Assembly (NCBI RefSeq): GCF_900129985.1
Contig: NZ_FQXN01000008.1
Span: 1-56,013, forward strand
Length of the DNA stretch: 56,013 nucleotides
Direction: 5' to 3'
Source of the DNA: Thermosipho atlanticus DSM 15807
GTDB taxonomy: Bacteria; Thermotogota; Thermotogae; Thermotogales; Fervidobacteriaceae
Positions 1 to 56,013 of this stretch are shown here, piece by piece. Below the pieces are notes generated by a model. The model was given only the letters and a program-made list of their open reading frames with translations, did not search any database and was not told where the DNA came from. How positions within the stretch are numbered: position 1 is the stretch's first letter; every line of letters starts with the position of its first letter. Position numbers and translations under genes: made by a program.

Positions 1-2
1 GG

Positions 3-100
3 GCTTTACATTCCACTATGGATAATTAATAACGAAGAGTGGGGGCGAAGAGACCAGCTTGGTATTGAAGCTTTACATTCCACTATGGATAATTAATAAC
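3..100 (-). CRISPR. Leader-proximal end of a CRISPR array (2 repeats, 1 spacer)
   Basis: Two identical 31-base copies lie at 3-33 and 70-100, separated by a 36-base spacer (34-69). The array continues past the left edge. On the minus strand the repeat begins GTTATTAATTATCC and ends GGAATGTAAAG, resembling I-B repeats that start GTTT and end in a GAAAC-like handle. I therefore read the array leftwards, in the same direction as the cas genes. The AT-rich stretch between cas2 and position 100 is then the leader, and the spacer at 34-69 is the newest one. The base at position 3/70 may belong to the spacer (30-base repeat) or to the repeat. Confidence 0.9.
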
Positions 101-279
101 CCCATTAAACTCTAAAATAAGAAAAATGTGTAAAACTTAAACATGTTTTGTCTATCTCAAATATTGTAATTCAAATTTTTTAAAAAATGGAACAAAATTC
201 CGTGTTAAAGTTTTCGAAGTTATTTTAAATATGCTGTTTGTCTATCTCTAATTATTATTTTGTAAATAAACATCGACAA
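101..279 (-). promoter_or_regulatory. CRISPR leader
   Basis: This AT-rich noncoding stretch lies between the end of cas2 and the first repeat, the usual position of a leader that promotes array transcription and marks the integration end. It holds two exact copies of TTTGTCTATCTC (147-158 and 237-248, 90 bases apart) and a small inverted repeat GGAA-N5-TTCC (189-201). The leader role is inferred from position and repeat orientation. I did not find a convincing -35/-10 pair. Confidence 0.65.
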
Positions 280-555
280 TTATAATAAATTATCAGTTGA
301 GGTTTCAGATTTTCCTAAAAAATCTTTGCTCAACCATTTTTCATTTCTGCTTTTAAAAATTATTATTGAATCAACATCTTTTCTAATAGTGTTTTCTAAT
401 TCTTTTTTTAATTTGAAAAGTTGTGATTTTGTTAACTCCCCTTCAAATACTGATTTTTGAACATGGAATAAGTACTTTTTACAAATTTTGAAAACTTTTG
501 ATAAAACTTTTTGATTTTTTTCAGTATTGATATCGTAAATTAGTATTACATACAT
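280..555 (-). CDS. cas2: CRISPR-associated endonuclease Cas2
   Basis: Cas2 bridges Cas1 dimers in the spacer-integration complex. The protein has the short ferredoxin-like Cas2 form, opening MYVILIYDIN with the conserved aspartate at residue 8, then an FHVQKSVFEGEL segment typical of the second strand. I chose the ATG at 555, which gives 91 aa, because GGTGGTG at the end of cas1 sits 5-8 bases upstream. A TTG 15 bases earlier (570) would put the start inside that ribosome binding site. It is the last cas gene, directly before the leader. Confidence 0.93.
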   Translation of the reverse strand: MYVILIYDINTEKNQKVLSKVFKICKKYLFHVQKSVFEGELTKSQLFKLKKELENTIRKDVDSIIIFKSRNEKWLSKDFLGKSETSTDNLL

Positions 556-560
556 GTTTT

Positions 561-1541
561 TCACCACCAAAGTTTAAAAGCTTCATATTTTTTCTCTTCT
601 AAAAGGTGTTTAACCAGCTTATAGCATTCTAATCTGATCAATTGCTTATAAGAAACATTCTTTTTCAAGGTTTTATGGTAAACCTTATTTTTCAATCTTT
701 CATCATACATTCTTACAATTGTTTTCTTTGCATCTTCTTTAATGTGCGTATAATCAAGTTCCTTTTTTAAATCTTTTTCTGTTATTATATTTTTGTTTAG
801 AAGTGTAAATATAAGCCTATCAACTATCAATGGTTTGAAAACTTCTGAAATATCCAAACTTAAAGAAAATCTTTTTTTACCAGGTTCGTGTAAGTAACTT
901 ATTGTAGGATTTAAATATGTTTTGTAAATTTCAGTGAGAGTGGTAGTATACATAATCGAATTAAGAAAAGAAATAAGCGTATTGACAAGATTGCTTGGAG
1001 GTCTTTTTACACGTTTTTCAAAAGTGTATTTTGTAATTTTTTCCCAAGATTTGTAGTATGTTTCTCTTATATTACCTTCGATTCCCATAAGCGCTTGTAT
1101 GTTTTTTTGAAAACTTATTTTATTACGAAAATTTTCAATTTCTAAAAGGAATTCTTTTAATCCTTTTTTTCTGGAATTATAATATCTTAGATTTCTAAAC
1201 ATGTTATAAGCTGCTGAATCAACTAGTTCTTTTGCTATTTCTATTCTTTTCTGAGAGTTTATGTAATGTTCTACTTGTTTTACAAGTAAATTTCCTGATA
1301 CGTATTTTTCACGAGGATAAAAACTTCCACTGTAAAAACCATAATAATTAAAAAAATGAATAGGTATACCATTTTGTGATAAAAAATCTATTAATTTGGA
1401 GTTTATTTCTAATTCTCCAAAAACAAAAATATCGTATACATTTTCAATTGGGATATACGATTTATTTTTAGATTCAAAAATTAAACTGTTATCTTTCCTT
1501 CTTAACTTACCACTTGAGAACAAATAAAATGATTTTTTCAT
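561..1541 (-). CDS. cas1: CRISPR-associated endonuclease Cas1 (subtype I-B)
   Basis: This is the metal-dependent integrase that inserts new spacers with Cas2. The 326 aa length fits the I-B Cas1 group. The catalytic pattern is visible: E155 in MGIEGNIRE, H218 in SYLHEPGKKR, and the acidic LSLDISEVFKP segment at 227-237 with D230 and E233. It follows cas4 by three bases and its stop precedes the cas2 start, so cas4-cas1-cas2 form a tightly coupled adaptation module at the array-proximal end of the operon. Confidence 0.95.
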   Translation of the reverse strand: MKKSFYLFSSGKLRRKDNSLIFESKNKSYIPIENVYDIFVFGELEINSKLIDFLSQNGIPIHFFNYYGFYSGSFYPREKYVSGNLLVKQVEHYINSQKRIEIAKELVDSAAYNMFRNLRYYNSRKKGLKEFLLEIENFRNKISFQKNIQALMGIEGNIRETYYKSWEKITKYTFEKRVKRPPSNLVNTLISFLNSIMYTTTLTEIYKTYLNPTISYLHEPGKKRFSLSLDISEVFKPLIVDRLIFTLLNKNIITEKDLKKELDYTHIKEDAKKTIVRMYDERLKNKVYHKTLKKNVSYKQLIRLECYKLVKHLLEEKKYEAFKLWW

Positions 1542-1544
1542 AGT

Positions 1545-2045
1545 TTATACATAACAAAACTCGTAATATGCACACTTTTTACAAAATTTTGCATTAAGAA
1601 CTTCTGGAATGATCTTTGAGTTTTTTATCTTTTTTATTTCATCAATTACAAATGTTATGTATTCATCATCACTCTTTTCATATTCTATCAATGTTCTTAT
1701 TCTTAAATTTGGATAATTTATTATTCCTTGTTTTATATCCACACCTAATTTCCTCAAATAGTAAATATAGTACTTTATCTGCCAAATATTTGCATTTTCA
1801 AACGTTTTTGATTTTTTTATTTCATATACTATCTTATTTTTCTTTACAAAGTCTATTCGAATGTCATTTATTAAAATGCCTTTTTCAACATTTCTATAAG
1901 AGAATTTTTCAAGATTTTTTCCGATTTGTACATCCTCGTTTTCCTCTTCCAACCCTATTTCATGTACAAAAAACCATAGCTTTCTTTTGCAGATGTGGTA
2001 ATAATAAAATTCTATACCACTAACCAATTTAAGACCTCTCTTCAT
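1545..2045 (-). CDS. cas4: CRISPR-associated Cas4 exonuclease
   Basis: Cas4 trims prespacers and helps choose PAM-flanked ends for Cas1-Cas2. The 166 aa protein has the four cysteines expected to hold a 4Fe-4S cluster: C19 near the N terminus and C155, C158 and C164 at the C terminus. RecB-family nuclease residues are D65 and the YEIKKSK segment (E75, K77). Its ATG overlaps the cas3 stop as ATGA, which indicates translational coupling. Confidence 0.92.
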   Translation of the reverse strand: MKRGLKLVSGIEFYYYHICKRKLWFFVHEIGLEEENEDVQIGKNLEKFSYRNVEKGILINDIRIDFVKKNKIVYEIKKSKTFENANIWQIKYYIYYLRKLGVDIKQGIINYPNLRIRTLIEYEKSDDEYITFVIDEIKKIKNSKIIPEVLNAKFCKKCAYYEFCYV

Positions 2046-4240
2046 ATAATGTTATCTAAATCTTCATTTGTTTTAGTAGCTGTAATGGCTCCAAGCTCGG
2101 AGGAATATTCACAGTCCACTATCGTAATGGTTTCTCGATCGTTTAATTCTATATATTCCTTTTTGTATTTTCCTATTTCATAAATTCCAAGAGAAGTAGT
2201 GTATTTGTATAAATTCATTTTGTTTAAATATATCTCTTTTAGAATGTTTTTTCTTTCTTCATTATCTTTTGACTCTTTAATAGATTTTGTCAATAATTTG
2301 TATTTTTCTATTATATTTTTTATTTTATCCTTGAATTTATTATATACTGGTTTAGGAATTATGGTTATACTGTCAATATCTCTGAATATTTTTCTGATTT
2401 CATTTTTATCTGCCTCATATTCTTTAAACGATTTGACATAATTTAGGTTTTTTTCAAGATTTTCAAGATATTTTGTTTCTTTTAATTTAGCTTTTGAATA
2501 TACTTTTTTTACTAAATTCATTTTATCCATTTCATGCAAATATCCATCTATTTTTTTTATTTCTGATCTTGATAATTTAAATATATCTTCATCTATTATT
2601 GTTCCAACTCCTGAGGGATTGTTGGATTCGTCTCCGATAAATATGAATGCGTTATAATCCCCCTTGAATGCCCTTTTTCTATAAACTCTTCCTAACCTTT
2701 GAAAAAGACTGTTTATATCTGAGAGTTCAGTTACTAAAATATCAAAATCAATATCAAGAGAAGCTTCTACTATTGGTGTAGTAATCCAAATACCTTTTCC
2801 ATTATAATTTTTCCCTAACTTTATAATTTCATTTTCTTTGCTGTCCCTATCCATCTTTATAAATTTGCTATGCAGTAATTTTACTTCACATTCTGGAATT
2901 CTTTGTCTTAACTCATTATAAATTTGCTGAGCTTTTCTCACTGTGTTACAAATAACTAGTATTCTATTTCGGTTGTACAATTTTAAAATTAAATCTGGAT
3001 TTAATACATCCTCTATAACTTTTACACTATGCCTTAGCAGGTTATTAGTGAAAGGAGGTGAAAGTTCGTATTCTATTTTGTATTTGTTTAAGTAATCCAA
3101 CAAAACTTCTGGTAGAGTAGCAGTTAATATTGCAAATTTTCCACCAAAATCCGTTATCATTTTTAATCCAATAATCAAATATGCTAAAAGCTGTGAAGAG
3201 TACATTTGAACTTCATCAATTATGATTTTTGAATACGATAATGTAGCTAATTTCACCTCAAATCCTCGATATCTATAAACTATGTCAAAAAGTTGATCAA
3301 GAGTGGAGATTGTCAAGGCAAGTGATAGTTGTTTGGTTTTAGTGTAGTAGACATCTAAAGGCGTATTTTCAAATAAATTTTCCCTTTTAACATACTCAAA
3401 AAAACTATCTGAATGCAGGATGCCTACTTTTTCTTTATTTTCTCCTTTTAATATCTTTTGAATAATTCTATCGTATATTGCATTGATTGATACTTTCAAA
3501 GGTAATGTGTAGAATCCCTTGTTGTCTCCTATCCAAAGTAATCCAGCTTCTGTCTTTCCCATGCCAGTTTGTGCTGTAACAATAATATTCTTATTTTCAT
3601 TTTCTATTGCAAATTTTTGTAAATCATTCCACTTATAACCCAGGTTATTTAAGGATGTCCGTAAAAAATCATTTTTTTGTTCAACTTCTATATGAGCACT
3701 TGCAGCATAGTCCAATTTATTTAATAATCCTTTTACTAAGACATAATTCTTGAAAGTTTTTTGTTCTCTCTTATAAATTCTATCTCCTAACGTGAAATAA
3801 TAATCTTCTATTGATTCTTGTACTTCTAACTTAGGAAGTTTATCATATACAAATTTATCGATATTTCTCTTAAGTGATTCCACTTCATTTTCTATATCTT
3901 CAATTTCAATGTCAGAAAAATCTCTTTCATGATGGTAAGCTATAGAATGAAATAAAATTACAATTTCTTCTTCTGAAAGATCTAATTTATCAGGATCTAT
4001 AAAGAGTAAACTTAAAAGAGAATGCGGAATTTCTTTTGGATCTCTTTTCCCAAATTTTATTTTTTTCTGAAATTTTTCATTAATTTTTCCTAGATCATGC
4101 AAAACACATGCATACTCTAAAAGCTTCCAATTTATCGGTATGTTAGGATATAAAGTTCTTAAGGTATTTAGTTGTTTTAATAGATTATCAGTATGTTCTT
4201 GAATAGTTTCTTTTGGGTTTGATTTAGCTAAGAATTCCAT
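2042..4240 (-). CDS. cas3: CRISPR-associated helicase/nuclease Cas3 (HD plus helicase)
   Basis: Cas3 is recruited by Cascade to an R-loop, then nicks and degrades the target DNA. The 732 aa protein has an N-terminal HD nuclease domain (H48-D49 in CVLHDLGK, H73, H98, H103) and a superfamily 2 helicase: Walker A AQTGMGKT at 223-230, DEVQ box at 342-345, TATLPE at 373-378, and motif VI QRLGRVYRK at 514-522. All expected catalytic motifs appear intact, so the interference arm looks functional. It lies between cas5 and cas4. Confidence 0.95.
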   Translation of the reverse strand: MEFLAKSNPKETIQEHTDNLLKQLNTLRTLYPNIPINWKLLEYACVLHDLGKINEKFQKKIKFGKRDPKEIPHSLLSLLFIDPDKLDLSEEEIVILFHSIAYHHERDFSDIEIEDIENEVESLKRNIDKFVYDKLPKLEVQESIEDYYFTLGDRIYKREQKTFKNYVLVKGLLNKLDYAASAHIEVEQKNDFLRTSLNNLGYKWNDLQKFAIENENKNIIVTAQTGMGKTEAGLLWIGDNKGFYTLPLKVSINAIYDRIIQKILKGENKEKVGILHSDSFFEYVKRENLFENTPLDVYYTKTKQLSLALTISTLDQLFDIVYRYRGFEVKLATLSYSKIIIDEVQMYSSQLLAYLIIGLKMITDFGGKFAILTATLPEVLLDYLNKYKIEYELSPPFTNNLLRHSVKVIEDVLNPDLILKLYNRNRILVICNTVRKAQQIYNELRQRIPECEVKLLHSKFIKMDRDSKENEIIKLGKNYNGKGIWITTPIVEASLDIDFDILVTELSDINSLFQRLGRVYRKRAFKGDYNAFIFIGDESNNPSGVGTIIDEDIFKLSRSEIKKIDGYLHEMDKMNLVKKVYSKAKLKETKYLENLEKNLNYVKSFKEYEADKNEIRKIFRDIDSITIIPKPVYNKFKDKIKNIIEKYKLLTKSIKESKDNEERKNILKEIYLNKMNLYKYTTSLGIYEIGKYKKEYIELNDRETITIVDCEYSSELGAITATKTNEDLDNII

Positions 4241-4247
4241 AATATCA

Positions 4248-5000
4248 CTATACTAAAAATACAGGATTTTCATCTTGATCAATTAAAAATTCATACCCTT
4301 TTAATAACGACAATATATTAGAGCTGTATAATACTTTTACTTTTTTCCATTTTCTATAAAATTTATTTTTTCCAAATTTTTCTAAGATATAGTTTTTATT
4401 TAAATCATAATAAGTCCCAACTATACTATATTCTTCCAGTTTGTTTCTAAATTTTATTGCATTAACATAATTTGTAGGAATATAATATGAATAATTTTTT
4501 AACTCATCTTTTAATCTTAATGATTTTTCCAACATTACTTTTTCTATATCTACTATTTTAACTTCTCTTATTATAGCTAAGTCTTCCCTTCTTCCTAATG
4601 AAGGATACTCTTTAGGAAACTTTAAAGCAGTTTCAATCACGCTTAAAAGAGTATCATCCTCAGGAACTATATGAATGATTAATTCGACATTAACTAGAAC
4701 TTCTGTTGTCCCTATTCCTTTTGTTATACCGTATCCATTGACGATTAATTGATGCCTCTTTTCTTCGAATCTATTTTCAGGAGAAAATTCGTATCTTGTG
4801 AACATATCGTAGAATTTCGAATAGTGCCTTCCACAAATACTTAATTTCATTTTTTTGTATTCTTCAAAATTACATAGATTGTGAATCATTCCGATTACTG
4901 TTGAGTATGGTGGAAGTGGATACGATTCTCTTAGAGAAAATGCTACTGGTATCTTGTAATTTGCTGTTTCTTGTTCAATTTTAACTCGCACTGCTTTCAT
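4248..5000 (-). CDS. cas5: Cascade subunit Cas5 (I-B, Cas5t-like)
   Basis: Cas5 caps the 5-prime handle of the crRNA in Cascade. The 250 aa protein opens with a RAMP ferredoxin-like strand (MKAVRVKIEQ) and then SYPLPPYSTVIGMIHNLC, the family hallmark around the PPYSTVIGM motif. The start overlaps the cas7 reading frame by 20 bases, with an AGAGGG about 12 bases upstream. The subtype label Cas5t is inferred from its Cst1-like and Cst2-like neighbours. Confidence 0.9.
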   Translation of the reverse strand: MKAVRVKIEQETANYKIPVAFSLRESYPLPPYSTVIGMIHNLCNFEEYKKMKLSICGRHYSKFYDMFTRYEFSPENRFEEKRHQLIVNGYGITKGIGTTEVLVNVELIIHIVPEDDTLLSVIETALKFPKEYPSLGRREDLAIIREVKIVDIEKVMLEKSLRLKDELKNYSYYIPTNYVNAIKFRNKLEEYSIVGTYYDLNKNYILEKFGKNKFYRKWKKVKVLYSSNILSLLKGYEFLIDQDENPVFLV

Positions 5001-5859
5001 AATATTTCTTTACCCTCTCTTTCAAAAATTCAAAAAATTCTTTAATACTTACAGCATTTAATTTTTCAAAAATTTCATGTTCGTTTTCAAATATTCCACG
5101 CATAAGTCCACTTTTTGTATTTTCTTTTATATTTTCATTAAGATTTAAAATCTCCAGAATAGGCTCCAATTTTAATTTTCGATTTTCGATCATTACAATA
5201 TTCTGAAAAAACGGATTTTTTATATCATAAACCCCACCTATTACAAATAGTGGCGCCAAAGATTCCCGTCTTCCTTTAATATCTCTATACAAAAACATTA
5301 TTACATCAAACAATTTATGTATCCTTCTAATTTTTTCATCGGGCGAAAGGTTTACATTGTCATTTTCATCAATGCCTATTTGATCTAAATCAATATTAAC
5401 AGTATATCTATAAAATGCTCTGTGCATTTCTGATTGTGCAATGTTAGGATCTGCATTTATTCTATCAGCAAGTCCCTTATTTGTGAGAAAATCTATATCT
5501 CCTTTAAATTCTTCTAAAGAAATTGCGTTTGAAATTCTTACCTTTGCACTTCTTGTTAAGGCTTGCTTACTTTTCTTAGTTTTCATATAACCAAAAAAGT
5601 CTATCTCAGGATATTTTTCAATAGTTGCATCTGGTTTGAATTGAATAACACTTTTGTTACCTTTCTCTTTTTCCACTGGTGTTAGTTCTTCACCAAATTG
5701 ATTAACTATATTGTATCTAATTGCTTGTCTAGAAATATAGCTTAATTGTTTACCCTCTCTAGACAATTTTTTTAGCGTTGTTACATTACCAATTCCTTCT
5801 CCATAATTAAGACTTTCAGCTTCAAAAATAATTGTCATCGTTACCCCTTTTACTTTCAT
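4981..5859 (-). CDS. cas7: Cascade backbone subunit Cas7 (Cst2/DevR family)
   Basis: Cas7 polymerises along the crRNA spacer to form the Cascade backbone. The 292 aa sequence is of the Cst2/DevR type: an early beta strand, then SLNYGEGIGNVTTLKKLS and YISRQAIRYNIV. I chose the ATG at 5859 because GGAGG lies seven bases upstream and it overlaps the cas8 stop as ATGA. An internal ATG at 5838 with AGGGG upstream is a possible alternative that would remove seven residues. Confidence 0.92.
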   Translation of the reverse strand: MKVKGVTMTIIFEAESLNYGEGIGNVTTLKKLSREGKQLSYISRQAIRYNIVNQFGEELTPVEKEKGNKSVIQFKPDATIEKYPEIDFFGYMKTKKSKQALTRSAKVRISNAISLEEFKGDIDFLTNKGLADRINADPNIAQSEMHRAFYRYTVNIDLDQIGIDENDNVNLSPDEKIRRIHKLFDVIMFLYRDIKGRRESLAPLFVIGGVYDIKNPFFQNIVMIENRKLKLEPILEILNLNENIKENTKSGLMRGIFENEHEIFEKLNAVSIKEFFEFLKERVKKYYESSAS

Positions 5860-7484
5860 ACTATTTCCTCCTTTTCAACTTTTTCATTTATCATACCGGC
5901 TATAAATGAATAAGCTACTATTTTGAATAATTCTTTATCATATAGGGTATCTATTATAAGCTTTGGTATATCTTTGTTTACATATAAATAACAATTTAGA
6001 AGGATATCCAAAAACTGATCGAACTTTTCAACTTTCAAACTGTTTAAAAGCCTGTAAGCAATTCCAGGAATTTTGTTTACTGAATCTCTTTTTTTGTATT
6101 CTTCCCAAAGTTTATAACCTGCATAATTAGCTTTTCTAACTAATTCTTCTTTACCATTCAATTTTCTCACCTCGCTTGTTATGTAATACATAATGTTTAA
6201 CAGATTATTTATAGTATTATAATTAAAACCTTCATTTTCCGAATTTATTCTTAAATACAAAAGTTTATAAATCAATGGCTCTAAAGGACTTTTATTAATT
6301 ATTTTGTATAAAGCCTCTTCGTATATTGAATTGGTAATTTTTTTGTTATCACTGTTTGAAATTACATAATAATTATTTAGAAGAGCATTTAATCTTTTCT
6401 CGTTATTTTTAAGGATTTTCAAAGTTTCTTTAGAAATAAAATTAAATTTGTAAGCGTCATTATCAAGTTTAACAATTTGAATTTCTGAATACTCTAGCCT
6501 AGCTGTTTTATTTAAATTTTGATAAATATTTTTCAACAGCGCAAGGTATGAAGCCTCAAACCTTTCTCTATATTCTGAAAATACTTCCATCTTGATTCTT
6601 AAATTTGTCGTATACATATCTTCTATTGATGTGTTTATATTAACAAATATGCCTTTTCCTAAAGTATATATAAAACCAGCAGGTATATTTGAATACACAA
6701 AAGTACAAACAGGGCATAAAAATATGTCGTTATTAAAATTCCAAACATTTGATGTTTTTCTTGTAATATCAAAACCAATATTATTTATAAACGAAATTGA
6801 ATTGGAAAATTGTTTATTTATCTTATTGTTGCAAACAAAACAGTTATGTTTATACCCTGATTTATCACTTTTTATGTACTCAAAAAGAGGTTCTATAAAA
6901 TACTCTTTATAAGCTTTGTAAAAATCCAATTCTTTGTTGTTTTTGTTTAAAAAACTTACATTAGACCAAAATTTATTTATAACATTATAACTTACATCAG
7001 CTACTGGTAAATATTTTTTCACAATATCATTATCGAGAAATTCAAAAATAAATTTTAAAATACTGAGATTTTCTTCTTTACTTACTTTTAAATCTAACTT
7101 ATCTAAGTGTTCTTCAATAAAAAACTTTTTACCAGTTTTTTCTTCTATAAGAGGTAAAAGTTTTCGATAACTACTTCTTAGCAAACCACTGTTCTTATCT
7201 TTAATAAGTCTTATAAATTCGTTAATTTCACTTGCGCTGATTTCAGCAGCGTCTTTTTTTTCAATTATTTTTTTCTTTTCAATTAACCTGTTAAAAAATA
7301 AGTTTTTATAAGTATTTATAAAATAATTAAAGTATAATTCATCATAATTTTCCAGCTTATCTAAATCAATAATTAGCTCTTCATCATTTAATTCAACATT
7401 ATCTCTTCCTAAAACATTTATTATCCCTACCAACCCTGCATTATATAACCAATTCGAGAGTTTTAACGTAATTGTTTTTGCCAT
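5856..7484 (-). CDS. cas8b: Cascade large subunit Cas8 (Cst1, CXXC-CXXC type)
   Basis: This is the large subunit expected to recognise the PAM and position Cas3. Cas8 proteins diverge strongly. I place this one by operon position between cas6 and cas7, its 542 aa length, and two CxxC pairs, C215-C218 (CFVC) and C257-C260 (CPVC), matching the pattern that defines the Cst1 family of the Tneap-type I-B system. The pairs probably bind zinc, which is family knowledge. The protein is Lys/Asn-rich like its neighbours and gives no sign of truncation. Confidence 0.85.
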   Translation of the reverse strand: MAKTITLKLSNWLYNAGLVGIINVLGRDNVELNDEELIIDLDKLENYDELYFNYFINTYKNLFFNRLIEKKKIIEKKDAAEISASEINEFIRLIKDKNSGLLRSSYRKLLPLIEEKTGKKFFIEEHLDKLDLKVSKEENLSILKFIFEFLDNDIVKKYLPVADVSYNVINKFWSNVSFLNKNNKELDFYKAYKEYFIEPLFEYIKSDKSGYKHNCFVCNNKINKQFSNSISFINNIGFDITRKTSNVWNFNNDIFLCPVCTFVYSNIPAGFIYTLGKGIFVNINTSIEDMYTTNLRIKMEVFSEYRERFEASYLALLKNIYQNLNKTARLEYSEIQIVKLDNDAYKFNFISKETLKILKNNEKRLNALLNNYYVISNSDNKKITNSIYEEALYKIINKSPLEPLIYKLLYLRINSENEGFNYNTINNLLNIMYYITSEVRKLNGKEELVRKANYAGYKLWEEYKKRDSVNKIPGIAYRLLNSLKVEKFDQFLDILLNCYLYVNKDIPKLIIDTLYDKELFKIVAYSFIAGMINEKVEKEEIV

Positions 7485-7493
7485 TTTATCACC

Positions 7494-8201
7494 TCATAAT
7501 ATCTCTATCATTCCAAAGCCTGAACTTCTTTTACTTCCAATGCCTGATCTATATAAAAATTCTAATACTTTTTTCTCGCTCTTTATTCTGAAAATTCCTA
7601 AATTTGCTCTCAACTTTTTATTGTAATTCATAACTGTCACTTTTTTCAGTTTTAAAATTTCTATATCAAACTCTGAATTATCCATCACAAAGATTTTTTT
7701 CAGCTGATAATGTGTGTTTTTTTTCAATATATCAATTGCTCCTTCTTCTGAAAAATATAAATATTCGTCACTTTGTCTTGTGTGATTTCTAATTAAAATT
7801 GGTGATAATGTTTTTACAGTTATAAGATTACTTTCTATATTTTTACTTGGAATTTTTAGAATATTATAAAGTTCAAGCCTTGTTTCTTTATAATTAAATT
7901 CATGACTTATCATATTTACAAATGCATTGTAAAAATAGATTAATGTTTCATAACTGTATGTTGAAAAAAATAAATTTATAAAATTAGTTTCAAGCTGAAT
8001 AAAATTTTTATGAAATTCACAATTCTTCATGAACACAGAAAAAGTAAAATCCTTTAGTATTGGATCTTTCTTTTTGTAATATTTTTCTAAAACTTCTTTA
8101 TCGTAGTTTCCTAAAGAATATTTAAAGAAACTTATAAACATTCTTCTATAATCTAATGGAATTATTTTTGAATTAACTTTAAACATTAACTTTAATCTCA
8201 T
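7494..8201 (-). CDS. cas6: CRISPR pre-crRNA endoribonuclease Cas6
   Basis: Cas6 cleaves the repeat RNA to release crRNAs. The 235 aa protein ends with the glycine-rich loop GIGSKRSSGFGMIEIL (220-235), the Cas6 hallmark, after a RAMP-like body. The ATG follows GGGGAGGA by six bases. It is the first gene of the cas operon, directly behind the best promoter in the region. The catalytic histidine cannot be assigned by eye. Confidence 0.9.
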   Translation of the reverse strand: MRLKLMFKVNSKIIPLDYRRMFISFFKYSLGNYDKEVLEKYYKKKDPILKDFTFSVFMKNCEFHKNFIQLETNFINLFFSTYSYETLIYFYNAFVNMISHEFNYKETRLELYNILKIPSKNIESNLITVKTLSPILIRNHTRQSDEYLYFSEEGAIDILKKNTHYQLKKIFVMDNSEFDIEILKLKKVTVMNYNKKLRANLGIFRIKSEKKVLEFLYRSGIGSKRSSGFGMIEIL

Positions 8202-8229
8202 AAGACATCCTCCCCAACGTTTTTAGTAT

Positions 8230-8258
8230 ATTATAATAAAATTAATCTTAATTAACAA
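8230..8258 (-). promoter_or_regulatory. cas operon promoter
   Basis: On the minus strand TTGTTA (8258-8253) and a perfect TATAAT (8235-8230) are separated by 17 bases. Transcription would start near 8223, about 20 bases upstream of the cas6 ATG, leaving room for the GGGGAGGA ribosome binding site. Confidence 0.65.
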
Positions 8259-8507
8259 AATATTAAAACCTACAATTTTTTCTGTTTTTTCAGATTTATC
8301 TAATTTTAATTGCAAAATAGTTAGGTTTTTAAATGTTATTACATAAATAATAATTTTTCATGATTACCTTAAAATTTTTCTAATTAACTGACAAAAGCCC
8401 AACATTAATTGCGATATAAAAATAAAGCGATGTTATTAATTAGGAATATTTTTCCATTTTAAATTTATAATAATCTATAGCTCTTTTTTACCTAATTACA
8501 AAGTATT
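8259..8507. other. AT-rich intergenic stretch, no gene seen
   Basis: This noncoding stretch lies between the cas promoter and the terminator of the rny operon. I see no open frame with a ribosome binding site, no repeat matching the CRISPR repeat, and no clear RNA gene. Confidence 0.5.
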
Positions 8508-8548
8508 AAAAAAATGAAAAACCCTCCTCAAATATTTTGAGGAGGGTT
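8508..8548 (-). terminator. Terminator of the holA-rny operon
   Basis: A perfect 13-bp stem (8520-8532 with 8536-8548, core CCCTCCTC/GAGGAGGG) and a three-base loop are followed on the minus strand by TTTTTCATTTTTTT. It lies about 40 bases past the rny stop codon. Confidence 0.9.
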
Positions 8549-8588
8549 AAAGCTAATAACAAATTTTTATTATTATTATTTTCAATCC

Positions 8589-10121
8589 TTATTTTGCATA
8601 TGCAACACTTCTCTTTTCTCTTATCACTACCACTTTTAAAACTCCCGGGTATTGTAATTCTTCTTCTATTTTCATTGCTATATCATGCGAAAGTTTCTCT
8701 GCCAAAGTATCATCAACTTTATCAGGTTGAACTATTACTCTTACTTCTCTACCAGCTTGAATAGCGTAAGCATTTTCAACATATTTAAAGCTTTTCGCAA
8801 TTTCTTCAAGTTTAAATAATCTCTTGATATAATTTTCTACATCTTCACGCCTTGCACCTGGTCGAGCAGCAGATAAGGCATCTGCAGCTGCAACTATAAC
8901 TGCTTCTGGAGTTATTGGTTCTTCTTCGCCGTGGTGTGCCATAACCATATTGATAATTTCTTTACTTTCACCATATCTTTTTAAAATTTCTGCACCAATT
9001 ACCGTATGTGAACCTTCAACTTCATGATCTAAAGCCTTTCCTATGTCATGTAATAATGCTCCTCTTTTTGTTTTTTCAACATTCAAACCTAATTCAGAAG
9101 CAATTAACCCTGCAATCAAAGCTACTTCTATAGAATGTGCCAAAACATTTTGACCATAACTTGTCCTAAATTTAAGTCTACCAAGCAATTTAATTATTTC
9201 AGGGTGTAATCCTCCCACACCTGTGACAAAAGTAGCCTCTTGACCTGCTTCCTTAATAATCTTTTCTACTTCCGCCTTAGATTTTTCATACATTTCTTCT
9301 ATACGTGTTGGATGAATCCTTCCATCAGCAACTAACTTTTCAATTGTTCTTCTTGCAATTTCCCTTCTTAAAGGATTAAAACAACTGACCGTAACCATTT
9401 CAGGTGTATCATCAATAATCAAGTCAACACCTGTAACTTTTTCAAATGCTCTAATATTTCTACCTTCTCTTCCAATTAATCTTCCTTTCATATCATCGTT
9501 TGGAAGCATCACAGTGCTAATTGTAATTTCACCAGAATATTCTGGTGCATATCTCTGAATTGCATCAGCAATTACTTTTTTAGCATATTTTTCGGAATCT
9601 TCATCATATCTTGCCTTTATTTGAGAATAAACCTTTGCAATTTCGTATTCATATTTCTCTCTCGCTTCTTCTAGAACCATTTCTTTAGCTTGTTCTGAAG
9701 TTATTCCCGCAAGTTTTTGGAATTTTTCTTCAAGCTCCTTCTCTTTTTCTAATATATTTCTTTGCTTTAATTCAAGTTCATGTCTCAATTCTTCAATATA
9801 AGTTTCTTTTTTGTCAAGAAGCTCTTCTCTCTTTGCAACCATTTCTTCTCTCTTTATCAATCTCTCTTCGGAATGTCTGATTTCTTCTTCTCTTGCTCTT
9901 CTTTCTCTTTCCCATTCTTCCCTTAACTTATGAATCTCTTCCCTTGATTCTATAATCGCTTTCTTTTTTATTTCATTTGCTTCTTTCTCTGCTTCTTTTA
10001 TTATATGTTCTGCATCCTTTTTAGCTTTAAATAGATCTTTTTCTATTTTCCTTTTTGAAATTACATATCCTAAAGTTAAACCAAATAGAAAAGCAATGCC
10101 ACTAATAATATATGTCAACAT
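8589..10121 (-). CDS. rny: Ribonuclease Y
   Basis: RNase Y is a membrane-anchored endoribonuclease that starts mRNA decay. The 510 aa protein shows the full layout: an N-terminal transmembrane helix (about 3-22), a long charged coiled coil (about 25-180), a KH domain with the GREG loop at 217-220, and an HD domain with H358-D359 in LLHDIGKALDHE. The ATG follows GGAGGTG, which lies inside the last codons of recX, so the two genes are coupled. It is the last gene before the operon terminator. Confidence 0.96.
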   Translation of the reverse strand: MLTYIISGIAFLFGLTLGYVISKRKIEKDLFKAKKDAEHIIKEAEKEANEIKKKAIIESREEIHKLREEWERERRAREEEIRHSEERLIKREEMVAKREELLDKKETYIEELRHELELKQRNILEKEKELEEKFQKLAGITSEQAKEMVLEEAREKYEYEIAKVYSQIKARYDEDSEKYAKKVIADAIQRYAPEYSGEITISTVMLPNDDMKGRLIGREGRNIRAFEKVTGVDLIIDDTPEMVTVSCFNPLRREIARRTIEKLVADGRIHPTRIEEMYEKSKAEVEKIIKEAGQEATFVTGVGGLHPEIIKLLGRLKFRTSYGQNVLAHSIEVALIAGLIASELGLNVEKTKRGALLHDIGKALDHEVEGSHTVIGAEILKRYGESKEIINMVMAHHGEEEPITPEAVIVAAADALSAARPGARREDVENYIKRLFKLEEIAKSFKYVENAYAIQAGREVRVIVQPDKVDDTLAEKLSHDIAMKIEEELQYPGVLKVVVIREKRSVAYAK

Positions 10122-10123
10122 TA

Positions 10124-10525
10124 CTATTCACCTCCAAATCCTTTTCTATAAAGTAGTTCTCGTGCTTTTTTTTCATCCATACCTTTTGTAATTTCCTTCT
10201 TTATTTCTTCCAGATCAACTTCCTCTAAAACTTTTTTTATTGCATCTTCTATAATATACTCATCAACTCCAAGCTTTTTCAACTCTAACTTGATCCTAAA
10301 AGGACCTTTTTTGTGTAAAGTCAATGAATCGTAAACATATAGATATGCAAATTTTTCGTCGTCTATAAATCCTTTTTCTTTTAAATAACTTATCGTTTTT
10401 TCTATTTCCTCACTCTCGTATCCTTTTTCCTTCAATCTAAATCTAAGCTCATTTTCAGATCTAATACGATACTTCAAAAGCCTTAAAGCATCATTTATTG
10501 GATTTCTTTGTTTCTTTCTTTTCAC
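10124..10525 (-). CDS. recX: RecA regulatory protein RecX
   Basis: RecX binds RecA filaments and limits recombination. At 133 aa it is short for the family but has the repeated three-helix pattern, with [21 protein letters not shown] followed by [13 protein letters not shown]. It starts with GTG at 10525, inside the end of recA (35-base overlap), nine bases after an AGGAG. An overlapping recA-recX pair fits RecX being made in proportion to its target. No later in-frame ATG lies in the N-terminal region. Confidence 0.9.
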
Positions 10526-11549
10526 TTGATTCTTCTCCTTTAATTAATCCATGTTTTTCTCTAATCCTTATCTCAATTTCATTTAACAATTCTGAATGAT
10601 TAACAAGATACTCAATCGAATTATTCTTCCCCTGACCTAAGGAATGTTCAGTACCATTCAAGTCAACATAAGAGAACCAACTCCCACGTCTCGTAACTAA
10701 ACCTTCATCAACCGCTAGATTGAATAATTCGTATTCTCTTACTATTCCTTTTCCATAAATGATATCTACAATTGCTTCTTTAAATGGTGGGGCAACTTTA
10801 TTTTTCACAAATTTTACTCTTACTTCATTTCCTATATGATTCTGTCCTTCAGTCAACTTCCCTATGTTTCTAACTTCAAGACGCATTGTTGAATAGAATT
10901 TTAATGCTACTCCACCTGTTGTTGTTTCCGGATTTCCATACATTACCCCAATTTTCATACGAGTTTGATTTATAAAAATAACAACAGATTTCGATTTATT
11001 AATATTCCCTGCAAGTTTTCTTAAAGCTTGAGACATTAATCTTGCTTGAAGCCCCACCTGTACATCCCCCATAGCACCTTCTATTTCAGCTCTTGGTACC
11101 AATGCCGCAACAGAATCAATAACTACTAAATCAACAGCATTACTTCTTACTAAATCATCCACTATCTCAAGAGCTTGCTCTCCATAATCTGGTTGAGCAA
11201 TTAATAAATTCGATACATCAACACCTAAATTTTGAGCATAAACTGGATCAAGAGCATGCTCTGCGTCAATGAAAGCAGCTATTCCTCCATTTTTTTGTGC
11301 AGACGCTATTGCATGGAGCGCTATTGTGGTTTTACCACTTGATTCTGGACCGTATATTTCAATAATTCTTCCTCGAGGATAGCCACCTACTCCTGAAGCA
11401 ATATCAATAGCTACCGAACCACTTGGAATAACTTCTATATTTTGTACATGCGAATCCTCACCTAAAAGCATTATAGCACCTTTCCCATAAGTTTTTTCAA
11501 TTTTATTAATCGCTTTTTTAAGAACCTCCATCTTTTCATTATTGCTCAT
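10491..11549 (-). CDS. recA: Recombinase RecA
   Basis: RecA is the ATP-dependent strand-exchange protein and activator of LexA cleavage. The 352 aa protein has Walker A GPESSGKT at 67-74, Walker B ([10 protein letters not shown]) and the [22 protein letters not shown] loop region. The C-terminal tail is Lys/Glu/Ser-rich rather than the strongly acidic tail of enteric RecA. The ATG overlaps the thpR stop region by 11 bases and follows GGAGG by about 11 bases. I saw no LexA-type operator here, consistent with its internal position in a housekeeping operon. Confidence 0.98.
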
Positions 11550-12111
11550 TTTTCATCAAACCTCCTTCAAATTTAATCCTGTAAAGCCATTTATAAATAG
11601 GTCCAGCGGGTGTTAAAGTTGATGAATAAATAGTCACACTATCAACCGGTACTGTGATCTTAGGTGTTGTAATGCCTTCAACCAAACTCTCCCATTTTTC
11701 CGGGCTAAATTTAACTCTTCCAAGAGTTATATGAGGAACAAAATTTCCTTGATCTTCAAAAGACATTCTAAGTTTCTTCATTTCAGATCTCATTTCAAGA
11801 TACAATGTCTGCAATGCTTTATTTTGAACAACTTTCAGAAAAAAGACCCTTGGTCTATTTTTAAACCTAAAATAACCAAAACCCGAAACGTCAAAAGAAA
11901 AAGAAGGAAATCCAGCAAGCCTTTTTTGCAAACGATTTGCAAGAGTTTCAACCAACGCTTCTTTTACATCTCCCAAAAAAAACAGTGTTAGATGCATATT
12001 TTCAGGCTTCACCCATGAAGCTTTGAAACCCATTCTCATAAGCTTTGAAATTGTTTCATTAGCAATTTCATTAACCTCCGAATTTATATCTAAAGCAATA
12101 AAAGTTCGCAT
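11539..12111 (-). CDS. thpR: RNA 2-prime,3-prime-cyclic phosphodiesterase (2H family)
   Basis: This protein opens 2-prime,3-prime-cyclic phosphates on RNA; related proteins were first described as 2-prime-5-prime RNA ligases (LigT). The 190 aa protein carries the two HxTx motifs of the 2H superfamily, HLTL at 40-43 and HITL at 127-130, spaced as expected. It sits between pgsA and recA in the same operon, which suggests co-expression with nucleic-acid functions. The physiological substrate cannot be read from sequence. Confidence 0.9.
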
Positions 12112-12115
12112 TCAC

Positions 12116-12640
12116 TCACCCCTTTAAAACTTCCCTATTCTGCACCATATAAATTAACCCAGAAAGGATTGTCACAATTACCACCAAATACCCTATAACA
12201 TTATTAAAACTCTCAAGATTTTTGAAATACAGTACCTGCAAAAACAAACTAATAACCCATACTATTTGAGAAACTGTTTTCAATTTTCCAAAATAATTTG
12301 CTGCTACAACTGTGCCCAAATTCACTGCAGCCATTCGTATTGTAGTCACAAGAGTATCGCGAAAAACAATAACAACTAATATCCAACTTGGTATGAGATT
12401 TTGCTGAACAAATACAATTAAAATACTAGTAATCAAAATTTTGTCACTCATTTGATCAAATATCTTTCCAAAATTACTAACCTGATTTAATTTTCTTGCA
12501 AAATAACCATCCAAATAATCGCTGAAAGAAGCAATTAAAAATAAAATAAACGCAACTATATAATTCTGCTGGATAAGAAAAGCAACCAGAATCGCCGTTA
12601 AAACAACCCTAATCCAAGTAATAATATTGGGAATATTCAC
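12116..12640 (-). CDS. pgsA: CDP-diacylglycerol-glycerol-3-phosphate 3-phosphatidyltransferase
   Basis: This enzyme makes phosphatidylglycerol phosphate in the membrane. The 174 aa multi-spanning protein has the CDP-alcohol phosphotransferase signature with D41, D44-G45, A48-R49, G58, D62 and D66 in the right order. Placing it as PgsA rather than another CDP-alcohol transferase rests on length, the NIPNIITWIRV opening and its common position beside rimO. It follows rimO by four bases. Confidence 0.88.
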   Translation of the reverse strand: MNIPNIITWIRVVLTAILVAFLIQQNYIVAFILFLIASFSDYLDGYFARKLNQVSNFGKIFDQMSDKILITSILIVFVQQNLIPSWILVVIVFRDTLVTTIRMAAVNLGTVVAANYFGKLKTVSQIVWVISLFLQVLYFKNLESFNNVIGYLVVIVTILSGLIYMVQNREVLKG

Positions 12641-12644
12641 AAGA

Positions 12645-13934
12645 TCACTCCTCTATTAATTCCCCTTCAAGATCATACAAATCGGCAAAGGTGATTCTCA
12701 CTCTATGAAATCCCTTTTTAAACTTTCCTTTTACAAAAACATTACCATCAATTTCTGGACTATCCATATAAGTTCTACCCACTAACACCCCATATTCCTC
12801 GTCGTCAAACAAAACATCAAAAACCTTTCCTATAAGTTTATTATTTTTCTCAAAAGAGATTGTTGATTGAATTTCCATTAGTAAATCTAATCTCTCCTGC
12901 GCCACATCTTCGGCTACCTTGTTTGGTAAATTATACGATATAGCTTCCTCTTCATCTGAATACAAGAATGCTCCTAATCTGTCAAACCTCACCTCCTGAA
13001 CAAATTTAATTAACTTTTCAAAATCTTTTTCCGTCTCTCCTGGAAAGCCAACAATAATACTTGTTCTAATAACAGCATTTGGATATTTATCTCTTATTTT
13101 TAATATTAACTTTTTTAACTCTTTCGAATCTTTTGTTCTGTTCATCAACTTCAAAATTCTATCGCTTCCATGTTGTACAGGAATATCGAAATATTTTAAA
13201 ACTTTTGAATAAGAAAAAGCTTCAATGATTTCGTCAGTAATATGATCCGGATGCATGTACAATACTCTAAGCCAAAAATCACCTTCGATATCATTTAAAG
13301 ATTTTAACAGTTTTGAAAGTGCTTGTTCACCATACAAATCTACTCCATATCCTGTAGTATCTTGTGCAACTAAAATAATTTCCTTTTTTCCACGTTTTAC
13401 TAAAGTTTCTACTTCTTTTACTATATCTTCAATCTTCCTACTTTTAAAACTCCCCTTAAATAAAGGAATAGTACAGAATGCGCATGCCCTATCACAACCA
13501 TCAGCTATTTTCACATATGCGTATTGGACGTCCTCATCAATCCTATCTTCAAATTCATATACTGGTTCTGGATTTTTTGATATTAAACTTCTCTTCCCAA
13601 TGTTTTTTGCAATTTCTTCAGGAGTGACTACTCCAAACCATCCGTCAACTTCTGGTATTTCTTTCTCTAATTCCTTGCCATATCTTTGAACCAAACAACC
13701 TTTTACAAAAACTTTGAATTCTTTGTCGAATTTTTTTCTTTCAATATTTACAAGTATTTCTTCTATTGATTCTTTTTTAGATTCTAATATAAAACCACAC
13801 GTATCAATAATAATCGCATCAGCACGTTCTATATCCTCCACCACGTTATGACCATATTTTTTTAACTTTGCCTTTAAAATAGCACAATCGGCAATATTTT
13901 TCGGACACCCTAAAACTTCTACGTAGAAATTCAT
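12645..13934 (-). CDS. rimO: Ribosomal protein S12 methylthiotransferase RimO
   Basis: RimO adds a methylthio group to an aspartate of ribosomal protein S12. The 429 aa protein has all three expected parts: an N-terminal UPF0004 domain with cluster cysteines C10, C46 and C80; a radical-SAM domain with C147-x3-C151-x2-C154; and a C-terminal TRAM domain. The GCPKN opening near residue 9 is typical of RimO rather than MiaB. Its start overlaps the preceding DUF4416 gene by four bases. Confidence 0.95.
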   Translation of the reverse strand: MNFYVEVLGCPKNIADCAILKAKLKKYGHNVVEDIERADAIIIDTCGFILESKKESIEEILVNIERKKFDKEFKVFVKGCLVQRYGKELEKEIPEVDGWFGVVTPEEIAKNIGKRSLISKNPEPVYEFEDRIDEDVQYAYVKIADGCDRACAFCTIPLFKGSFKSRKIEDIVKEVETLVKRGKKEIILVAQDTTGYGVDLYGEQALSKLLKSLNDIEGDFWLRVLYMHPDHITDEIIEAFSYSKVLKYFDIPVQHGSDRILKLMNRTKDSKELKKLILKIRDKYPNAVIRTSIIVGFPGETEKDFEKLIKFVQEVRFDRLGAFLYSDEEEAISYNLPNKVAEDVAQERLDLLMEIQSTISFEKNNKLIGKVFDVLFDDEEYGVLVGRTYMDSPEIDGNVFVKGKFKKGFHRVRITFADLYDLEGELIEE

Positions 13935-14491
13935 TTATTTTTTCCCTCACTTAGTTTTAAATACCTTTTTCTTTTTTCCAAGTACATTGTTCTTATTTTC
14001 TCCAGTTCTTCTTTATATTCCTTTTCTTTGTAATTGGGATAAGTAAAATCATAATCTTTCCATACGCCGTTGATATACATGAGTGTTGGTTCAGCATAGA
14101 TTCCTTTCCCTATATAAATTCTATGTGGCCACATTTTCGTAGTCGCAAGAACAAACTGCATATGATGTATATAACCCGGATCAATGTTAAATCTTCTATT
14201 TCCATTTACCGCAAACTTTTGTTCGATGTCGTTTGTGATATTTTTTATATCAGCTAATTGATATGGATGAATAAGTCTTTCAAAACTTATTAATATCCCT
14301 TTTACTCCTTCTCCCATCTCTTTGTTGTAGTATAAAGTATATTTTTCAAAATCTAAAATATCAGAAATATAATCAATAGGGCCAAAATTTCCTATCAAAG
14401 TATCTTTCACTTCATCAAACCAATATTCCACCTGAGATGAAAAAAAGAACATCACCAAATTTACCAAGTCTACTCGTCTTATTTTCCCCAT
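13931..14491 (-). CDS. DUF4416 family protein
   Basis: This 186 aa protein matches the pattern I know as DUF4416, found in Thermotogae and some deep-branching bacteria. Conserved-looking segments are LVMFFFSSQVEYW at the N terminus, NRRFNIDPGYI near 120, and a C-terminal YPNYKEKEY. It has no signal peptide or membrane helix, and its function is unknown. Four-base overlap with rimO and 13-base overlap with the RodZ-like gene suggest a role in this housekeeping operon. Confidence 0.8.
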   Translation of the reverse strand: MGKIRRVDLVNLVMFFFSSQVEYWFDEVKDTLIGNFGPIDYISDILDFEKYTLYYNKEMGEGVKGILISFERLIHPYQLADIKNITNDIEQKFAVNGNRRFNIDPGYIHHMQFVLATTKMWPHRIYIGKGIYAEPTLMYINGVWKDYDFTYPNYKEKEYKEELEKIRTMYLEKRKRYLKLSEGKNK

Positions 14492-15039
14492 TTTATCACC
14501 ACCCGGTACTCGTCCATTAAAACCTTCTTTATTTTTTTATCAATTTTTTCAAATAAAGCAGGACCTTTTATATAATACTCTCCTATATCTAAACTGGTTT
14601 CTTTTAAAGGGGTTCCATTTATTTCAACATAATTTTTAATTGCTTTTACTTTGACAATTGGAGTATTCTGCACTTTAAAAAATATAACTAATGACAGAAC
14701 AAACAAAAATACAGAAATGAAAAATATTAAATAAGGAACTAAATAAAAACTTACAACTTTCTTTTTCTTCTCATCATCTTTTGCTACATTCTCGCTCTTT
14801 TCTTTTTTTCCAGCTAGATATAAAGACTCTAAATTCTCTTCAATTCCCAAAAATTTTTTCAACTTTCTCAAGTGATTCTTGACATATATTTCTGGTCCAG
14901 AAAAGTCTCCACTTAAATACTTAGCTAAGGTATTTTTATCTATACCTAGTTTTATAGAAATATGCAATAAAGATAAATTAGAGGATTCTACCTCTTTTTT
15001 TAAAATACTTGATAAAATTTCCCATTCACTTTTTTCCAT
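14479..15039 (-). CDS. RodZ-like membrane protein with N-terminal helix-turn-helix
   Basis: The protein has an N-terminal helix-turn-helix of the RodZ type (about 1-70, with LGIDKNTLAKYLSG), a charged linker, one transmembrane helix (about 95-120) and a short outer domain ending near residue 186. In RodZ this layout links MreB to the cell wall; that role here is inferred. I chose the ATG at 15039. The TTG two codons upstream is possible but sits at the predicted transcription start. There is no Shine-Dalgarno sequence. Confidence 0.7.
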   Translation of the reverse strand: MEKSEWEILSSILKKEVESSNLSLLHISIKLGIDKNTLAKYLSGDFSGPEIYVKNHLRKLKKFLGIEENLESLYLAGKKEKSENVAKDDEKKKKVVSFYLVPYLIFFISVFLFVLSLVIFFKVQNTPIVKVKAIKNYVEINGTPLKETSLDIGEYYIKGPALFEKIDKKIKKVLMDEYRVVIKWGK

Positions 15040-15050
15040 AATCAATTTAT

Positions 15051-15080
15051 ATTATACTCTAAATATACAACTATATGCAA
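15051..15080 (-). promoter_or_regulatory. Internal promoter before the RodZ-like gene
   Basis: On the minus strand TTGCAT (15080-15075) and a perfect TATAAT (15056-15051) are spaced by 18 bases in a 49-base gap. The predicted start near 15043-15046 lies only 4-7 bases before the ATG at 15039, so the transcript would be close to leaderless. Confidence 0.5.
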
Positions 15081-15088
15081 GTAATTAA

Positions 15089-17194
15089 TTATTCTCTATA
15101 AATATACTTTAGTAAAGTTGGGAGAAGACTCAAACTTAAAAACGAACTTGAAATCATCGTAACCCACATAATCATGACAAGATATTCATGTATTTTAAAT
15201 GGCGATAAAACGAGTACAGATAACCCTATTGCAAGTCCCAATGCATTTGCAAGTATAGGTTTAGATGTAGTTTTATACGTTTCTTCTATCACAATATTAA
15301 TATCTTTAAATTTTTTCAGATTATAACCAAAGCTTTCGACAAAATGTATTGCATAATCTATACCAACTCCTACAACAATACTCCCCATAGTTGCTGTTAT
15401 AATACTCAATTTTATTCCCGTAAATCCCATAAAACCAAATAATATAACTAATGTCAAACTAATGGGTATAATTGAAACAAAAGCTTTCACAAAATTCTTG
15501 AACCTTAAAAGAACAATTAGAAATACTATCAGAACCGCAACAAATAAAGATAAAATTTGTTGGGGTACAATGATTTCATTCATCTCCTTCATTATATAAG
15601 GAACTCCTGTAACTTTAATAGGAGGTTCCATTACTTCTTCTATTTCATTTAATTTCTCTTTTGTAATTTCGTTTGGAAATATCAAAATTCTTCCAGCTTT
15701 TTCGTCTCTGTTTAGAAAATTCGTATATATATTTGGAATTAAATTTAATAAGATTTTAACTTGTGCAATATTTTCAGGATAACCTTTTCTTTTCAAAATT
15801 TTTTCATTAATGTTTGTAACAAAATCATAAAAAGAAACCACTTTGTTTCCATCTTCCCTTAATTGTTCTTCAATTCTTAAAACTTTATCAGCAAATTCCG
15901 GAGTGATAGGATCAAAATCCGTTTCGAAATAAGCAAAAACTGGCACAGTCATACCATAAACATCCTGCACAACATCTATGTTTTTCTTTACTTGAGTCCT
16001 ATCTTTGTACATATCTATCATATAAAACTCTGTATTAATTCTAAATATTCCTGGGAAAAATACTAAGAACAACAATAGTGAAATTACTACAGATTTTTTT
16101 CCAAGAAATCCTTCAAAAAACATTGCTATTTTACTTCCCTTTTGTTCAACTTTAATCTCACTGTGCAATAAAATTATCGGAATGAAAAGCCAAGTAGCTA
16201 TCCCTGCAAATGCTATACCTATACTACTCAAAATCGCAAGTTCCGCAAGTGCTTCAGAATTTATAAATGCTAAAGACAAAAATCCGGCAATAGTTGTGAC
16301 TGTTGTCAAAATCATAGCAACACCTGTACTCAATAAAGTTTCTGCAAGTGCCTCGTCTTTTGTACGATTCTTTTTTAAATCTATATAGTGTGAAACAAAA
16401 TGTAATCCATCAGCACTTCCCATTACTATAGTAAAAATAGGTGCCAAAATAGTTAGAATAGATATCTCGCCTTTATACCAACCAATAAAGCCCATTGTCC
16501 ATAAAGCACCTATTCCCGCGGGAAAGACGGAAAAAAACGTTGCCTTCAAACTACCCAATCGCCATCTAAAAACCAAAAATACAGTCAAAATTGCAAGTGG
16601 AGGCAAAGAAAAGATAAAATATAACATATAATCAAATATTTTTTCTTCAAGGTATTTCGTTCCTGCAAAATAGTGGGGAGTATCTTTTAAAATATTTTCT
16701 AAACTTTCGATTATTTTCCCATTCTTGGGGATCACATAAAACATTACATAATACTTTCCATTCTTTTCCACGATATTTTCAGTATTTATTTGCTTTAAAA
16801 AATTCAAAACGTACTTATAGTTATCTTCATTGATTTCCGAAACATTAATTTTTCTAAATCCCACAGGGATCTCATCTGGTATTGGGGAAATAACACTTAA
16901 AACATTAGATAACTTTCTGATTTGCTTTTCTATTTCTTTAATTCTTTTTAACCCATCTATTGAATATGGATTAGTATTTAGCTCTAATACGACATTGACC
17001 TGATCATTTGATTGAAATACTTTTTCCATTCTGTTCAGAATTTCCATATATTCTGAATTTTTAGACATAAACAAAGTAAAATCTGGATTTATTTTGACTC
17101 TAAAAAGACCTATAAAAAAGAAAACATTAAGTAAAACTAGGACAATCATTAAAATCCTGCCATATTTTTTAAAAAAATCTACATAGGTTTTCAT
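15089..17194 (-). CDS. RND/MMPL family transporter (HAE3-like)
   Basis: This 701 aa protein has the RND layout: one N-terminal helix, a large outer loop, a block of helices, then a second loop and block. The two transmembrane blocks carry related motifs, MGSADGLHFVSHY near 255-267 and VGVGIDYAIHFVE near 610-622, typical of MMPL/HAE3 exporters of lipids or hydrophobic compounds. It lies three bases after holA. Substrate unknown; sterol-sensing-like folds make a lipid substrate plausible but not proven. Confidence 0.85.
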   Translation of the reverse strand: MKTYVDFFKKYGRILMIVLVLLNVFFFIGLFRVKINPDFTLFMSKNSEYMEILNRMEKVFQSNDQVNVVLELNTNPYSIDGLKRIKEIEKQIRKLSNVLSVISPIPDEIPVGFRKINVSEINEDNYKYVLNFLKQINTENIVEKNGKYYVMFYVIPKNGKIIESLENILKDTPHYFAGTKYLEEKIFDYMLYFIFSLPPLAILTVFLVFRWRLGSLKATFFSVFPAGIGALWTMGFIGWYKGEISILTILAPIFTIVMGSADGLHFVSHYIDLKKNRTKDEALAETLLSTGVAMILTTVTTIAGFLSLAFINSEALAELAILSSIGIAFAGIATWLFIPIILLHSEIKVEQKGSKIAMFFEGFLGKKSVVISLLLFLVFFPGIFRINTEFYMIDMYKDRTQVKKNIDVVQDVYGMTVPVFAYFETDFDPITPEFADKVLRIEEQLREDGNKVVSFYDFVTNINEKILKRKGYPENIAQVKILLNLIPNIYTNFLNRDEKAGRILIFPNEITKEKLNEIEEVMEPPIKVTGVPYIMKEMNEIIVPQQILSLFVAVLIVFLIVLLRFKNFVKAFVSIIPISLTLVILFGFMGFTGIKLSIITATMGSIVVGVGIDYAIHFVESFGYNLKKFKDINIVIEETYKTTSKPILANALGLAIGLSVLVLSPFKIHEYLVMIMWVTMISSSFLSLSLLPTLLKYIYRE

Positions 17195-17196
17195 GA

Positions 17197-18168
17197 CTAT
17201 TCCTCCCTAATGTATTTTATAAATTCAATTAATTCAACTTTAAATATCCCTCCACTTTTTAGTGACCTCTCCATTACGTACAGTTTTTTAATTATATCCT
17301 TTAAAGTAGTTACACCGTAAATTTTAAGGTGATTTTTTGGTTGAAAATCTTGTCCGGAAAATTTAAATCCTAAAAATCTAGAAACTTTTGATAAACTTAT
17401 TCCAAGTTTTTTTGAAATACTTTTTATTTCAGGCCAAATATACTTTTCTTTGTACTCTACATTCAACATAATGTTAAACAATTCTATAAAATGTTTTGAA
17501 AGTACAAACATAATTATTTTTGGTTCAAAATCTTTTAAAATGTCGTCTAAAACACTATAAGCGAAATCACTTTTTTCAGAAATTAAAAAGCAAAATTCGT
17601 CTAATTTTGAAACAGCATACTTATGAACAAATTTCTTTGCCAAATCTATATTTATTTTCTCATCCAACACTTTTAATTTTTTTATTTCATTGTATATTGC
17701 TAATTCATTAGCACCAATAACTTCGAACAAGTATTCAGGAACGTTTGATTCATACTCTATTTTTTCTCTCGTTAATAGTTCTTCTATATACGAAATCCAT
17801 TCGCTTTTTTTCCATGGCTCCGGAACTGTGAATTTTTTTGACTTAATATTTTCACTCTTCTCAGACTTAATATTTTCATTCTTCTCACTTAACTGTTTTT
17901 CTGTTCTTACAAAAACTGTCACATTCTCAGGAATGCTTAAACTTAATAAATTTTTCTTTTCAGCCGATTTCCACTTGTCAAAATCTACTAAATCAATAAC
18001 TGTTTTTTTCGAAAAAAGACTAATATTTCTTGCTTTTCCAGATATAATTTCTATTTTATCTCTATCATCTGAATAAAGCCTTATATATTCCGTGTTTTGA
18101 TTCAAAAAACTTTTAATGTAAAGTTCCTTTTTTAAAACTGAATTGCCATACAAATTAATAAGAGGCAC
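17197..18168 (-). CDS. holA: DNA polymerase III subunit delta
   Basis: HolA opens the sliding clamp ring in the clamp loader. The 323 aa protein has the three-part delta layout with weak sequence conservation: an N-terminal degenerate AAA+ region (LINLYGNSVLKKELYIKSF), a middle section with LFEVIGANELAIYNEIKKL, and a helical C-terminal collar (SLKSGGIFKVELIEFI). It starts with GTG at 18168 after GAGAGGTG. Residues near 95-112 are a tandem duplication of an eight-residue unit (ENIKS-type), an expandable linker. Confidence 0.88.
   Translation of the reverse strand: MPLINLYGNSVLKKELYIKSFLNQNTEYIRLYSDDRDKIEIISGKARNISLFSKKTVIDLVDFDKWKSAEKKNLLSLSIPENVTVFVRTEKQLSEKNENIKSEKSENIKSKKFTVPEPWKKSEWISYIEELLTREKIEYESNVPEYLFEVIGANELAIYNEIKKLKVLDEKINIDLAKKFVHKYAVSKLDEFCFLISEKSDFAYSVLDDILKDFEPKIIMFVLSKHFIELFNIMLNVEYKEKYIWPEIKSISKKLGISLSKVSRFLGFKFSGQDFQPKNHLKIYGVTTLKDIIKKLYVMERSLKSGGIFKVELIEFIKYIREE
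17840..17887. repeat. 24-base in-frame tandem repeat within holA
   Basis: Two abutting 24-base copies at 17840-17863 and 17864-17887 differ at one base. Each encodes eight residues, so copy-number change would keep the holA frame. Confidence 0.9.
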
Positions 18169-18228
18169 ATTTTCACCTCTCCAATCTTAAACAATTATTT
18201 TAATGACTAACAACCCATGTTTTTTATT

Positions 18229-18258
18229 TTATCATAAAATAACTTTTTGTTGTATAAT
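18229..18258 (+). promoter_or_regulatory. Promoter of the radical-SAM/sugar kinase/nfn run
   Basis: TATAAT at 18253-18258 with TTATCA at 18229-18234 (18-base spacing). The -35 overlaps a perfect palindrome ATTTTAT-C-ATAAAAT (18226-18240), a possible operator. The -35 match is modest. Confidence 0.45.
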
Positions 18259-18302
18259 TTAAAAAAGTGGAAAATAAATGACAAATAAATAAGGAGGAAG
18301 AT

Positions 18303-19163
18303 ATGTTAGAAAGATGCACCCTCTGTCCAAGAAATTGTAAAATAAACAGGTATAAACAAAAAGGAGTTTGTGGAGTTAAAGATCAAATATTAGTTTCTAA
18401 TATTTTACTTCACAAAGGTGAAGAGCCACCAATTTCAGGTAAAAATGGAGCAGGCGTTGTATTTTTTTCTGGTTGTCCTATGAAATGTGTTTACTGTCAA
18501 AACATGGGATTTTCTCAAAAAGGTGTTGGAAAAGAAATCTCTGTTGAAAAACTTGCAGAAGCATTTTTAATCCTTCAGGAAAATGGGGCCCAAACTCTTG
18601 ATTTAGTTACTCCGACTCCTCATGTTTTAGGTATAATTGAAGCTTTAGAAATAGCTAGAAAAAGAGGATTTAACCTTCCTGTAGTATACAACACTTCCAG
18701 TTATGAAAATATCGAAACATTAGAGTTAATGAGAAATTACGTAGATATATACCTTGCAGATATAAGATACACAAATTCATATTATGGTGAGATTTACTCT
18801 AAAGCACCAAACTATTGGGAAATAGCTCAAGTTGCTATAAAAGAAATGTACAAACAAGTGGGACCATTCAGTGAAGAAAAAGGAAAAGGCTTAATCATAA
18901 GAATTCTTGTCCTTCCTAATAAAATCTCAGGACATTTTGAAGCTATGAGATTTGTAGCAAATCTTGATATTGAAATCCCTATATCATTGATGTCTCAATA
19001 TATGCCTGTTTTTGGTGCAAAAAACGATCCTTTACTTAATAGAAGAATTACAAAAGCAGAATATCAAGAGGCTATTGAATATATGGAACTTTTAGGCTTA
19101 AGAGGATGGGTTCAAACAAATGAAAAAGAAAAACTTACAACAAAGGGCGTGAAATGGTTATGA
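18303..19163 (+). CDS. Radical-SAM protein, PflX-like (COG1313 type)
   Basis: This radical-SAM enzyme is related to pyruvate formate-lyase activating enzymes. The 286 aa protein has N-terminal cysteines C5, C8, C12 and C23 (CTLCPRNC...GVCG), which may hold an extra metal site, and the radical-SAM triad C58-x3-C62-x2-C65 (CPMKCVYC). No glycyl-radical enzyme is encoded in this window, so the target is unknown. The ATG follows GGAGGAAG. The next gene, a second radical-SAM protein, overlaps its end by ten bases. Confidence 0.82.
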   Translation: MLERCTLCPRNCKINRYKQKGVCGVKDQILVSNILLHKGEEPPISGKNGAGVVFFSGCPMKCVYCQNMGFSQKGVGKEISVEKLAEAFLILQENGAQTLDLVTPTPHVLGIIEALEIARKRGFNLPVVYNTSSYENIETLELMRNYVDIYLADIRYTNSYYGEIYSKAPNYWEIAQVAIKEMYKQVGPFSEEKGKGLIIRILVLPNKISGHFEAMRFVANLDIEIPISLMSQYMPVFGAKNDPLLNRRITKAEYQEAIEYMELLGLRGWVQTNEKEKLTTKGVKWL

Positions 19164-19942
19164 AAATAGTTAATCCCTCTGCTACTCTACCTATCTCAGT
19201 TACTTATTCTTGCGCCATGAACTGTAAACATTGCGGTGGAGTATATATAAAAAGTATGGTTCACATTTCAAATATGGAAAAATATGTAAAAAGATATAAT
19301 TCTTTCCTAATTAGTGGCGGAATGACAAAAGATGGGAAGATACCATTTAAAAGTTATCTTCCCAAACTTTTTGAACTAAAACAGAAATATCATTTGACAT
19401 ATAATTTTCATATTGGTTTTCCAAAAGCCCCTCCTTTCGAAATCGATAAAATAGCTGATGTAATTAGCTTTGACTTTTTTTCTGATCCAGAAATTTTAGA
19501 AGAAATCTATGGAATTAAAAGAACTCCAAATGATATTTTAAATTCTGTATTGCCTTTAAAGACACGAAAAGTTCCACATATAACAATAGGAATTTTATGC
19601 GGCAAAATAACACACGAAATAGAAAGCATCAAAATTTTAAGTAAATATTTTGATACAATAGTATTGAACATACTTATCCCAACAAAAAATACTATATATG
19701 AAAAATGTACTCCTCCAAAGATTGAAAATGTTAAAGAGGTTTTTAAAGAAGCAAATAAAAGATTTAAAAATGTAATTTTAGGTTGCATGCACCCTCATGG
19801 AAAATATCGAGAAAAACTTCTTTTAGAAATTTCCGACTATCTTAACATCTTTGTTAATTCTGCAAGTAAAGAATATGATTTTAAGGGATGTTGCTCACTC
19901 TTCGAAGTAAAAAAGGAAAAAAACAAGGAGGTTAAATTGTGA
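19154..19942 (+). CDS. Radical-SAM domain protein of unknown target
   Basis: The radical-SAM cysteines are C20-x3-C24-x2-C27 (CAMNCKHC), followed by an LISGGMTKDGK loop near 52-62 resembling the SAM-binding GGE segment. At 262 aa it is short and has no obvious extra cluster domain, though cysteines recur near the C terminus (FKGCCSLF). Start choice: ATG 19154 has AGGG about six bases upstream; ATG 19160 overlaps the preceding stop. It is translationally coupled to its neighbours, so the two radical-SAM proteins are probably made together. Confidence 0.72.
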   Translation: MVMKIVNPSATLPISVTYSCAMNCKHCGGVYIKSMVHISNMEKYVKRYNSFLISGGMTKDGKIPFKSYLPKLFELKQKYHLTYNFHIGFPKAPPFEIDKIADVISFDFFSDPEILEEIYGIKRTPNDILNSVLPLKTRKVPHITIGILCGKITHEIESIKILSKYFDTIVLNILIPTKNTIYEKCTPPKIENVKEVFKEANKRFKNVILGCMHPHGKYREKLLLEISDYLNIFVNSASKEYDFKGCCSLFEVKKEKNKEVKL

Positions 19943-20877
19943 AAATAATAGGAGTAGATCTTGGTGGAACTTTCACAAAAATTGGCCTTGTAGATTCTAA
20001 TACAGGTAAGATCATTAAAAAAAAGGAAATAGAAACAATGGTAGAGCTTGGAGGAGATGCTGTAGTTAAAAGAATATCAGAAGGTATTAATGAACTCGTT
20101 GGAAGCGAAACATATGAAGCTGTTGGAATTGGTTCACCAGGCTCAATTGATATAGAAAACGGAATTGTTCGATTTTCACCAAATTTTCCAGATTGGATAG
20201 ACTTTCCACTTGGGCCTAAGCTATCGAACTTATTAAATAAAAAAGTTTACGTTGAAAATGATGCAAATTCATTTGCTTTGGGAGAAAAGTGGTTTGGCGC
20301 TGGCAAAGGAAAAAAACATATAATTGTATTGACGTTAGGAACAGGTGTGGGTGGTGGAATAATATCTCATGATATTCTTATCACCGGTGCAAACGGTATT
20401 GGCGCGGAACTTGGGCATGTCATAATTAATCCTAAAGGTCGATTATGTGGGTGTGGAAATTACGGTTGTTTGGAAGCTTATGCTTCTGCCACTGCAATTA
20501 TCAAAATGGCATACGAGGGACGCAAAAAATTTCCTGACTCAATCATATTCAAAAACGATAAAGTTACAGCTAAAGCTGTCTTTGACGCCGCAAAATCAAA
20601 TGATAGGCTTGGGTTGATAATAAGAGACGAAGTAGTCGAAGCACTTGCTGTTGCAATTGCCAGTTTTATTCACACTTTCAATCCAGAAGTTGTCATAATC
20701 GGTGGTGGAATTTCAAAAGCAGGAGAATTTTTATTTAAGCCATTAAAAAGTAGAGTTAATGAACTTGTTATGCCTTCTTTTAAAAATTCATTTGAAATAA
20801 TACAAAGTCCTTTAGTAGAAAATGCAAGTATATTGGGGGCTGCTTCAATTGTTTTACAACGAAGAAAAACAACTTGA
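19939..20877 (+). CDS. ROK family sugar kinase (glucokinase-like)
   Basis: The protein probably phosphorylates glucose or a related hexose with ATP. The 312 aa sequence has the N-terminal phosphate loop DLGGTFTK (7-14), catalytic D108 in ENDAN, E157 and H160, and the ROK zinc motif C170-x-C172-x4-C177 followed by LEA. It starts with GTG and overlaps the preceding stop by four bases. The exact sugar cannot be read from sequence; glucokinase is the commonest assignment for this subgroup. Confidence 0.85.
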   Translation: MKIIGVDLGGTFTKIGLVDSNTGKIIKKKEIETMVELGGDAVVKRISEGINELVGSETYEAVGIGSPGSIDIENGIVRFSPNFPDWIDFPLGPKLSNLLNKKVYVENDANSFALGEKWFGAGKGKKHIIVLTLGTGVGGGIISHDILITGANGIGAELGHVIINPKGRLCGCGNYGCLEAYASATAIIKMAYEGRKKFPDSIIFKNDKVTAKAVFDAAKSNDRLGLIIRDEVVEALAVAIASFIHTFNPEVVIIGGGISKAGEFLFKPLKSRVNELVMPSFKNSFEIIQSPLVENASILGAASIVLQRRKTT

Positions 20878-21700
20878 AAAATTTGATATTTATTGCATTG
20901 GAAAAACAAATCTCGACATTTTTTATTATGTTAATTCTATTAAACTTGAAGAAAATCACATTGCAAATGAATTTTATTATTATGTTGGCGGAAAAGCTAC
21001 CAATGTTGCCATAAATCTTTCCAACCTGGGATTAAAAGTAGCTTTAATTTCAGTAATTGGAAAAGATATTTTTGGAAATAAAATCCTTGAAATATTGAAA
21101 AATAAAAATATTACATTTTTAGGTAAAACAATTGAGGAAGATACTGCTATAACAAGTATAATAGTAGACAAAAATGGTAAAAACACAATGTTTCACAACC
21201 TTGGAGCAAACTCGAAATTCTCTCCAGATTTAATACCAGATAAATTGGATTTTTCATTCATACAATCAGGAATTGATTGTAATTCAATTATAAAGACCAT
21301 AGATGCTTCAAAAAATGTTTTCTTAGAACTTTCCGAAACTTCTCAATTTGAAAAATTGAAATATCATCTTAAAAAAATTAAATACGTTTCGTTAAATGAA
21401 CATGAAATAAATAGTATTTTTAGAACTAATAATACTGAAAAAAATTTGGAACTTCTCTCAAAATTCGCTAATAATATATTGCTAAAAGTGGGGGAGAAGG
21501 GCCTAATTTACCTAGATGAACATGGAAAATTATACACCATCCCTGCCAAAAAAATAAATGTAAAAAATTCTACGGGTGCTGGTGATGCCACATCCGCAGC
21601 TTTTATCTACGGGATTCTTAAAAATTGGCACATTGAAAAAGTTCTTTCGTTTTGTATTGAGTATTCAACTCAAATTTTAAGAAGTAAATTTTCAACTTAA
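20849..21700 (+). CDS. PfkB family carbohydrate kinase
   Basis: This ribokinase-fold sugar or nucleoside kinase has the N-terminal glycine motif GGKATNVAINLSNLG and the C-terminal STGAGDATSAAF motif with the catalytic aspartate. I prefer the TTG at 20849 because GGGGG (20835-20839) lies nine bases upstream. The ATG at 20822 would add nine residues without a good ribosome binding site. Either start lies within the end of the ROK gene, giving a long overlap. The substrate is unknown; fructokinase-, ribokinase- and 2-keto-3-deoxygluconate kinase-type roles are all possible. Confidence 0.82.
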   Translation: MFYNEEKQLEKFDIYCIGKTNLDIFYYVNSIKLEENHIANEFYYYVGGKATNVAINLSNLGLKVALISVIGKDIFGNKILEILKNKNITFLGKTIEEDTAITSIIVDKNGKNTMFHNLGANSKFSPDLIPDKLDFSFIQSGIDCNSIIKTIDASKNVFLELSETSQFEKLKYHLKKIKYVSLNEHEINSIFRTNNTEKNLELLSKFANNILLKVGEKGLIYLDEHGKLYTIPAKKINVKNSTGAGDATSAAFIYGILKNWHIEKVLSFCIEYSTQILRSKFST

Positions 21701-21712
21701 GGGGGGAGAAAA

Positions 21713-23919
<2,207 letters not shown>

Positions 23920-24007
23920 AAGATTAGAAAAAAGCTTTTTTACATTTAATTAATAGTCCTTAATATTTAATTGCACTAAATTTGATAAAATTAATAGTAG
24001 GTACAAA

Positions 24008-24084
24008 AAAGAAGTAAGAAAATGAAATTGAGAAACCTGATATTAAAAGGAGGTGGGAAAATGAGATTAAGAAACGTAATATTT
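24008..24084. repeat. Tandem duplication of a translation-initiation region
   Basis: Two abutting copies, 24008-24045 and 24046-24084, each include a purine-rich SD-like stretch, AAAATG and about seven codons (MKLRNLI versus MRLRNVI). About 30 of 39 aligned positions match by eye. Only the second copy has a strong SD (GGAGGTG). Confidence 0.7.
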
Positions 24085-24885
24085 CTTGTAACTGCTTTAC
24101 TTTTGGTCTTATTCGGATGTATGCTAAATAACCCTCTACAAAACCAAACATCAACTGTTGAAGTTCTCCTTACTGACAAACCTGTATCAGATGTTGACAA
24201 ATTATTAGTACACATTGTAGAGTTTTCCTATCATTATTCATATGAGGATGCTTCTGGAAATGAAATAGGTGTTTGGGCTACACCTACTAACGTAGCAACA
24301 ATTGTAGATATACTCTCTCTTGCTGGCACTGAAGTTTCTTGGTTAACAGTTGACATACCAACCCCAGCTACAATTACCCAGTTAAGATTTTATATAGACA
24401 ACGCAACTGTAACTGTTAGCGGTGTGGATTATCCTGTAACCATACCAAATCCTGAGGTTAAAATTCCGCTCATAAATATATTTGTTTCTGATAGTGGTCA
24501 ATTAATTCTTGATTTTGATGTTTTAAAATCGTTAAATTACGTACCAGGTACCGGAGAATATAGACTTAAACCTGTATTTAGACCCACATTTAGAAGGGGA
24601 GAAGTATATAAAATTTCTGGACTCGTAACGGAAAGTTCAATGCCAGTTACCTCTGCATATGTGGCATTATTTGATACAAATGAATCTACCGTTTTGAGAA
24701 CAACCCTAACAAAATCTGATGGTCACTTTTGTTTAGGTAAATGGAAAAATGGAGATTACGTAATTAAAGTTTACAAAATTACTGATTTGGGCACTAACAT
24801 TACAAATATAAGTGAAGATGCTTCACAAACTGTTACTATCAATGGAGAAGATGCTTTTGTAACGATAGATATCCCCACAATTTGA
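24061..24885 (+). CDS. DUF4382 lipoprotein
   Basis: This is an exported lipoprotein of unknown function. The signal peptide ends in a lipobox (LVLFGC, cysteine at residue 20). It is followed by a DUF4382 domain (VEVLLTDKPVSDVDKLLVHI onward to about 190) and a C-terminal carboxypeptidase-regulatory-like beta domain (SGLVTESSMPVTSAYVALFD). I chose the ATG at 24061 because AGGAGGTG lies just upstream. An in-frame ATG at 24022 belongs to a duplicated initiation region. A terminator follows 51 bases after the stop. Confidence 0.82.
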   Translation: MRLRNVIFLVTALLLVLFGCMLNNPLQNQTSTVEVLLTDKPVSDVDKLLVHIVEFSYHYSYEDASGNEIGVWATPTNVATIVDILSLAGTEVSWLTVDIPTPATITQLRFYIDNATVTVSGVDYPVTIPNPEVKIPLINIFVSDSGQLILDFDVLKSLNYVPGTGEYRLKPVFRPTFRRGEVYKISGLVTESSMPVTSAYVALFDTNESTVLRTTLTKSDGHFCLGKWKNGDYVIKVYKITDLGTNITNISEDASQTVTINGEDAFVTIDIPTI

Positions 24886-24936
24886 ACCTTGGAGTTCTCC
24901 AAATAGTAGAATAGTACATACGTAATTAATTAAGTT

Positions 24937-24970
24937 GGCTCCAGTGCTTACTGGAGCCTTATTTTTTTTT
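24937..24970 (+). terminator. Terminator after the DUF4382 gene
   Basis: A perfect 9-bp stem GGCTCCAGT/ACTGGAGCC (24937-24945 and 24950-24958) with a GCTT loop is followed by TTATTTTTTTTT. A smaller hairpin TTGGAG-TT-CTCCAA precedes it at 24889-24902. Confidence 0.92.
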
Positions 24971-25080
24971 ATTTTAAAATTTTTTCATATTATTTCTTAA
25001 CCTCTATCTCTATATTATTCCCCTAAATCTATTAAAAGCTGATTTTTCAAAACAATTCAAGTACAGTCTTTTCGAAAAAT

Positions 25081-25109
25081 TTGACAAATTTATACTGTAA
25101 TATTATAAT
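25081..25109 (+). promoter_or_regulatory. Consensus promoter of the GntR-ABC operon
   Basis: TTGACA (25081-25086), 17 bases, then TATAAT (25104-25109): a perfect sigma-70-type promoter. Start predicted near 25116, with GGGAGG and a GTG start following. A promoter this strong implies tight repression. Confidence 0.88.
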
Positions 25110-25118
25110 AGTACAGTA
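25093..25118 (+). promoter_or_regulatory. Palindromic operator overlapping the -10 box
   Basis: Perfect inverted repeat TACTGTA-N12-TACAGTA (25093-25099 and 25112-25118) spans the -10 and predicted start. A third half-site AGTACAGT lies at 25060-25067, 50 bases upstream of the identical half-site at 25110. The position suits autorepression by the GntR protein encoded just downstream. Confidence 0.7.
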
Positions 25119-25131
25119 GGGAGGTTAAATT

Positions 25132-25512
25132 GTGTGGTTTTCAATTGATTTTTCATCACATGTACCAGTATATAAACAAATTGTAGAAAAAATTAAAATA
25201 GAAATTATTCAGGGAAACATTAAAAAAGGAGAATTTTTGCCTTCTATAAGGAAGATGGCAGATACCTTAGGAGTTAATTTAAACACAGTATCAAAAGCAT
25301 ATCGAGAGCTTGTTAATGAAGGTGTTGTCGAACCAGTTCGTGGAGAGGGATATATTGTAAAAAAGGAACATTTTGAAAAATTCAATAAATTACTTTTGAT
25401 GGAATTAGAAGAAAGCATAGAAAAATGTATTAAAGCAGGAATATCATATGAAACAATATTGAAAGTTTTGGATAAAAAACTGGGGAGGTTAAAAAATGAT
25501 TCTAAAAGTTAA
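25132..25512 (+). CDS. GntR-family regulator, YtrA subfamily
   Basis: This is a DNA-binding repressor, expected to act on its own operon. The 126 aa protein has an N-terminal winged helix (PVYKQIVEKIKIEIIQGNIKKGEFLPSIRKMA, then LGVNLNTVSKAYRELVNEGVVEPVRGEGYIV) and only a short helical C-terminal tail, which defines the YtrA subfamily usually found with ABC transporter genes. It starts with GTG at 25132, seven bases after GGGAGG, and its end overlaps the ABC ATPase gene by 17 bases. Confidence 0.9.
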   Translation: MWFSIDFSSHVPVYKQIVEKIKIEIIQGNIKKGEFLPSIRKMADTLGVNLNTVSKAYRELVNEGVVEPVRGEGYIVKKEHFEKFNKLLLMELEESIEKCIKAGISYETILKVLDKKLGRLKNDSKS

Positions 25513-26278
25513 AAATCTAAAAAAATATTATGGGAAAAATAAAGCTGTAGATAATATTAGTTTCGAAGTGCAAAAAGGTGAAGTATTTGCACTTTTAGGA
25601 CCAAATGGCGCTGGTAAAACTACTACATTAAAATGTATTCTAGGGTTAAGAAAAAAAAATGAAGGAAATATTACTTTAAATGGAACTTATGCATATTTAC
25701 CAGAAAAAAAAGAACTTTATCATCATTTAACGGTTGAAAAAATGTTAAATGTTACAGAAGAACTTTCAAAATATTTTTCAAAACAAAAAGCTATAGAATT
25801 ATTAGAAGATTTTAAAATAAATTTAACCGAAAAAATTGCAAATTTATCCCATGGAATGCTTACTCAACTTTATATTTCTATAGTATTTTCAGAAGATGTA
25901 GATATTTATTTTCTTGACGAACCAACTTGGGGGCTTGATCCTTTAATGAGAAATAAAGTACTCAATTTAATTCGCATTATGTCAAATAAAGGAAAAACAA
26001 TAGTTTATACGAGTCACATCCTCTCAGAAGTTGAAAAGATAGCAGAAAAAGTAGCCATAATGTCTAGAGGAAAAATATTAGAAAATGATTATCTTGATAA
26101 TATTAAAGAAAAATATGTAGCATGTATTGTAACAAATGAAGATGTAGATGGTTATTTATACAAACAAACAGAAAATGAAAAAATTTATATAACCACTAGG
26201 GAAAAGGCAAAAGGAAAAATAGAACCAGTCACATTTGATCTAATATTTGAAGCACTTGTAAAAGGGGTGAAAAAATGA
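25496..26278 (+). CDS. ABC transporter ATP-binding protein
   Basis: This ATPase powers the adjacent ABC-2 type permease. The 260 aa protein has Walker A GPNGAGKTT (near 35-43), Walker B IYFLDEPTWGLDP and the switch histidine in YTSH. The signature motif reads LSHGM where LSGGQ is usual; such drift is seen in export-type ABC-2 ATPases. It overlaps the regulator upstream and the permease downstream (four bases), so all three are co-translated. Substrate unknown; peptide-antibiotic or envelope-stress export is typical for YtrA-linked systems. Confidence 0.9.
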   Translation: MILKVKNLKKYYGKNKAVDNISFEVQKGEVFALLGPNGAGKTTTLKCILGLRKKNEGNITLNGTYAYLPEKKELYHHLTVEKMLNVTEELSKYFSKQKAIELLEDFKINLTEKIANLSHGMLTQLYISIVFSEDVDIYFLDEPTWGLDPLMRNKVLNLIRIMSNKGKTIVYTSHILSEVEKIAEKVAIMSRGKILENDYLDNIKEKYVACIVTNEDVDGYLYKQTENEKIYITTREKAKGKIEPVTFDLIFEALVKGVKK

Positions 26279-27018
26279 AAAAAGAATGGGAAGAAATGAA
26301 ATTAAGGGCTATAATAATTTTTATAATTCTGTTTGGAATCTTTATTTCACTTGCTCCTCTTCAAAACTGGACTATAAATATTTTAAACGAATATTCCTCA
26401 GTAACCCAAAAGTATGTAAATAAGGATTTTGTTGAAGCACTTAAAAAATGGGACTTTTATATATATTCACAATGGTTTGGCAAAAATTTTGGACAATTCA
26501 TTCCTATTATCGCCATTATATTTGCTTTTCCTCTTTTTTCTAGGGAATATGAAAATGGCACCATGGATTTCCTATTGACAAGAGCTTCTAGAAAAAGGGT
26601 ATTTTTAAATAAATTCTCAACGAGTTTTATCGTTCTTTTAGTGGAAATAACCATACTTTCACTTTTACCATTAATATATTCTATTTTGTTTTCTAAGGAA
26701 CTTAACAGTAGTTATACCTCAAAATTTTTAATCCACTCATTAATTGGGGCTATTTTTTGGTATTCATTAACTTTAGTATTTACAGTACAATTTAACGATC
26801 AAGTAAAACCTATTTTATTTCCAGTAGCTATTTTAGCAATTTCAACTGCTTTGGGAATTTTAAGACCTTTAAAAATACTCAATACGTATAACTACATTCT
26901 TGGAAGTACCATATTTAAAACTGGTTCTATAGACTGGAAATATTCGATTACACTTGCTTTACTAAGCGTTATATTGATAATCTTTTCCTATATTGTGTTT
27001 AAACGAAAAGAGATATAA
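26275..27018 (+). CDS. ABC-2 type permease
   Basis: The 247 aa protein has about six predicted membrane helices, with a first helix near 10-28, a long outer segment, and the FPLFSREYENGTMDFLLTRASRKRVFLNKF stretch near 82-112 that is typical of ABC-2 permeases. Its start overlaps the ATPase stop by four bases. It probably dimerises and exports a substrate that also signals to the GntR regulator; both points are inferred from the operon type. Confidence 0.85.
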   Translation: MKKEWEEMKLRAIIIFIILFGIFISLAPLQNWTINILNEYSSVTQKYVNKDFVEALKKWDFYIYSQWFGKNFGQFIPIIAIIFAFPLFSREYENGTMDFLLTRASRKRVFLNKFSTSFIVLLVEITILSLLPLIYSILFSKELNSSYTSKFLIHSLIGAIFWYSLTLVFTVQFNDQVKPILFPVAILAISTALGILRPLKILNTYNYILGSTIFKTGSIDWKYSITLALLSVILIIFSYIVFKRKEI

Positions 27019-27073
27019 TTCAATGTCAAATAATGAAAATAATAGTAGTTTTTAAGAAAGGAGGAGGTATATT

Positions 27074-27397
27074 ATGATAGTAACAACTACAGAAAAAATT
27101 CCAGAATATGAAGTTGAAAAAACATTAGGTTTAGTAATTGGCAATATTGTTCACTCAAAACATTTAGGTAAAGATATAGCTGCAGCTTTTAAAACATTAG
27201 CAGGTGGCGAAATTAAATCATATACTGAAATGATGACTGAAGCAAGAAACAAAGCACTGGAAAGAATGATAGATGAAGCAGAAAAATTAGGTGCTGATGC
27301 GATAATCGGAGTCAGATTTGGAAGTTCAGCTGTTATGTCTGGCGCTGCTGAAATGCTCGCATATGGCACAGCTGTAAAATTAAAGAAAAAAGACTAA
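27074..27397 (+). CDS. YbjQ/UPF0145 family protein
   Basis: This small soluble protein of 107 aa belongs to the YbjQ family (heavy-metal-binding-like domain, function uncertain). It shows the family pattern: TTTEKIPEYEVEKTLGLV at the start, a middle KSYTEMMTEARNKALERM helix, and LGADAIIGVRF. Its own GGAGGAGG ribosome binding site is strong. It follows the ABC permease by 55 bases with no terminator between them and precedes a clear terminator, so it may be the last gene of that operon. Confidence 0.88.
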   Translation: MIVTTTEKIPEYEVEKTLGLVIGNIVHSKHLGKDIAAAFKTLAGGEIKSYTEMMTEARNKALERMIDEAEKLGADAIIGVRFGSSAVMSGAAEMLAYGTAVKLKKKD

Positions 27398-27453
27398 TCA
27401 CAAACATAAATTACGATTGCTATAATTTTTAGTTAACTTTATATTAAACACTT

Positions 27454-27487
27454 AGATAGCCGTTTATTTAAATGGCTATCTTTTTTT
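27454..27487 (+). terminator. Terminator after the YbjQ gene
   Basis: AGATAGCC/GGCTATCT stem (27454-27461, 27474-27481), extended inward by G-U and TTTA/TAAA pairs, followed by TTTTTTT. It separates the ABC operon from dnaK. Confidence 0.88.
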
Positions 27488-27499
27488 GGTTAACTTCAT

Positions 27500-27526
27500 T
27501 TATCACTCTTGACAAGAGAGTGCTAA
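27500..27526 (+). promoter_or_regulatory. CIRCE operator (HrcA site)
   Basis: TTATCACTC-N9-GAGTGCTAA, a single-base departure (G to T in the left arm) from the consensus TTAGCACTC-N9-GAGTGCTAA. HrcA should bind here and repress dnaK until heat shock. Confidence 0.92.
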
Positions 27527-27537
27527 TATCTTATAAT
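27509..27537 (+). promoter_or_regulatory. dnaK promoter, -35 inside CIRCE
   Basis: TTGACA (27509-27514) forms part of the nine-base CIRCE spacer; TATAAT follows at 27532-27537 after 17 bases. Bound HrcA would cover the -35 box directly. Confidence 0.9.
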
Positions 27538-27556
27538 ATAATCGGGAGGTGAAAAA

Positions 27557-29356
27557 ATGGCAAAAAGAAAAGAATACGTTGTAGGAATAGACCTGGGAAC
27601 AACAAATAGCGTTATTGCATGGATGAAACCTGACTCCAGCGTTGAAGTTATTCCTAATGCAGAAGGAGCAAGAACAACACCTTCAATAGTAGCCTTTACA
27701 AAATCTGGAGAAATACTTGTTGGTGAACCTGCAAAAAGACAGTTAATATTAAACTCTGAAAGAACTATAAAATCAATTAAAAGAAAAATGGGAACAGATT
27801 ACAAAGTAAAAATTGATGATAAAGATTATACTCCCCAGGAAATCAGCGCATTCATTCTCAAAAAACTAAAGAGAGATGCTGAGGAATACTTGGGTGGTGA
27901 AATTAAAAAAGCAGTTATTACATGTCCTGCATATTTCAATGATGCTCAAAGACAAGCAACAAAAGAAGCTGGTATAATAGCAGGATTTGATGTATTAAGA
28001 ATTATTAACGAACCAACTGCTGCAGCTCTTGCATATGGACTTGATAAAAAAGGTAAAGAAGAAAAAGTTCTTGTATACGACCTTGGCGGTGGAACATTTG
28101 ATGTTTCAATTCTTGAAATTGGAGACGGTGTAATTCAAGTTATAGCTACATCTGGAAATAATCATCTTGGAGGAGATGATTTTGACCAAAGAATTATTGA
28201 CTGGATGGCCGAAGAATTCAAAAAACAACATGGTATTGATTTGAGACAAGATAAACAAGCTCTCCAAAGGTTAAGAGATGCTGCTGAAAAAGCTAAAATA
28301 GAACTTTCAAGCAAACTTGAAACAGATATTAGCTTGCCATATATAACTGCAACTGCAGAAGGACCTTTACATTTAGAGATGAGACTTACAAGATCAATGT
28401 TTGAATCATTAACCAAAGATCTTGTTGAAATGACTAGAAAACCAATTGAGCAAGCTTTATCCGATGCGAAACTTAAACCAGAAGATATTGACGAAATTAT
28501 ATTAGTGGGTGGAATGACAAGAGTTCCAATGGTACAAAAATTCATAATAGATATTTTCGGAAAAGAACCAAACAAAGGTGTAAACCCAGATGAAGCTGTA
28601 GCAATGGGAGCAGCAATACAAGCAGCAATTCTTGCAGGTGAAGAAGGTGCTCAAGGAAAAGATATCGTGCTAGTAGACGTTACTCCACTAACACTAGGTA
28701 TCGAAGTAAAAGGTGGATTATTTGAACCAATTATTCCTAGAAACTCAACAATTCCAATTAAAAAGAGCAAAGTATTTACAACAGCTGAAGACGGACAAAC
28801 TGAAGTTGAAGTGCGAATCTTCCAAGGTGAAAGGCCTATAGCTGCTGACAACATTCTACTCGGTAGTTTTAGACTTGTCGGAATTCCACCAGCTCCAAGA
28901 GGAGTTCCACAAATTGAAGTTACCTTTGATATTGACAGTGACGGTATAGTACACGTTTCCGCAAAAGATCTCGGAACAGGAAAAGAACAATCTATGGTTG
29001 TATCTGGAAGACATCAACTAAGCGAAGATGAAATTAACAAAATTATTGAAGATGCTAAAAAATTTGAAGAACAGGATAAAAGAAGAAAGGAAGAAGTTGA
29101 ACTCAAAAACAAAGCAGACGATCTTGCCTACTTCATTGAAAAATCTTTGAAGGAATACGGTGACAAGATACCTGAAAATGAAAAGAACAAATTACAAACC
29201 CTTATTAACGATCTAAGAGATGCTATTAACAAAAATGATATTCCAAGAATAAAAATGCTCTTTGACGAACTTGATAAAGAAAAGACAAAAATTGGTGAAT
29301 ATATTTACAAACAACAACAACAAAACCAAGGCAATCAGGAGGCAGGTAATCAATAA
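27557..29356 (+). CDS. dnaK: Molecular chaperone DnaK (Hsp70)
   Basis: This ATP-driven chaperone folds and refolds proteins. The 599 aa protein has the Hsp70 ATPase signatures ([10 protein letters not shown] near 10-19, [30 protein letters not shown]), the substrate domain ([15 protein letters not shown]) and a helical lid ending in a Gln/Asn-rich tail. The ATG follows GGGAGGTG. dnaJ and grpE are not in the window. It is followed after 44 bases by a small heat-shock protein with no terminator between, so the two form an HrcA-controlled operon. Confidence 0.98.
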
Positions 29357-29400
29357 TTGAACAATTAAAAAAGTAAAAATTGAAACGGGGAGGTGAGAGT

Positions 29401-29829
29401 ATGTTAGCAAGAAGAAATTTCTTCGATCCATTCGTAGAACTTCAAAGAGAGATTGATAAATTATTTGAAGACTTTATCTCACCTACCAGAAGAGAGTACT
29501 CCTTTGTGCCAAGAGTAGATGCATATGAAACCGACAACGAAATTGTAATAGAAGCCGAATTACCTGGTTTAAAGAAAGAAGATGTTAAAATTACAATTGA
29601 AGATGGGGTTTTGACAATAAAAGGAGAAAGGAAATTTAACAGAGAAGACAAAAAGAAGAATTACAAACTCATCGAAAGAATCGAAGGAAAATTTGAAAGA
29701 TCATTTACTCTTCCTGAATATGTCGATGTAGAAAAAATCAAAGCAAAATTTGACGATGGTATCTTAAAAATAGAAATTCCTAAAAAAGAAGATAAAACTA
29801 GAAAAGTAATAGATATAAAAGTCGAATAA
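29401..29829 (+). CDS. Small heat-shock protein (Hsp20/alpha-crystallin)
   Basis: This is an ATP-independent holdase that keeps unfolding proteins soluble. The 142 aa protein has an alpha-crystallin domain (about 38-130; DAYETDNEIVIEAELPGLKKEDVKI onward) and the C-terminal IxI-type motif IEIP used in oligomer assembly. I chose the ATG at 29401 because GGGGAGGTG lies just upstream; a TTG at 29380 would run through that site. Location downstream of dnaK implies shared heat-shock control. Confidence 0.95.
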   Translation: MLARRNFFDPFVELQREIDKLFEDFISPTRREYSFVPRVDAYETDNEIVIEAELPGLKKEDVKITIEDGVLTIKGERKFNREDKKKNYKLIERIEGKFERSFTLPEYVDVEKIKAKFDDGILKIEIPKKEDKTRKVIDIKVE

Positions 29830-29833
29830 CAGC

Positions 29834-29868
29834 AGGCGGCCTCTAAAAAAGGCCGCCTTATTTTTATC
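29834..29868 (+). terminator. Terminator of the dnaK-hsp20 operon
   Basis: AGGCGGCC/GGCCGCCT stem (29834-29841, 29851-29858), nine-base loop, then TATTTTTATCTT. It is strikingly GC-rich for this region. Confidence 0.92.
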
Positions 29869-29979
29869 TTAATCTTTTTCTTTTAAATTGATTGAATAAG
29901 TCGAAATATAATTTTTAAATCGTTATATAATCATCTATATAAGTTTATGCTTTTGTATGCTATACAATCTGTTCCTATG

Positions 29980-30034
29980 AAACTCCCCCATTCATTGATA
30001 AAATACAAAGTGTGTGAAAAAAAGGGGGGAGTTT
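29980..30034 (+). promoter_or_regulatory. Hairpin covering the pckA ribosome binding site
   Basis: AAACTCCCCC (29980-29989) is perfectly complementary to GGGGGAGTTT (30025-30034), which is the pckA Shine-Dalgarno stretch and ends one base before the ATG at 30036. The 35-base loop is A-rich. No T-run follows, so this is not a terminator. It could lower translation until opened by heat, a ribosome or a ligand; the regulatory role is inferred. Confidence 0.6.
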
Positions 30035-30035
30035 A

Positions 30036-31676
30036 ATGGCAACGAAAGAATTTTTTAATATTTCTGAAATTTCAAAAACTAATCCTTTGTTTTCCAAAAT
30101 AAGAGTAACTATTGAAACTGCTTTTTATAGAAACAATGTTGAATTGGTAACAACTCCAAGGGAAGCATACAAACTTGCCAAAAATTCAATGGGTACAATA
30201 ACAACAGACTGGGAAGTATATAAACCGGAATTACTTGGGCTTGACCAAGGAACAAAAGTCCTTCTATTCAATGATGGGGCAGTTACAGGGAGATATGCTG
30301 CTGGAAGAAGAATTATTGGCACTCCTGGAATTGATGAAAATAGTTTTGCTGAAATAATTAGAGAAGCTGTTTATAAAAGTAGATATAAAAAAATGTATCA
30401 TGCAGTATCCTTCACTGGGCTTTCAAAAGAATTCATAGTAAAAAATCATATTCTTATTCCCGAAGGACACGAAAATTTATTGTACAACTGGCTTTTAAAT
30501 TTTCAATACCCATCCATCGAATATGAAAAAATGTATAAAGAATCTTCTCAATTAAACGAAGGAGATATATACATTTTTTCGGATCCCGACTGGTATCATC
30601 CAGATTATCCTCTAGGATTGGCAATTTTTGATCCAGAACACAACTGCGGTGCAATATTAGGAATGAGGTATTTTGGTGAATTCAAAAAAGGAACTTTAAC
30701 ACTTGGATGGAGCATAGCAAACAGAAATAACTATGTTTCATGTCATGGTGGATTAAAAAAATTTGAAAAAAATAATACTTATTTCGTTGCGGCTTTTTTT
30801 GGCCTTTCAGGGTCTGGAAAGTCAACTCTAACACATGCGAAGCATGGTGGAAAGTACAAAATTACCGTTTTACATGATGATGCTTTCATAATATCACTGA
30901 AAGACTTATCTTCAATAGCTCTTGAACCTTCTTATTTTGACAAAACTGCAGATTATCCTTCCGATTCACTTGATAATAAATATCTTCTCACAATACAAAA
31001 CTGTGGTGCTACAAAAGATAGCAATGGAAAAATTGTTCCAATTATGGAAGATATAAGAAACGGCAATGGTAGAGCTATTAAATCTAGATTGTGGTCACCT
31101 AACAGGGTTGATAAAATAGATGAACCTATTAACGCAGTATTTTGGCTCATGAAAGATCCCGTACTTCCACCAATACTAAAAGTTGAAGATCCTATCTTAG
31201 CTTCCACGCTTGGTGCTACTTTGACCACTAAAAGAACTTCTGCAGAAAAACTTGACAGCAACGTGGATCCAAACGCTCTTGTATTTGAACCATACGCAAA
31301 TCCATTCAGAACTTATCCCTTATCGGATGATTTTAACAAATTTAAAGAACTTTTCCAAAAAGACGTGATGTGCTATATTTTAAACACTGGTTACTTTTTG
31401 AATAAAAAAGTACCTAAAGAATTAACAATTTCCTTAGTCGAGAAAGTTATTGAGAAAAAAATTGAATGGGTCCAATGGTTTAAAAACTTAAGTTATGCAA
31501 AAATCGATGGATTCATCCCCCCAAAAGACGAAAAATATACCCATCTATTAAAAGAATCCTTATTAAAAAGACTAAAATTCATTGTTCTTAAAAAATCCGA
31601 AAATGGTGGAAGAGATAAACTTCCCAACGAAGCCGAAATTTCTCTGCAAAATCTAATCGAAAGTATGAATATATAG
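30036..31676 (+). CDS. pckA: Phosphoenolpyruvate carboxykinase (ATP)
   Basis: The enzyme interconverts oxaloacetate and phosphoenolpyruvate plus CO2 using ATP/ADP. The 546 aa protein is of the ATP-dependent type: kinase 1a loop GLSGSGKST near 256-264, kinase 2 and metal site LHDDAF, and an RTYPLSDDF segment. The ribosome binding site lies within a stem-loop. The gene is monocistronic, between the dnaK-hsp20 terminator and a convergent amylase gene nine bases beyond its stop. Confidence 0.95.
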   Translation: MATKEFFNISEISKTNPLFSKIRVTIETAFYRNNVELVTTPREAYKLAKNSMGTITTDWEVYKPELLGLDQGTKVLLFNDGAVTGRYAAGRRIIGTPGIDENSFAEIIREAVYKSRYKKMYHAVSFTGLSKEFIVKNHILIPEGHENLLYNWLLNFQYPSIEYEKMYKESSQLNEGDIYIFSDPDWYHPDYPLGLAIFDPEHNCGAILGMRYFGEFKKGTLTLGWSIANRNNYVSCHGGLKKFEKNNTYFVAAFFGLSGSGKSTLTHAKHGGKYKITVLHDDAFIISLKDLSSIALEPSYFDKTADYPSDSLDNKYLLTIQNCGATKDSNGKIVPIMEDIRNGNGRAIKSRLWSPNRVDKIDEPINAVFWLMKDPVLPPILKVEDPILASTLGATLTTKRTSAEKLDSNVDPNALVFEPYANPFRTYPLSDDFNKFKELFQKDVMCYILNTGYFLNKKVPKELTISLVEKVIEKKIEWVQWFKNLSYAKIDGFIPPKDEKYTHLLKESLLKRLKFIVLKKSENGGRDKLPNEAEISLQNLIESMNI

Positions 31677-31685
31677 TTTTAATTC

Positions 31686-33320
31686 TCATTCATAAACAAA
31701 GATATAAACCTGCCTTGGCTTAACTGTGTAAGTTATACTTTGTTTTATTATTTTCTCTTCAGTTGAAAATATAAAACCATTTGCTGGTGAGTTTAGATCA
31801 GCATAAAAAACCTGCTTGTAACCAGTAGGAATTACGTAATAATTTTCTTTGAATGGATCCAAATTTATCAAAACTAGTGCCTTTTGATTATAATAGCTTC
31901 TTTCAATTACTACTAAATTTTTTTGATCCGATTTTATACTCATTTCACCAATTGAAAGACTTTTATATCTTTTTCTTATATTAAAAATAGTCTTAAAATA
32001 ATTAAGTAAAGAATTACTAATTTTCTCTTGTTCCTCAACCGATATCCCATCATCTGGATCATCATACATTGCTCCATCTTGATTAGCATTCCCAAATGTA
32101 ATTTTAGCATTGCTATATAATAACTTTGTCCAATAAGTTTGTCCTGAATCTCTTTTTGAAGCATACCATTGGAAAGGTTCTCTCATCGGGACATCATAAG
32201 GATCTGTATTCCATTTAAAACCCTTTTGTCCTATTTCATTTCCATAATAAATAACAGGTATTCCTTTCATAGAAACCATCAAAGTATTAAGCAAAGCAAA
32301 TTGTGCTTTTGCATAAAAACGAGGAGAACCAGAATTTTTATATAAATTTTCTTCAAGATTACTTATAAATCTATCACTTAAATCATGATTATCAATAAAC
32401 AGAAAATTTTCTGAATCATACCATAAATAGCTGTTACTCACTAACCAATCTGCACCTTCAGGATTACTTCTAACATTGTACATAAAAGTGAAATTAAATA
32501 CCGGCATAGGATAAAAAGATTTTAAAACGTTTTGATCACCTGAATAAACTTCTCCAACAATTATAGCATTAGGTTTTTTTGAATACACATATTGGGCCAA
32601 CTCTTTTGCAAAGGTAGCTGATTCAAATATTCCATCATCGTAATCATACCCATAGATATTTTTCAAAGCGTCAAATCTGAAACCATCAACCCCTCTTTCA
32701 AGCCAAAAATCTATAACTCTTCGTATTTCTTCACGAACACTTGGATTATCATAATTATAATCGGGCATTGTTTCAGAAAAAAGGCCAAAATACCATACCA
32801 TTTGTCCTTTGGAATTTATCATATAATGCCAGTGATTTTGACCTGAATGATCATCAAGTGACATAATAAACCAATCCCAATACTTTGAGTTTGTTGTGTT
32901 TTCTATAGCATCTAAAAAGTATGGATTCTTATTTGAAGTATGATTTATCACTAAATCTAAAACTACTCTTATCCCATTTTTGTGTAACATACTTACCATA
33001 TAAAAAAAGTCATCAAAACTTCCATAATCACTTTCGATCGAATATAAATTAATTGGATCGTAACCATGATAACTTACTGCCTCGTTTATAGGCATTAACC
33101 ATACTATATCTATTCCCAATTCTTTAAGATAAGATGCTTTCTCTCCCACACCTCTTAAATCACCTATTCCATCACCGTTGGAATCATAAAACGAACGGAC
33201 AAAAATCAAATACATTATATTACTACTTTGCTCAGGTGAAGAGGAAAACCAAAAAGGAACACAAGAAGTTAAAACTAGAAGTATTGTCGCAAAAAGAATT
33301 ACAATTAACTTTCTTGCCAT
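31686..33320 (-). CDS. Alpha-amylase family (GH13) lipoprotein
   Basis: This cell-surface or periplasmic glucan hydrolase has 544 aa with a lipoprotein signal (LVLTSC, C20). GH13 motifs are intact: DLVINH at 122-127, DGFRFD with nucleophile D217 at 212-217, acid/base E257 in GEV, and FIDNHD with D313. This resembles the lipoprotein amylases of Thermotoga. It probably degrades starch or maltodextrins outside the inner membrane. The ATG follows AAAGGAGG. The gene converges on pckA. Confidence 0.93.
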   Translation of the reverse strand: MARKLIVILFATILLVLTSCVPFWFSSSPEQSSNIMYLIFVRSFYDSNGDGIGDLRGVGEKASYLKELGIDIVWLMPINEAVSYHGYDPINLYSIESDYGSFDDFFYMVSMLHKNGIRVVLDLVINHTSNKNPYFLDAIENTTNSKYWDWFIMSLDDHSGQNHWHYMINSKGQMVWYFGLFSETMPDYNYDNPSVREEIRRVIDFWLERGVDGFRFDALKNIYGYDYDDGIFESATFAKELAQYVYSKKPNAIIVGEVYSGDQNVLKSFYPMPVFNFTFMYNVRSNPEGADWLVSNSYLWYDSENFLFIDNHDLSDRFISNLEENLYKNSGSPRFYAKAQFALLNTLMVSMKGIPVIYYGNEIGQKGFKWNTDPYDVPMREPFQWYASKRDSGQTYWTKLLYSNAKITFGNANQDGAMYDDPDDGISVEEQEKISNSLLNYFKTIFNIRKRYKSLSIGEMSIKSDQKNLVVIERSYYNQKALVLINLDPFKENYYVIPTGYKQVFYADLNSPANGFIFSTEEKIIKQSITYTVKPRQVYIFVYE

Positions 33321-33407
33321 CTTGATCCTCCTTTGTAAAATCTACCAAGTATTTTATCATAAATATTCAACATATAATTTACTTTTGGAATTCTTTCAAT
33401 AACAATG

Positions 33408-33416
33408 TGCTATAAT
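33408..33416 (+). promoter_or_regulatory. Extended -10 promoter of the PrcB-C gene
   Basis: TGC-TATAAT at 33408-33416 is an extended -10 with a perfect hexamer; no good -35 is present at the right distance. On the other strand TTGAAA-N17-TATATG (33399-33371) could serve the amylase gene, giving a compact divergent promoter region. Confidence 0.5.
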
Positions 33417-33441
33417 TAACATGTAAAAAAGGAGTGAAAAT

Positions 33442-34182
33442 ATGAAAAGACTCTTCATATTTTTAATTGTTTTTATAGCTTTTATATTATTTGCGGATAC
33501 AATATATATCCACAAAGTCGAAGCAAAAATCCCTCAACAGCTTTTTGATTATATTGGTTCACGAAGTAACATGATCTACTACCTTGAACTGTTCAATGAT
33601 GGGAAAGAAAAAGGTTATCTTGTTACAGGATGGTATTTTACACCCACAAAACCTGTAAAAAATACGCAAATCATCGTTGAATACGACAATATAAAAATTC
33701 AATATTTGGTAACAAACGAAATCGAAAAAGTCTACTCCACTATTCCTTTACATTTAATTATTTGCCCTTCAGAAGCAGTAATATCAATTGGAAATTTGAA
33801 AATTCCTTCAAGAAAATTCACAGTTATAGATATTCCTTTTCCAAAGACAACAGAGATTGGTTTAGAAACATTCACAATATTAGACAATAAAGTAATAATT
33901 AAAGATGAATTTACACCTGAAGAAAATGTCCTTATTAGAATTAGCGCCGGTTTAAAGAAAACTGGTGGTTTTTCTATAGAAATTGAAGATGTTATCATCT
34001 CTGAAAAAGAAATTTTAATTAATGGTAAGCTAATCGAACCAGAAAAAGGAGAACCTGTAACTCAAGTATTTACTAACCCAGCTATACAAATAAACATAGG
34101 AAAATTGAAAAAAGGAATCTATACTATAACTGCGAACTTTGAAAACCTTGGTACATTTACAAAAACCATTACAGTTAAATAA
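33442..34182 (+). CDS. Secreted protein with PrcB-like C-terminal domain
   Basis: The 246 aa protein begins with a signal peptide (about 1-18, ending before ADTIYIHK). Residues about 165-240 (KKTGGFSIEIEDVIISEKE...PVTQVFTNPAIQINIGKL) match the pattern of the PrcB C-terminal domain, named for a protease-complex subunit. The middle section resembles a BsuPI or Ig-type beta domain. No protease lies beside it, so a protease link is only a family association. It ends 14 bases before psuG. Confidence 0.65.
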   Translation: MKRLFIFLIVFIAFILFADTIYIHKVEAKIPQQLFDYIGSRSNMIYYLELFNDGKEKGYLVTGWYFTPTKPVKNTQIIVEYDNIKIQYLVTNEIEKVYSTIPLHLIICPSEAVISIGNLKIPSRKFTVIDIPFPKTTEIGLETFTILDNKVIIKDEFTPEENVLIRISAGLKKTGGFSIEIEDVIISEKEILINGKLIEPEKGEPVTQVFTNPAIQINIGKLKKGIYTITANFENLGTFTKTITVK

Positions 34183-34196
34183 GCGAGGTGTTAAAA

Positions 34197-35072
34197 TTGA
34201 TCATCACAAATGAGGTAAAAAAAGCGTTAGAAGAACAAATTCCCATCGTTGCACTCGAAAGTACTGTATTAGCCCACGGACTTCCGTTCCCTCAAAATAT
34301 TGAAGTTTTCGAAAAACTTGAAAACATCGTACGTGAAAACGGATGTATCCCCGCAACCATAGGAGTATTAAAAGGTGAAGTAAAAATTGGACTTACTAAG
34401 GATGATGTAAAAAAGCTAATAGAAAATGATCCTTTGAAAATTGGTACCAGGGAATTACCGTACGCCATCGCAATGAAAAAATATGCTGCAACTACAGTTA
34501 GTTCTACAGCTTATATTGCATCTACAATCGGTATAAATGTTTTTGCAACCGGTGGTATTGGAGGAGTTCATAGAGGAGAATGGGATGTCTCACAAGATAT
34601 TTTCGAACTTTCCAAAACAAATATAATAGTTGTTTCTGCTGGATGTAAGTCTATATTAGATATAGAAAAAACACTCGAATTTTTAGAAAGTTTTCAAATA
34701 TTAGTGGTCGGATACAAGACAAATAAATTCCCTGTTTTCTACAACGGTCTTTCCAAATTTAAAATTTTTGAAACCAACACTCCCTTAGAAATAGCAAATA
34801 TTTTCAAGGCCAAAAATAAATACAATTTAAACAGTTCAATACTTGTCGCAAACCCTGTACCAAAAGAATACATTATTCCAATTGATGAAACTGAAAAATA
34901 CATAAAATTAATTGAAAAAGAAATGACAGCAAGACATTTAAAAGGCAAAGAAGTTACACCATATATGCTTAAGAGACTTGTCGAGCTTTCAAATGGTAAA
35001 ACACTTAAATCTAATATTGCACTTTTAGAAAATAATGTGAAATTAGCGTGTAAAATTGCAAAACTTATATAA
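34197..35072 (+). CDS. psuG: Pseudouridine-5-prime-phosphate glycosidase
   Basis: PsuG cleaves pseudouridine 5-prime-phosphate to uracil and ribose 5-phosphate. The 291 aa protein has the family blocks VALESTVLAHGLPFPQN, TTVSSTAYIAS, FATGGIGGVHRG and the VSAGCKSILDI region with the catalytic lysine. I chose TTG at 34197 because GAGGTG lies six bases upstream and homologues start at this point; a GTG at 34188 is within that site. No pseudouridine kinase PsuK is adjacent, although a PfkB-type kinase lies at 20.8 kb. Confidence 0.92.
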   Translation: MIITNEVKKALEEQIPIVALESTVLAHGLPFPQNIEVFEKLENIVRENGCIPATIGVLKGEVKIGLTKDDVKKLIENDPLKIGTRELPYAIAMKKYAATTVSSTAYIASTIGINVFATGGIGGVHRGEWDVSQDIFELSKTNIIVVSAGCKSILDIEKTLEFLESFQILVVGYKTNKFPVFYNGLSKFKIFETNTPLEIANIFKAKNKYNLNSSILVANPVPKEYIIPIDETEKYIKLIEKEMTARHLKGKEVTPYMLKRLVELSNGKTLKSNIALLENNVKLACKIAKLI

Positions 35073-35076
35073 ACAA

Positions 35077-35112
35077 TATTTTTTGTTATTGATGACAAAA
35101 AATAATTTTTTT
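35077..35112 (+). terminator. AU-rich terminator after psuG
   Basis: A 12-bp A/T stem with one G-U pair (35077-35088, 35093-35104) and a TTGA loop is followed by seven T residues. It is weak in GC but well formed. Confidence 0.55.
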
Positions 35113-35158
35113 GATATATTTTAATTGAACAATTAATCTCAAGTGAAGAGGTGGAATC

Positions 35159-35713
35159 GTGAAAGTTCTAATAATTTCTGATACCCATGGTTCATTATTA
35201 TTCTGGAATAAAATTAAAGACGTTGCTAACAAGGTAGATGAGATATTTCATCTAGGAGATATTCTATATCACGGGCCTAGAAATCCTTTACCTAATGGAT
35301 ATAATCCAAAAGAATTGGCAGAAGAATTAAAAAAATACAACATTCATTATATTAGGGGAAATTGTGATGCTGACGTTGATTTAAAAGTACTTGGTGTACA
35401 AGAAATGCCCAAACAAATTTTCGAGTTTTTTGGGGATTACTCTATATTCATGGTCCATGGGGAAATTGTAGAAAATGATAATGTTAATCTTGTAGATATT
35501 GCAAAAAAGCATAAAGCAAATGTATTATTGCATGGACATACACATATCCCAAAAATTGAAGAAAAAGATGGGGTTATTATTGCAAATCCTGGGAGTCTTT
35601 CTTTACCAAAAAATAATAATGTTCCAACATATATGATTTTGAATTTCTCAACAAAATTAAAAATATCGATTTACACTTTAGATAATGATGAGGTGATTTC
35701 AAAAGTCATATGA
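35159..35713 (+). CDS. YfcE-type metallophosphodiesterase
   Basis: The 184 aa calcineurin-like phosphoesterase carries all metal-binding blocks in order: SDTHG (7-11), GDI near 33, GNCDAD near 68, MVHGE near 98 and GHTH near 124. Characterised YfcE-like proteins cleave phosphodiesters in vitro; the natural substrate is unknown. It starts with GTG after GAGGTGG. Its stop overlaps the next gene (YigZ) by four bases, which makes them a pair. Confidence 0.88.
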   Translation: MKVLIISDTHGSLLFWNKIKDVANKVDEIFHLGDILYHGPRNPLPNGYNPKELAEELKKYNIHYIRGNCDADVDLKVLGVQEMPKQIFEFFGDYSIFMVHGEIVENDNVNLVDIAKKHKANVLLHGHTHIPKIEEKDGVIIANPGSLSLPKNNNVPTYMILNFSTKLKISIYTLDNDEVISKVI

Positions 35714-36306
35714 AAAATTACAAAACAATTTTTGGAACACATGAAAATAAATTAAACATTAATCGTTCAATTTTCATAGCCACAATCACCCATGTTGAGA
35801 ATATAAATGAAGCAAAAGAGTTTTTTAAAGGCATTTCAAAAAAATATAACAATGCCACTCATAATTGTCCGGCTTATAGAATACTTGAAGACAAAAAAAT
35901 TGTTGAATACTTCTCTGATGCCGGCGAACCTTCTGGTACAGCTGGTAGACCTATAATTGGAATATTGAAAAAGTATGAACTTTTAAATGTTGCTGTAGTT
36001 GTTACAAGATATTTTGGAGGAATTAAATTAGGAATCAGAGGATTGATTGACGCTTATTCCAAAAGCGTGGAAGAATTAATTCAAAACCTAGAAATTGTGA
36101 AACTGATAGCCGTTCCATATTATAAAATTAAATTAAACTATGATAAATATGGAAAGGCCATGCAAGAACTACATTATAAGGGATTTACAATTTTAAATTC
36201 TACTTTTGATGAGGAATATGCTTACATAGATTTAATAGGCAATGGTAATTTAGAAGGCTACGAAATAATTGAGAAAGCAACAAAATATATTAAGGAGGCG
36301 ACCTAA
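35710..36306 (+). CDS. YigZ/IMPACT (UPF0029) family protein
   Basis: The 198 aa protein has the YigZ layout: an N-terminal ribosomal S5-like domain with the family signature DAGEPSGTAGRPI near 75-87 and TRYFGGIKLG near 98-107, then a C-terminal domain of about 60 residues (DUF1949-like). The cellular function is uncertain; eukaryotic IMPACT regulates translation. It is translationally coupled to the YfcE-type gene upstream and ends just before an aminotransferase gene. Confidence 0.9.
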   Translation: MKNYKTIFGTHENKLNINRSIFIATITHVENINEAKEFFKGISKKYNNATHNCPAYRILEDKKIVEYFSDAGEPSGTAGRPIIGILKKYELLNVAVVVTRYFGGIKLGIRGLIDAYSKSVEELIQNLEIVKLIAVPYYKIKLNYDKYGKAMQELHYKGFTILNSTFDEEYAYIDLIGNGNLEGYEIIEKATKYIKEAT

Positions 36307-37500
36307 ATGATTTCTAGTAGGGCACTAAGAGTCCCAGCAAGTCCTATAAGAAGACTTGTTCCATTTGCTGACAAAGCAAAGAAAAAAGGAATACATGTAT
36401 ATCATTTGAACATTGGTCAACCTGATATTGAAACTCCTTCCGAATGGTATAAATATATAGAAAAATTCAAAAACAAAGTAGTCGCTTACACTCATTCACA
36501 AGGGATCTTACCTTTGAGAGAAAAATTTGCCGAATATTATAGAAAATGGAACATAGAAGTTATGCCCGATGAAATTATTGTGACCAATGGTGGCAGTGAA
36601 GCAATAATGTTTGCTCTCGGTGTTGTTTGTGATCCCGAAGATGAGGTAATTGTAATAGAACCTTTCTATGCAAATTACGCTGGCTTTGCAGCTTATCTCA
36701 ATGTAAAACTTGTTCCAGTAACTGCTACACCAGAAAATGGATATAGAATGCCGAAAAAAAGTGACTTTGAAAAAGTAATTACTCCTAAAACAAAAGCTAT
36801 TCTTTTCTCAAATCCTTCAAACCCTACAGGAGTAGTATACACAAGAGAGGAAATTCAAACAATCGTTGAAATTGCAAAAGAAAATGATCTTGTAATTATC
36901 TCTGATGAAGTATATAGAGAATTTGCATTTGATAACAAGAATTCAATTTCTGCGTTCGAATTTAACGAAATTCATGATAGACTGATCATTGTTGACAGCG
37001 TATCCAAGAGATATAGTGCTTGCGGAGCAAGAATAGGGACTTTTATAACCAAAAATAAAAATTTTTATTCAGCAGCATTGAAATTGGCTCAAGCCAGGCT
37101 TTCTCCCGCAGAGATTACCCAATATGGGACTATTGGTCTTTTAAATTCTAGTGAAGAATACATGAAAAAAGTTATGAAAGAATACGAAAAAAGAAGAGAT
37201 GTAGCCTACGAAGAAATTAAAAAAATACCAGGTGTAATTGCTCATAAGCCAGAAGGTGCTTTCTATCTTTCCGCAAAACTCCCAGTAGACAATGCAGAAA
37301 ATTTTATAAAATGGATGCTTTCAAAATTCAATGTTGACGGTAAGACTACAATGGTAGCTCCTCTTTCTGGTTTTTATGCGACCCCAAATTTTGGACTTAA
37401 AGAAATCAGAATAGCGTACGTTCTTGACTCGGAAAAGATAAAAGATGCAATAAAAATTATGGCAAAAGGGATAGAAGAATATAATAAACAAAAAAATTAG
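36307..37500 (+). CDS. Class I/II aminotransferase (aspartate aminotransferase-like)
   Basis: This PLP enzyme transfers amino groups; the exact amino acid is not certain. The 397 aa protein has the PLP phosphate-binding NGGSEAIMFAL segment near 95, NPSNPTGVVY near 168, a DEVYREF block and the PLP lysine in SVSKRYSACGARIG. It follows YigZ directly with AAGGAGG upstream, and the diguanylate cyclase gene starts 14 bases after it, so the YfcE-YigZ-aminotransferase-GGDEF genes may form one transcript. Confidence 0.88.
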   Translation: MISSRALRVPASPIRRLVPFADKAKKKGIHVYHLNIGQPDIETPSEWYKYIEKFKNKVVAYTHSQGILPLREKFAEYYRKWNIEVMPDEIIVTNGGSEAIMFALGVVCDPEDEVIVIEPFYANYAGFAAYLNVKLVPVTATPENGYRMPKKSDFEKVITPKTKAILFSNPSNPTGVVYTREEIQTIVEIAKENDLVIISDEVYREFAFDNKNSISAFEFNEIHDRLIIVDSVSKRYSACGARIGTFITKNKNFYSAALKLAQARLSPAEITQYGTIGLLNSSEEYMKKVMKEYEKRRDVAYEEIKKIPGVIAHKPEGAFYLSAKLPVDNAENFIKWMLSKFNVDGKTTMVAPLSGFYATPNFGLKEIRIAYVLDSEKIKDAIKIMAKGIEEYNKQKN

Positions 37501-37514
37501 TTGGAGGAACAAAA

Positions 37515-39026
37515 TTGAAATTATTTAAGCAATTTTTAATGATTCAGCTAATTGCTCTGGTTATAATTCTAACTATGATTATTATCACATTAAATTTTCT
37601 TGAGCAGGATTTAGATGCTTCCATTAGAAAAAACCAACAAGTTTTTCAAAATAGTGCGGAAAGGCTTTTCAATAGCGAAATTGAGCCAATTGTTGATTTT
37701 TGTCTTGATTATTCTTTATGGGATGATACCGTTAATTTTGTTAATTCTTTAGATATGATGTGGGCAAAGAAATATCTAAATATAAGTTACTTTAGCAATT
37801 TCAATATAGATTTTTTAGCTGTCTATACCCCAGAAGGATACAATATTTATGCTGATACAAAATACGATTCTTTATTACAATTTTTGAAAAACATTAATGC
37901 AAAAAAACTTTTTTCACATTTGGAAATAGGAACTCCTATTTACAAGTACCTTTCTAAAATAAATTTAGTTTTAGTTTTAGTGTATTCTACTATACAACCC
38001 ACAGATGATGAACAAAGATTAACTCCTCCAGCTGGATATTTGGTAATGGGAATGATCTTGTCAGAGGAAAAATTTAAGAAAATTCAAGAAATATTATCAT
38101 CAAACGTTAAAATTTACACAAACTTAGCATCTTTTTATATCCCAAAATATGATAAATTTACTCTCTTATACCGTAAATATCTTAAAGATGAAAACGGAAA
38201 TAATGTTGCCATTTTCGAAGTTTCAAGAAAATCATTTGGACTATTGAACATTCACAATTTGATAGCTAAAATATCGTTATCTTTTGTTTTTGTTGTGTTT
38301 ATAATTTTTGTTCTTTTTACCTTTTTTATAATAAGCAGAACTATACTTCCAATACAAAAAATCACCAATGGAATATCAAAACACAACATTCAATACTTTG
38401 AAAAATTTTTTAAAAGAAAAGATGAGATTGGGCAACTTGCAAAAACTGCAAGAGATTATATTATTCAATCTGATAAGATTAAACAATATGTAAAAGAACT
38501 AGAAAGCAAAACTGAAGAATTAAAAAATGTCAATATGAAAATTAGAAAACTACTTGAAACTGATCATTTAACTAATTTATTAACACGACATGTACTTGCA
38601 GAGCAACTTGACAGACTTATAAAACAGTCAAGAGAAAAGTCTATACCTCTCTCAGTTATATTTATTGATCTTGACAACTTTAAAAATGTCAACGATACCT
38701 ATAACCATTTAGTGGGGGACCAGATTCTTAAAAAAATTGGAGAAATTATAAACTCATCAGTAAGAAAGTCGGATTTTCCAATAAGATATGGGGGAGATGA
38801 AATAATCATACTTCTTACCAATACTCCAAAAAAAGAGGCTAAAATGATCGCTGAAAGAATTAGAAAAAGAATTGAAGATGAATTATTTGAAAAGTATGGT
38901 ATCACTGCAAGTATTGGAATAACGCAATTAAAACCAGAAGATGATTTTGAATCTTTTATAACAAGAGTTGATGATTTAGTTTATAAAGCAAAAAAAGCAG
39001 GAAAAAATCAAATCTTCATTGATTAG
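37515..39026 (+). CDS. CHASE4-HAMP-GGDEF diguanylate cyclase
   Basis: A membrane sensor that probably makes c-di-GMP. The 503 aa protein has transmembrane helices at about 7-28 and 255-280 flanking an outer CHASE4-type domain (CLDYSLWDDTVNFV near 62-75), then a HAMP linker, a short coiled coil and a GGDEF domain. The active loop reads RYGGDEI, with I in place of F at the fifth position, which many active enzymes tolerate. An RKSD product-inhibition site lies five residues upstream. It starts with TTG after GGAGG. Confidence 0.9.
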   Translation: MKLFKQFLMIQLIALVIILTMIIITLNFLEQDLDASIRKNQQVFQNSAERLFNSEIEPIVDFCLDYSLWDDTVNFVNSLDMMWAKKYLNISYFSNFNIDFLAVYTPEGYNIYADTKYDSLLQFLKNINAKKLFSHLEIGTPIYKYLSKINLVLVLVYSTIQPTDDEQRLTPPAGYLVMGMILSEEKFKKIQEILSSNVKIYTNLASFYIPKYDKFTLLYRKYLKDENGNNVAIFEVSRKSFGLLNIHNLIAKISLSFVFVVFIIFVLFTFFIISRTILPIQKITNGISKHNIQYFEKFFKRKDEIGQLAKTARDYIIQSDKIKQYVKELESKTEELKNVNMKIRKLLETDHLTNLLTRHVLAEQLDRLIKQSREKSIPLSVIFIDLDNFKNVNDTYNHLVGDQILKKIGEIINSSVRKSDFPIRYGGDEIIILLTNTPKKEAKMIAERIRKRIEDELFEKYGITASIGITQLKPEDDFESFITRVDDLVYKAKKAGKNQIFID

Positions 39027-39324
39027 TTATAATCTATGAAAATGATTTATAAATGATATTTTTGAAATAAGGTGTATTGCGGTAAACAATTCCTATTTAG
39101 GATTATTATCCAGATTAATTTTCTCAAATCTTCATTATAATCTTTTGTTGACTACTATCCTTCCAAGTTTTAAAATTCTAAATTTGTGATAAAAAACAAA
39201 TTGTTATATACCATAGCTTAAATTAAAACTTGTGTTTGTTGCTTCTCAAGCCAATTTTTTAAAATCCACTAAAAAGCTATATCTACGTATAAATTTTAAA
39301 TAGAAAAATGTACAAATGATTGTA
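39027..39324. other. Intergenic stretch between the GGDEF gene and tRNA-Pro
   Basis: AT-rich, with stop codons in all frames at short intervals. Minor inverted repeats occur (TCCTA-TT-TAGGA near 39090; AATTTGT/ACAAATT near 39182), too weak to call as terminators. No gene seen. Confidence 0.5.
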
Positions 39325-39353
39325 TTGCCTAAAAATTTTAACTATGTTAAAAT
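39325..39353 (+). promoter_or_regulatory. tRNA-Pro promoter
   Basis: TTGCCT (39325-39330), 17 bases, TAAAAT (39348-39353) with a TG one base upstream (extended -10). The predicted start is within about 7 bases of the tRNA 5-prime end. Confidence 0.55.
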
Positions 39354-39366
39354 AATAATGCATGTT

Positions 39367-39443
39367 CTGGGCGTAGTTCAGTTGGCTAGAACGCCAGAAT
39401 CGGGATCTGGAGGTCGTGGGTTCAAGTCCCACCGCCCAGACCA
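39367..39443 (+). tRNA. tRNA-Pro (anticodon CGG)
   Basis: All four stems pair: acceptor CTGGGCG/CGCCCAG, D stem GTTC/GAAC, anticodon stem CCAGA/TCTGG with loop ATCGGGA, and T stem GTGGG/CCCAC with TTCAAGT. Anticodon CGG reads CCG codons. C1-G72 and discriminator A73 are the proline identity elements, and G37 follows the anticodon. The 3-prime CCA is encoded in the DNA. Confidence 0.97.
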
Positions 39444-39475
39444 TTTTCGTAAATCTAACAAATTAAATCAAAAAT

Positions 39476-39508
39476 GCCTCCCATATCTAGGGAGGCTGTT
39501 ATTTTATT
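39476..39508 (+). terminator. Terminator after tRNA-Pro
   Basis: GCCTCCC/GGGAGGC stem (39476-39482, 39490-39496), seven-base loop, then TGTTATTTTATT. Confidence 0.82.
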
Positions 39509-39563
39509 ATCACATACATTATATTTATTTAAATTTATTTTACAAATTTAGCCAAACTTTCAA

Positions 39564-39896
39564 CTAAAAAATAAGAATACCAACTATTAAAAACGGTAAT
39601 CCCGACACTGATATAGCTAACAATTTATTGTGACCTGCTGTAATACCCGCAAAAACACATAGAAAAAGTGCTCCAATTATTACAATTGTAGCACCCAATC
39701 TTTTATATTTAAAATTAAGGAGAAAACCTACTATTTCGGTAAAAATCAACAAAGTAAGTATCACACCTTCCATTATTGCAGTTTCTGTAAACTGTAAATG
39801 TTCATTTGCAGCTCCAAAAATATGACCTAAAAGGATAAACACCCAGAAGGAAATTACAATAAAACCTAAAATTTTACCAATTTTGTTTCTGGTCAT
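39564..39896 (-). CDS. Small membrane protein, four predicted helices
   Basis: I do not recognise a named family. The 110 aa protein is strongly hydrophobic, with helices at about 9-27, 41-62, 68-86 and 91-109, and few charged residues between them (NFKYKR near 61-66 is a likely cytoplasmic turn). It has a good ribosome binding site (GGAGGGG). It lies 38 bases downstream of the STN-barrel gene on the same strand, so it may be the last gene of the secretin locus. Confidence 0.6.
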   Translation of the reverse strand: MTRNKIGKILGFIVISFWVFILLGHIFGAANEHLQFTETAIMEGVILTLLIFTEIVGFLLNFKYKRLGATIVIIGALFLCVFAGITAGHNKLLAISVSGLPFLIVGILIF

Positions 39897-39934
39897 AATG
39901 TTTACCCCTCCTTAAAATTTTAAGTAAACGTATT

Positions 39935-41257
39935 TTACCAATGCATTTCCACAACTATTCCAAAAGTCAATAAACTATCTATATATAGTTTTAAATCATA
40001 AATTGAATACTTAATACCAATCTCACCTGATATCTGTAGATCATTATCAACACTTATTTTACCACTAAATGATAAATCATAATTGATTTTGTGTATCATA
40101 CCAATTCCTAAACCAAATTTTAAATTTTCACTTAAATACTGACCGTCGATTCCATCTAAATTGGAGAGATCAACAGGAAAAGAACTCCTCAGTTCTATAA
40201 AAAACGGTTCAAAATAGTAACTATCTTCTGCTGTTATAATTAAATTTGTTGCATTAGTAAGTTCAACCATTGCACCAACATTAAAATAATCAACTAACTT
40301 TAATTTTGCCCCTACGAAATAACTTTCATCTTTTAAAATAAACGCTCCTATTCTTTCATCGGATAGATAAATTTCGAAATTATTTGTTGAAAAATACTTT
40401 AATCCTATAGTTTTTGTTGGAACATAGTTAACATCAGATACTTTTTCTTCAATCTTACTCTTTAATTCTCCTATTTTAATTAAAACTACAAACTTCCCAA
40501 AAGAACCATTTAATATGTTTTTATAAACTCCATTTGAAAAAGGCACTTCATATTTTGCAGAATCTATTCCCTTTTGAAAATTAAATTTTAGTTTACTAGA
40601 AGCAGTTTCTATTGTTATTGAAATTTCACCTTGTATATTGATTTTCACATTATTTCCAACAAAAAAACCATTCGTATTTAAAACAAATTTTGCTTTCTCA
40701 AGAACAGGAAATAAATCAATCAACTTTTCAGGCTTCAAATTATACTTTGTGGCATCAGTATTCTTTACATAATATACCACGTATGAAACTACCATATTTT
40801 TCATTTCAGTGTCAATTTCCTGGAGTCGCTTCAGATATTCAGGCCATAAACTATCAGGACAATAAACTATTACATTATCACCTACTGCGTATATAGGAAG
40901 AGTATCTAAAACTTTTACAATTGAACTTGCAGAACGATTTTTTGGTTCATAGACATGAGGAACATAGTATGAGAGAGAATCTTCAGAAAAAACCACAAAA
41001 ATATCCTCAACTTTACTATATGAAAAATTAAAAGGTGATAAAATCACTTTCAACGCTGTCTCAAGAGAAACATTATATAAAATCACATTAACATTGCCAC
41101 TAATAGTGTTTGGATAAATAATTGTAGCATTAAACATCGTACCCAGTTGAGTTAGAACATCTTTGATATCCACTTCCTGGAATACTACATCATTTGTTTG
41201 AGCAAACAATGCTGTAAAAAGTAACAAAATAAACAAACCTATAATCATTTTTCTCAT
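39935..41257 (-). CDS. STN (secretin N0) domain protein with C-terminal barrel-like region
   Basis: The 440 aa exported protein has a signal peptide (1-20) followed by a secretin/TonB short N-terminal (STN, N0) domain at about 23-92, with the same pattern as the N0 domain of the secretin encoded upstream. The rest lacks secretin motifs. Instead it has alternating polar/hydrophobic beta strands (about 200-440) and ends in an aromatic residue (VVEMHW), as outer-membrane barrels do. Its start overlaps the secretin stop by four bases. An outer-membrane partner of the secretin is a plausible role. Confidence 0.62.
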   Translation of the reverse strand: MRKMIIGLFILLLFTALFAQTNDVVFQEVDIKDVLTQLGTMFNATIIYPNTISGNVNVILYNVSLETALKVILSPFNFSYSKVEDIFVVFSEDSLSYYVPHVYEPKNRSASSIVKVLDTLPIYAVGDNVIVYCPDSLWPEYLKRLQEIDTEMKNMVVSYVVYYVKNTDATKYNLKPEKLIDLFPVLEKAKFVLNTNGFFVGNNVKINIQGEISITIETASSKLKFNFQKGIDSAKYEVPFSNGVYKNILNGSFGKFVVLIKIGELKSKIEEKVSDVNYVPTKTIGLKYFSTNNFEIYLSDERIGAFILKDESYFVGAKLKLVDYFNVGAMVELTNATNLIITAEDSYYFEPFFIELRSSFPVDLSNLDGIDGQYLSENLKFGLGIGMIHKINYDLSFSGKISVDNDLQISGEIGIKYSIYDLKLYIDSLLTFGIVVEMHW

Positions 41258-42378
41258 TTTCGCTCACCTACCAATTTAGCTTGTATAACAATAATTACAT
41301 TTTTTTTGTGTGTTTCATATTTTGTTTGATAAAACAACTTTCCAATTATTGGAACGTCCTTCAACCCTGGAATACCAATATTTGTTTTTAATACAGTTTC
41401 AAAAGATAATCCAGCAATATAATAAGGTTCTTGGTACTTAACATCAACACTTGTTTCAAGTAAAGAACCCACAGGATTATCGTTTATTCCATCATTCATG
41501 ACAGATTCAACAATTGTTCTAACATTTAAACTTATATGTTTTAGAAAAACATAACCCGTTAAAATTACTTCTGTGGTTAATCTTTTTTCAACATAATTAT
41601 TATTTGCATCAACAAGTTTTAAACCTATAGTCGTATAACCTGAAATCCTTGAAACATTCCCTGACTTTACAAGAAGTGTTCCTTGACCTAATATTTTCGC
41701 GTTCCCAGAACGTATAAGTGAATCTAACAAGAAACTTAACTCATATGATAGGGGATTTATAATTGCCTGTAATCCATTCGGTGAATAATTGAAATCGAAC
41801 CCTTGACCTCCCTCAGAACTTATTGCCCAATTTATTCCGAACTTTTCAAAATCTTTTTCATCCACTTCAATTATCTTGACTTCGACTTCAGCAGTATAAA
41901 CTGGTATATCGATATAGGTAATAGTCTCCGCTATTTGAGAAGCTATTTTTGGCGGAGCATATATTAAAACCTGATTTATGTTAGGAGTTCTATAAATATA
42001 ATTTCCAAAAATTTTTGGTAGTGCATTTACAACGTTATCATACGTTATGTTATACAAATTAATCAGATATTTTTCAGATATAAGACCAAATCCCGAACTA
42101 TCAGGATCAGCAACCCCTACAAAATACACATTATCTACTTTGGTCCAATAATAACCTAACGGGAGCAACATCAAATCCAAAGCTTTTTCTAAAGATACGT
42201 CGTATACCTCTACCGTTATAAATCCAGAAACAAGGGGATCATATAAAATGGAAACTCCTTCCTGCATTGAAATTTGACTTAATGCATCTCTGATATCTGT
42301 TTGATAAAAATACACATCCACAGAAAACACAAAACTAATAACCAATAAAAAATAAATTATAATTAAAAATTTTCTCAT
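41254..42378 (-). CDS. Compact secretin (N0-N1-secretin)
   Basis: Secretins form large gated outer-membrane channels for type II/III secretion and type IV pili. The 374 aa protein has a signal peptide (1-19), an N0/STN domain (about 21-90), an N1/NolW-like domain (about 100-160) and a secretin domain (about 163-370) with the family motif IPGLKDVPIIGKLF at 336-349. It is short, with one N1-type repeat and no C-terminal S domain. No ATPase, pseudopilin or inner-membrane secretion gene lies nearby. It overlaps both neighbours by four bases. Confidence 0.85.
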   Translation of the reverse strand: MRKFLIIIYFLLVISFVFSVDVYFYQTDIRDALSQISMQEGVSILYDPLVSGFITVEVYDVSLEKALDLMLLPLGYYWTKVDNVYFVGVADPDSSGFGLISEKYLINLYNITYDNVVNALPKIFGNYIYRTPNINQVLIYAPPKIASQIAETITYIDIPVYTAEVEVKIIEVDEKDFEKFGINWAISSEGGQGFDFNYSPNGLQAIINPLSYELSFLLDSLIRSGNAKILGQGTLLVKSGNVSRISGYTTIGLKLVDANNNYVEKRLTTEVILTGYVFLKHISLNVRTIVESVMNDGINDNPVGSLLETSVDVKYQEPYYIAGLSFETVLKTNIGIPGLKDVPIIGKLFYQTKYETHKKNVIIVIQAKLVGERK

Positions 42379-43784
42379 TTTTTCACTTCCCCTATAATCT
42401 TTTTTTGATCTAATTTCTTATCACCATATTTTTTAAATAAAATAAATGTACTATTCTTTACTATCTCATTATATGCAGAAGAAATTACAAATTTCTTACT
42501 TTCATTTGGAAACAATACAAACTCCTCTGTAAAATCTATAGTTTGTAAAGGATCCTGCCGAATAATTTTTCCTTGTAAAATAGTATTACCTGTATTTCTG
42601 ACGTTAATACTGAAAGTATTAGTAGCCACGTCAGTTACAAATGTTTCACAATCAACAGTTAATTCCCCTGACCGCAAAACAATCACAGGATTTTTAAAAA
42701 GGAAAATTTTCTCTTCAGAAGTAATATCTATTTCAAAAATATTATCTCCATCATTTAAACTTGAATTTCTTGAATCATATTTTATAAATCCATTAATTTT
42801 TGTATATGGAGACAAACGAATTGTCGAAGGAAAAATTTCTATACTATCTGAGTTAGTTTTTAAACTAAATCTAAGAGATTTGGGTGAAAGATTCTGTATA
42901 TTAATTTTTGCATTCTCTATTGTTCTTTCTACAGGAATCAATATAATAAAAGGATCAATTAAAACGGCTGTTTCTTTAGGTTGTTCACCCGTGATATTTA
43001 TCCTCTTAAAATTTGTCACCCTCATTCCTTGTGAAATTCCATCCATCTGAACTTCAAACTTTCCCCTTGGAAGAACAAAAGGTACAAAATATTCGAAGGA
43101 GACAACTCTATTTGGAAAAACAACAAAAGAGTTACTTGTAAGTGGAATCGAAGTTATAATTCGATTGATCTCTCTTGAAATAAGTCTCAATTCTCCATTA
43201 ACAGCTAAAACCGCATTTCCGTTATTTTTGATTTTTAATTCAACAACTGCTCCAAAATTACCATATTTATTTATTAAACTTTCAGAAGCAATTGATGTAA
43301 GATCAACAACTTGAGCATCTATAATTTCTGTCCTCATATTTTTTTGAACTGGAAAATCCAGAATTATTAACGAAACATAATCAAACACTGTCTCAAAAAC
43401 ATCGGTTTTCCCGCCTTTTTGTTTAAAATGTACAGCTCCAAAAGCTTGAGCACCTCTAAAATCTCTGGGAATATTTAGTTTTATTTCGTAATCTATTGAT
43501 TCACCTGGTTGTAATATTAGATATGTACTCTCACTGGTCATCCAATTTTTTATACTATACGAATATTCACCAACATCATATAAATATTTATTTCCCTCTA
43601 TCACAAAATCGCTAAATTCCACTTCAACCTCAGCAATTGCTGGTGCCGAATTTGCAACATTAATTATTATTTTAATCTCATTTGTTCCAGAACTAATATC
43701 AATTCTATTTACTACAGGATAAATAGTAATCGTAAAAGAAACAACACTAAAAAATAATAAAATAACTAAAATAATCTTTCTCAC
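42375..43784 (-). CDS. Secreted Ig-like protein (PapD- or DUF916-like N terminus)
   Basis: The 469 aa exported protein has a signal peptide (1-18) and then appears to be several beta-sandwich domains. The first (about 20-145: YPVVNRIDISSGTNEIKII, then a LILQPGESIDYEIKLNIP strand pair and FGAVHFKQKG) has the pattern of periplasmic pilus chaperones and of DUF916 proteins. The later part (to about 450) has NTGN-type loops found in surface Ig-like repeats. I cannot decide between chaperone and surface anchor. It shares an ATGA overlap with the secretin gene. Confidence 0.55.
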   Translation of the reverse strand: MRKIILVILLFFSVVSFTITIYPVVNRIDISSGTNEIKIIINVANSAPAIAEVEVEFSDFVIEGNKYLYDVGEYSYSIKNWMTSESTYLILQPGESIDYEIKLNIPRDFRGAQAFGAVHFKQKGGKTDVFETVFDYVSLIILDFPVQKNMRTEIIDAQVVDLTSIASESLINKYGNFGAVVELKIKNNGNAVLAVNGELRLISREINRIITSIPLTSNSFVVFPNRVVSFEYFVPFVLPRGKFEVQMDGISQGMRVTNFKRINITGEQPKETAVLIDPFIILIPVERTIENAKINIQNLSPKSLRFSLKTNSDSIEIFPSTIRLSPYTKINGFIKYDSRNSSLNDGDNIFEIDITSEEKIFLFKNPVIVLRSGELTVDCETFVTDVATNTFSINVRNTGNTILQGKIIRQDPLQTIDFTEEFVLFPNESKKFVISSAYNEIVKNSTFILFKKYGDKKLDQKKIIGEVKK

Positions 43785-43879
43785 AATCTCACCTCAAAAT
43801 TCAATTTAATACATTAATAATATGCCATCTATACCATTTAATTAGATAAACACTTGTATTTATAAACATTTAAAAACTC

Positions 43880-43907
43880 GCAAAAATTGGCCCCAAAAGG
43901 GGCCAAT
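43880..43907 (-). terminator. Strong hairpin between the small secreted genes and the secretin genes
   Basis: ATTGGCCCC-AAAA-GGGGCCAAT (43886-43907), a perfect 9-bp stem. On the minus strand it is followed by TTTTTG, so it should end most transcripts leaving the two small secreted-protein genes. On the plus strand a T6 run also follows, making it potentially bidirectional. Confidence 0.8.
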
Positions 43908-43934
43908 AGTTTTTTACCTATATCTTTACTTTAC

Positions 43935-44402
43935 TTAAAATGTTACTGTTGGTTCAAATGTTATCGAAAGTACAACTGTATAATCTCCAGCAGGTGTATT
44001 AGGATCTATATTAGTAATTGTTACTCCTATCAAATAATCTCCATCACTTATTGGTGATGTTGGCATAAAGGGATTACCGTCTTTTAAAACATATACTGTT
44101 CCACTAATATAAGCATCAAGTCCTCCCCAATCTGCATCTACACTCACTTCTACGTCAGCATTTGAATCAAGTGAAAACCATAAAAGGTCAACGTCTTCAG
44201 GTACATTTTCATAATCACAAATATCAAAGAAGCTATCTATCATCCATTCATATTCTAGATCCATCCATTGATGTACATACACTGTTATAGTTGAATCTAA
44301 TGTCAAAGTATCAAACTGACATCCTGGTACATGTATAAAGTTTCCATTTGCGAAAATAAATAAACCAAATAATACTAAAATTCCAACCAATAATTTTCTC
44401 AT
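43935..44402 (-). CDS. Small secreted beta-rich protein (paralogue B)
   Basis: I do not recognise a named family. The 155 aa protein has a signal peptide (1-19), two cysteines (C28 in HVPGC, C62 in ICD) that could form a disulfide, and predicted beta strands throughout. It shares with the next gene upstream the blocks HVPGC, VHQW-D, SNADV-VS-D, TPAG-Y and a final FxPTV-aromatic. The PAG-Y-plus-strand ending resembles fibre subunits of the spore-coat-U type. High expression seems likely from the strong ribosome binding site (AGGAGGGG) and the terminator behind it. Confidence 0.7.
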   Translation of the reverse strand: MRKLLVGILVLFGLFIFANGNFIHVPGCQFDTLTLDSTITVYVHQWMDLEYEWMIDSFFDICDYENVPEDVDLLWFSLDSNADVEVSVDADWGGLDAYISGTVYVLKDGNPFMPTSPISDGDYLIGVTITNIDPNTPAGDYTVVLSITFEPTVTF

Positions 44403-44442
44403 AAATTTACCCCTCCTTCAAATTTTTCTTTCCAATCTTTTC

Positions 44443-45027
44443 TTACCAACTAACTGTTGGATTAAACGTAAATCTAACCGGTAAATAATACACTCCTGCA
44501 GGTGTTTCATATGGTCCAGGATCTGATGTTAAGACGTTTATTGTAAAAACAATGTCTCCTATACTAGCCTCTGGTAACCATACAGGAATAGTAGTATCTG
44601 TTCCCATCCTTGTTAAATCGCCCATGTTGTAGTTAAATTGAATATAGCTGTCTTCATTACTTTCTGCATCTGTAGATTTCACAAAAAAGTAAATTGAAAT
44701 ATTTTCAAGCACTCCTCCCCATTCATCCCTAAAATATGGATCTGGGAAATCAATTGAAACTTGCACATCTGCATTTGAAAAATAAGACATTTGAAGCAAA
44801 ACAAATCCATCTTCTAGATAAACATCATTTGTTTCCTTATCACATACATGATATGGTGTGGCATCCCATGTTATGTCTATCCATTGATGTACTCTTGTGT
44901 CAATCTCATGGGTAAGATCGGTACTTTCCCAGTCACAACCAGGAACATGAAGAACATTAACTTGCGAAACCCCAACTAAAGCTAAAATCAAAACAAATGT
45001 CAAAACTAAGATTTTTATAAACCTCAC
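44443..45027 (-). CDS. Small secreted beta-rich protein (paralogue A)
   Basis: This is a paralogue of the following gene, 194 aa from the GTG at 45027. I chose this start because GGGAGG lies seven bases upstream, which gives a clean signal peptide (MRFIKILVLTFVLILALVGV). An ATG at 45042 would sit before the ribosome binding site. C31 and C62 match C28 and C62 of paralogue B. It is longer because of an insertion near 95-150. The C-terminal TPAG-Y and FNPTVSW strand match B. Function unknown; an exported structural subunit is my inference. Confidence 0.7.
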   Translation of the reverse strand: MRFIKILVLTFVLILALVGVSQVNVLHVPGCDWESTDLTHEIDTRVHQWIDITWDATPYHVCDKETNDVYLEDGFVLLQMSYFSNADVQVSIDFPDPYFRDEWGGVLENISIYFFVKSTDAESNEDSYIQFNYNMGDLTRMGTDTTIPVWLPEASIGDIVFTINVLTSDPGPYETPAGVYYLPVRFTFNPTVSW

Positions 45028-45199
45028 TTTTACGCCTCCCATCTTTTAAAAAACAACACAACAAAAAGTAACAACAAACAGAAAATCTTCTAAATTCTAC
45101 AATCTTTCTTTCGTTACCATTTTTTAAATGAAATAACTCTTTCCTTTGTTGAAAATGTTTATTTGTTAATAATATTTATTTAAAGATATTTAAAATTAC

Positions 45200-45228
45200 T
45201 TTATATAAAATTTTACATAAACAAACAA
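45200..45228 (-). promoter_or_regulatory. Candidate promoter of the secreted-protein/secretin locus
   Basis: On the minus strand TTGTTT (45228-45223), 17 bases, TATAAA (45205-45200). It would give a 5-prime leader of about 165 bases. The region is so AT-rich that other TATAAT-like boxes occur (for example 45309-45304), so confidence is low. Confidence 0.3.
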
Positions 45229-45579
45229 ACTTTACTAATTAACTAAGTATTAATCACATTAAACTCCATATTCTCTTCGTATATATAATATTACTGTATT
45301 ATTATTATATCATCATGTTAAAGAAAAATATTAAAAAAATACAAAAGTTACATATAAGTTACTCAAAATTCATAATGGAACAGTTAAAGTAGATATAACA
45401 TCAAACTATAAACGTTGAAAAATATTTCTACTTCATTTTCTTAAGAATTTTATTCAACTAAATTTGTAATAGTCAATTAAGGATTAATCTAAATTAAAAA
45501 AAACAGCAAAACAAAGAAGAACAGCTTTGCAATTTTTTAAATTTACTAGAACATATTTTCCTTTTAGCTTTACCTTATA

Positions 45580-45588
45580 TGCTAAAAT
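45580..45588 (+). promoter_or_regulatory. Extended -10 promoter of queD
   Basis: TGC-TAAAAT at 45580-45588, an extended -10 with no good -35. The leader to the ATG at 45621 is about 25 bases, too short for a preQ1 riboswitch. Confidence 0.45.
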
Positions 45589-45620
45589 AAGAGTAGTACG
45601 AAATATTGGGAGGTGTTCAA

Positions 45621-45992
45621 ATGTTTTATGTATCCAAAGAATTTACATTTGATGCTGCACATAACTTAGTAAAGTATCATGGTAAATGTGAGAATTTACA
45701 TGGACATACTTATAAACTTGTAGTTACAGTGGCCGGCGAAAAAAACGAAGAGGGAATGGTAATAGATTTCCTCGAATTAAAAAAAATAGTTCAGGAAAAT
45801 GTTTTAAATATTCTTGATCACGCATATATTAATAAAATTATTAAACAACCAAGCGCTGAAAACATAGCAGAGTGGATTTGGGAAAAACTTTCTAAAAAAT
45901 TGTCTTCCGATAGATTTTTTTTGTACGAAATTAAACTTTATGAAACTCCAACTTCTTATGTGACCTTGAGAAAGGATGATAAGCATGTTTAA
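45621..45992 (+). CDS. queD: 6-carboxy-tetrahydropterin synthase (QueD family)
   Basis: This enzyme makes 6-carboxy-5,6,7,8-tetrahydropterin on the path to queuosine. The 123 aa protein has the zinc histidines H14, H27 and H29 (DAAHNL and NLHGHT) and the catalytic cysteine C23 (GKCENLHGH). I chose the ATG at 45621 because GGGAGGTG lies just upstream; a TTG at 45606 would lie before that site. A related 6-pyruvoyl-tetrahydropterin synthase role is possible. No other queuosine gene is adjacent. Confidence 0.9.
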   Translation: MFYVSKEFTFDAAHNLVKYHGKCENLHGHTYKLVVTVAGEKNEEGMVIDFLELKKIVQENVLNILDHAYINKIIKQPSAENIAEWIWEKLSKKLSSDRFFLYEIKLYETPTSYVTLRKDDKHV

Positions 45993-47130
45993 TTTTGATA
46001 GTATCATAAATAGAAGGGGAACAAATTCATATAAATGGGATTATGGCCTAAATAAAAATAACAAAGATATACTTCCTTTATGGGTAGCAGACATGGACTT
46101 TGAAGCACCTATAGAAGTCATCGAAGCAATTAAAAGTAGAGCATCACATGGAATATATGGTTATACTTTTCGCCCAGACTCGTATTATAATGCCATAATT
46201 TCTTGGTTTAAAGATTACCATGACACAGAAATAAAAAAAGAGTGGATAGTTCCAATCCCGGGTGTTGTACCCGGCATTGCATTTGCTATTCAAGCTTTCA
46301 CAAACCCTGGTGATAAAATCATTATTCAACCTCCAGTATACAGACCATTTTATGAAGTTATAAACGAACTTGGTAGAAGTATTAATCCTAACCCTTTAAT
46401 TAACAAAAATGGATATTATGAAATGGATTTTGAAAACCTTGAAAGAATAATTGATAAGAGGACAAGAATGTTGATTTTATGTAGCCCACACAATCCTGTT
46501 GGAAGAGTTTGGAAAAAGGAGGAACTTGAAAGACTTGAAGAAATATGTTCTAAAAAAGGCATTCTAGTAGTTTCCGATGAAATACACGCTGACATAATTT
46601 ACAAACCAAATAAACATTATGTCTTAACTTCTCTCTCCGAAAAATTCCATAATAATATAATTGTACTTACTGCACCAAGTAAAACATTCAACATCGCAGG
46701 ACTTCAAATAGGAAACGCATTTATTCCCAATAAAGATTTAAGAAGTAAATTTAAGTCTATAGTTCACTCGCAACACTTAAGCATGTCAAATATTTTTGGT
46801 ATTGTTGCTGCTGAAGCAGCATATAAATATGGGAAAAATTGGCTTATCAACTTGCTGAATTACCTAAAAAACAATGCAGAATATGTGAAAAAAAACTTGG
46901 AAAGTAACTCTGAAGTGAAAACACAAATACCAGAAGGTACATTCCTTATGTGGCTTGATTTTAGAAAATACAACTTTGATATACACAATACTCTTCTTCA
47001 AAATGGTCTATGGTTAAACGAAGGAAAAGAATTTGGAAAAGAAGGAATAGGTTTTGAAAGAATGAACATAGCAACATCAATAACAATAATTAAAAAAGCA
47101 CTAGAAATTATATTAAAAGTAACAAAATGA
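45985..47130 (+). CDS. PatB/MalY-type aminotransferase (cystathionine beta-lyase-like)
   Basis: This PLP-dependent C-S lyase has about 381 aa and the MalY/PatB opening (NRRGTNSYKWD), the block LPLWVADMDFEAP that marks this subgroup, NPVGRVW near 165, and the PLP lysine in TAPSKTFNIAGLQIG. It probably cleaves cystathionine or cysteine. I chose the ATG at 45985, which overlaps the queD stop; an ATG three codons upstream is also possible. It converges on trkH, with two bases between the stops. Confidence 0.88.
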   Translation: MFNFDSIINRRGTNSYKWDYGLNKNNKDILPLWVADMDFEAPIEVIEAIKSRASHGIYGYTFRPDSYYNAIISWFKDYHDTEIKKEWIVPIPGVVPGIAFAIQAFTNPGDKIIIQPPVYRPFYEVINELGRSINPNPLINKNGYYEMDFENLERIIDKRTRMLILCSPHNPVGRVWKKEELERLEEICSKKGILVVSDEIHADIIYKPNKHYVLTSLSEKFHNNIIVLTAPSKTFNIAGLQIGNAFIPNKDLRSKFKSIVHSQHLSMSNIFGIVAAEAAYKYGKNWLINLLNYLKNNAEYVKKNLESNSEVKTQIPEGTFLMWLDFRKYNFDIHNTLLQNGLWLNEGKEFGKEGIGFERMNIATSITIIKKALEIILKVTK

Positions 47131-47132
47131 TT

Positions 47133-48644
47133 CTACTTCTTTACAATACTTTTTTTATAACTTATTTTTTTTACATTATCATACATGTCTATAAAAAGTT
47201 TAGATAAAGCATAAATTACGACGAGAAATTCCAATCTTCCCGTAAACATAGCTATTGTTAAAGTCCACATAGCACCAAGAGGCATGGTTGATGATGTTAT
47301 CCCCACTGATAAACCTACTCCATTCATTGCAGACGAAAATTCAAACATAGCTTCAGTAAGGTTATATCCATAACAAGAAAGAATAATGCTTCCAACAAAA
47401 AAAGTGGAAAAGTACATAGAAAACACTAATAAAATTTCTTTTAAATCTTCATTGGAAATAAATTTTCTAGTTTGTCCCTTCCACACAGAAATTTTAGTAA
47501 CACTTCTTGAGGGTAATAGAAATTCTTTTATAGAATGTATTATAACCCTTATTGTTACCCAGATACGATATTGTTTCAAACCTCCAGCTGTAGAATCCAT
47601 TCCACCTCCTGCTAGCATTAAAGAAGTCAAAATAAACATAGCAACCCCAAAATTTATCCACACTGGACTTGAAAGATCAACTGTTGAAAAACCCGTTCCA
47701 GTCAATGCAGAAGTAGTTTGAAAAATTGCTTGCCTAAAACCTTCAGAAAAATTTGTGAATATCTTTCCCACGCCATTGAAAGTAATAATAAGTGTAGTTA
47801 TAAAAATCGTAGAAAGCATAAGCCAAGGTTCGCCATTTTTAAATAAAGCTTTAAAATTCCCACGCCACAAAGCATAGTGAACACCAAAACCCGTTCCACC
47901 TAAAAACATTAATATCATCGTAACAATTTCAACAGAAACACTATTATACTCACCTATACTTCCATTTTTTACGGAAAATCCTCCCGTTGCTAATGCAGTT
48001 AATGAATGATTAAATGCATCAAAGAGAGGCATTCCAGCAATATCTAAAACTATTACTCCAATCACAGCATATATGACATAAATCAAAGAAATAATCCGAG
48101 CAGACCTTTTAATATTCGGAGCTATATTATCAACTCTTCCTTCAGCATGATATAATCCAAAACCTCTGGGACCTATAACCGAACCCATCATTATAAGAGC
48201 AAAACCTGCACCACCAATAAATTGCATTAAACTTCTCCATACAAGTATTAATTTTGAAACATCTTTTACATTTGAAAACATTGTCAACCCTGTTGTTGTA
48301 AATCCACTTGTTGCTTCAAATACTGCTTGTGAAAAATTTAAGTGCTCTATCATTATAAAAGGAATAGCTCCAATTACAACCACCAAAGTCCAAGTAAACA
48401 ACACAATAACTGCCCCTTCTCTTACAGTGACTGTATGAGAAGAGTTTATTCCTGAAACCTTCTTTAAAATTAAACCTAAAATTAAAGAAATTACGGCAGG
48501 TATCAAGAATGCATACATATGTATCCATTCAAAAGGATAGAAAAAGGTAAAAACCAGAGGAATTAAAATTATGAAAGTGTAAAATATCAAAACACTTCCG
48601 ACATTAAAAGTTATAATCTTGTATTGTTCAACTTTTGTTGGCAT
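47133..48644 (-). CDS. trkH: Potassium uptake protein TrkH
   Basis: This is the membrane subunit of a Trk/Ktr potassium channel-transporter. The roughly 503 aa protein has many membrane helices and the four pore-loop filters typical of the family, visible in blocks such as ATSGFTTTGLTMF, TALATGGFSVKNG, TSALTGTGFSTVD and SSAMNGVGLSVG. I chose the ATG at 48644, directly after the trkA stop with GGGTGAG upstream; a GTG at 48653 would lie before that site. The two trkA genes precede it, so the whole transporter is encoded here. Confidence 0.93.
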   Translation of the reverse strand: MPTKVEQYKIITFNVGSVLIFYTFIILIPLVFTFFYPFEWIHMYAFLIPAVISLILGLILKKVSGINSSHTVTVREGAVIVLFTWTLVVVIGAIPFIMIEHLNFSQAVFEATSGFTTTGLTMFSNVKDVSKLILVWRSLMQFIGGAGFALIMMGSVIGPRGFGLYHAEGRVDNIAPNIKRSARIISLIYVIYAVIGVIVLDIAGMPLFDAFNHSLTALATGGFSVKNGSIGEYNSVSVEIVTMILMFLGGTGFGVHYALWRGNFKALFKNGEPWLMLSTIFITTLIITFNGVGKIFTNFSEGFRQAIFQTTSALTGTGFSTVDLSSPVWINFGVAMFILTSLMLAGGGMDSTAGGLKQYRIWVTIRVIIHSIKEFLLPSRSVTKISVWKGQTRKFISNEDLKEILLVFSMYFSTFFVGSIILSCYGYNLTEAMFEFSSAMNGVGLSVGITSSTMPLGAMWTLTIAMFTGRLEFLVVIYALSKLFIDMYDNVKKISYKKSIVKK

Positions 48645-48645
48645 T

Positions 48646-49305
48646 TTACTCACCCGTTAGTAAATTTGCAATTTCCGTTTGAACAGTAGGAACCGCTATA
48701 ATAAATAATCTATCTCCCACTTCTAGTATTGAATCACCGTGAGGAATTATTACCTCACCTTTTCTTAAAATTCCACCTACGACACAATCATGTGGCAACC
48801 CAATATCCTTCAATTTTTTACCAACCACTTGTGCATTTTCTGGTATTTCAATCTTTAAAAATGCTAATTTCCCCTCTTCAAGTGAGAGAAACTCTTCAAG
48901 TTCCTTGCCAAATAACAAGTTTTCTAATGCTCTTTGTAACATCGTAGTAGTACTTACTACAGCAGTAATACCCAATTTATTAAAAAGTTCTATATTATCG
49001 GGATTGTTAACCAAAGTAACAATATTTTTTACACCAAATATTTTTTTGGAAAGCTGAGTAATAATCAAATTTTCTTTATCTTTATTTGTTAACACAACAA
49101 CGATGTCATCCTCTTCTATGTCTAATTGCTCTAATACTGACCTTTTACTAGCATCTCCATGTATAACAATAGCCTTTAAATCTCTTGCAAAGTCTTCGCA
49201 TAATTTAGCATCTTTGTTTACAAGATAAATTCTATACCCCTTACTAGTAAAAGACTTTGCTAAAAAGTATGCTATTCTTTCTCCACCAATTATGACCACT
49301 TTCAT
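48646..49305 (-). CDS. TrkA-type potassium transport regulator (RCK-N plus RCK-C)
   Basis: This is the cytoplasmic nucleotide-sensing gating subunit of the Trk system. The 219 aa protein has a Rossmann RCK-N domain (VVIIGGERIAYFLAKSF and a VIHGDASKRSVL block) to about residue 135 and a C-terminal TrkA-C domain (VVGKKLKDIGLPHDCVVGGILRKGEVIIPHG). The glycine loop reads GGERIAY rather than the usual GxGxxG, so nucleotide binding may differ from its partner. Its start overlaps the preceding trkA by four bases. Confidence 0.9.
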   Translation of the reverse strand: MKVVIIGGERIAYFLAKSFTSKGYRIYLVNKDAKLCEDFARDLKAIVIHGDASKRSVLEQLDIEEDDIVVVLTNKDKENLIITQLSKKIFGVKNIVTLVNNPDNIELFNKLGITAVVSTTTMLQRALENLLFGKELEEFLSLEEGKLAFLKIEIPENAQVVGKKLKDIGLPHDCVVGGILRKGEVIIPHGDSILEVGDRLFIIAVPTVQTEIANLLTGE

Positions 49306-49742
49306 TTAATATCACCAGCCACAATATTAGATAATTCATTTATTGCAAGAACTGTAGGAGAAACAACCTTTACATTGTACTCTTCAAATAATTTTATATT
49401 ATCAGGTTCGTATACTCTGGCAATAACATTCTGTGCTGCAAAATAATATCTACAAGCCATAGAAATCAAAAAATTAGTGTTGTCATCTTCAGTTAGAACA
49501 AAAACATAGTCTGCTTTATCTACTTTAGCCTCTAAAAGAACATCTTTTTCCGTAGCATCTCCTGAAATTGTAAATCCAGTAAAATCTACGGAAAGATTTT
49601 CAAATGATTTTTCATTTTTATCAACCACAACAACATTATGACCTTGCGATGATGCAATGCTTGCTACATTAGCTCCCACTTTTCCACAACCAATCACAAC
49701 TAAATATAAATTTCTTCTGCTATTACTGTTTTTCACTTTCAT
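49302..49742 (-). CDS. TrkA-type regulator, RCK-N domain only
   Basis: The 146 aa protein has a clean Rossmann motif (VVIGCGKVGANVASIA) and the GDATEKDVLLEA block but no TrkA-C domain, so the pair of short TrkA genes appears to split the usual two-domain-pair protein. Its first 20 bases overlap the response-regulator gene. Known Thermotogae also encode TrkA as two short proteins, so this is a lineage arrangement rather than a broken gene. Confidence 0.9.
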   Translation of the reverse strand: MKVKNSNSRRNLYLVVIGCGKVGANVASIASSQGHNVVVVDKNEKSFENLSVDFTGFTISGDATEKDVLLEAKVDKADYVFVLTEDDNTNFLISMACRYYFAAQNVIARVYEPDNIKLFEEYNVKVVSPTVLAINELSNIVAGDIK

Positions 49743-50331
49743 CCACCTTCTCCTTATTTGGATCTAAAGCTTTCGCGGCATTCAAATGTTTTTGTGCAAG
49801 CTCTTCGTTTCCACGTCTTTTTAAGAGTTCAAACATTAAATAATGTGGAATAGGTGAAGAAGGGGCATATTTAAACATCTGCCGTATTGATTTCTCTGCT
49901 CTGTTCAAATCCCCCTTCTTAATATTTTCATTTGCTTCTCTCAATAATCTATCAAAAGTCTCTTTTGGTTTTTCAAGCAAGCTCTTCACTTTAGCAATTA
50001 ACTCCTCTCTTGTAAATGGTTTAGATAAATAATCAACATTCTCAAATTTAAAAAGCTCTGTTAAAATTTCAGGCTTTACATATGCAGATATAATCAGAAT
50101 AGGGATATCAACTGCTTCTTTTCTGATCTCCTTAATCATTTCAAGACCAGATTTTCCTGGAAGTTTAACATCTGTAATAATTAGATCATACTTTCCTGGA
50201 TTCTTACGAAAAGCTTCTAAAGCTTCTTCAGCACTAACATAAGTATCTATTTTAGTTGTTTCATCGCTCAAAAATCTCTCAATTAAAAATCTTACATTTC
50301 TTTCATCATCAACAACTAAAAAATTTGGCAT
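49723..50331 (-). CDS. Response regulator with C-terminal TPR-like helices
   Basis: The 202 aa protein has a receiver domain (about 1-120) with acidic pocket D8-D9, phosphoacceptor D54, and K104 in SKP. The C-terminal 80 residues are not a DNA-binding domain; they form TPR-like helices (FDRLLREANENIKKGDLNRAEKSIRQM and so on), suggesting protein-protein signalling. No histidine kinase is adjacent. It sits between tpiA and trkA and overlaps trkA, linking it to potassium transport. Confidence 0.85.
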   Translation of the reverse strand: MPNFLVVDDERNVRFLIERFLSDETTKIDTYVSAEEALEAFRKNPGKYDLIITDVKLPGKSGLEMIKEIRKEAVDIPILIISAYVKPEILTELFKFENVDYLSKPFTREELIAKVKSLLEKPKETFDRLLREANENIKKGDLNRAEKSIRQMFKYAPSSPIPHYLMFELLKRRGNEELAQKHLNAAKALDPNKEKVDESEKQ

Positions 50332-50355
50332 AGTTACCTCCTCATAAAGAAAAGT

Positions 50356-50373
50356 TAGGGGGAACCCCCCCTA
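50356..50373 (-). terminator. G/C hairpin between tpiA and the response regulator
   Basis: TAGGGGG/CCCCCTA stem with a four-base loop. On the minus strand it is followed by only ACTTTTCTTT, so it may be a weak terminator or an mRNA-stabilising 3-prime end that lowers expression of the downstream genes. Confidence 0.55.
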
Positions 50374-50378
50374 GCCTA

Positions 50379-51125
50379 TTATATCACTATTGAAATAATC
50401 TTTCCAAGTTCTATAAAACTTTCTTTTAAACTAGCACCTCCAACTAGTCCTCCATCAATATCTGGTTGAACTATCAAGCCAAAGAAATTTTCAGGTTTTA
50501 TACTTCCTCCGTAGAGTATCCTTACTTTTTCTGCTTCCTCTTTTGAATACATTTCCGCTAAAAGATTTCTTATAAATTTATGGACTTCCTGAGCTTGTCT
50601 AGGAGTAGCAACCTTTCCAGTCCCTATTGCCCACACTGGTTCATATGCTACAATAACTTTTTCTATTTCATTTACTCCTTTTAAACATTTTCTTAGTTGA
50701 GTTTCAATTACTGTAAATGTTAATCCATCTTCCCTTTCTTCTAACTTTTCGCCCACACACAAAATTGGAGTCAGTTCGACCTCTAAAGCTTTTAAAACTT
50801 TCTTATTTATTAACTCATCAGTTTCATTAAAAATATTTCTTCTCTCACTATGACCTAAAATTACATATTCAACTCCTATTTCTTTCAACATCTTCCAAGA
50901 AATTTCTCCGGTAAACGCTCCTGTATCTTCATAATACATGTTTTGAGCAGCAATTTTTATATTAGAATCCCTTAAAACTTCAGCAACTCCCGGAATAGAA
51001 ACAAAAGGTGGTGCTACTATAATATCATACTCTGTCACACCGGCAAATCCATTTAATAAAAGACCAGCAAACTGTGAAGCTTCAACTGGTGTTTTATTCA
51101 TCTTCCAATTTCCAGCAAGTATCAA
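50379..51125 (-). CDS. tpiA: Triosephosphate isomerase
   Basis: This enzyme interconverts dihydroxyacetone phosphate and glyceraldehyde 3-phosphate. The 248 aa sequence has NWKMNK with K8, H92 in GHSERR, the catalytic E162 in [10 protein letters not shown] and the phosphate-binding GGSIKPEN. It could start at TTG 51125, inside the pgk stop, but no ribosome binding site precedes it. The frame is open upstream, giving R-R before that codon as in normal TIM N termini. It may be made mainly as a PGK-TIM fusion by -1 frameshifting. Confidence 0.95.
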
Positions 51126-52330
51126 TCTTCTATTTTTTTTTTATTTAAAATAGATGAAATCCCCGGTAATTCTTTTCCTTCAAGAAATTCTAAAGATGCT
51201 CCTCCACCAGTAGAAACATGTGAAAATTTATCCTTCATACCAAATTTTGCTACAGCTGCAGCACTATCACCACCGCCTATAACAGATGTTGCCCCTTTTG
51301 AAGTTTCCTCTGCTATTGCGATTGCTATTTCTTTCGTTCCAGTAGAGAAATCATCTATCTCAAAAACTCCCATCGGTCCATTCCAAGCTATTGTTTTCGT
51401 TCCTGACAATTTTTCTTTGAAAAGTTTTATTGATTCAGGACCAATATCAAGACCCATCCAACCTTCTGGAATTCCATCATCTAAACTAAAGATCTTCTTC
51501 TCGACACCTGATTCTATTTTTTGAGCACAGACAGCATCAACAGGCAATATAAGTTCTACTCCTTTTTCCTCTGCATTTTTTAATAATTCTCTTGCAAGAT
51601 TGATCTTATCTTCTTCAACTAAAGACGAACCTACTTCTTTTCCTAAAGCCTTCAAAAACGTAAACATCATTGCTCCACCAATTAAAATCTTGTCTGCCTT
51701 TTCAAGTAAATTTGTAATTACACCTATTTTATCCGATACTTTTGCTCCTCCAAGTACAACAGCGTAAGGTTTTTCAGGATTTAAAGCAGCTTTAGATAAA
51801 AACTTTATTTCTTTTTCCATTAAAAAGCCTGCAACACTTGGAATATATTGGGCAATTCCTACGTTGCTTGCATGTGCTCTATGTGCGGTACCAAAAGCAT
51901 CGTTTACGTGCAAATCAGCAAGATCTGCCCATTTTTTTGCAAGCTCAGGATCATTCTTTGTTTCTCCTTTATCAAATCTTGTGTTTTCAAGAAGTATAAC
52001 ATCTCCTTGTTTAGCATTATTGACAACTTTTTCAACTTCTGGACCGTACAAATATGGTACAAATTTAACTTCTTTTCCAAGTAATTCCGAAAGTTTTTCT
52101 GCAACTGGCTTAAGAGAAAGTTCCGGTTTAGGTTCACCTTTAGGTCTACCAAGATGTGATAAAAGTATTACAATTGCTCCTTGTTCAACAGCATAATTAA
52201 TTGTGGGAAGCGCTTCAACGATTCTTGTAGTGTCAGTAATTACACCATCTTTGATGGGAACATTAAAATCTACTCTCATTATCACCTTTTTATTTTTTAG
52301 ATCTACATCTTTAATTGTTAATTTTTCCAT
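51122..52330 (-). CDS. pgk: Phosphoglycerate kinase
   Basis: Makes ATP and 3-phosphoglycerate from 1,3-bisphosphoglycerate. The 402 aa protein has the full PGK pattern: RVDFNVP near 19-25, [31 protein letters not shown], and the nucleotide loop GGGDSAAA near 355. It ends in NKKKIED, encoded just before the TGA by a run of ten A residues. The coding frame of tpiA is -1 relative to it. The ATG has GGAGGTG upstream. It lies in gap-pgk-tpiA order. Confidence 0.97.
51133..51142 (-). other. A10 slippery run at the pgk/tpiA junction
   Basis: On the minus strand ten A residues follow AAT and precede TAGAAGATTGA. In the pgk frame this reads K-K-K-I-E-D-stop. A -1 slip reads [10 protein letters not shown], continuing into TIM without a stop. 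Either ribosomal frameshifting or polymerase slippage on the homopolymer would yield a fusion. The equivalent fusion is established for T. maritima. Confidence 0.75.
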
Positions 52331-52355
52331 TATTACACCTCCCTATTTAAATAAC

Positions 52356-52372
52356 GGGGGCACACTGCCCCC
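52356..52372 (-). terminator. G/C hairpin between gap and pgk
   Basis: GGGGGCA-CAC-TGCCCCC, a perfect 7-bp GC stem. The minus strand then reads GTTATTTAAATAGGG with no true U-tract. It is more likely an attenuator or mRNA processing/stability element than a full terminator. Confidence 0.5.
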
Positions 52373-52395
52373 ATCTAAATTATTTGTATAAAACA

Positions 52396-53445
<1,050 letters not shown>

Positions 53446-53507
53446 TTAACAAGCATTGGTGAATTTTGATGAAATTTTCGTTACAATTTAAATATTCAAG
53501 AATAACT

Positions 53508-54836
53508 TTAAAAATTGAACTTTATCTTTAAAAATATCTTCAAATCAATTAGTCTTTCATTATTGCTTGAAGGAGCATAATACGGTTTACCAACTAAGTC
53601 ATAAGCGTCTACTAATTCTAATTTGTTGTAAATCATCCCAGTCAATAATTTTGTTCCTAATGTAATTATACCAAAATCTTTTTCTATACCTATTTTAAAT
53701 AACATCGTTTTTTCCAGTGAATCCTCATTTAATAAGTTAAACCCAGGTTCATAACTATCTCGTTCAGTCCAAGGATTTACTGGAGACTTTGTTCCAGATA
53801 TTATGAATTCTAATTCAGAATTTAATTTAAAGTTTCCAGGAGTCCATAATAAATTTAACAATAACGCTAAATTATTTTCGCCGTATTTATAACCTATGTA
53901 ATTCTCTTGGTAATCTATAACATAGTCCCCGAAAATTGTTTCATTGTAATAAGTATACCCGTATAGCAATTGATTACCACTATTACCTGATGGTTGAAAA
54001 GTATACTTTGTCGCACCCGCATGATACAGACCTATTTTCAAGTCACGTCTTAGCAATTTTTTAAATCCTAAAGACCATGCAACTTTATCTACCGTAGGAT
54101 TTTCAGGATTGAAAATCCTATTTGCATTAAAATCATCAATCAAAATTTGAACATACCAGTACTTCTCCATGTCTTTATAATCTATAAAAAAACCCATCAA
54201 TGAATTATCATTAAACATTCCATCTTTGTAAAAGGAACTTTCTCTTACATATTGTAAAAAGAAATTTGGAACAGGGTTTAAAAAATATTCTAGATCAAAG
54301 TATGTTCTTGAAGCATATACAACTGATTCTTCATATCCGATCCTAAAATTTCCAACTTTGATTGCATAATATTTGAAATTCATCCCCTTGTTTACAAAGT
54401 TTCCTCCATCATCATACGAAATGAGCACATAGCGAGTTTCATATTCAAATTTTTCATCTAAATACTTCATTGAAATCGTTGGTTTAGCGTAACCTAAAGA
54501 TGAGAAATAAAGAGAATAAGGTGAGTCGATCACATCGTAATTTGAAAGATTTCCAAAAGAAAACTTTAAATTATCAGCAGAAAATCTTATTCCAGAATCA
54601 GTTAAAACTACATAATAATTTCCGTAAAAAGGGGCTAAAAATGGTGGAAATTTACCATCATTTGAAAATAATAACGATGTATGAAATGAAAAATCATTTG
54701 ATTTATACCAGATCTCCAGCTGAAAAGAATTATAAAAATTATCTAATATATTCTGTTGATATGTTAAAGAAAATGTCGTACCAAAAATCATTATCGAAAA
54801 TAATATAATTATAAAAACACAACAAATTCTTAACAT
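53508..54836 (-). CDS. Predicted outer-membrane beta-barrel protein
   Basis: The 442 aa exported protein has a signal peptide (about 1-20), then many short amphipathic strands with aromatic girdles and a C-terminal phenylalanine (LKIKFNF), the usual outer-membrane barrel signature. It also resembles capsule-assembly Wzi-type barrels in layout, which I cannot confirm. I chose ATG 54836, five bases after GGGGGG; a GTG two codons earlier overlaps that site. It belongs to no evident operon. Confidence 0.68.
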   Translation of the reverse strand: MLRICCVFIIILFSIMIFGTTFSLTYQQNILDNFYNSFQLEIWYKSNDFSFHTSLLFSNDGKFPPFLAPFYGNYYVVLTDSGIRFSADNLKFSFGNLSNYDVIDSPYSLYFSSLGYAKPTISMKYLDEKFEYETRYVLISYDDGGNFVNKGMNFKYYAIKVGNFRIGYEESVVYASRTYFDLEYFLNPVPNFFLQYVRESSFYKDGMFNDNSLMGFFIDYKDMEKYWYVQILIDDFNANRIFNPENPTVDKVAWSLGFKKLLRRDLKIGLYHAGATKYTFQPSGNSGNQLLYGYTYYNETIFGDYVIDYQENYIGYKYGENNLALLLNLLWTPGNFKLNSELEFIISGTKSPVNPWTERDSYEPGFNLLNEDSLEKTMLFKIGIEKDFGIITLGTKLLTGMIYNKLELVDAYDLVGKPYYAPSSNNERLIDLKIFLKIKFNF

Positions 54837-54925
54837 GTACACCCCCCTTTAAATTAACTTATCTATTATATATTTATTATACACTAAAACTAGTTCAGAA
54901 TGTTTTATTAAATAATTTCCTTGAT

Positions 54926-55219
54926 TTATTTCAATGAAAAATTTTTATTCTCCCCCCTAAATAAATTCCTTATTTCACATGCAAAAAGTTTATAGTTTAA
55001 AACAAAATGGAATACTATTAACGCACCCAAAATATATCCAAACCACGTATGTATTGTACTCAGTAATTGCTTACTAAAGCCTATAAACTCCCATCCAGTT
55101 ACTCTTGCAATTTTACCCGACGGAGCAATACTTAATCCTATACTACTTACAAATATTACAATAAATAAACCTATTAGTACCAAAGAAGTTATCGCTTTAA
55201 CCTTTACTAAATTTTTCAT
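54926..55219 (-). CDS. DUF4405 membrane protein (cytochrome b561-like)
   Basis: The 97 aa protein has predicted helices at about 10-31 and 53-78. The second helix carries H57 and H71 (IHTWFGYILGALIVFHF), spaced as in the DUF4405 family, whose histidines are thought to hold heme. I chose ATG 55219 because AGAGGTG lies six bases upstream. It follows a secreted OB-fold protein on the same strand; similar pairs suggest a small membrane redox module, which is an inference. Confidence 0.75.
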   Translation of the reverse strand: MKNLVKVKAITSLVLIGLFIVIFVSSIGLSIAPSGKIARVTGWEFIGFSKQLLSTIHTWFGYILGALIVFHFVLNYKLFACEIRNLFRGENKNFSLK

Positions 55220-55371
55220 TAATATCACCTCTTTCATAAATTGATTTTATTTGCGCGCTAGTTATTTGTACTTTCAAATTTTTTATGTTCTGTTTAACTA
55301 TTTGCTTTTTTTCATAAATATAAAATATAATTTTAAAAATTACCTTGCCCGCATTATATCTATCATAATTA

Positions 55372-55408
55372 AATCCCCTCAACTTCGTATCTTCACATTG
55401 GGGGGATT
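55372..55408 (-). repeat. Inverted repeat between the OB-fold and DUF4405 genes
   Basis: On the minus strand AATCCCCCCAA pairs with TTGAGGGGATT across a 15-base loop (11 positions, one mismatch). The second arm forms the only SD-like GAGGGG before an ATG that opens an eight-codon frame. No T-run follows, so it is not a clear terminator. Confidence 0.55.
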
Positions 55409-55424
55409 CATCTACATACTTATT

Positions 55425-55991
55425 TTAATCAGCGTCATATACACATGTTCCCATTCCATAACCATATGCATGTTCTCTAACTTTGTTTTGTGGTCTGTTC
55501 ATCATTCTACCTCTTACATTCCTTCTTTCCATTTCTGTATATGTATTTCCTCTGTTATTTTCCATTCCTCTTCTTGCAAATACTGGAAATCCGTTTTCTC
55601 TTACCACTATTTCTTTTCCATCTATTACTGCTTTGTCTACTACAATGTATGTTTCATCTTCTGTTGAAATTATTCTACCACTGATTTCTATATTTACTCC
55701 TACTTCTAAGCCATCATACAACCAAATTGGTCCTGTGTGTACTTCATATTCTTCTCCTTCAGCATCAATGATTACTTCCATCCCTTCTCCTGGTATCATT
55801 TCAATTTCCTTTACTGTACCTGATATGGTTGTTTCAGAAACTGTTGCTCCTTCAGGTAAATTTTGATAAAGTGGTTGTGTTCGACTTGTTGTGTTTGTCT
55901 GTACATAATTGCTCCTCCATGGTCCTACTGCAAATATACTTGCTGTTAACACTAATACTGTTAATAAAACTACACTAATCTTTTTAAACAT
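55425..55991 (-). CDS. Secreted OB-fold protein (MamS/MamX-like domain)
   Basis: The 188 aa exported protein has a signal peptide (1-21) and an OB-like domain at about 52-140 with a GTVKEIE start, HTGPIW at 85-90, and the sequence IDGKEIVVRENGFPVFA. This follows the pattern of domains also found in MamS/MamX-type proteins (GPxW, then DGxxIxxR-GxP). The C terminus is Arg/Asn-rich and Met-rich (GRMMNRPQNK), possibly metal-binding. GGAGGTGG precedes the ATG. The link to the DUF4405 gene is by proximity. Confidence 0.6.
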   Translation of the reverse strand: MFKKISVVLLTVLVLTASIFAVGPWRSNYVQTNTTSRTQPLYQNLPEGATVSETTISGTVKEIEMIPGEGMEVIIDAEGEEYEVHTGPIWLYDGLEVGVNIEISGRIISTEDETYIVVDKAVIDGKEIVVRENGFPVFARRGMENNRGNTYTEMERRNVRGRMMNRPQNKVREHAYGYGMGTCVYDAD

Positions 55992-56013
55992 AATTCCACC
56001 TCCTGGTTTTTTT

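Follow-up and report, generated by a model that had tools for sequence, protein, structure and literature searches.

We analysed a window of 56,013 nucleotides (the whole stretch of DNA) from the heat-loving bacterium Thermosipho atlanticus, in which six genes, all on the minus strand, lie together with one further feature. They are given here from 5' to 3' on the coding strand.

44443..45027, minus strand: SUB199, small exported beta-rich subunit 2 (194 aa, from a GTG start at 45027 with a GGGAGG ribosome-binding site 5' of it)
43935..44402, minus strand: SUB155, small exported beta-rich subunit 1 (155 aa; AlphaFold model pLDDT 84.6)
43886..43907, no strand: palindromic hairpin, terminator-like, separating the subunit genes from those of the machinery
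42375..43784, minus strand: IG469, exported four-domain Ig-like protein (469 aa; duplicated two-domain unit, WxLIP/fimbrial-chaperone-like)
41254..42378, minus strand: SEC374, compact secretin (374 aa; N0/STN, short N domain and secretin core, no S-domain)
39935..41257, minus strand: STN440 (440 aa; secretin-related N0 domain, then a C-terminal region resembling an outer-membrane barrel, last residue Trp)
39564..39896, minus strand: MEM110, small membrane protein (110 aa)

All six genes of the original prediction are therefore present, and the observation is stronger than first stated. SUB199 could alternatively start at an ATG at 45042, giving a product of 199 aa (44443-45042), with the GTG at 45027 being the better placed of the two. 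SUB199 and SUB155, described beforehand as small secreted beta-rich paralogues, do belong to the same family (phmmer ~1e-12). The expected ATGA overlaps of the larger genes were seen at the IG469/SEC374 and SEC374/STN440 junctions, and the five larger proteins have signal-peptide-like N-termini, as read from their sequences.

On sequence grounds SEC374 is a true secretin, and we regard this call as solid. The compact secretin that had been predicted has both a secretin core and an N-terminal N0/STN domain, with Pfam matches to PF00263 (1.9e-13) and STN (2.1e-9), and profile searches of the PDB recovered PilQ (4e-40), GspD (6e-40) and pIV (1.5e-32). STN440 had been proposed to be an STN-domain barrel-like protein. 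Its STN domain is backed by profile (PilQ, 4e-8), and the last residue is aromatic in 41 of 51 family members, compared with a background of 19%, as expected of an outer-membrane barrel.

The order subunits, IG469 homologue (hereafter IG), compact secretin and STN-barrel protein recurs throughout the phylum, at dozens of loci. Among the matches listed, the compact secretin occupies 72 places in 59 of 103 Thermotogota genomes, and 64 of these places have a co-directional IG gene immediately 5'; of the eight that do not, six are contig ends or fragments. Two genomes have the IG gene separated from the secretin and on the other strand, and some genomes have an IG and STN pair with no secretin, which means that a secretin is not needed in every case. 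The distance matrices of IG, secretin and STN correlate with r = 0.89-0.96, whereas permutation gave 0.12 at most. Together, the recurrence of the gene set and the matrix correlation are far more than chance. Co-occurrence across the Thermotogae, which the original prediction had put forward as one of the checks to make, is thus borne out: the small proteins co-occur with the secretin, and IG, secretin and STN are inherited together. What does not carry over from the six-gene locus is MEM110; the five larger genes are conserved across Thermotogota, whereas MEM110 was found, beyond the window, in just three close relatives, which places it outside the conserved module.

Terminator-like hairpins often part the subunit genes from the machinery genes, and hairpins of the kind at 43886-43907 were present in 14 of 33 loci, with 0.06 expected. 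Such a position, 3' of the subunit genes, suggests that many subunits may be made for each export machine.

The phylum-wide distribution and the outer-membrane components of the module would suit an assembly or anchoring role in the toga, as was originally suggested. Petrus 2012 (PMC3387000) describes the toga as the unifying feature of the Thermotogales. However, among the matches listed, no compact secretin was seen in 44 of the 103 genomes, 99%-complete ones included, and togas have been attributed to OmpA and OmpB (PMC3387000); the presence of a toga is itself a clade-level statement in that source. With many Thermotogota genomes lacking the module, a toga-building role is unlikely, and we give this suggestion very little credence. 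Other Thermotogota genomes have two module loci each.

A further possibility is that SEC374 is a second PilQ, serving a type IV pilus or DNA-uptake machine whose genes lie in another part of the genome. The Thermotoga maritima secretin TM1117, which from its genome position probably belongs to the compact-secretin family, is entered under pilQ in a curated competence table (PMC5637354), and type IV pilus ATPases are present in the Thermosipho atlanticus genome, on another contig than the module. Nevertheless, this genome also encodes a large PilQ (1348 aa), which has its own locus adjoining PilC on another contig, most Thermotogota carry large PilQ-type secretins, and the inheritance of the compact secretin follows that of IG and STN, not that of pil genes. 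We consider a second PilQ very unlikely. In the fetched neighbourhoods, type IV pilus machinery was absent around compact secretins except for one weak short match, found in a PilB-like search (26 bits, to a 102-aa open reading frame in locus L079); PilC and pil-slot proteins were found only in two control loci, L094 and L081. Apart from the 26-bit match, this agrees with the earlier claim that ATPase and pseudopilins are missing nearby, and on the gene content of the neighbourhoods we rejected a type IV pilus or competence reading of the locus. Two outcomes had been named beforehand as speaking against the original prediction, namely a secretin regularly found with a complete type IV pilus operon elsewhere and small proteins that do not co-occur with it, and neither came true. 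The data suggest that a compact secretin carrying the annotation PilQ does not belong to the type IV pilus.

Profile comparison relates IG469 to the Firmicute WxL-interacting protein (DUF916/WxLIP). IG469 is built from a two-domain unit duplicated in tandem (hhalign 99.5%). The IG family profile matches EfmWxLIP1 with an E-value of 2e-9, and the Pfam family WxLIP_PGBD (PF06030) was matched at E <= 0.01 by 28 of 47 IG members (best 1.6e-8), the window protein IG469 itself reaching only 0.053. A fold search with the IG469 model returned CfaA (8e-10), CsuC (1e-8) and WxLIP (2e-8), with target TM values of ~0.5-0.6, and also met 9i25, a WxLIP-WxL complex. The large Ig-like, DUF916-like secreted protein of the original prediction is therefore upheld by profile and by WxLIP and fimbrial-chaperone fold matches. 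None of the 47 IG members had a PapD-family Pfam match, and a C-terminal transmembrane helix, defined by a mean hydropathy of at least 1.6 over 19 residues within the last 80 aa, was found in none of 49 IG proteins.

Relatives of IG in other bacteria are mostly single-unit proteins, and in ~15 loci the next gene encodes a barrel-like protein of 800-1070 aa; the slot after the chaperone thus tends to hold an outer-membrane protein. These neighbours were considered as ushers and rejected, the nine tested being unmatched by Pfam Usher at E <= 0.001. Profile searches of the 800-1070-aa proteins likewise gave no usher structure; what they did match at the C-terminus was limited to SdrD_B or prealbumin-like domains, so that 'usher-like' is an impression of architecture.

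The 77 small proteins encoded upstream of the machinery form one linked sequence family, and in Fervidobacterium-like loci without an upstream subunit gene the homologues are convergent and just downstream. Searches of subunits against Pfam and NCBIfam gave no useful match, and a PDB profile search gave nothing significant (best 0.044). When the SUB155 model was used in a fold search, ~42 of the 50 listed matches were chaperone-usher pilins or tip subunits, all of them weak (best E 0.0038, TM 0.3-0.43), and the WxL domain was absent from the listed matches.

The WxLIP homology of IG469 raises the possibility of a diderm WxL surface complex, in which a static assembly of subunits and WxLIP-like protein would attach to peptidoglycan and connect the wall with the outer membrane or toga; secretin and STN-barrel protein would then act as outer-membrane anchor rather than exporter. 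A typical WxL cluster has a pair of WxL proteins and a single WxLIP (PMC10599100), as two subunits and one IG are found here, and Thermotogota have a loose outer sheath. On the other hand, the WxL domain PF13731 was unmatched at E <= 0.1 in the 26 subunits scanned, IG proteins lack the C-terminal helix, a secretin pore would be an odd static anchor, and many Thermotogota genomes do without the module. We believe such a complex to be unlikely.

In type II secretion, secretins export folded periplasmic proteins, and the small proteins might similarly be soluble, released cargo, with IG as delivery factor and the secretin as a simple exit gate. Among diderm clades, only the Thermotogae had none of the systems searched for in a secretion-system survey, which suggested that they may have evolved their own (Abby 2016, PMC4793230); a module of this kind would fit that suggestion. 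Yet ATPase and pseudopilins are missing nearby, and neither pilin likeness nor a matched double chaperone is expected of cargo, making this reading improbable.

We propose instead, with a probability of about one half, a chaperone-secretin pathway, encoded by the operon, that would build a fibre or polymer at the cell surface, the gene set being observed and the mechanism inferred. The small subunits, judging by their signal peptides, would cross the inner membrane by Sec. In the periplasm, by analogy with its relatives, the double-unit WxLIP/chaperone-like protein would complete the open beta-sandwich of a subunit with a strand, as WxLIP is predicted to do for WxL (PMC10599100). Operon structure and co-inheritance suggest that subunits then pass to the N0 domains carried by the secretin and by the STN-barrel protein, two proteins which jointly might form the outer-membrane exit in the usher's place. 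Strand exchange would drive assembly, so that an ATPase, none being encoded nearby, would not be needed. The chaperone-usher-like logic with a secretin replacing the usher, as originally envisaged, gains independent support from the WxLIP relation, the chaperone fold matches and the weak pilin-like folds of the subunits. We know of no secretin system that exports strand-exchanged subunits. More tentatively, the operon might represent a new surface-assembly class, characterized by WxLIP-type double chaperones, strand-exchanging Ig-like subunits, an exit of secretin and barrel, and no ATPase.

No description of the module was found in the literature searched. The conserved operon, which combines a secretin, a WxLIP-type chaperone and subunits resembling pilins, offers a concrete candidate for a secretion system of the Thermotogae's own. 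If the chaperone-secretin pathway is real, no dedicated system for outer-membrane export would have been described in Thermotogota before it. Such a pathway would also imply that usher and secretin can occupy the same slot, and would bring together the WxL surface complexes of Firmicutes, chaperone-usher pili and secretins, which are commonly regarded as three separate families.

The WxL/WxLIP clusters of Firmicutes (DUF916-DUF3324; EfmWxLIP1, PDB 9i1y, 9i25) resemble the module in having two small beta proteins beside one WxLIP, with IG469 in the WxLIP family by profile and fold, and in the predicted donation of a strand to the partner. They differ in that the module has a diderm host, an IG that is a four-domain tandem duplicate without C-terminal transmembrane helix, subunits with no WxL-domain match, and a secretin and STN-barrel protein that come next. 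The toga proteins OmpA and OmpB are likewise outer-envelope proteins of this phylum, from many of whose genomes the module is missing.

Chaperone-usher pili (CFA/I CfaA-CfaB, archaic Csu, type 1, Caf1) share with the module small Ig-like subunits and a chaperone-like partner, both by fold matches (weakly for the subunit), and the gene order subunits, chaperone, outer-membrane exporter. In contrast, the module locus has no usher (PF00577), secretin and barrel protein standing in the exporter slot, and its chaperone is double, with no Pfam match to the PapD family among the 47 IG members. Compared with the secretins of type II secretion, type IV pili and filamentous phage (GspD, PilQ, pIV), SEC374 is equally a true secretin, and it resembles phage pIV (PDB 7ofh) in small size and missing S-domain; its locus, however, has no ATPase, platform protein or pseudopilins, and secretins of the SEC374 type almost always come with IG and, in most cases, with a second barrel protein that bears an N0 domain.

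All six genes expected at 39564-45027 were found in the predicted order and on the predicted strand, and the ATGA overlaps are genuine for the 469/374 and 374/440 gene pairs. The locus lies in a Thermosipho-like genome of 1.64 Mb distributed over 11 contigs, for which Thermosipho MAGs are the closest relatives with a name.

39564-45027, minus strand: operon for two small exported beta-rich subunits (SUB155, SUB199), an Ig-like protein (IG469), a compact secretin (SEC374), an N0/STN plus barrel-like protein (STN440) and a membrane protein (MEM110)
39367-39443: tRNA-Pro (CGG), immediately outside the operon
39316-39567, plus strand: 83-aa ORF, overlapping the tRNA and probably spurious

We then examined conservation. 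The secretin protein, used as query, matched in 61 of 103 Thermotogota genomes, and a profile search of the phylum gave, among the matches listed, 72 compact-secretin places from 59 genomes. An IG protein lies directly upstream on the same strand in 64 of these 72; six of the eight exceptions are contig ends or fragments, and the other two belong to two genomes of one genus, in which the IG gene sits on the opposite strand at a distance of ∼2.5 kb. Of 55 secretins in the fetched loci, 51 are directly followed by a same-strand gene of at least 200 aa. Most genes in this position are of the STN/barrel type, with the N-terminal STN domain not recognisable in some families. The small exported proteins upstream form one linked, phylum-wide family (n = 77), whose distant members are joined through intermediates only and which includes two proteins of 403-410 aa. 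The exported proteins co-occur across the phylum. MEM110, which apart from the window was found in no more than three close relatives, drops out of the conserved locus. The distance matrices of the IG, secretin and STN proteins are correlated (r = 0.89-0.96; ≤ 0.12 when permuted). Shared species descent explains part of this correlation, but where a genome has two loci, each of the three genes shows strong divergence between its paralogues. In two loci (L135 and L088, family f10 genomes) IG is paired with an STN-barrel protein but a compact secretin is missing. Fervidobacterium-like loci have their subunit homologues just downstream, in convergent orientation; the genes upstream of IG in L040, L046-L048, L067 and L070 encode a family of proteins, 250-290 aa long, that lack signal peptides and resemble transcription regulators.

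The absence of type IV pilus machinery nearby was assessed by searching neighbourhood ORFs with the genome's own PilB- and PilT-like ATPases, PilC, pil-slot proteins and large PilQ. PilC and the pil-slot proteins had no match in the neighbourhoods beyond two control loci holding large PilQ, and large PilQ also matched the compact secretins themselves. The claim stands, bar one weak PilB-like match (26 bits) to a 102-aa ORF. The 1348-aa large PilQ is encoded near PilC on contig C3, and the PilB/PilT-type ATPases on contig C1. TM1117 and TM0088 are both listed as pilQ (PMC5637354); in genome G090, where large PilQ lies at 91 kb and the compact one of the two secretins at 1,129 kb, these would fit TM0088 and TM1117, respectively, by gene number.

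The IG469 model (pLDDT 90) has four Ig-like domains. The two halves of the protein are related (hhalign 99.5%, E 7e-23), domain 1 to 3 and domain 2 to 4, so IG469 is a two-domain unit duplicated in tandem. Its profile matches EfmWxLIP1, a WxL-interacting protein (WxLIP), and 28 of 47 homologues match the Pfam domain WxLIP_PGBD; in control genomes this domain also finds matches in the archaeon Methanosarcina acetivorans, Lactococcus lactis and T. maritima. Fold matches include the fimbrial chaperones CfaA and CsuC, and WxLIP (target TM about 0.5-0.6); ciliary multi-Ig proteins rank higher but match loosely (TM < 0.3). The SUB155 model is all-beta (pLDDT 84.6), and residues 20-46, after the signal peptide, are not part of any strand in it, as would fit a donor-strand extension. 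Some 42 of the 50 listed PDB fold matches belong to pilins or tip subunits of chaperone-usher systems; the Pyrodictium cannulae fibre, the Sulfolobus 0406 filament and TLP-1b account for three more. All are weak matches (best E 0.0038, TM 0.3-0.43).

SEC374 comprises an N0/STN domain, a short N domain and the secretin core, with which it ends, a plan near to that of phage pIV. The N0 domain of STN440 is PilQ-related and the remainder beta-rich; in 41 of 51 homologues the last residue is Phe, Trp or Tyr, compared with 19% of background proteins, as expected of an outer-membrane barrel.

Among 287 genomes of other groups, an IG relative followed by a compact secretin occurs in two, G148 and G373, and G148 also has subunits closely resembling those of Thermotoga. 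At about 15 fetched loci an IG relative, mostly single-unit, precedes an 800-1070-aa barrel-like protein. Both arrangements support an 'exit slot' reading of the position after IG. The latter combination, with IG relatives of 250-400 aa, extends over many bacterial families (L136 in Thermotogota genome G029; L108, L110-L115, L120, L122, L124, L127-L129, L131, L132). The large proteins carry SdrD_B or prealbumin-like C-terminal domains and gave no usher match, either with Pfam in nine of them at E ≤ 0.001 or by structure profile; such pairs may be a further undescribed chaperone and exporter. In G148 (L103) the module is complete, and its operon contains an extra single-unit IG gene (262 aa) as well as the double-unit one (543 aa), which may reflect either how the duplication arose or a horizontal transfer.

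Computation shows which genes are present and in what order, their co-inheritance, the WxLIP relationship, the duplication of the chaperone unit and the hairpins that separate subunit genes from machinery genes. The hairpins occur at 14 of 33 loci (0.06 expected from block shuffling), and others of the same type sit between one subunit gene and the next, in 6 of 48 such gaps. Strand donation is established in chaperone-usher systems. Because of this, and because it is predicted for WxLIP and WxL (PMC10599100), we infer that IG would donate a strand to the subunits. These would be delivered to the N0 domains and presumably leave by way of the secretin, which the STN-barrel would partner.

A role in building or anchoring the toga is disfavoured. 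The toga proteins are OmpA and OmpB (PMC3387000). The survey by Abby et al. recovered no typical secretion system from Thermotogae (PMC4793230), and the open-licence papers searched do not describe the module; as far as that literature goes the locus is new, and it is both real and conserved. It is not a chaperone-usher system, having no usher, nor a WxL cluster of the kind described for Firmicutes (PMC10599100), having neither WxL domain nor membrane helix. Most likely, the module nevertheless works like chaperone-usher systems and WxL clusters.
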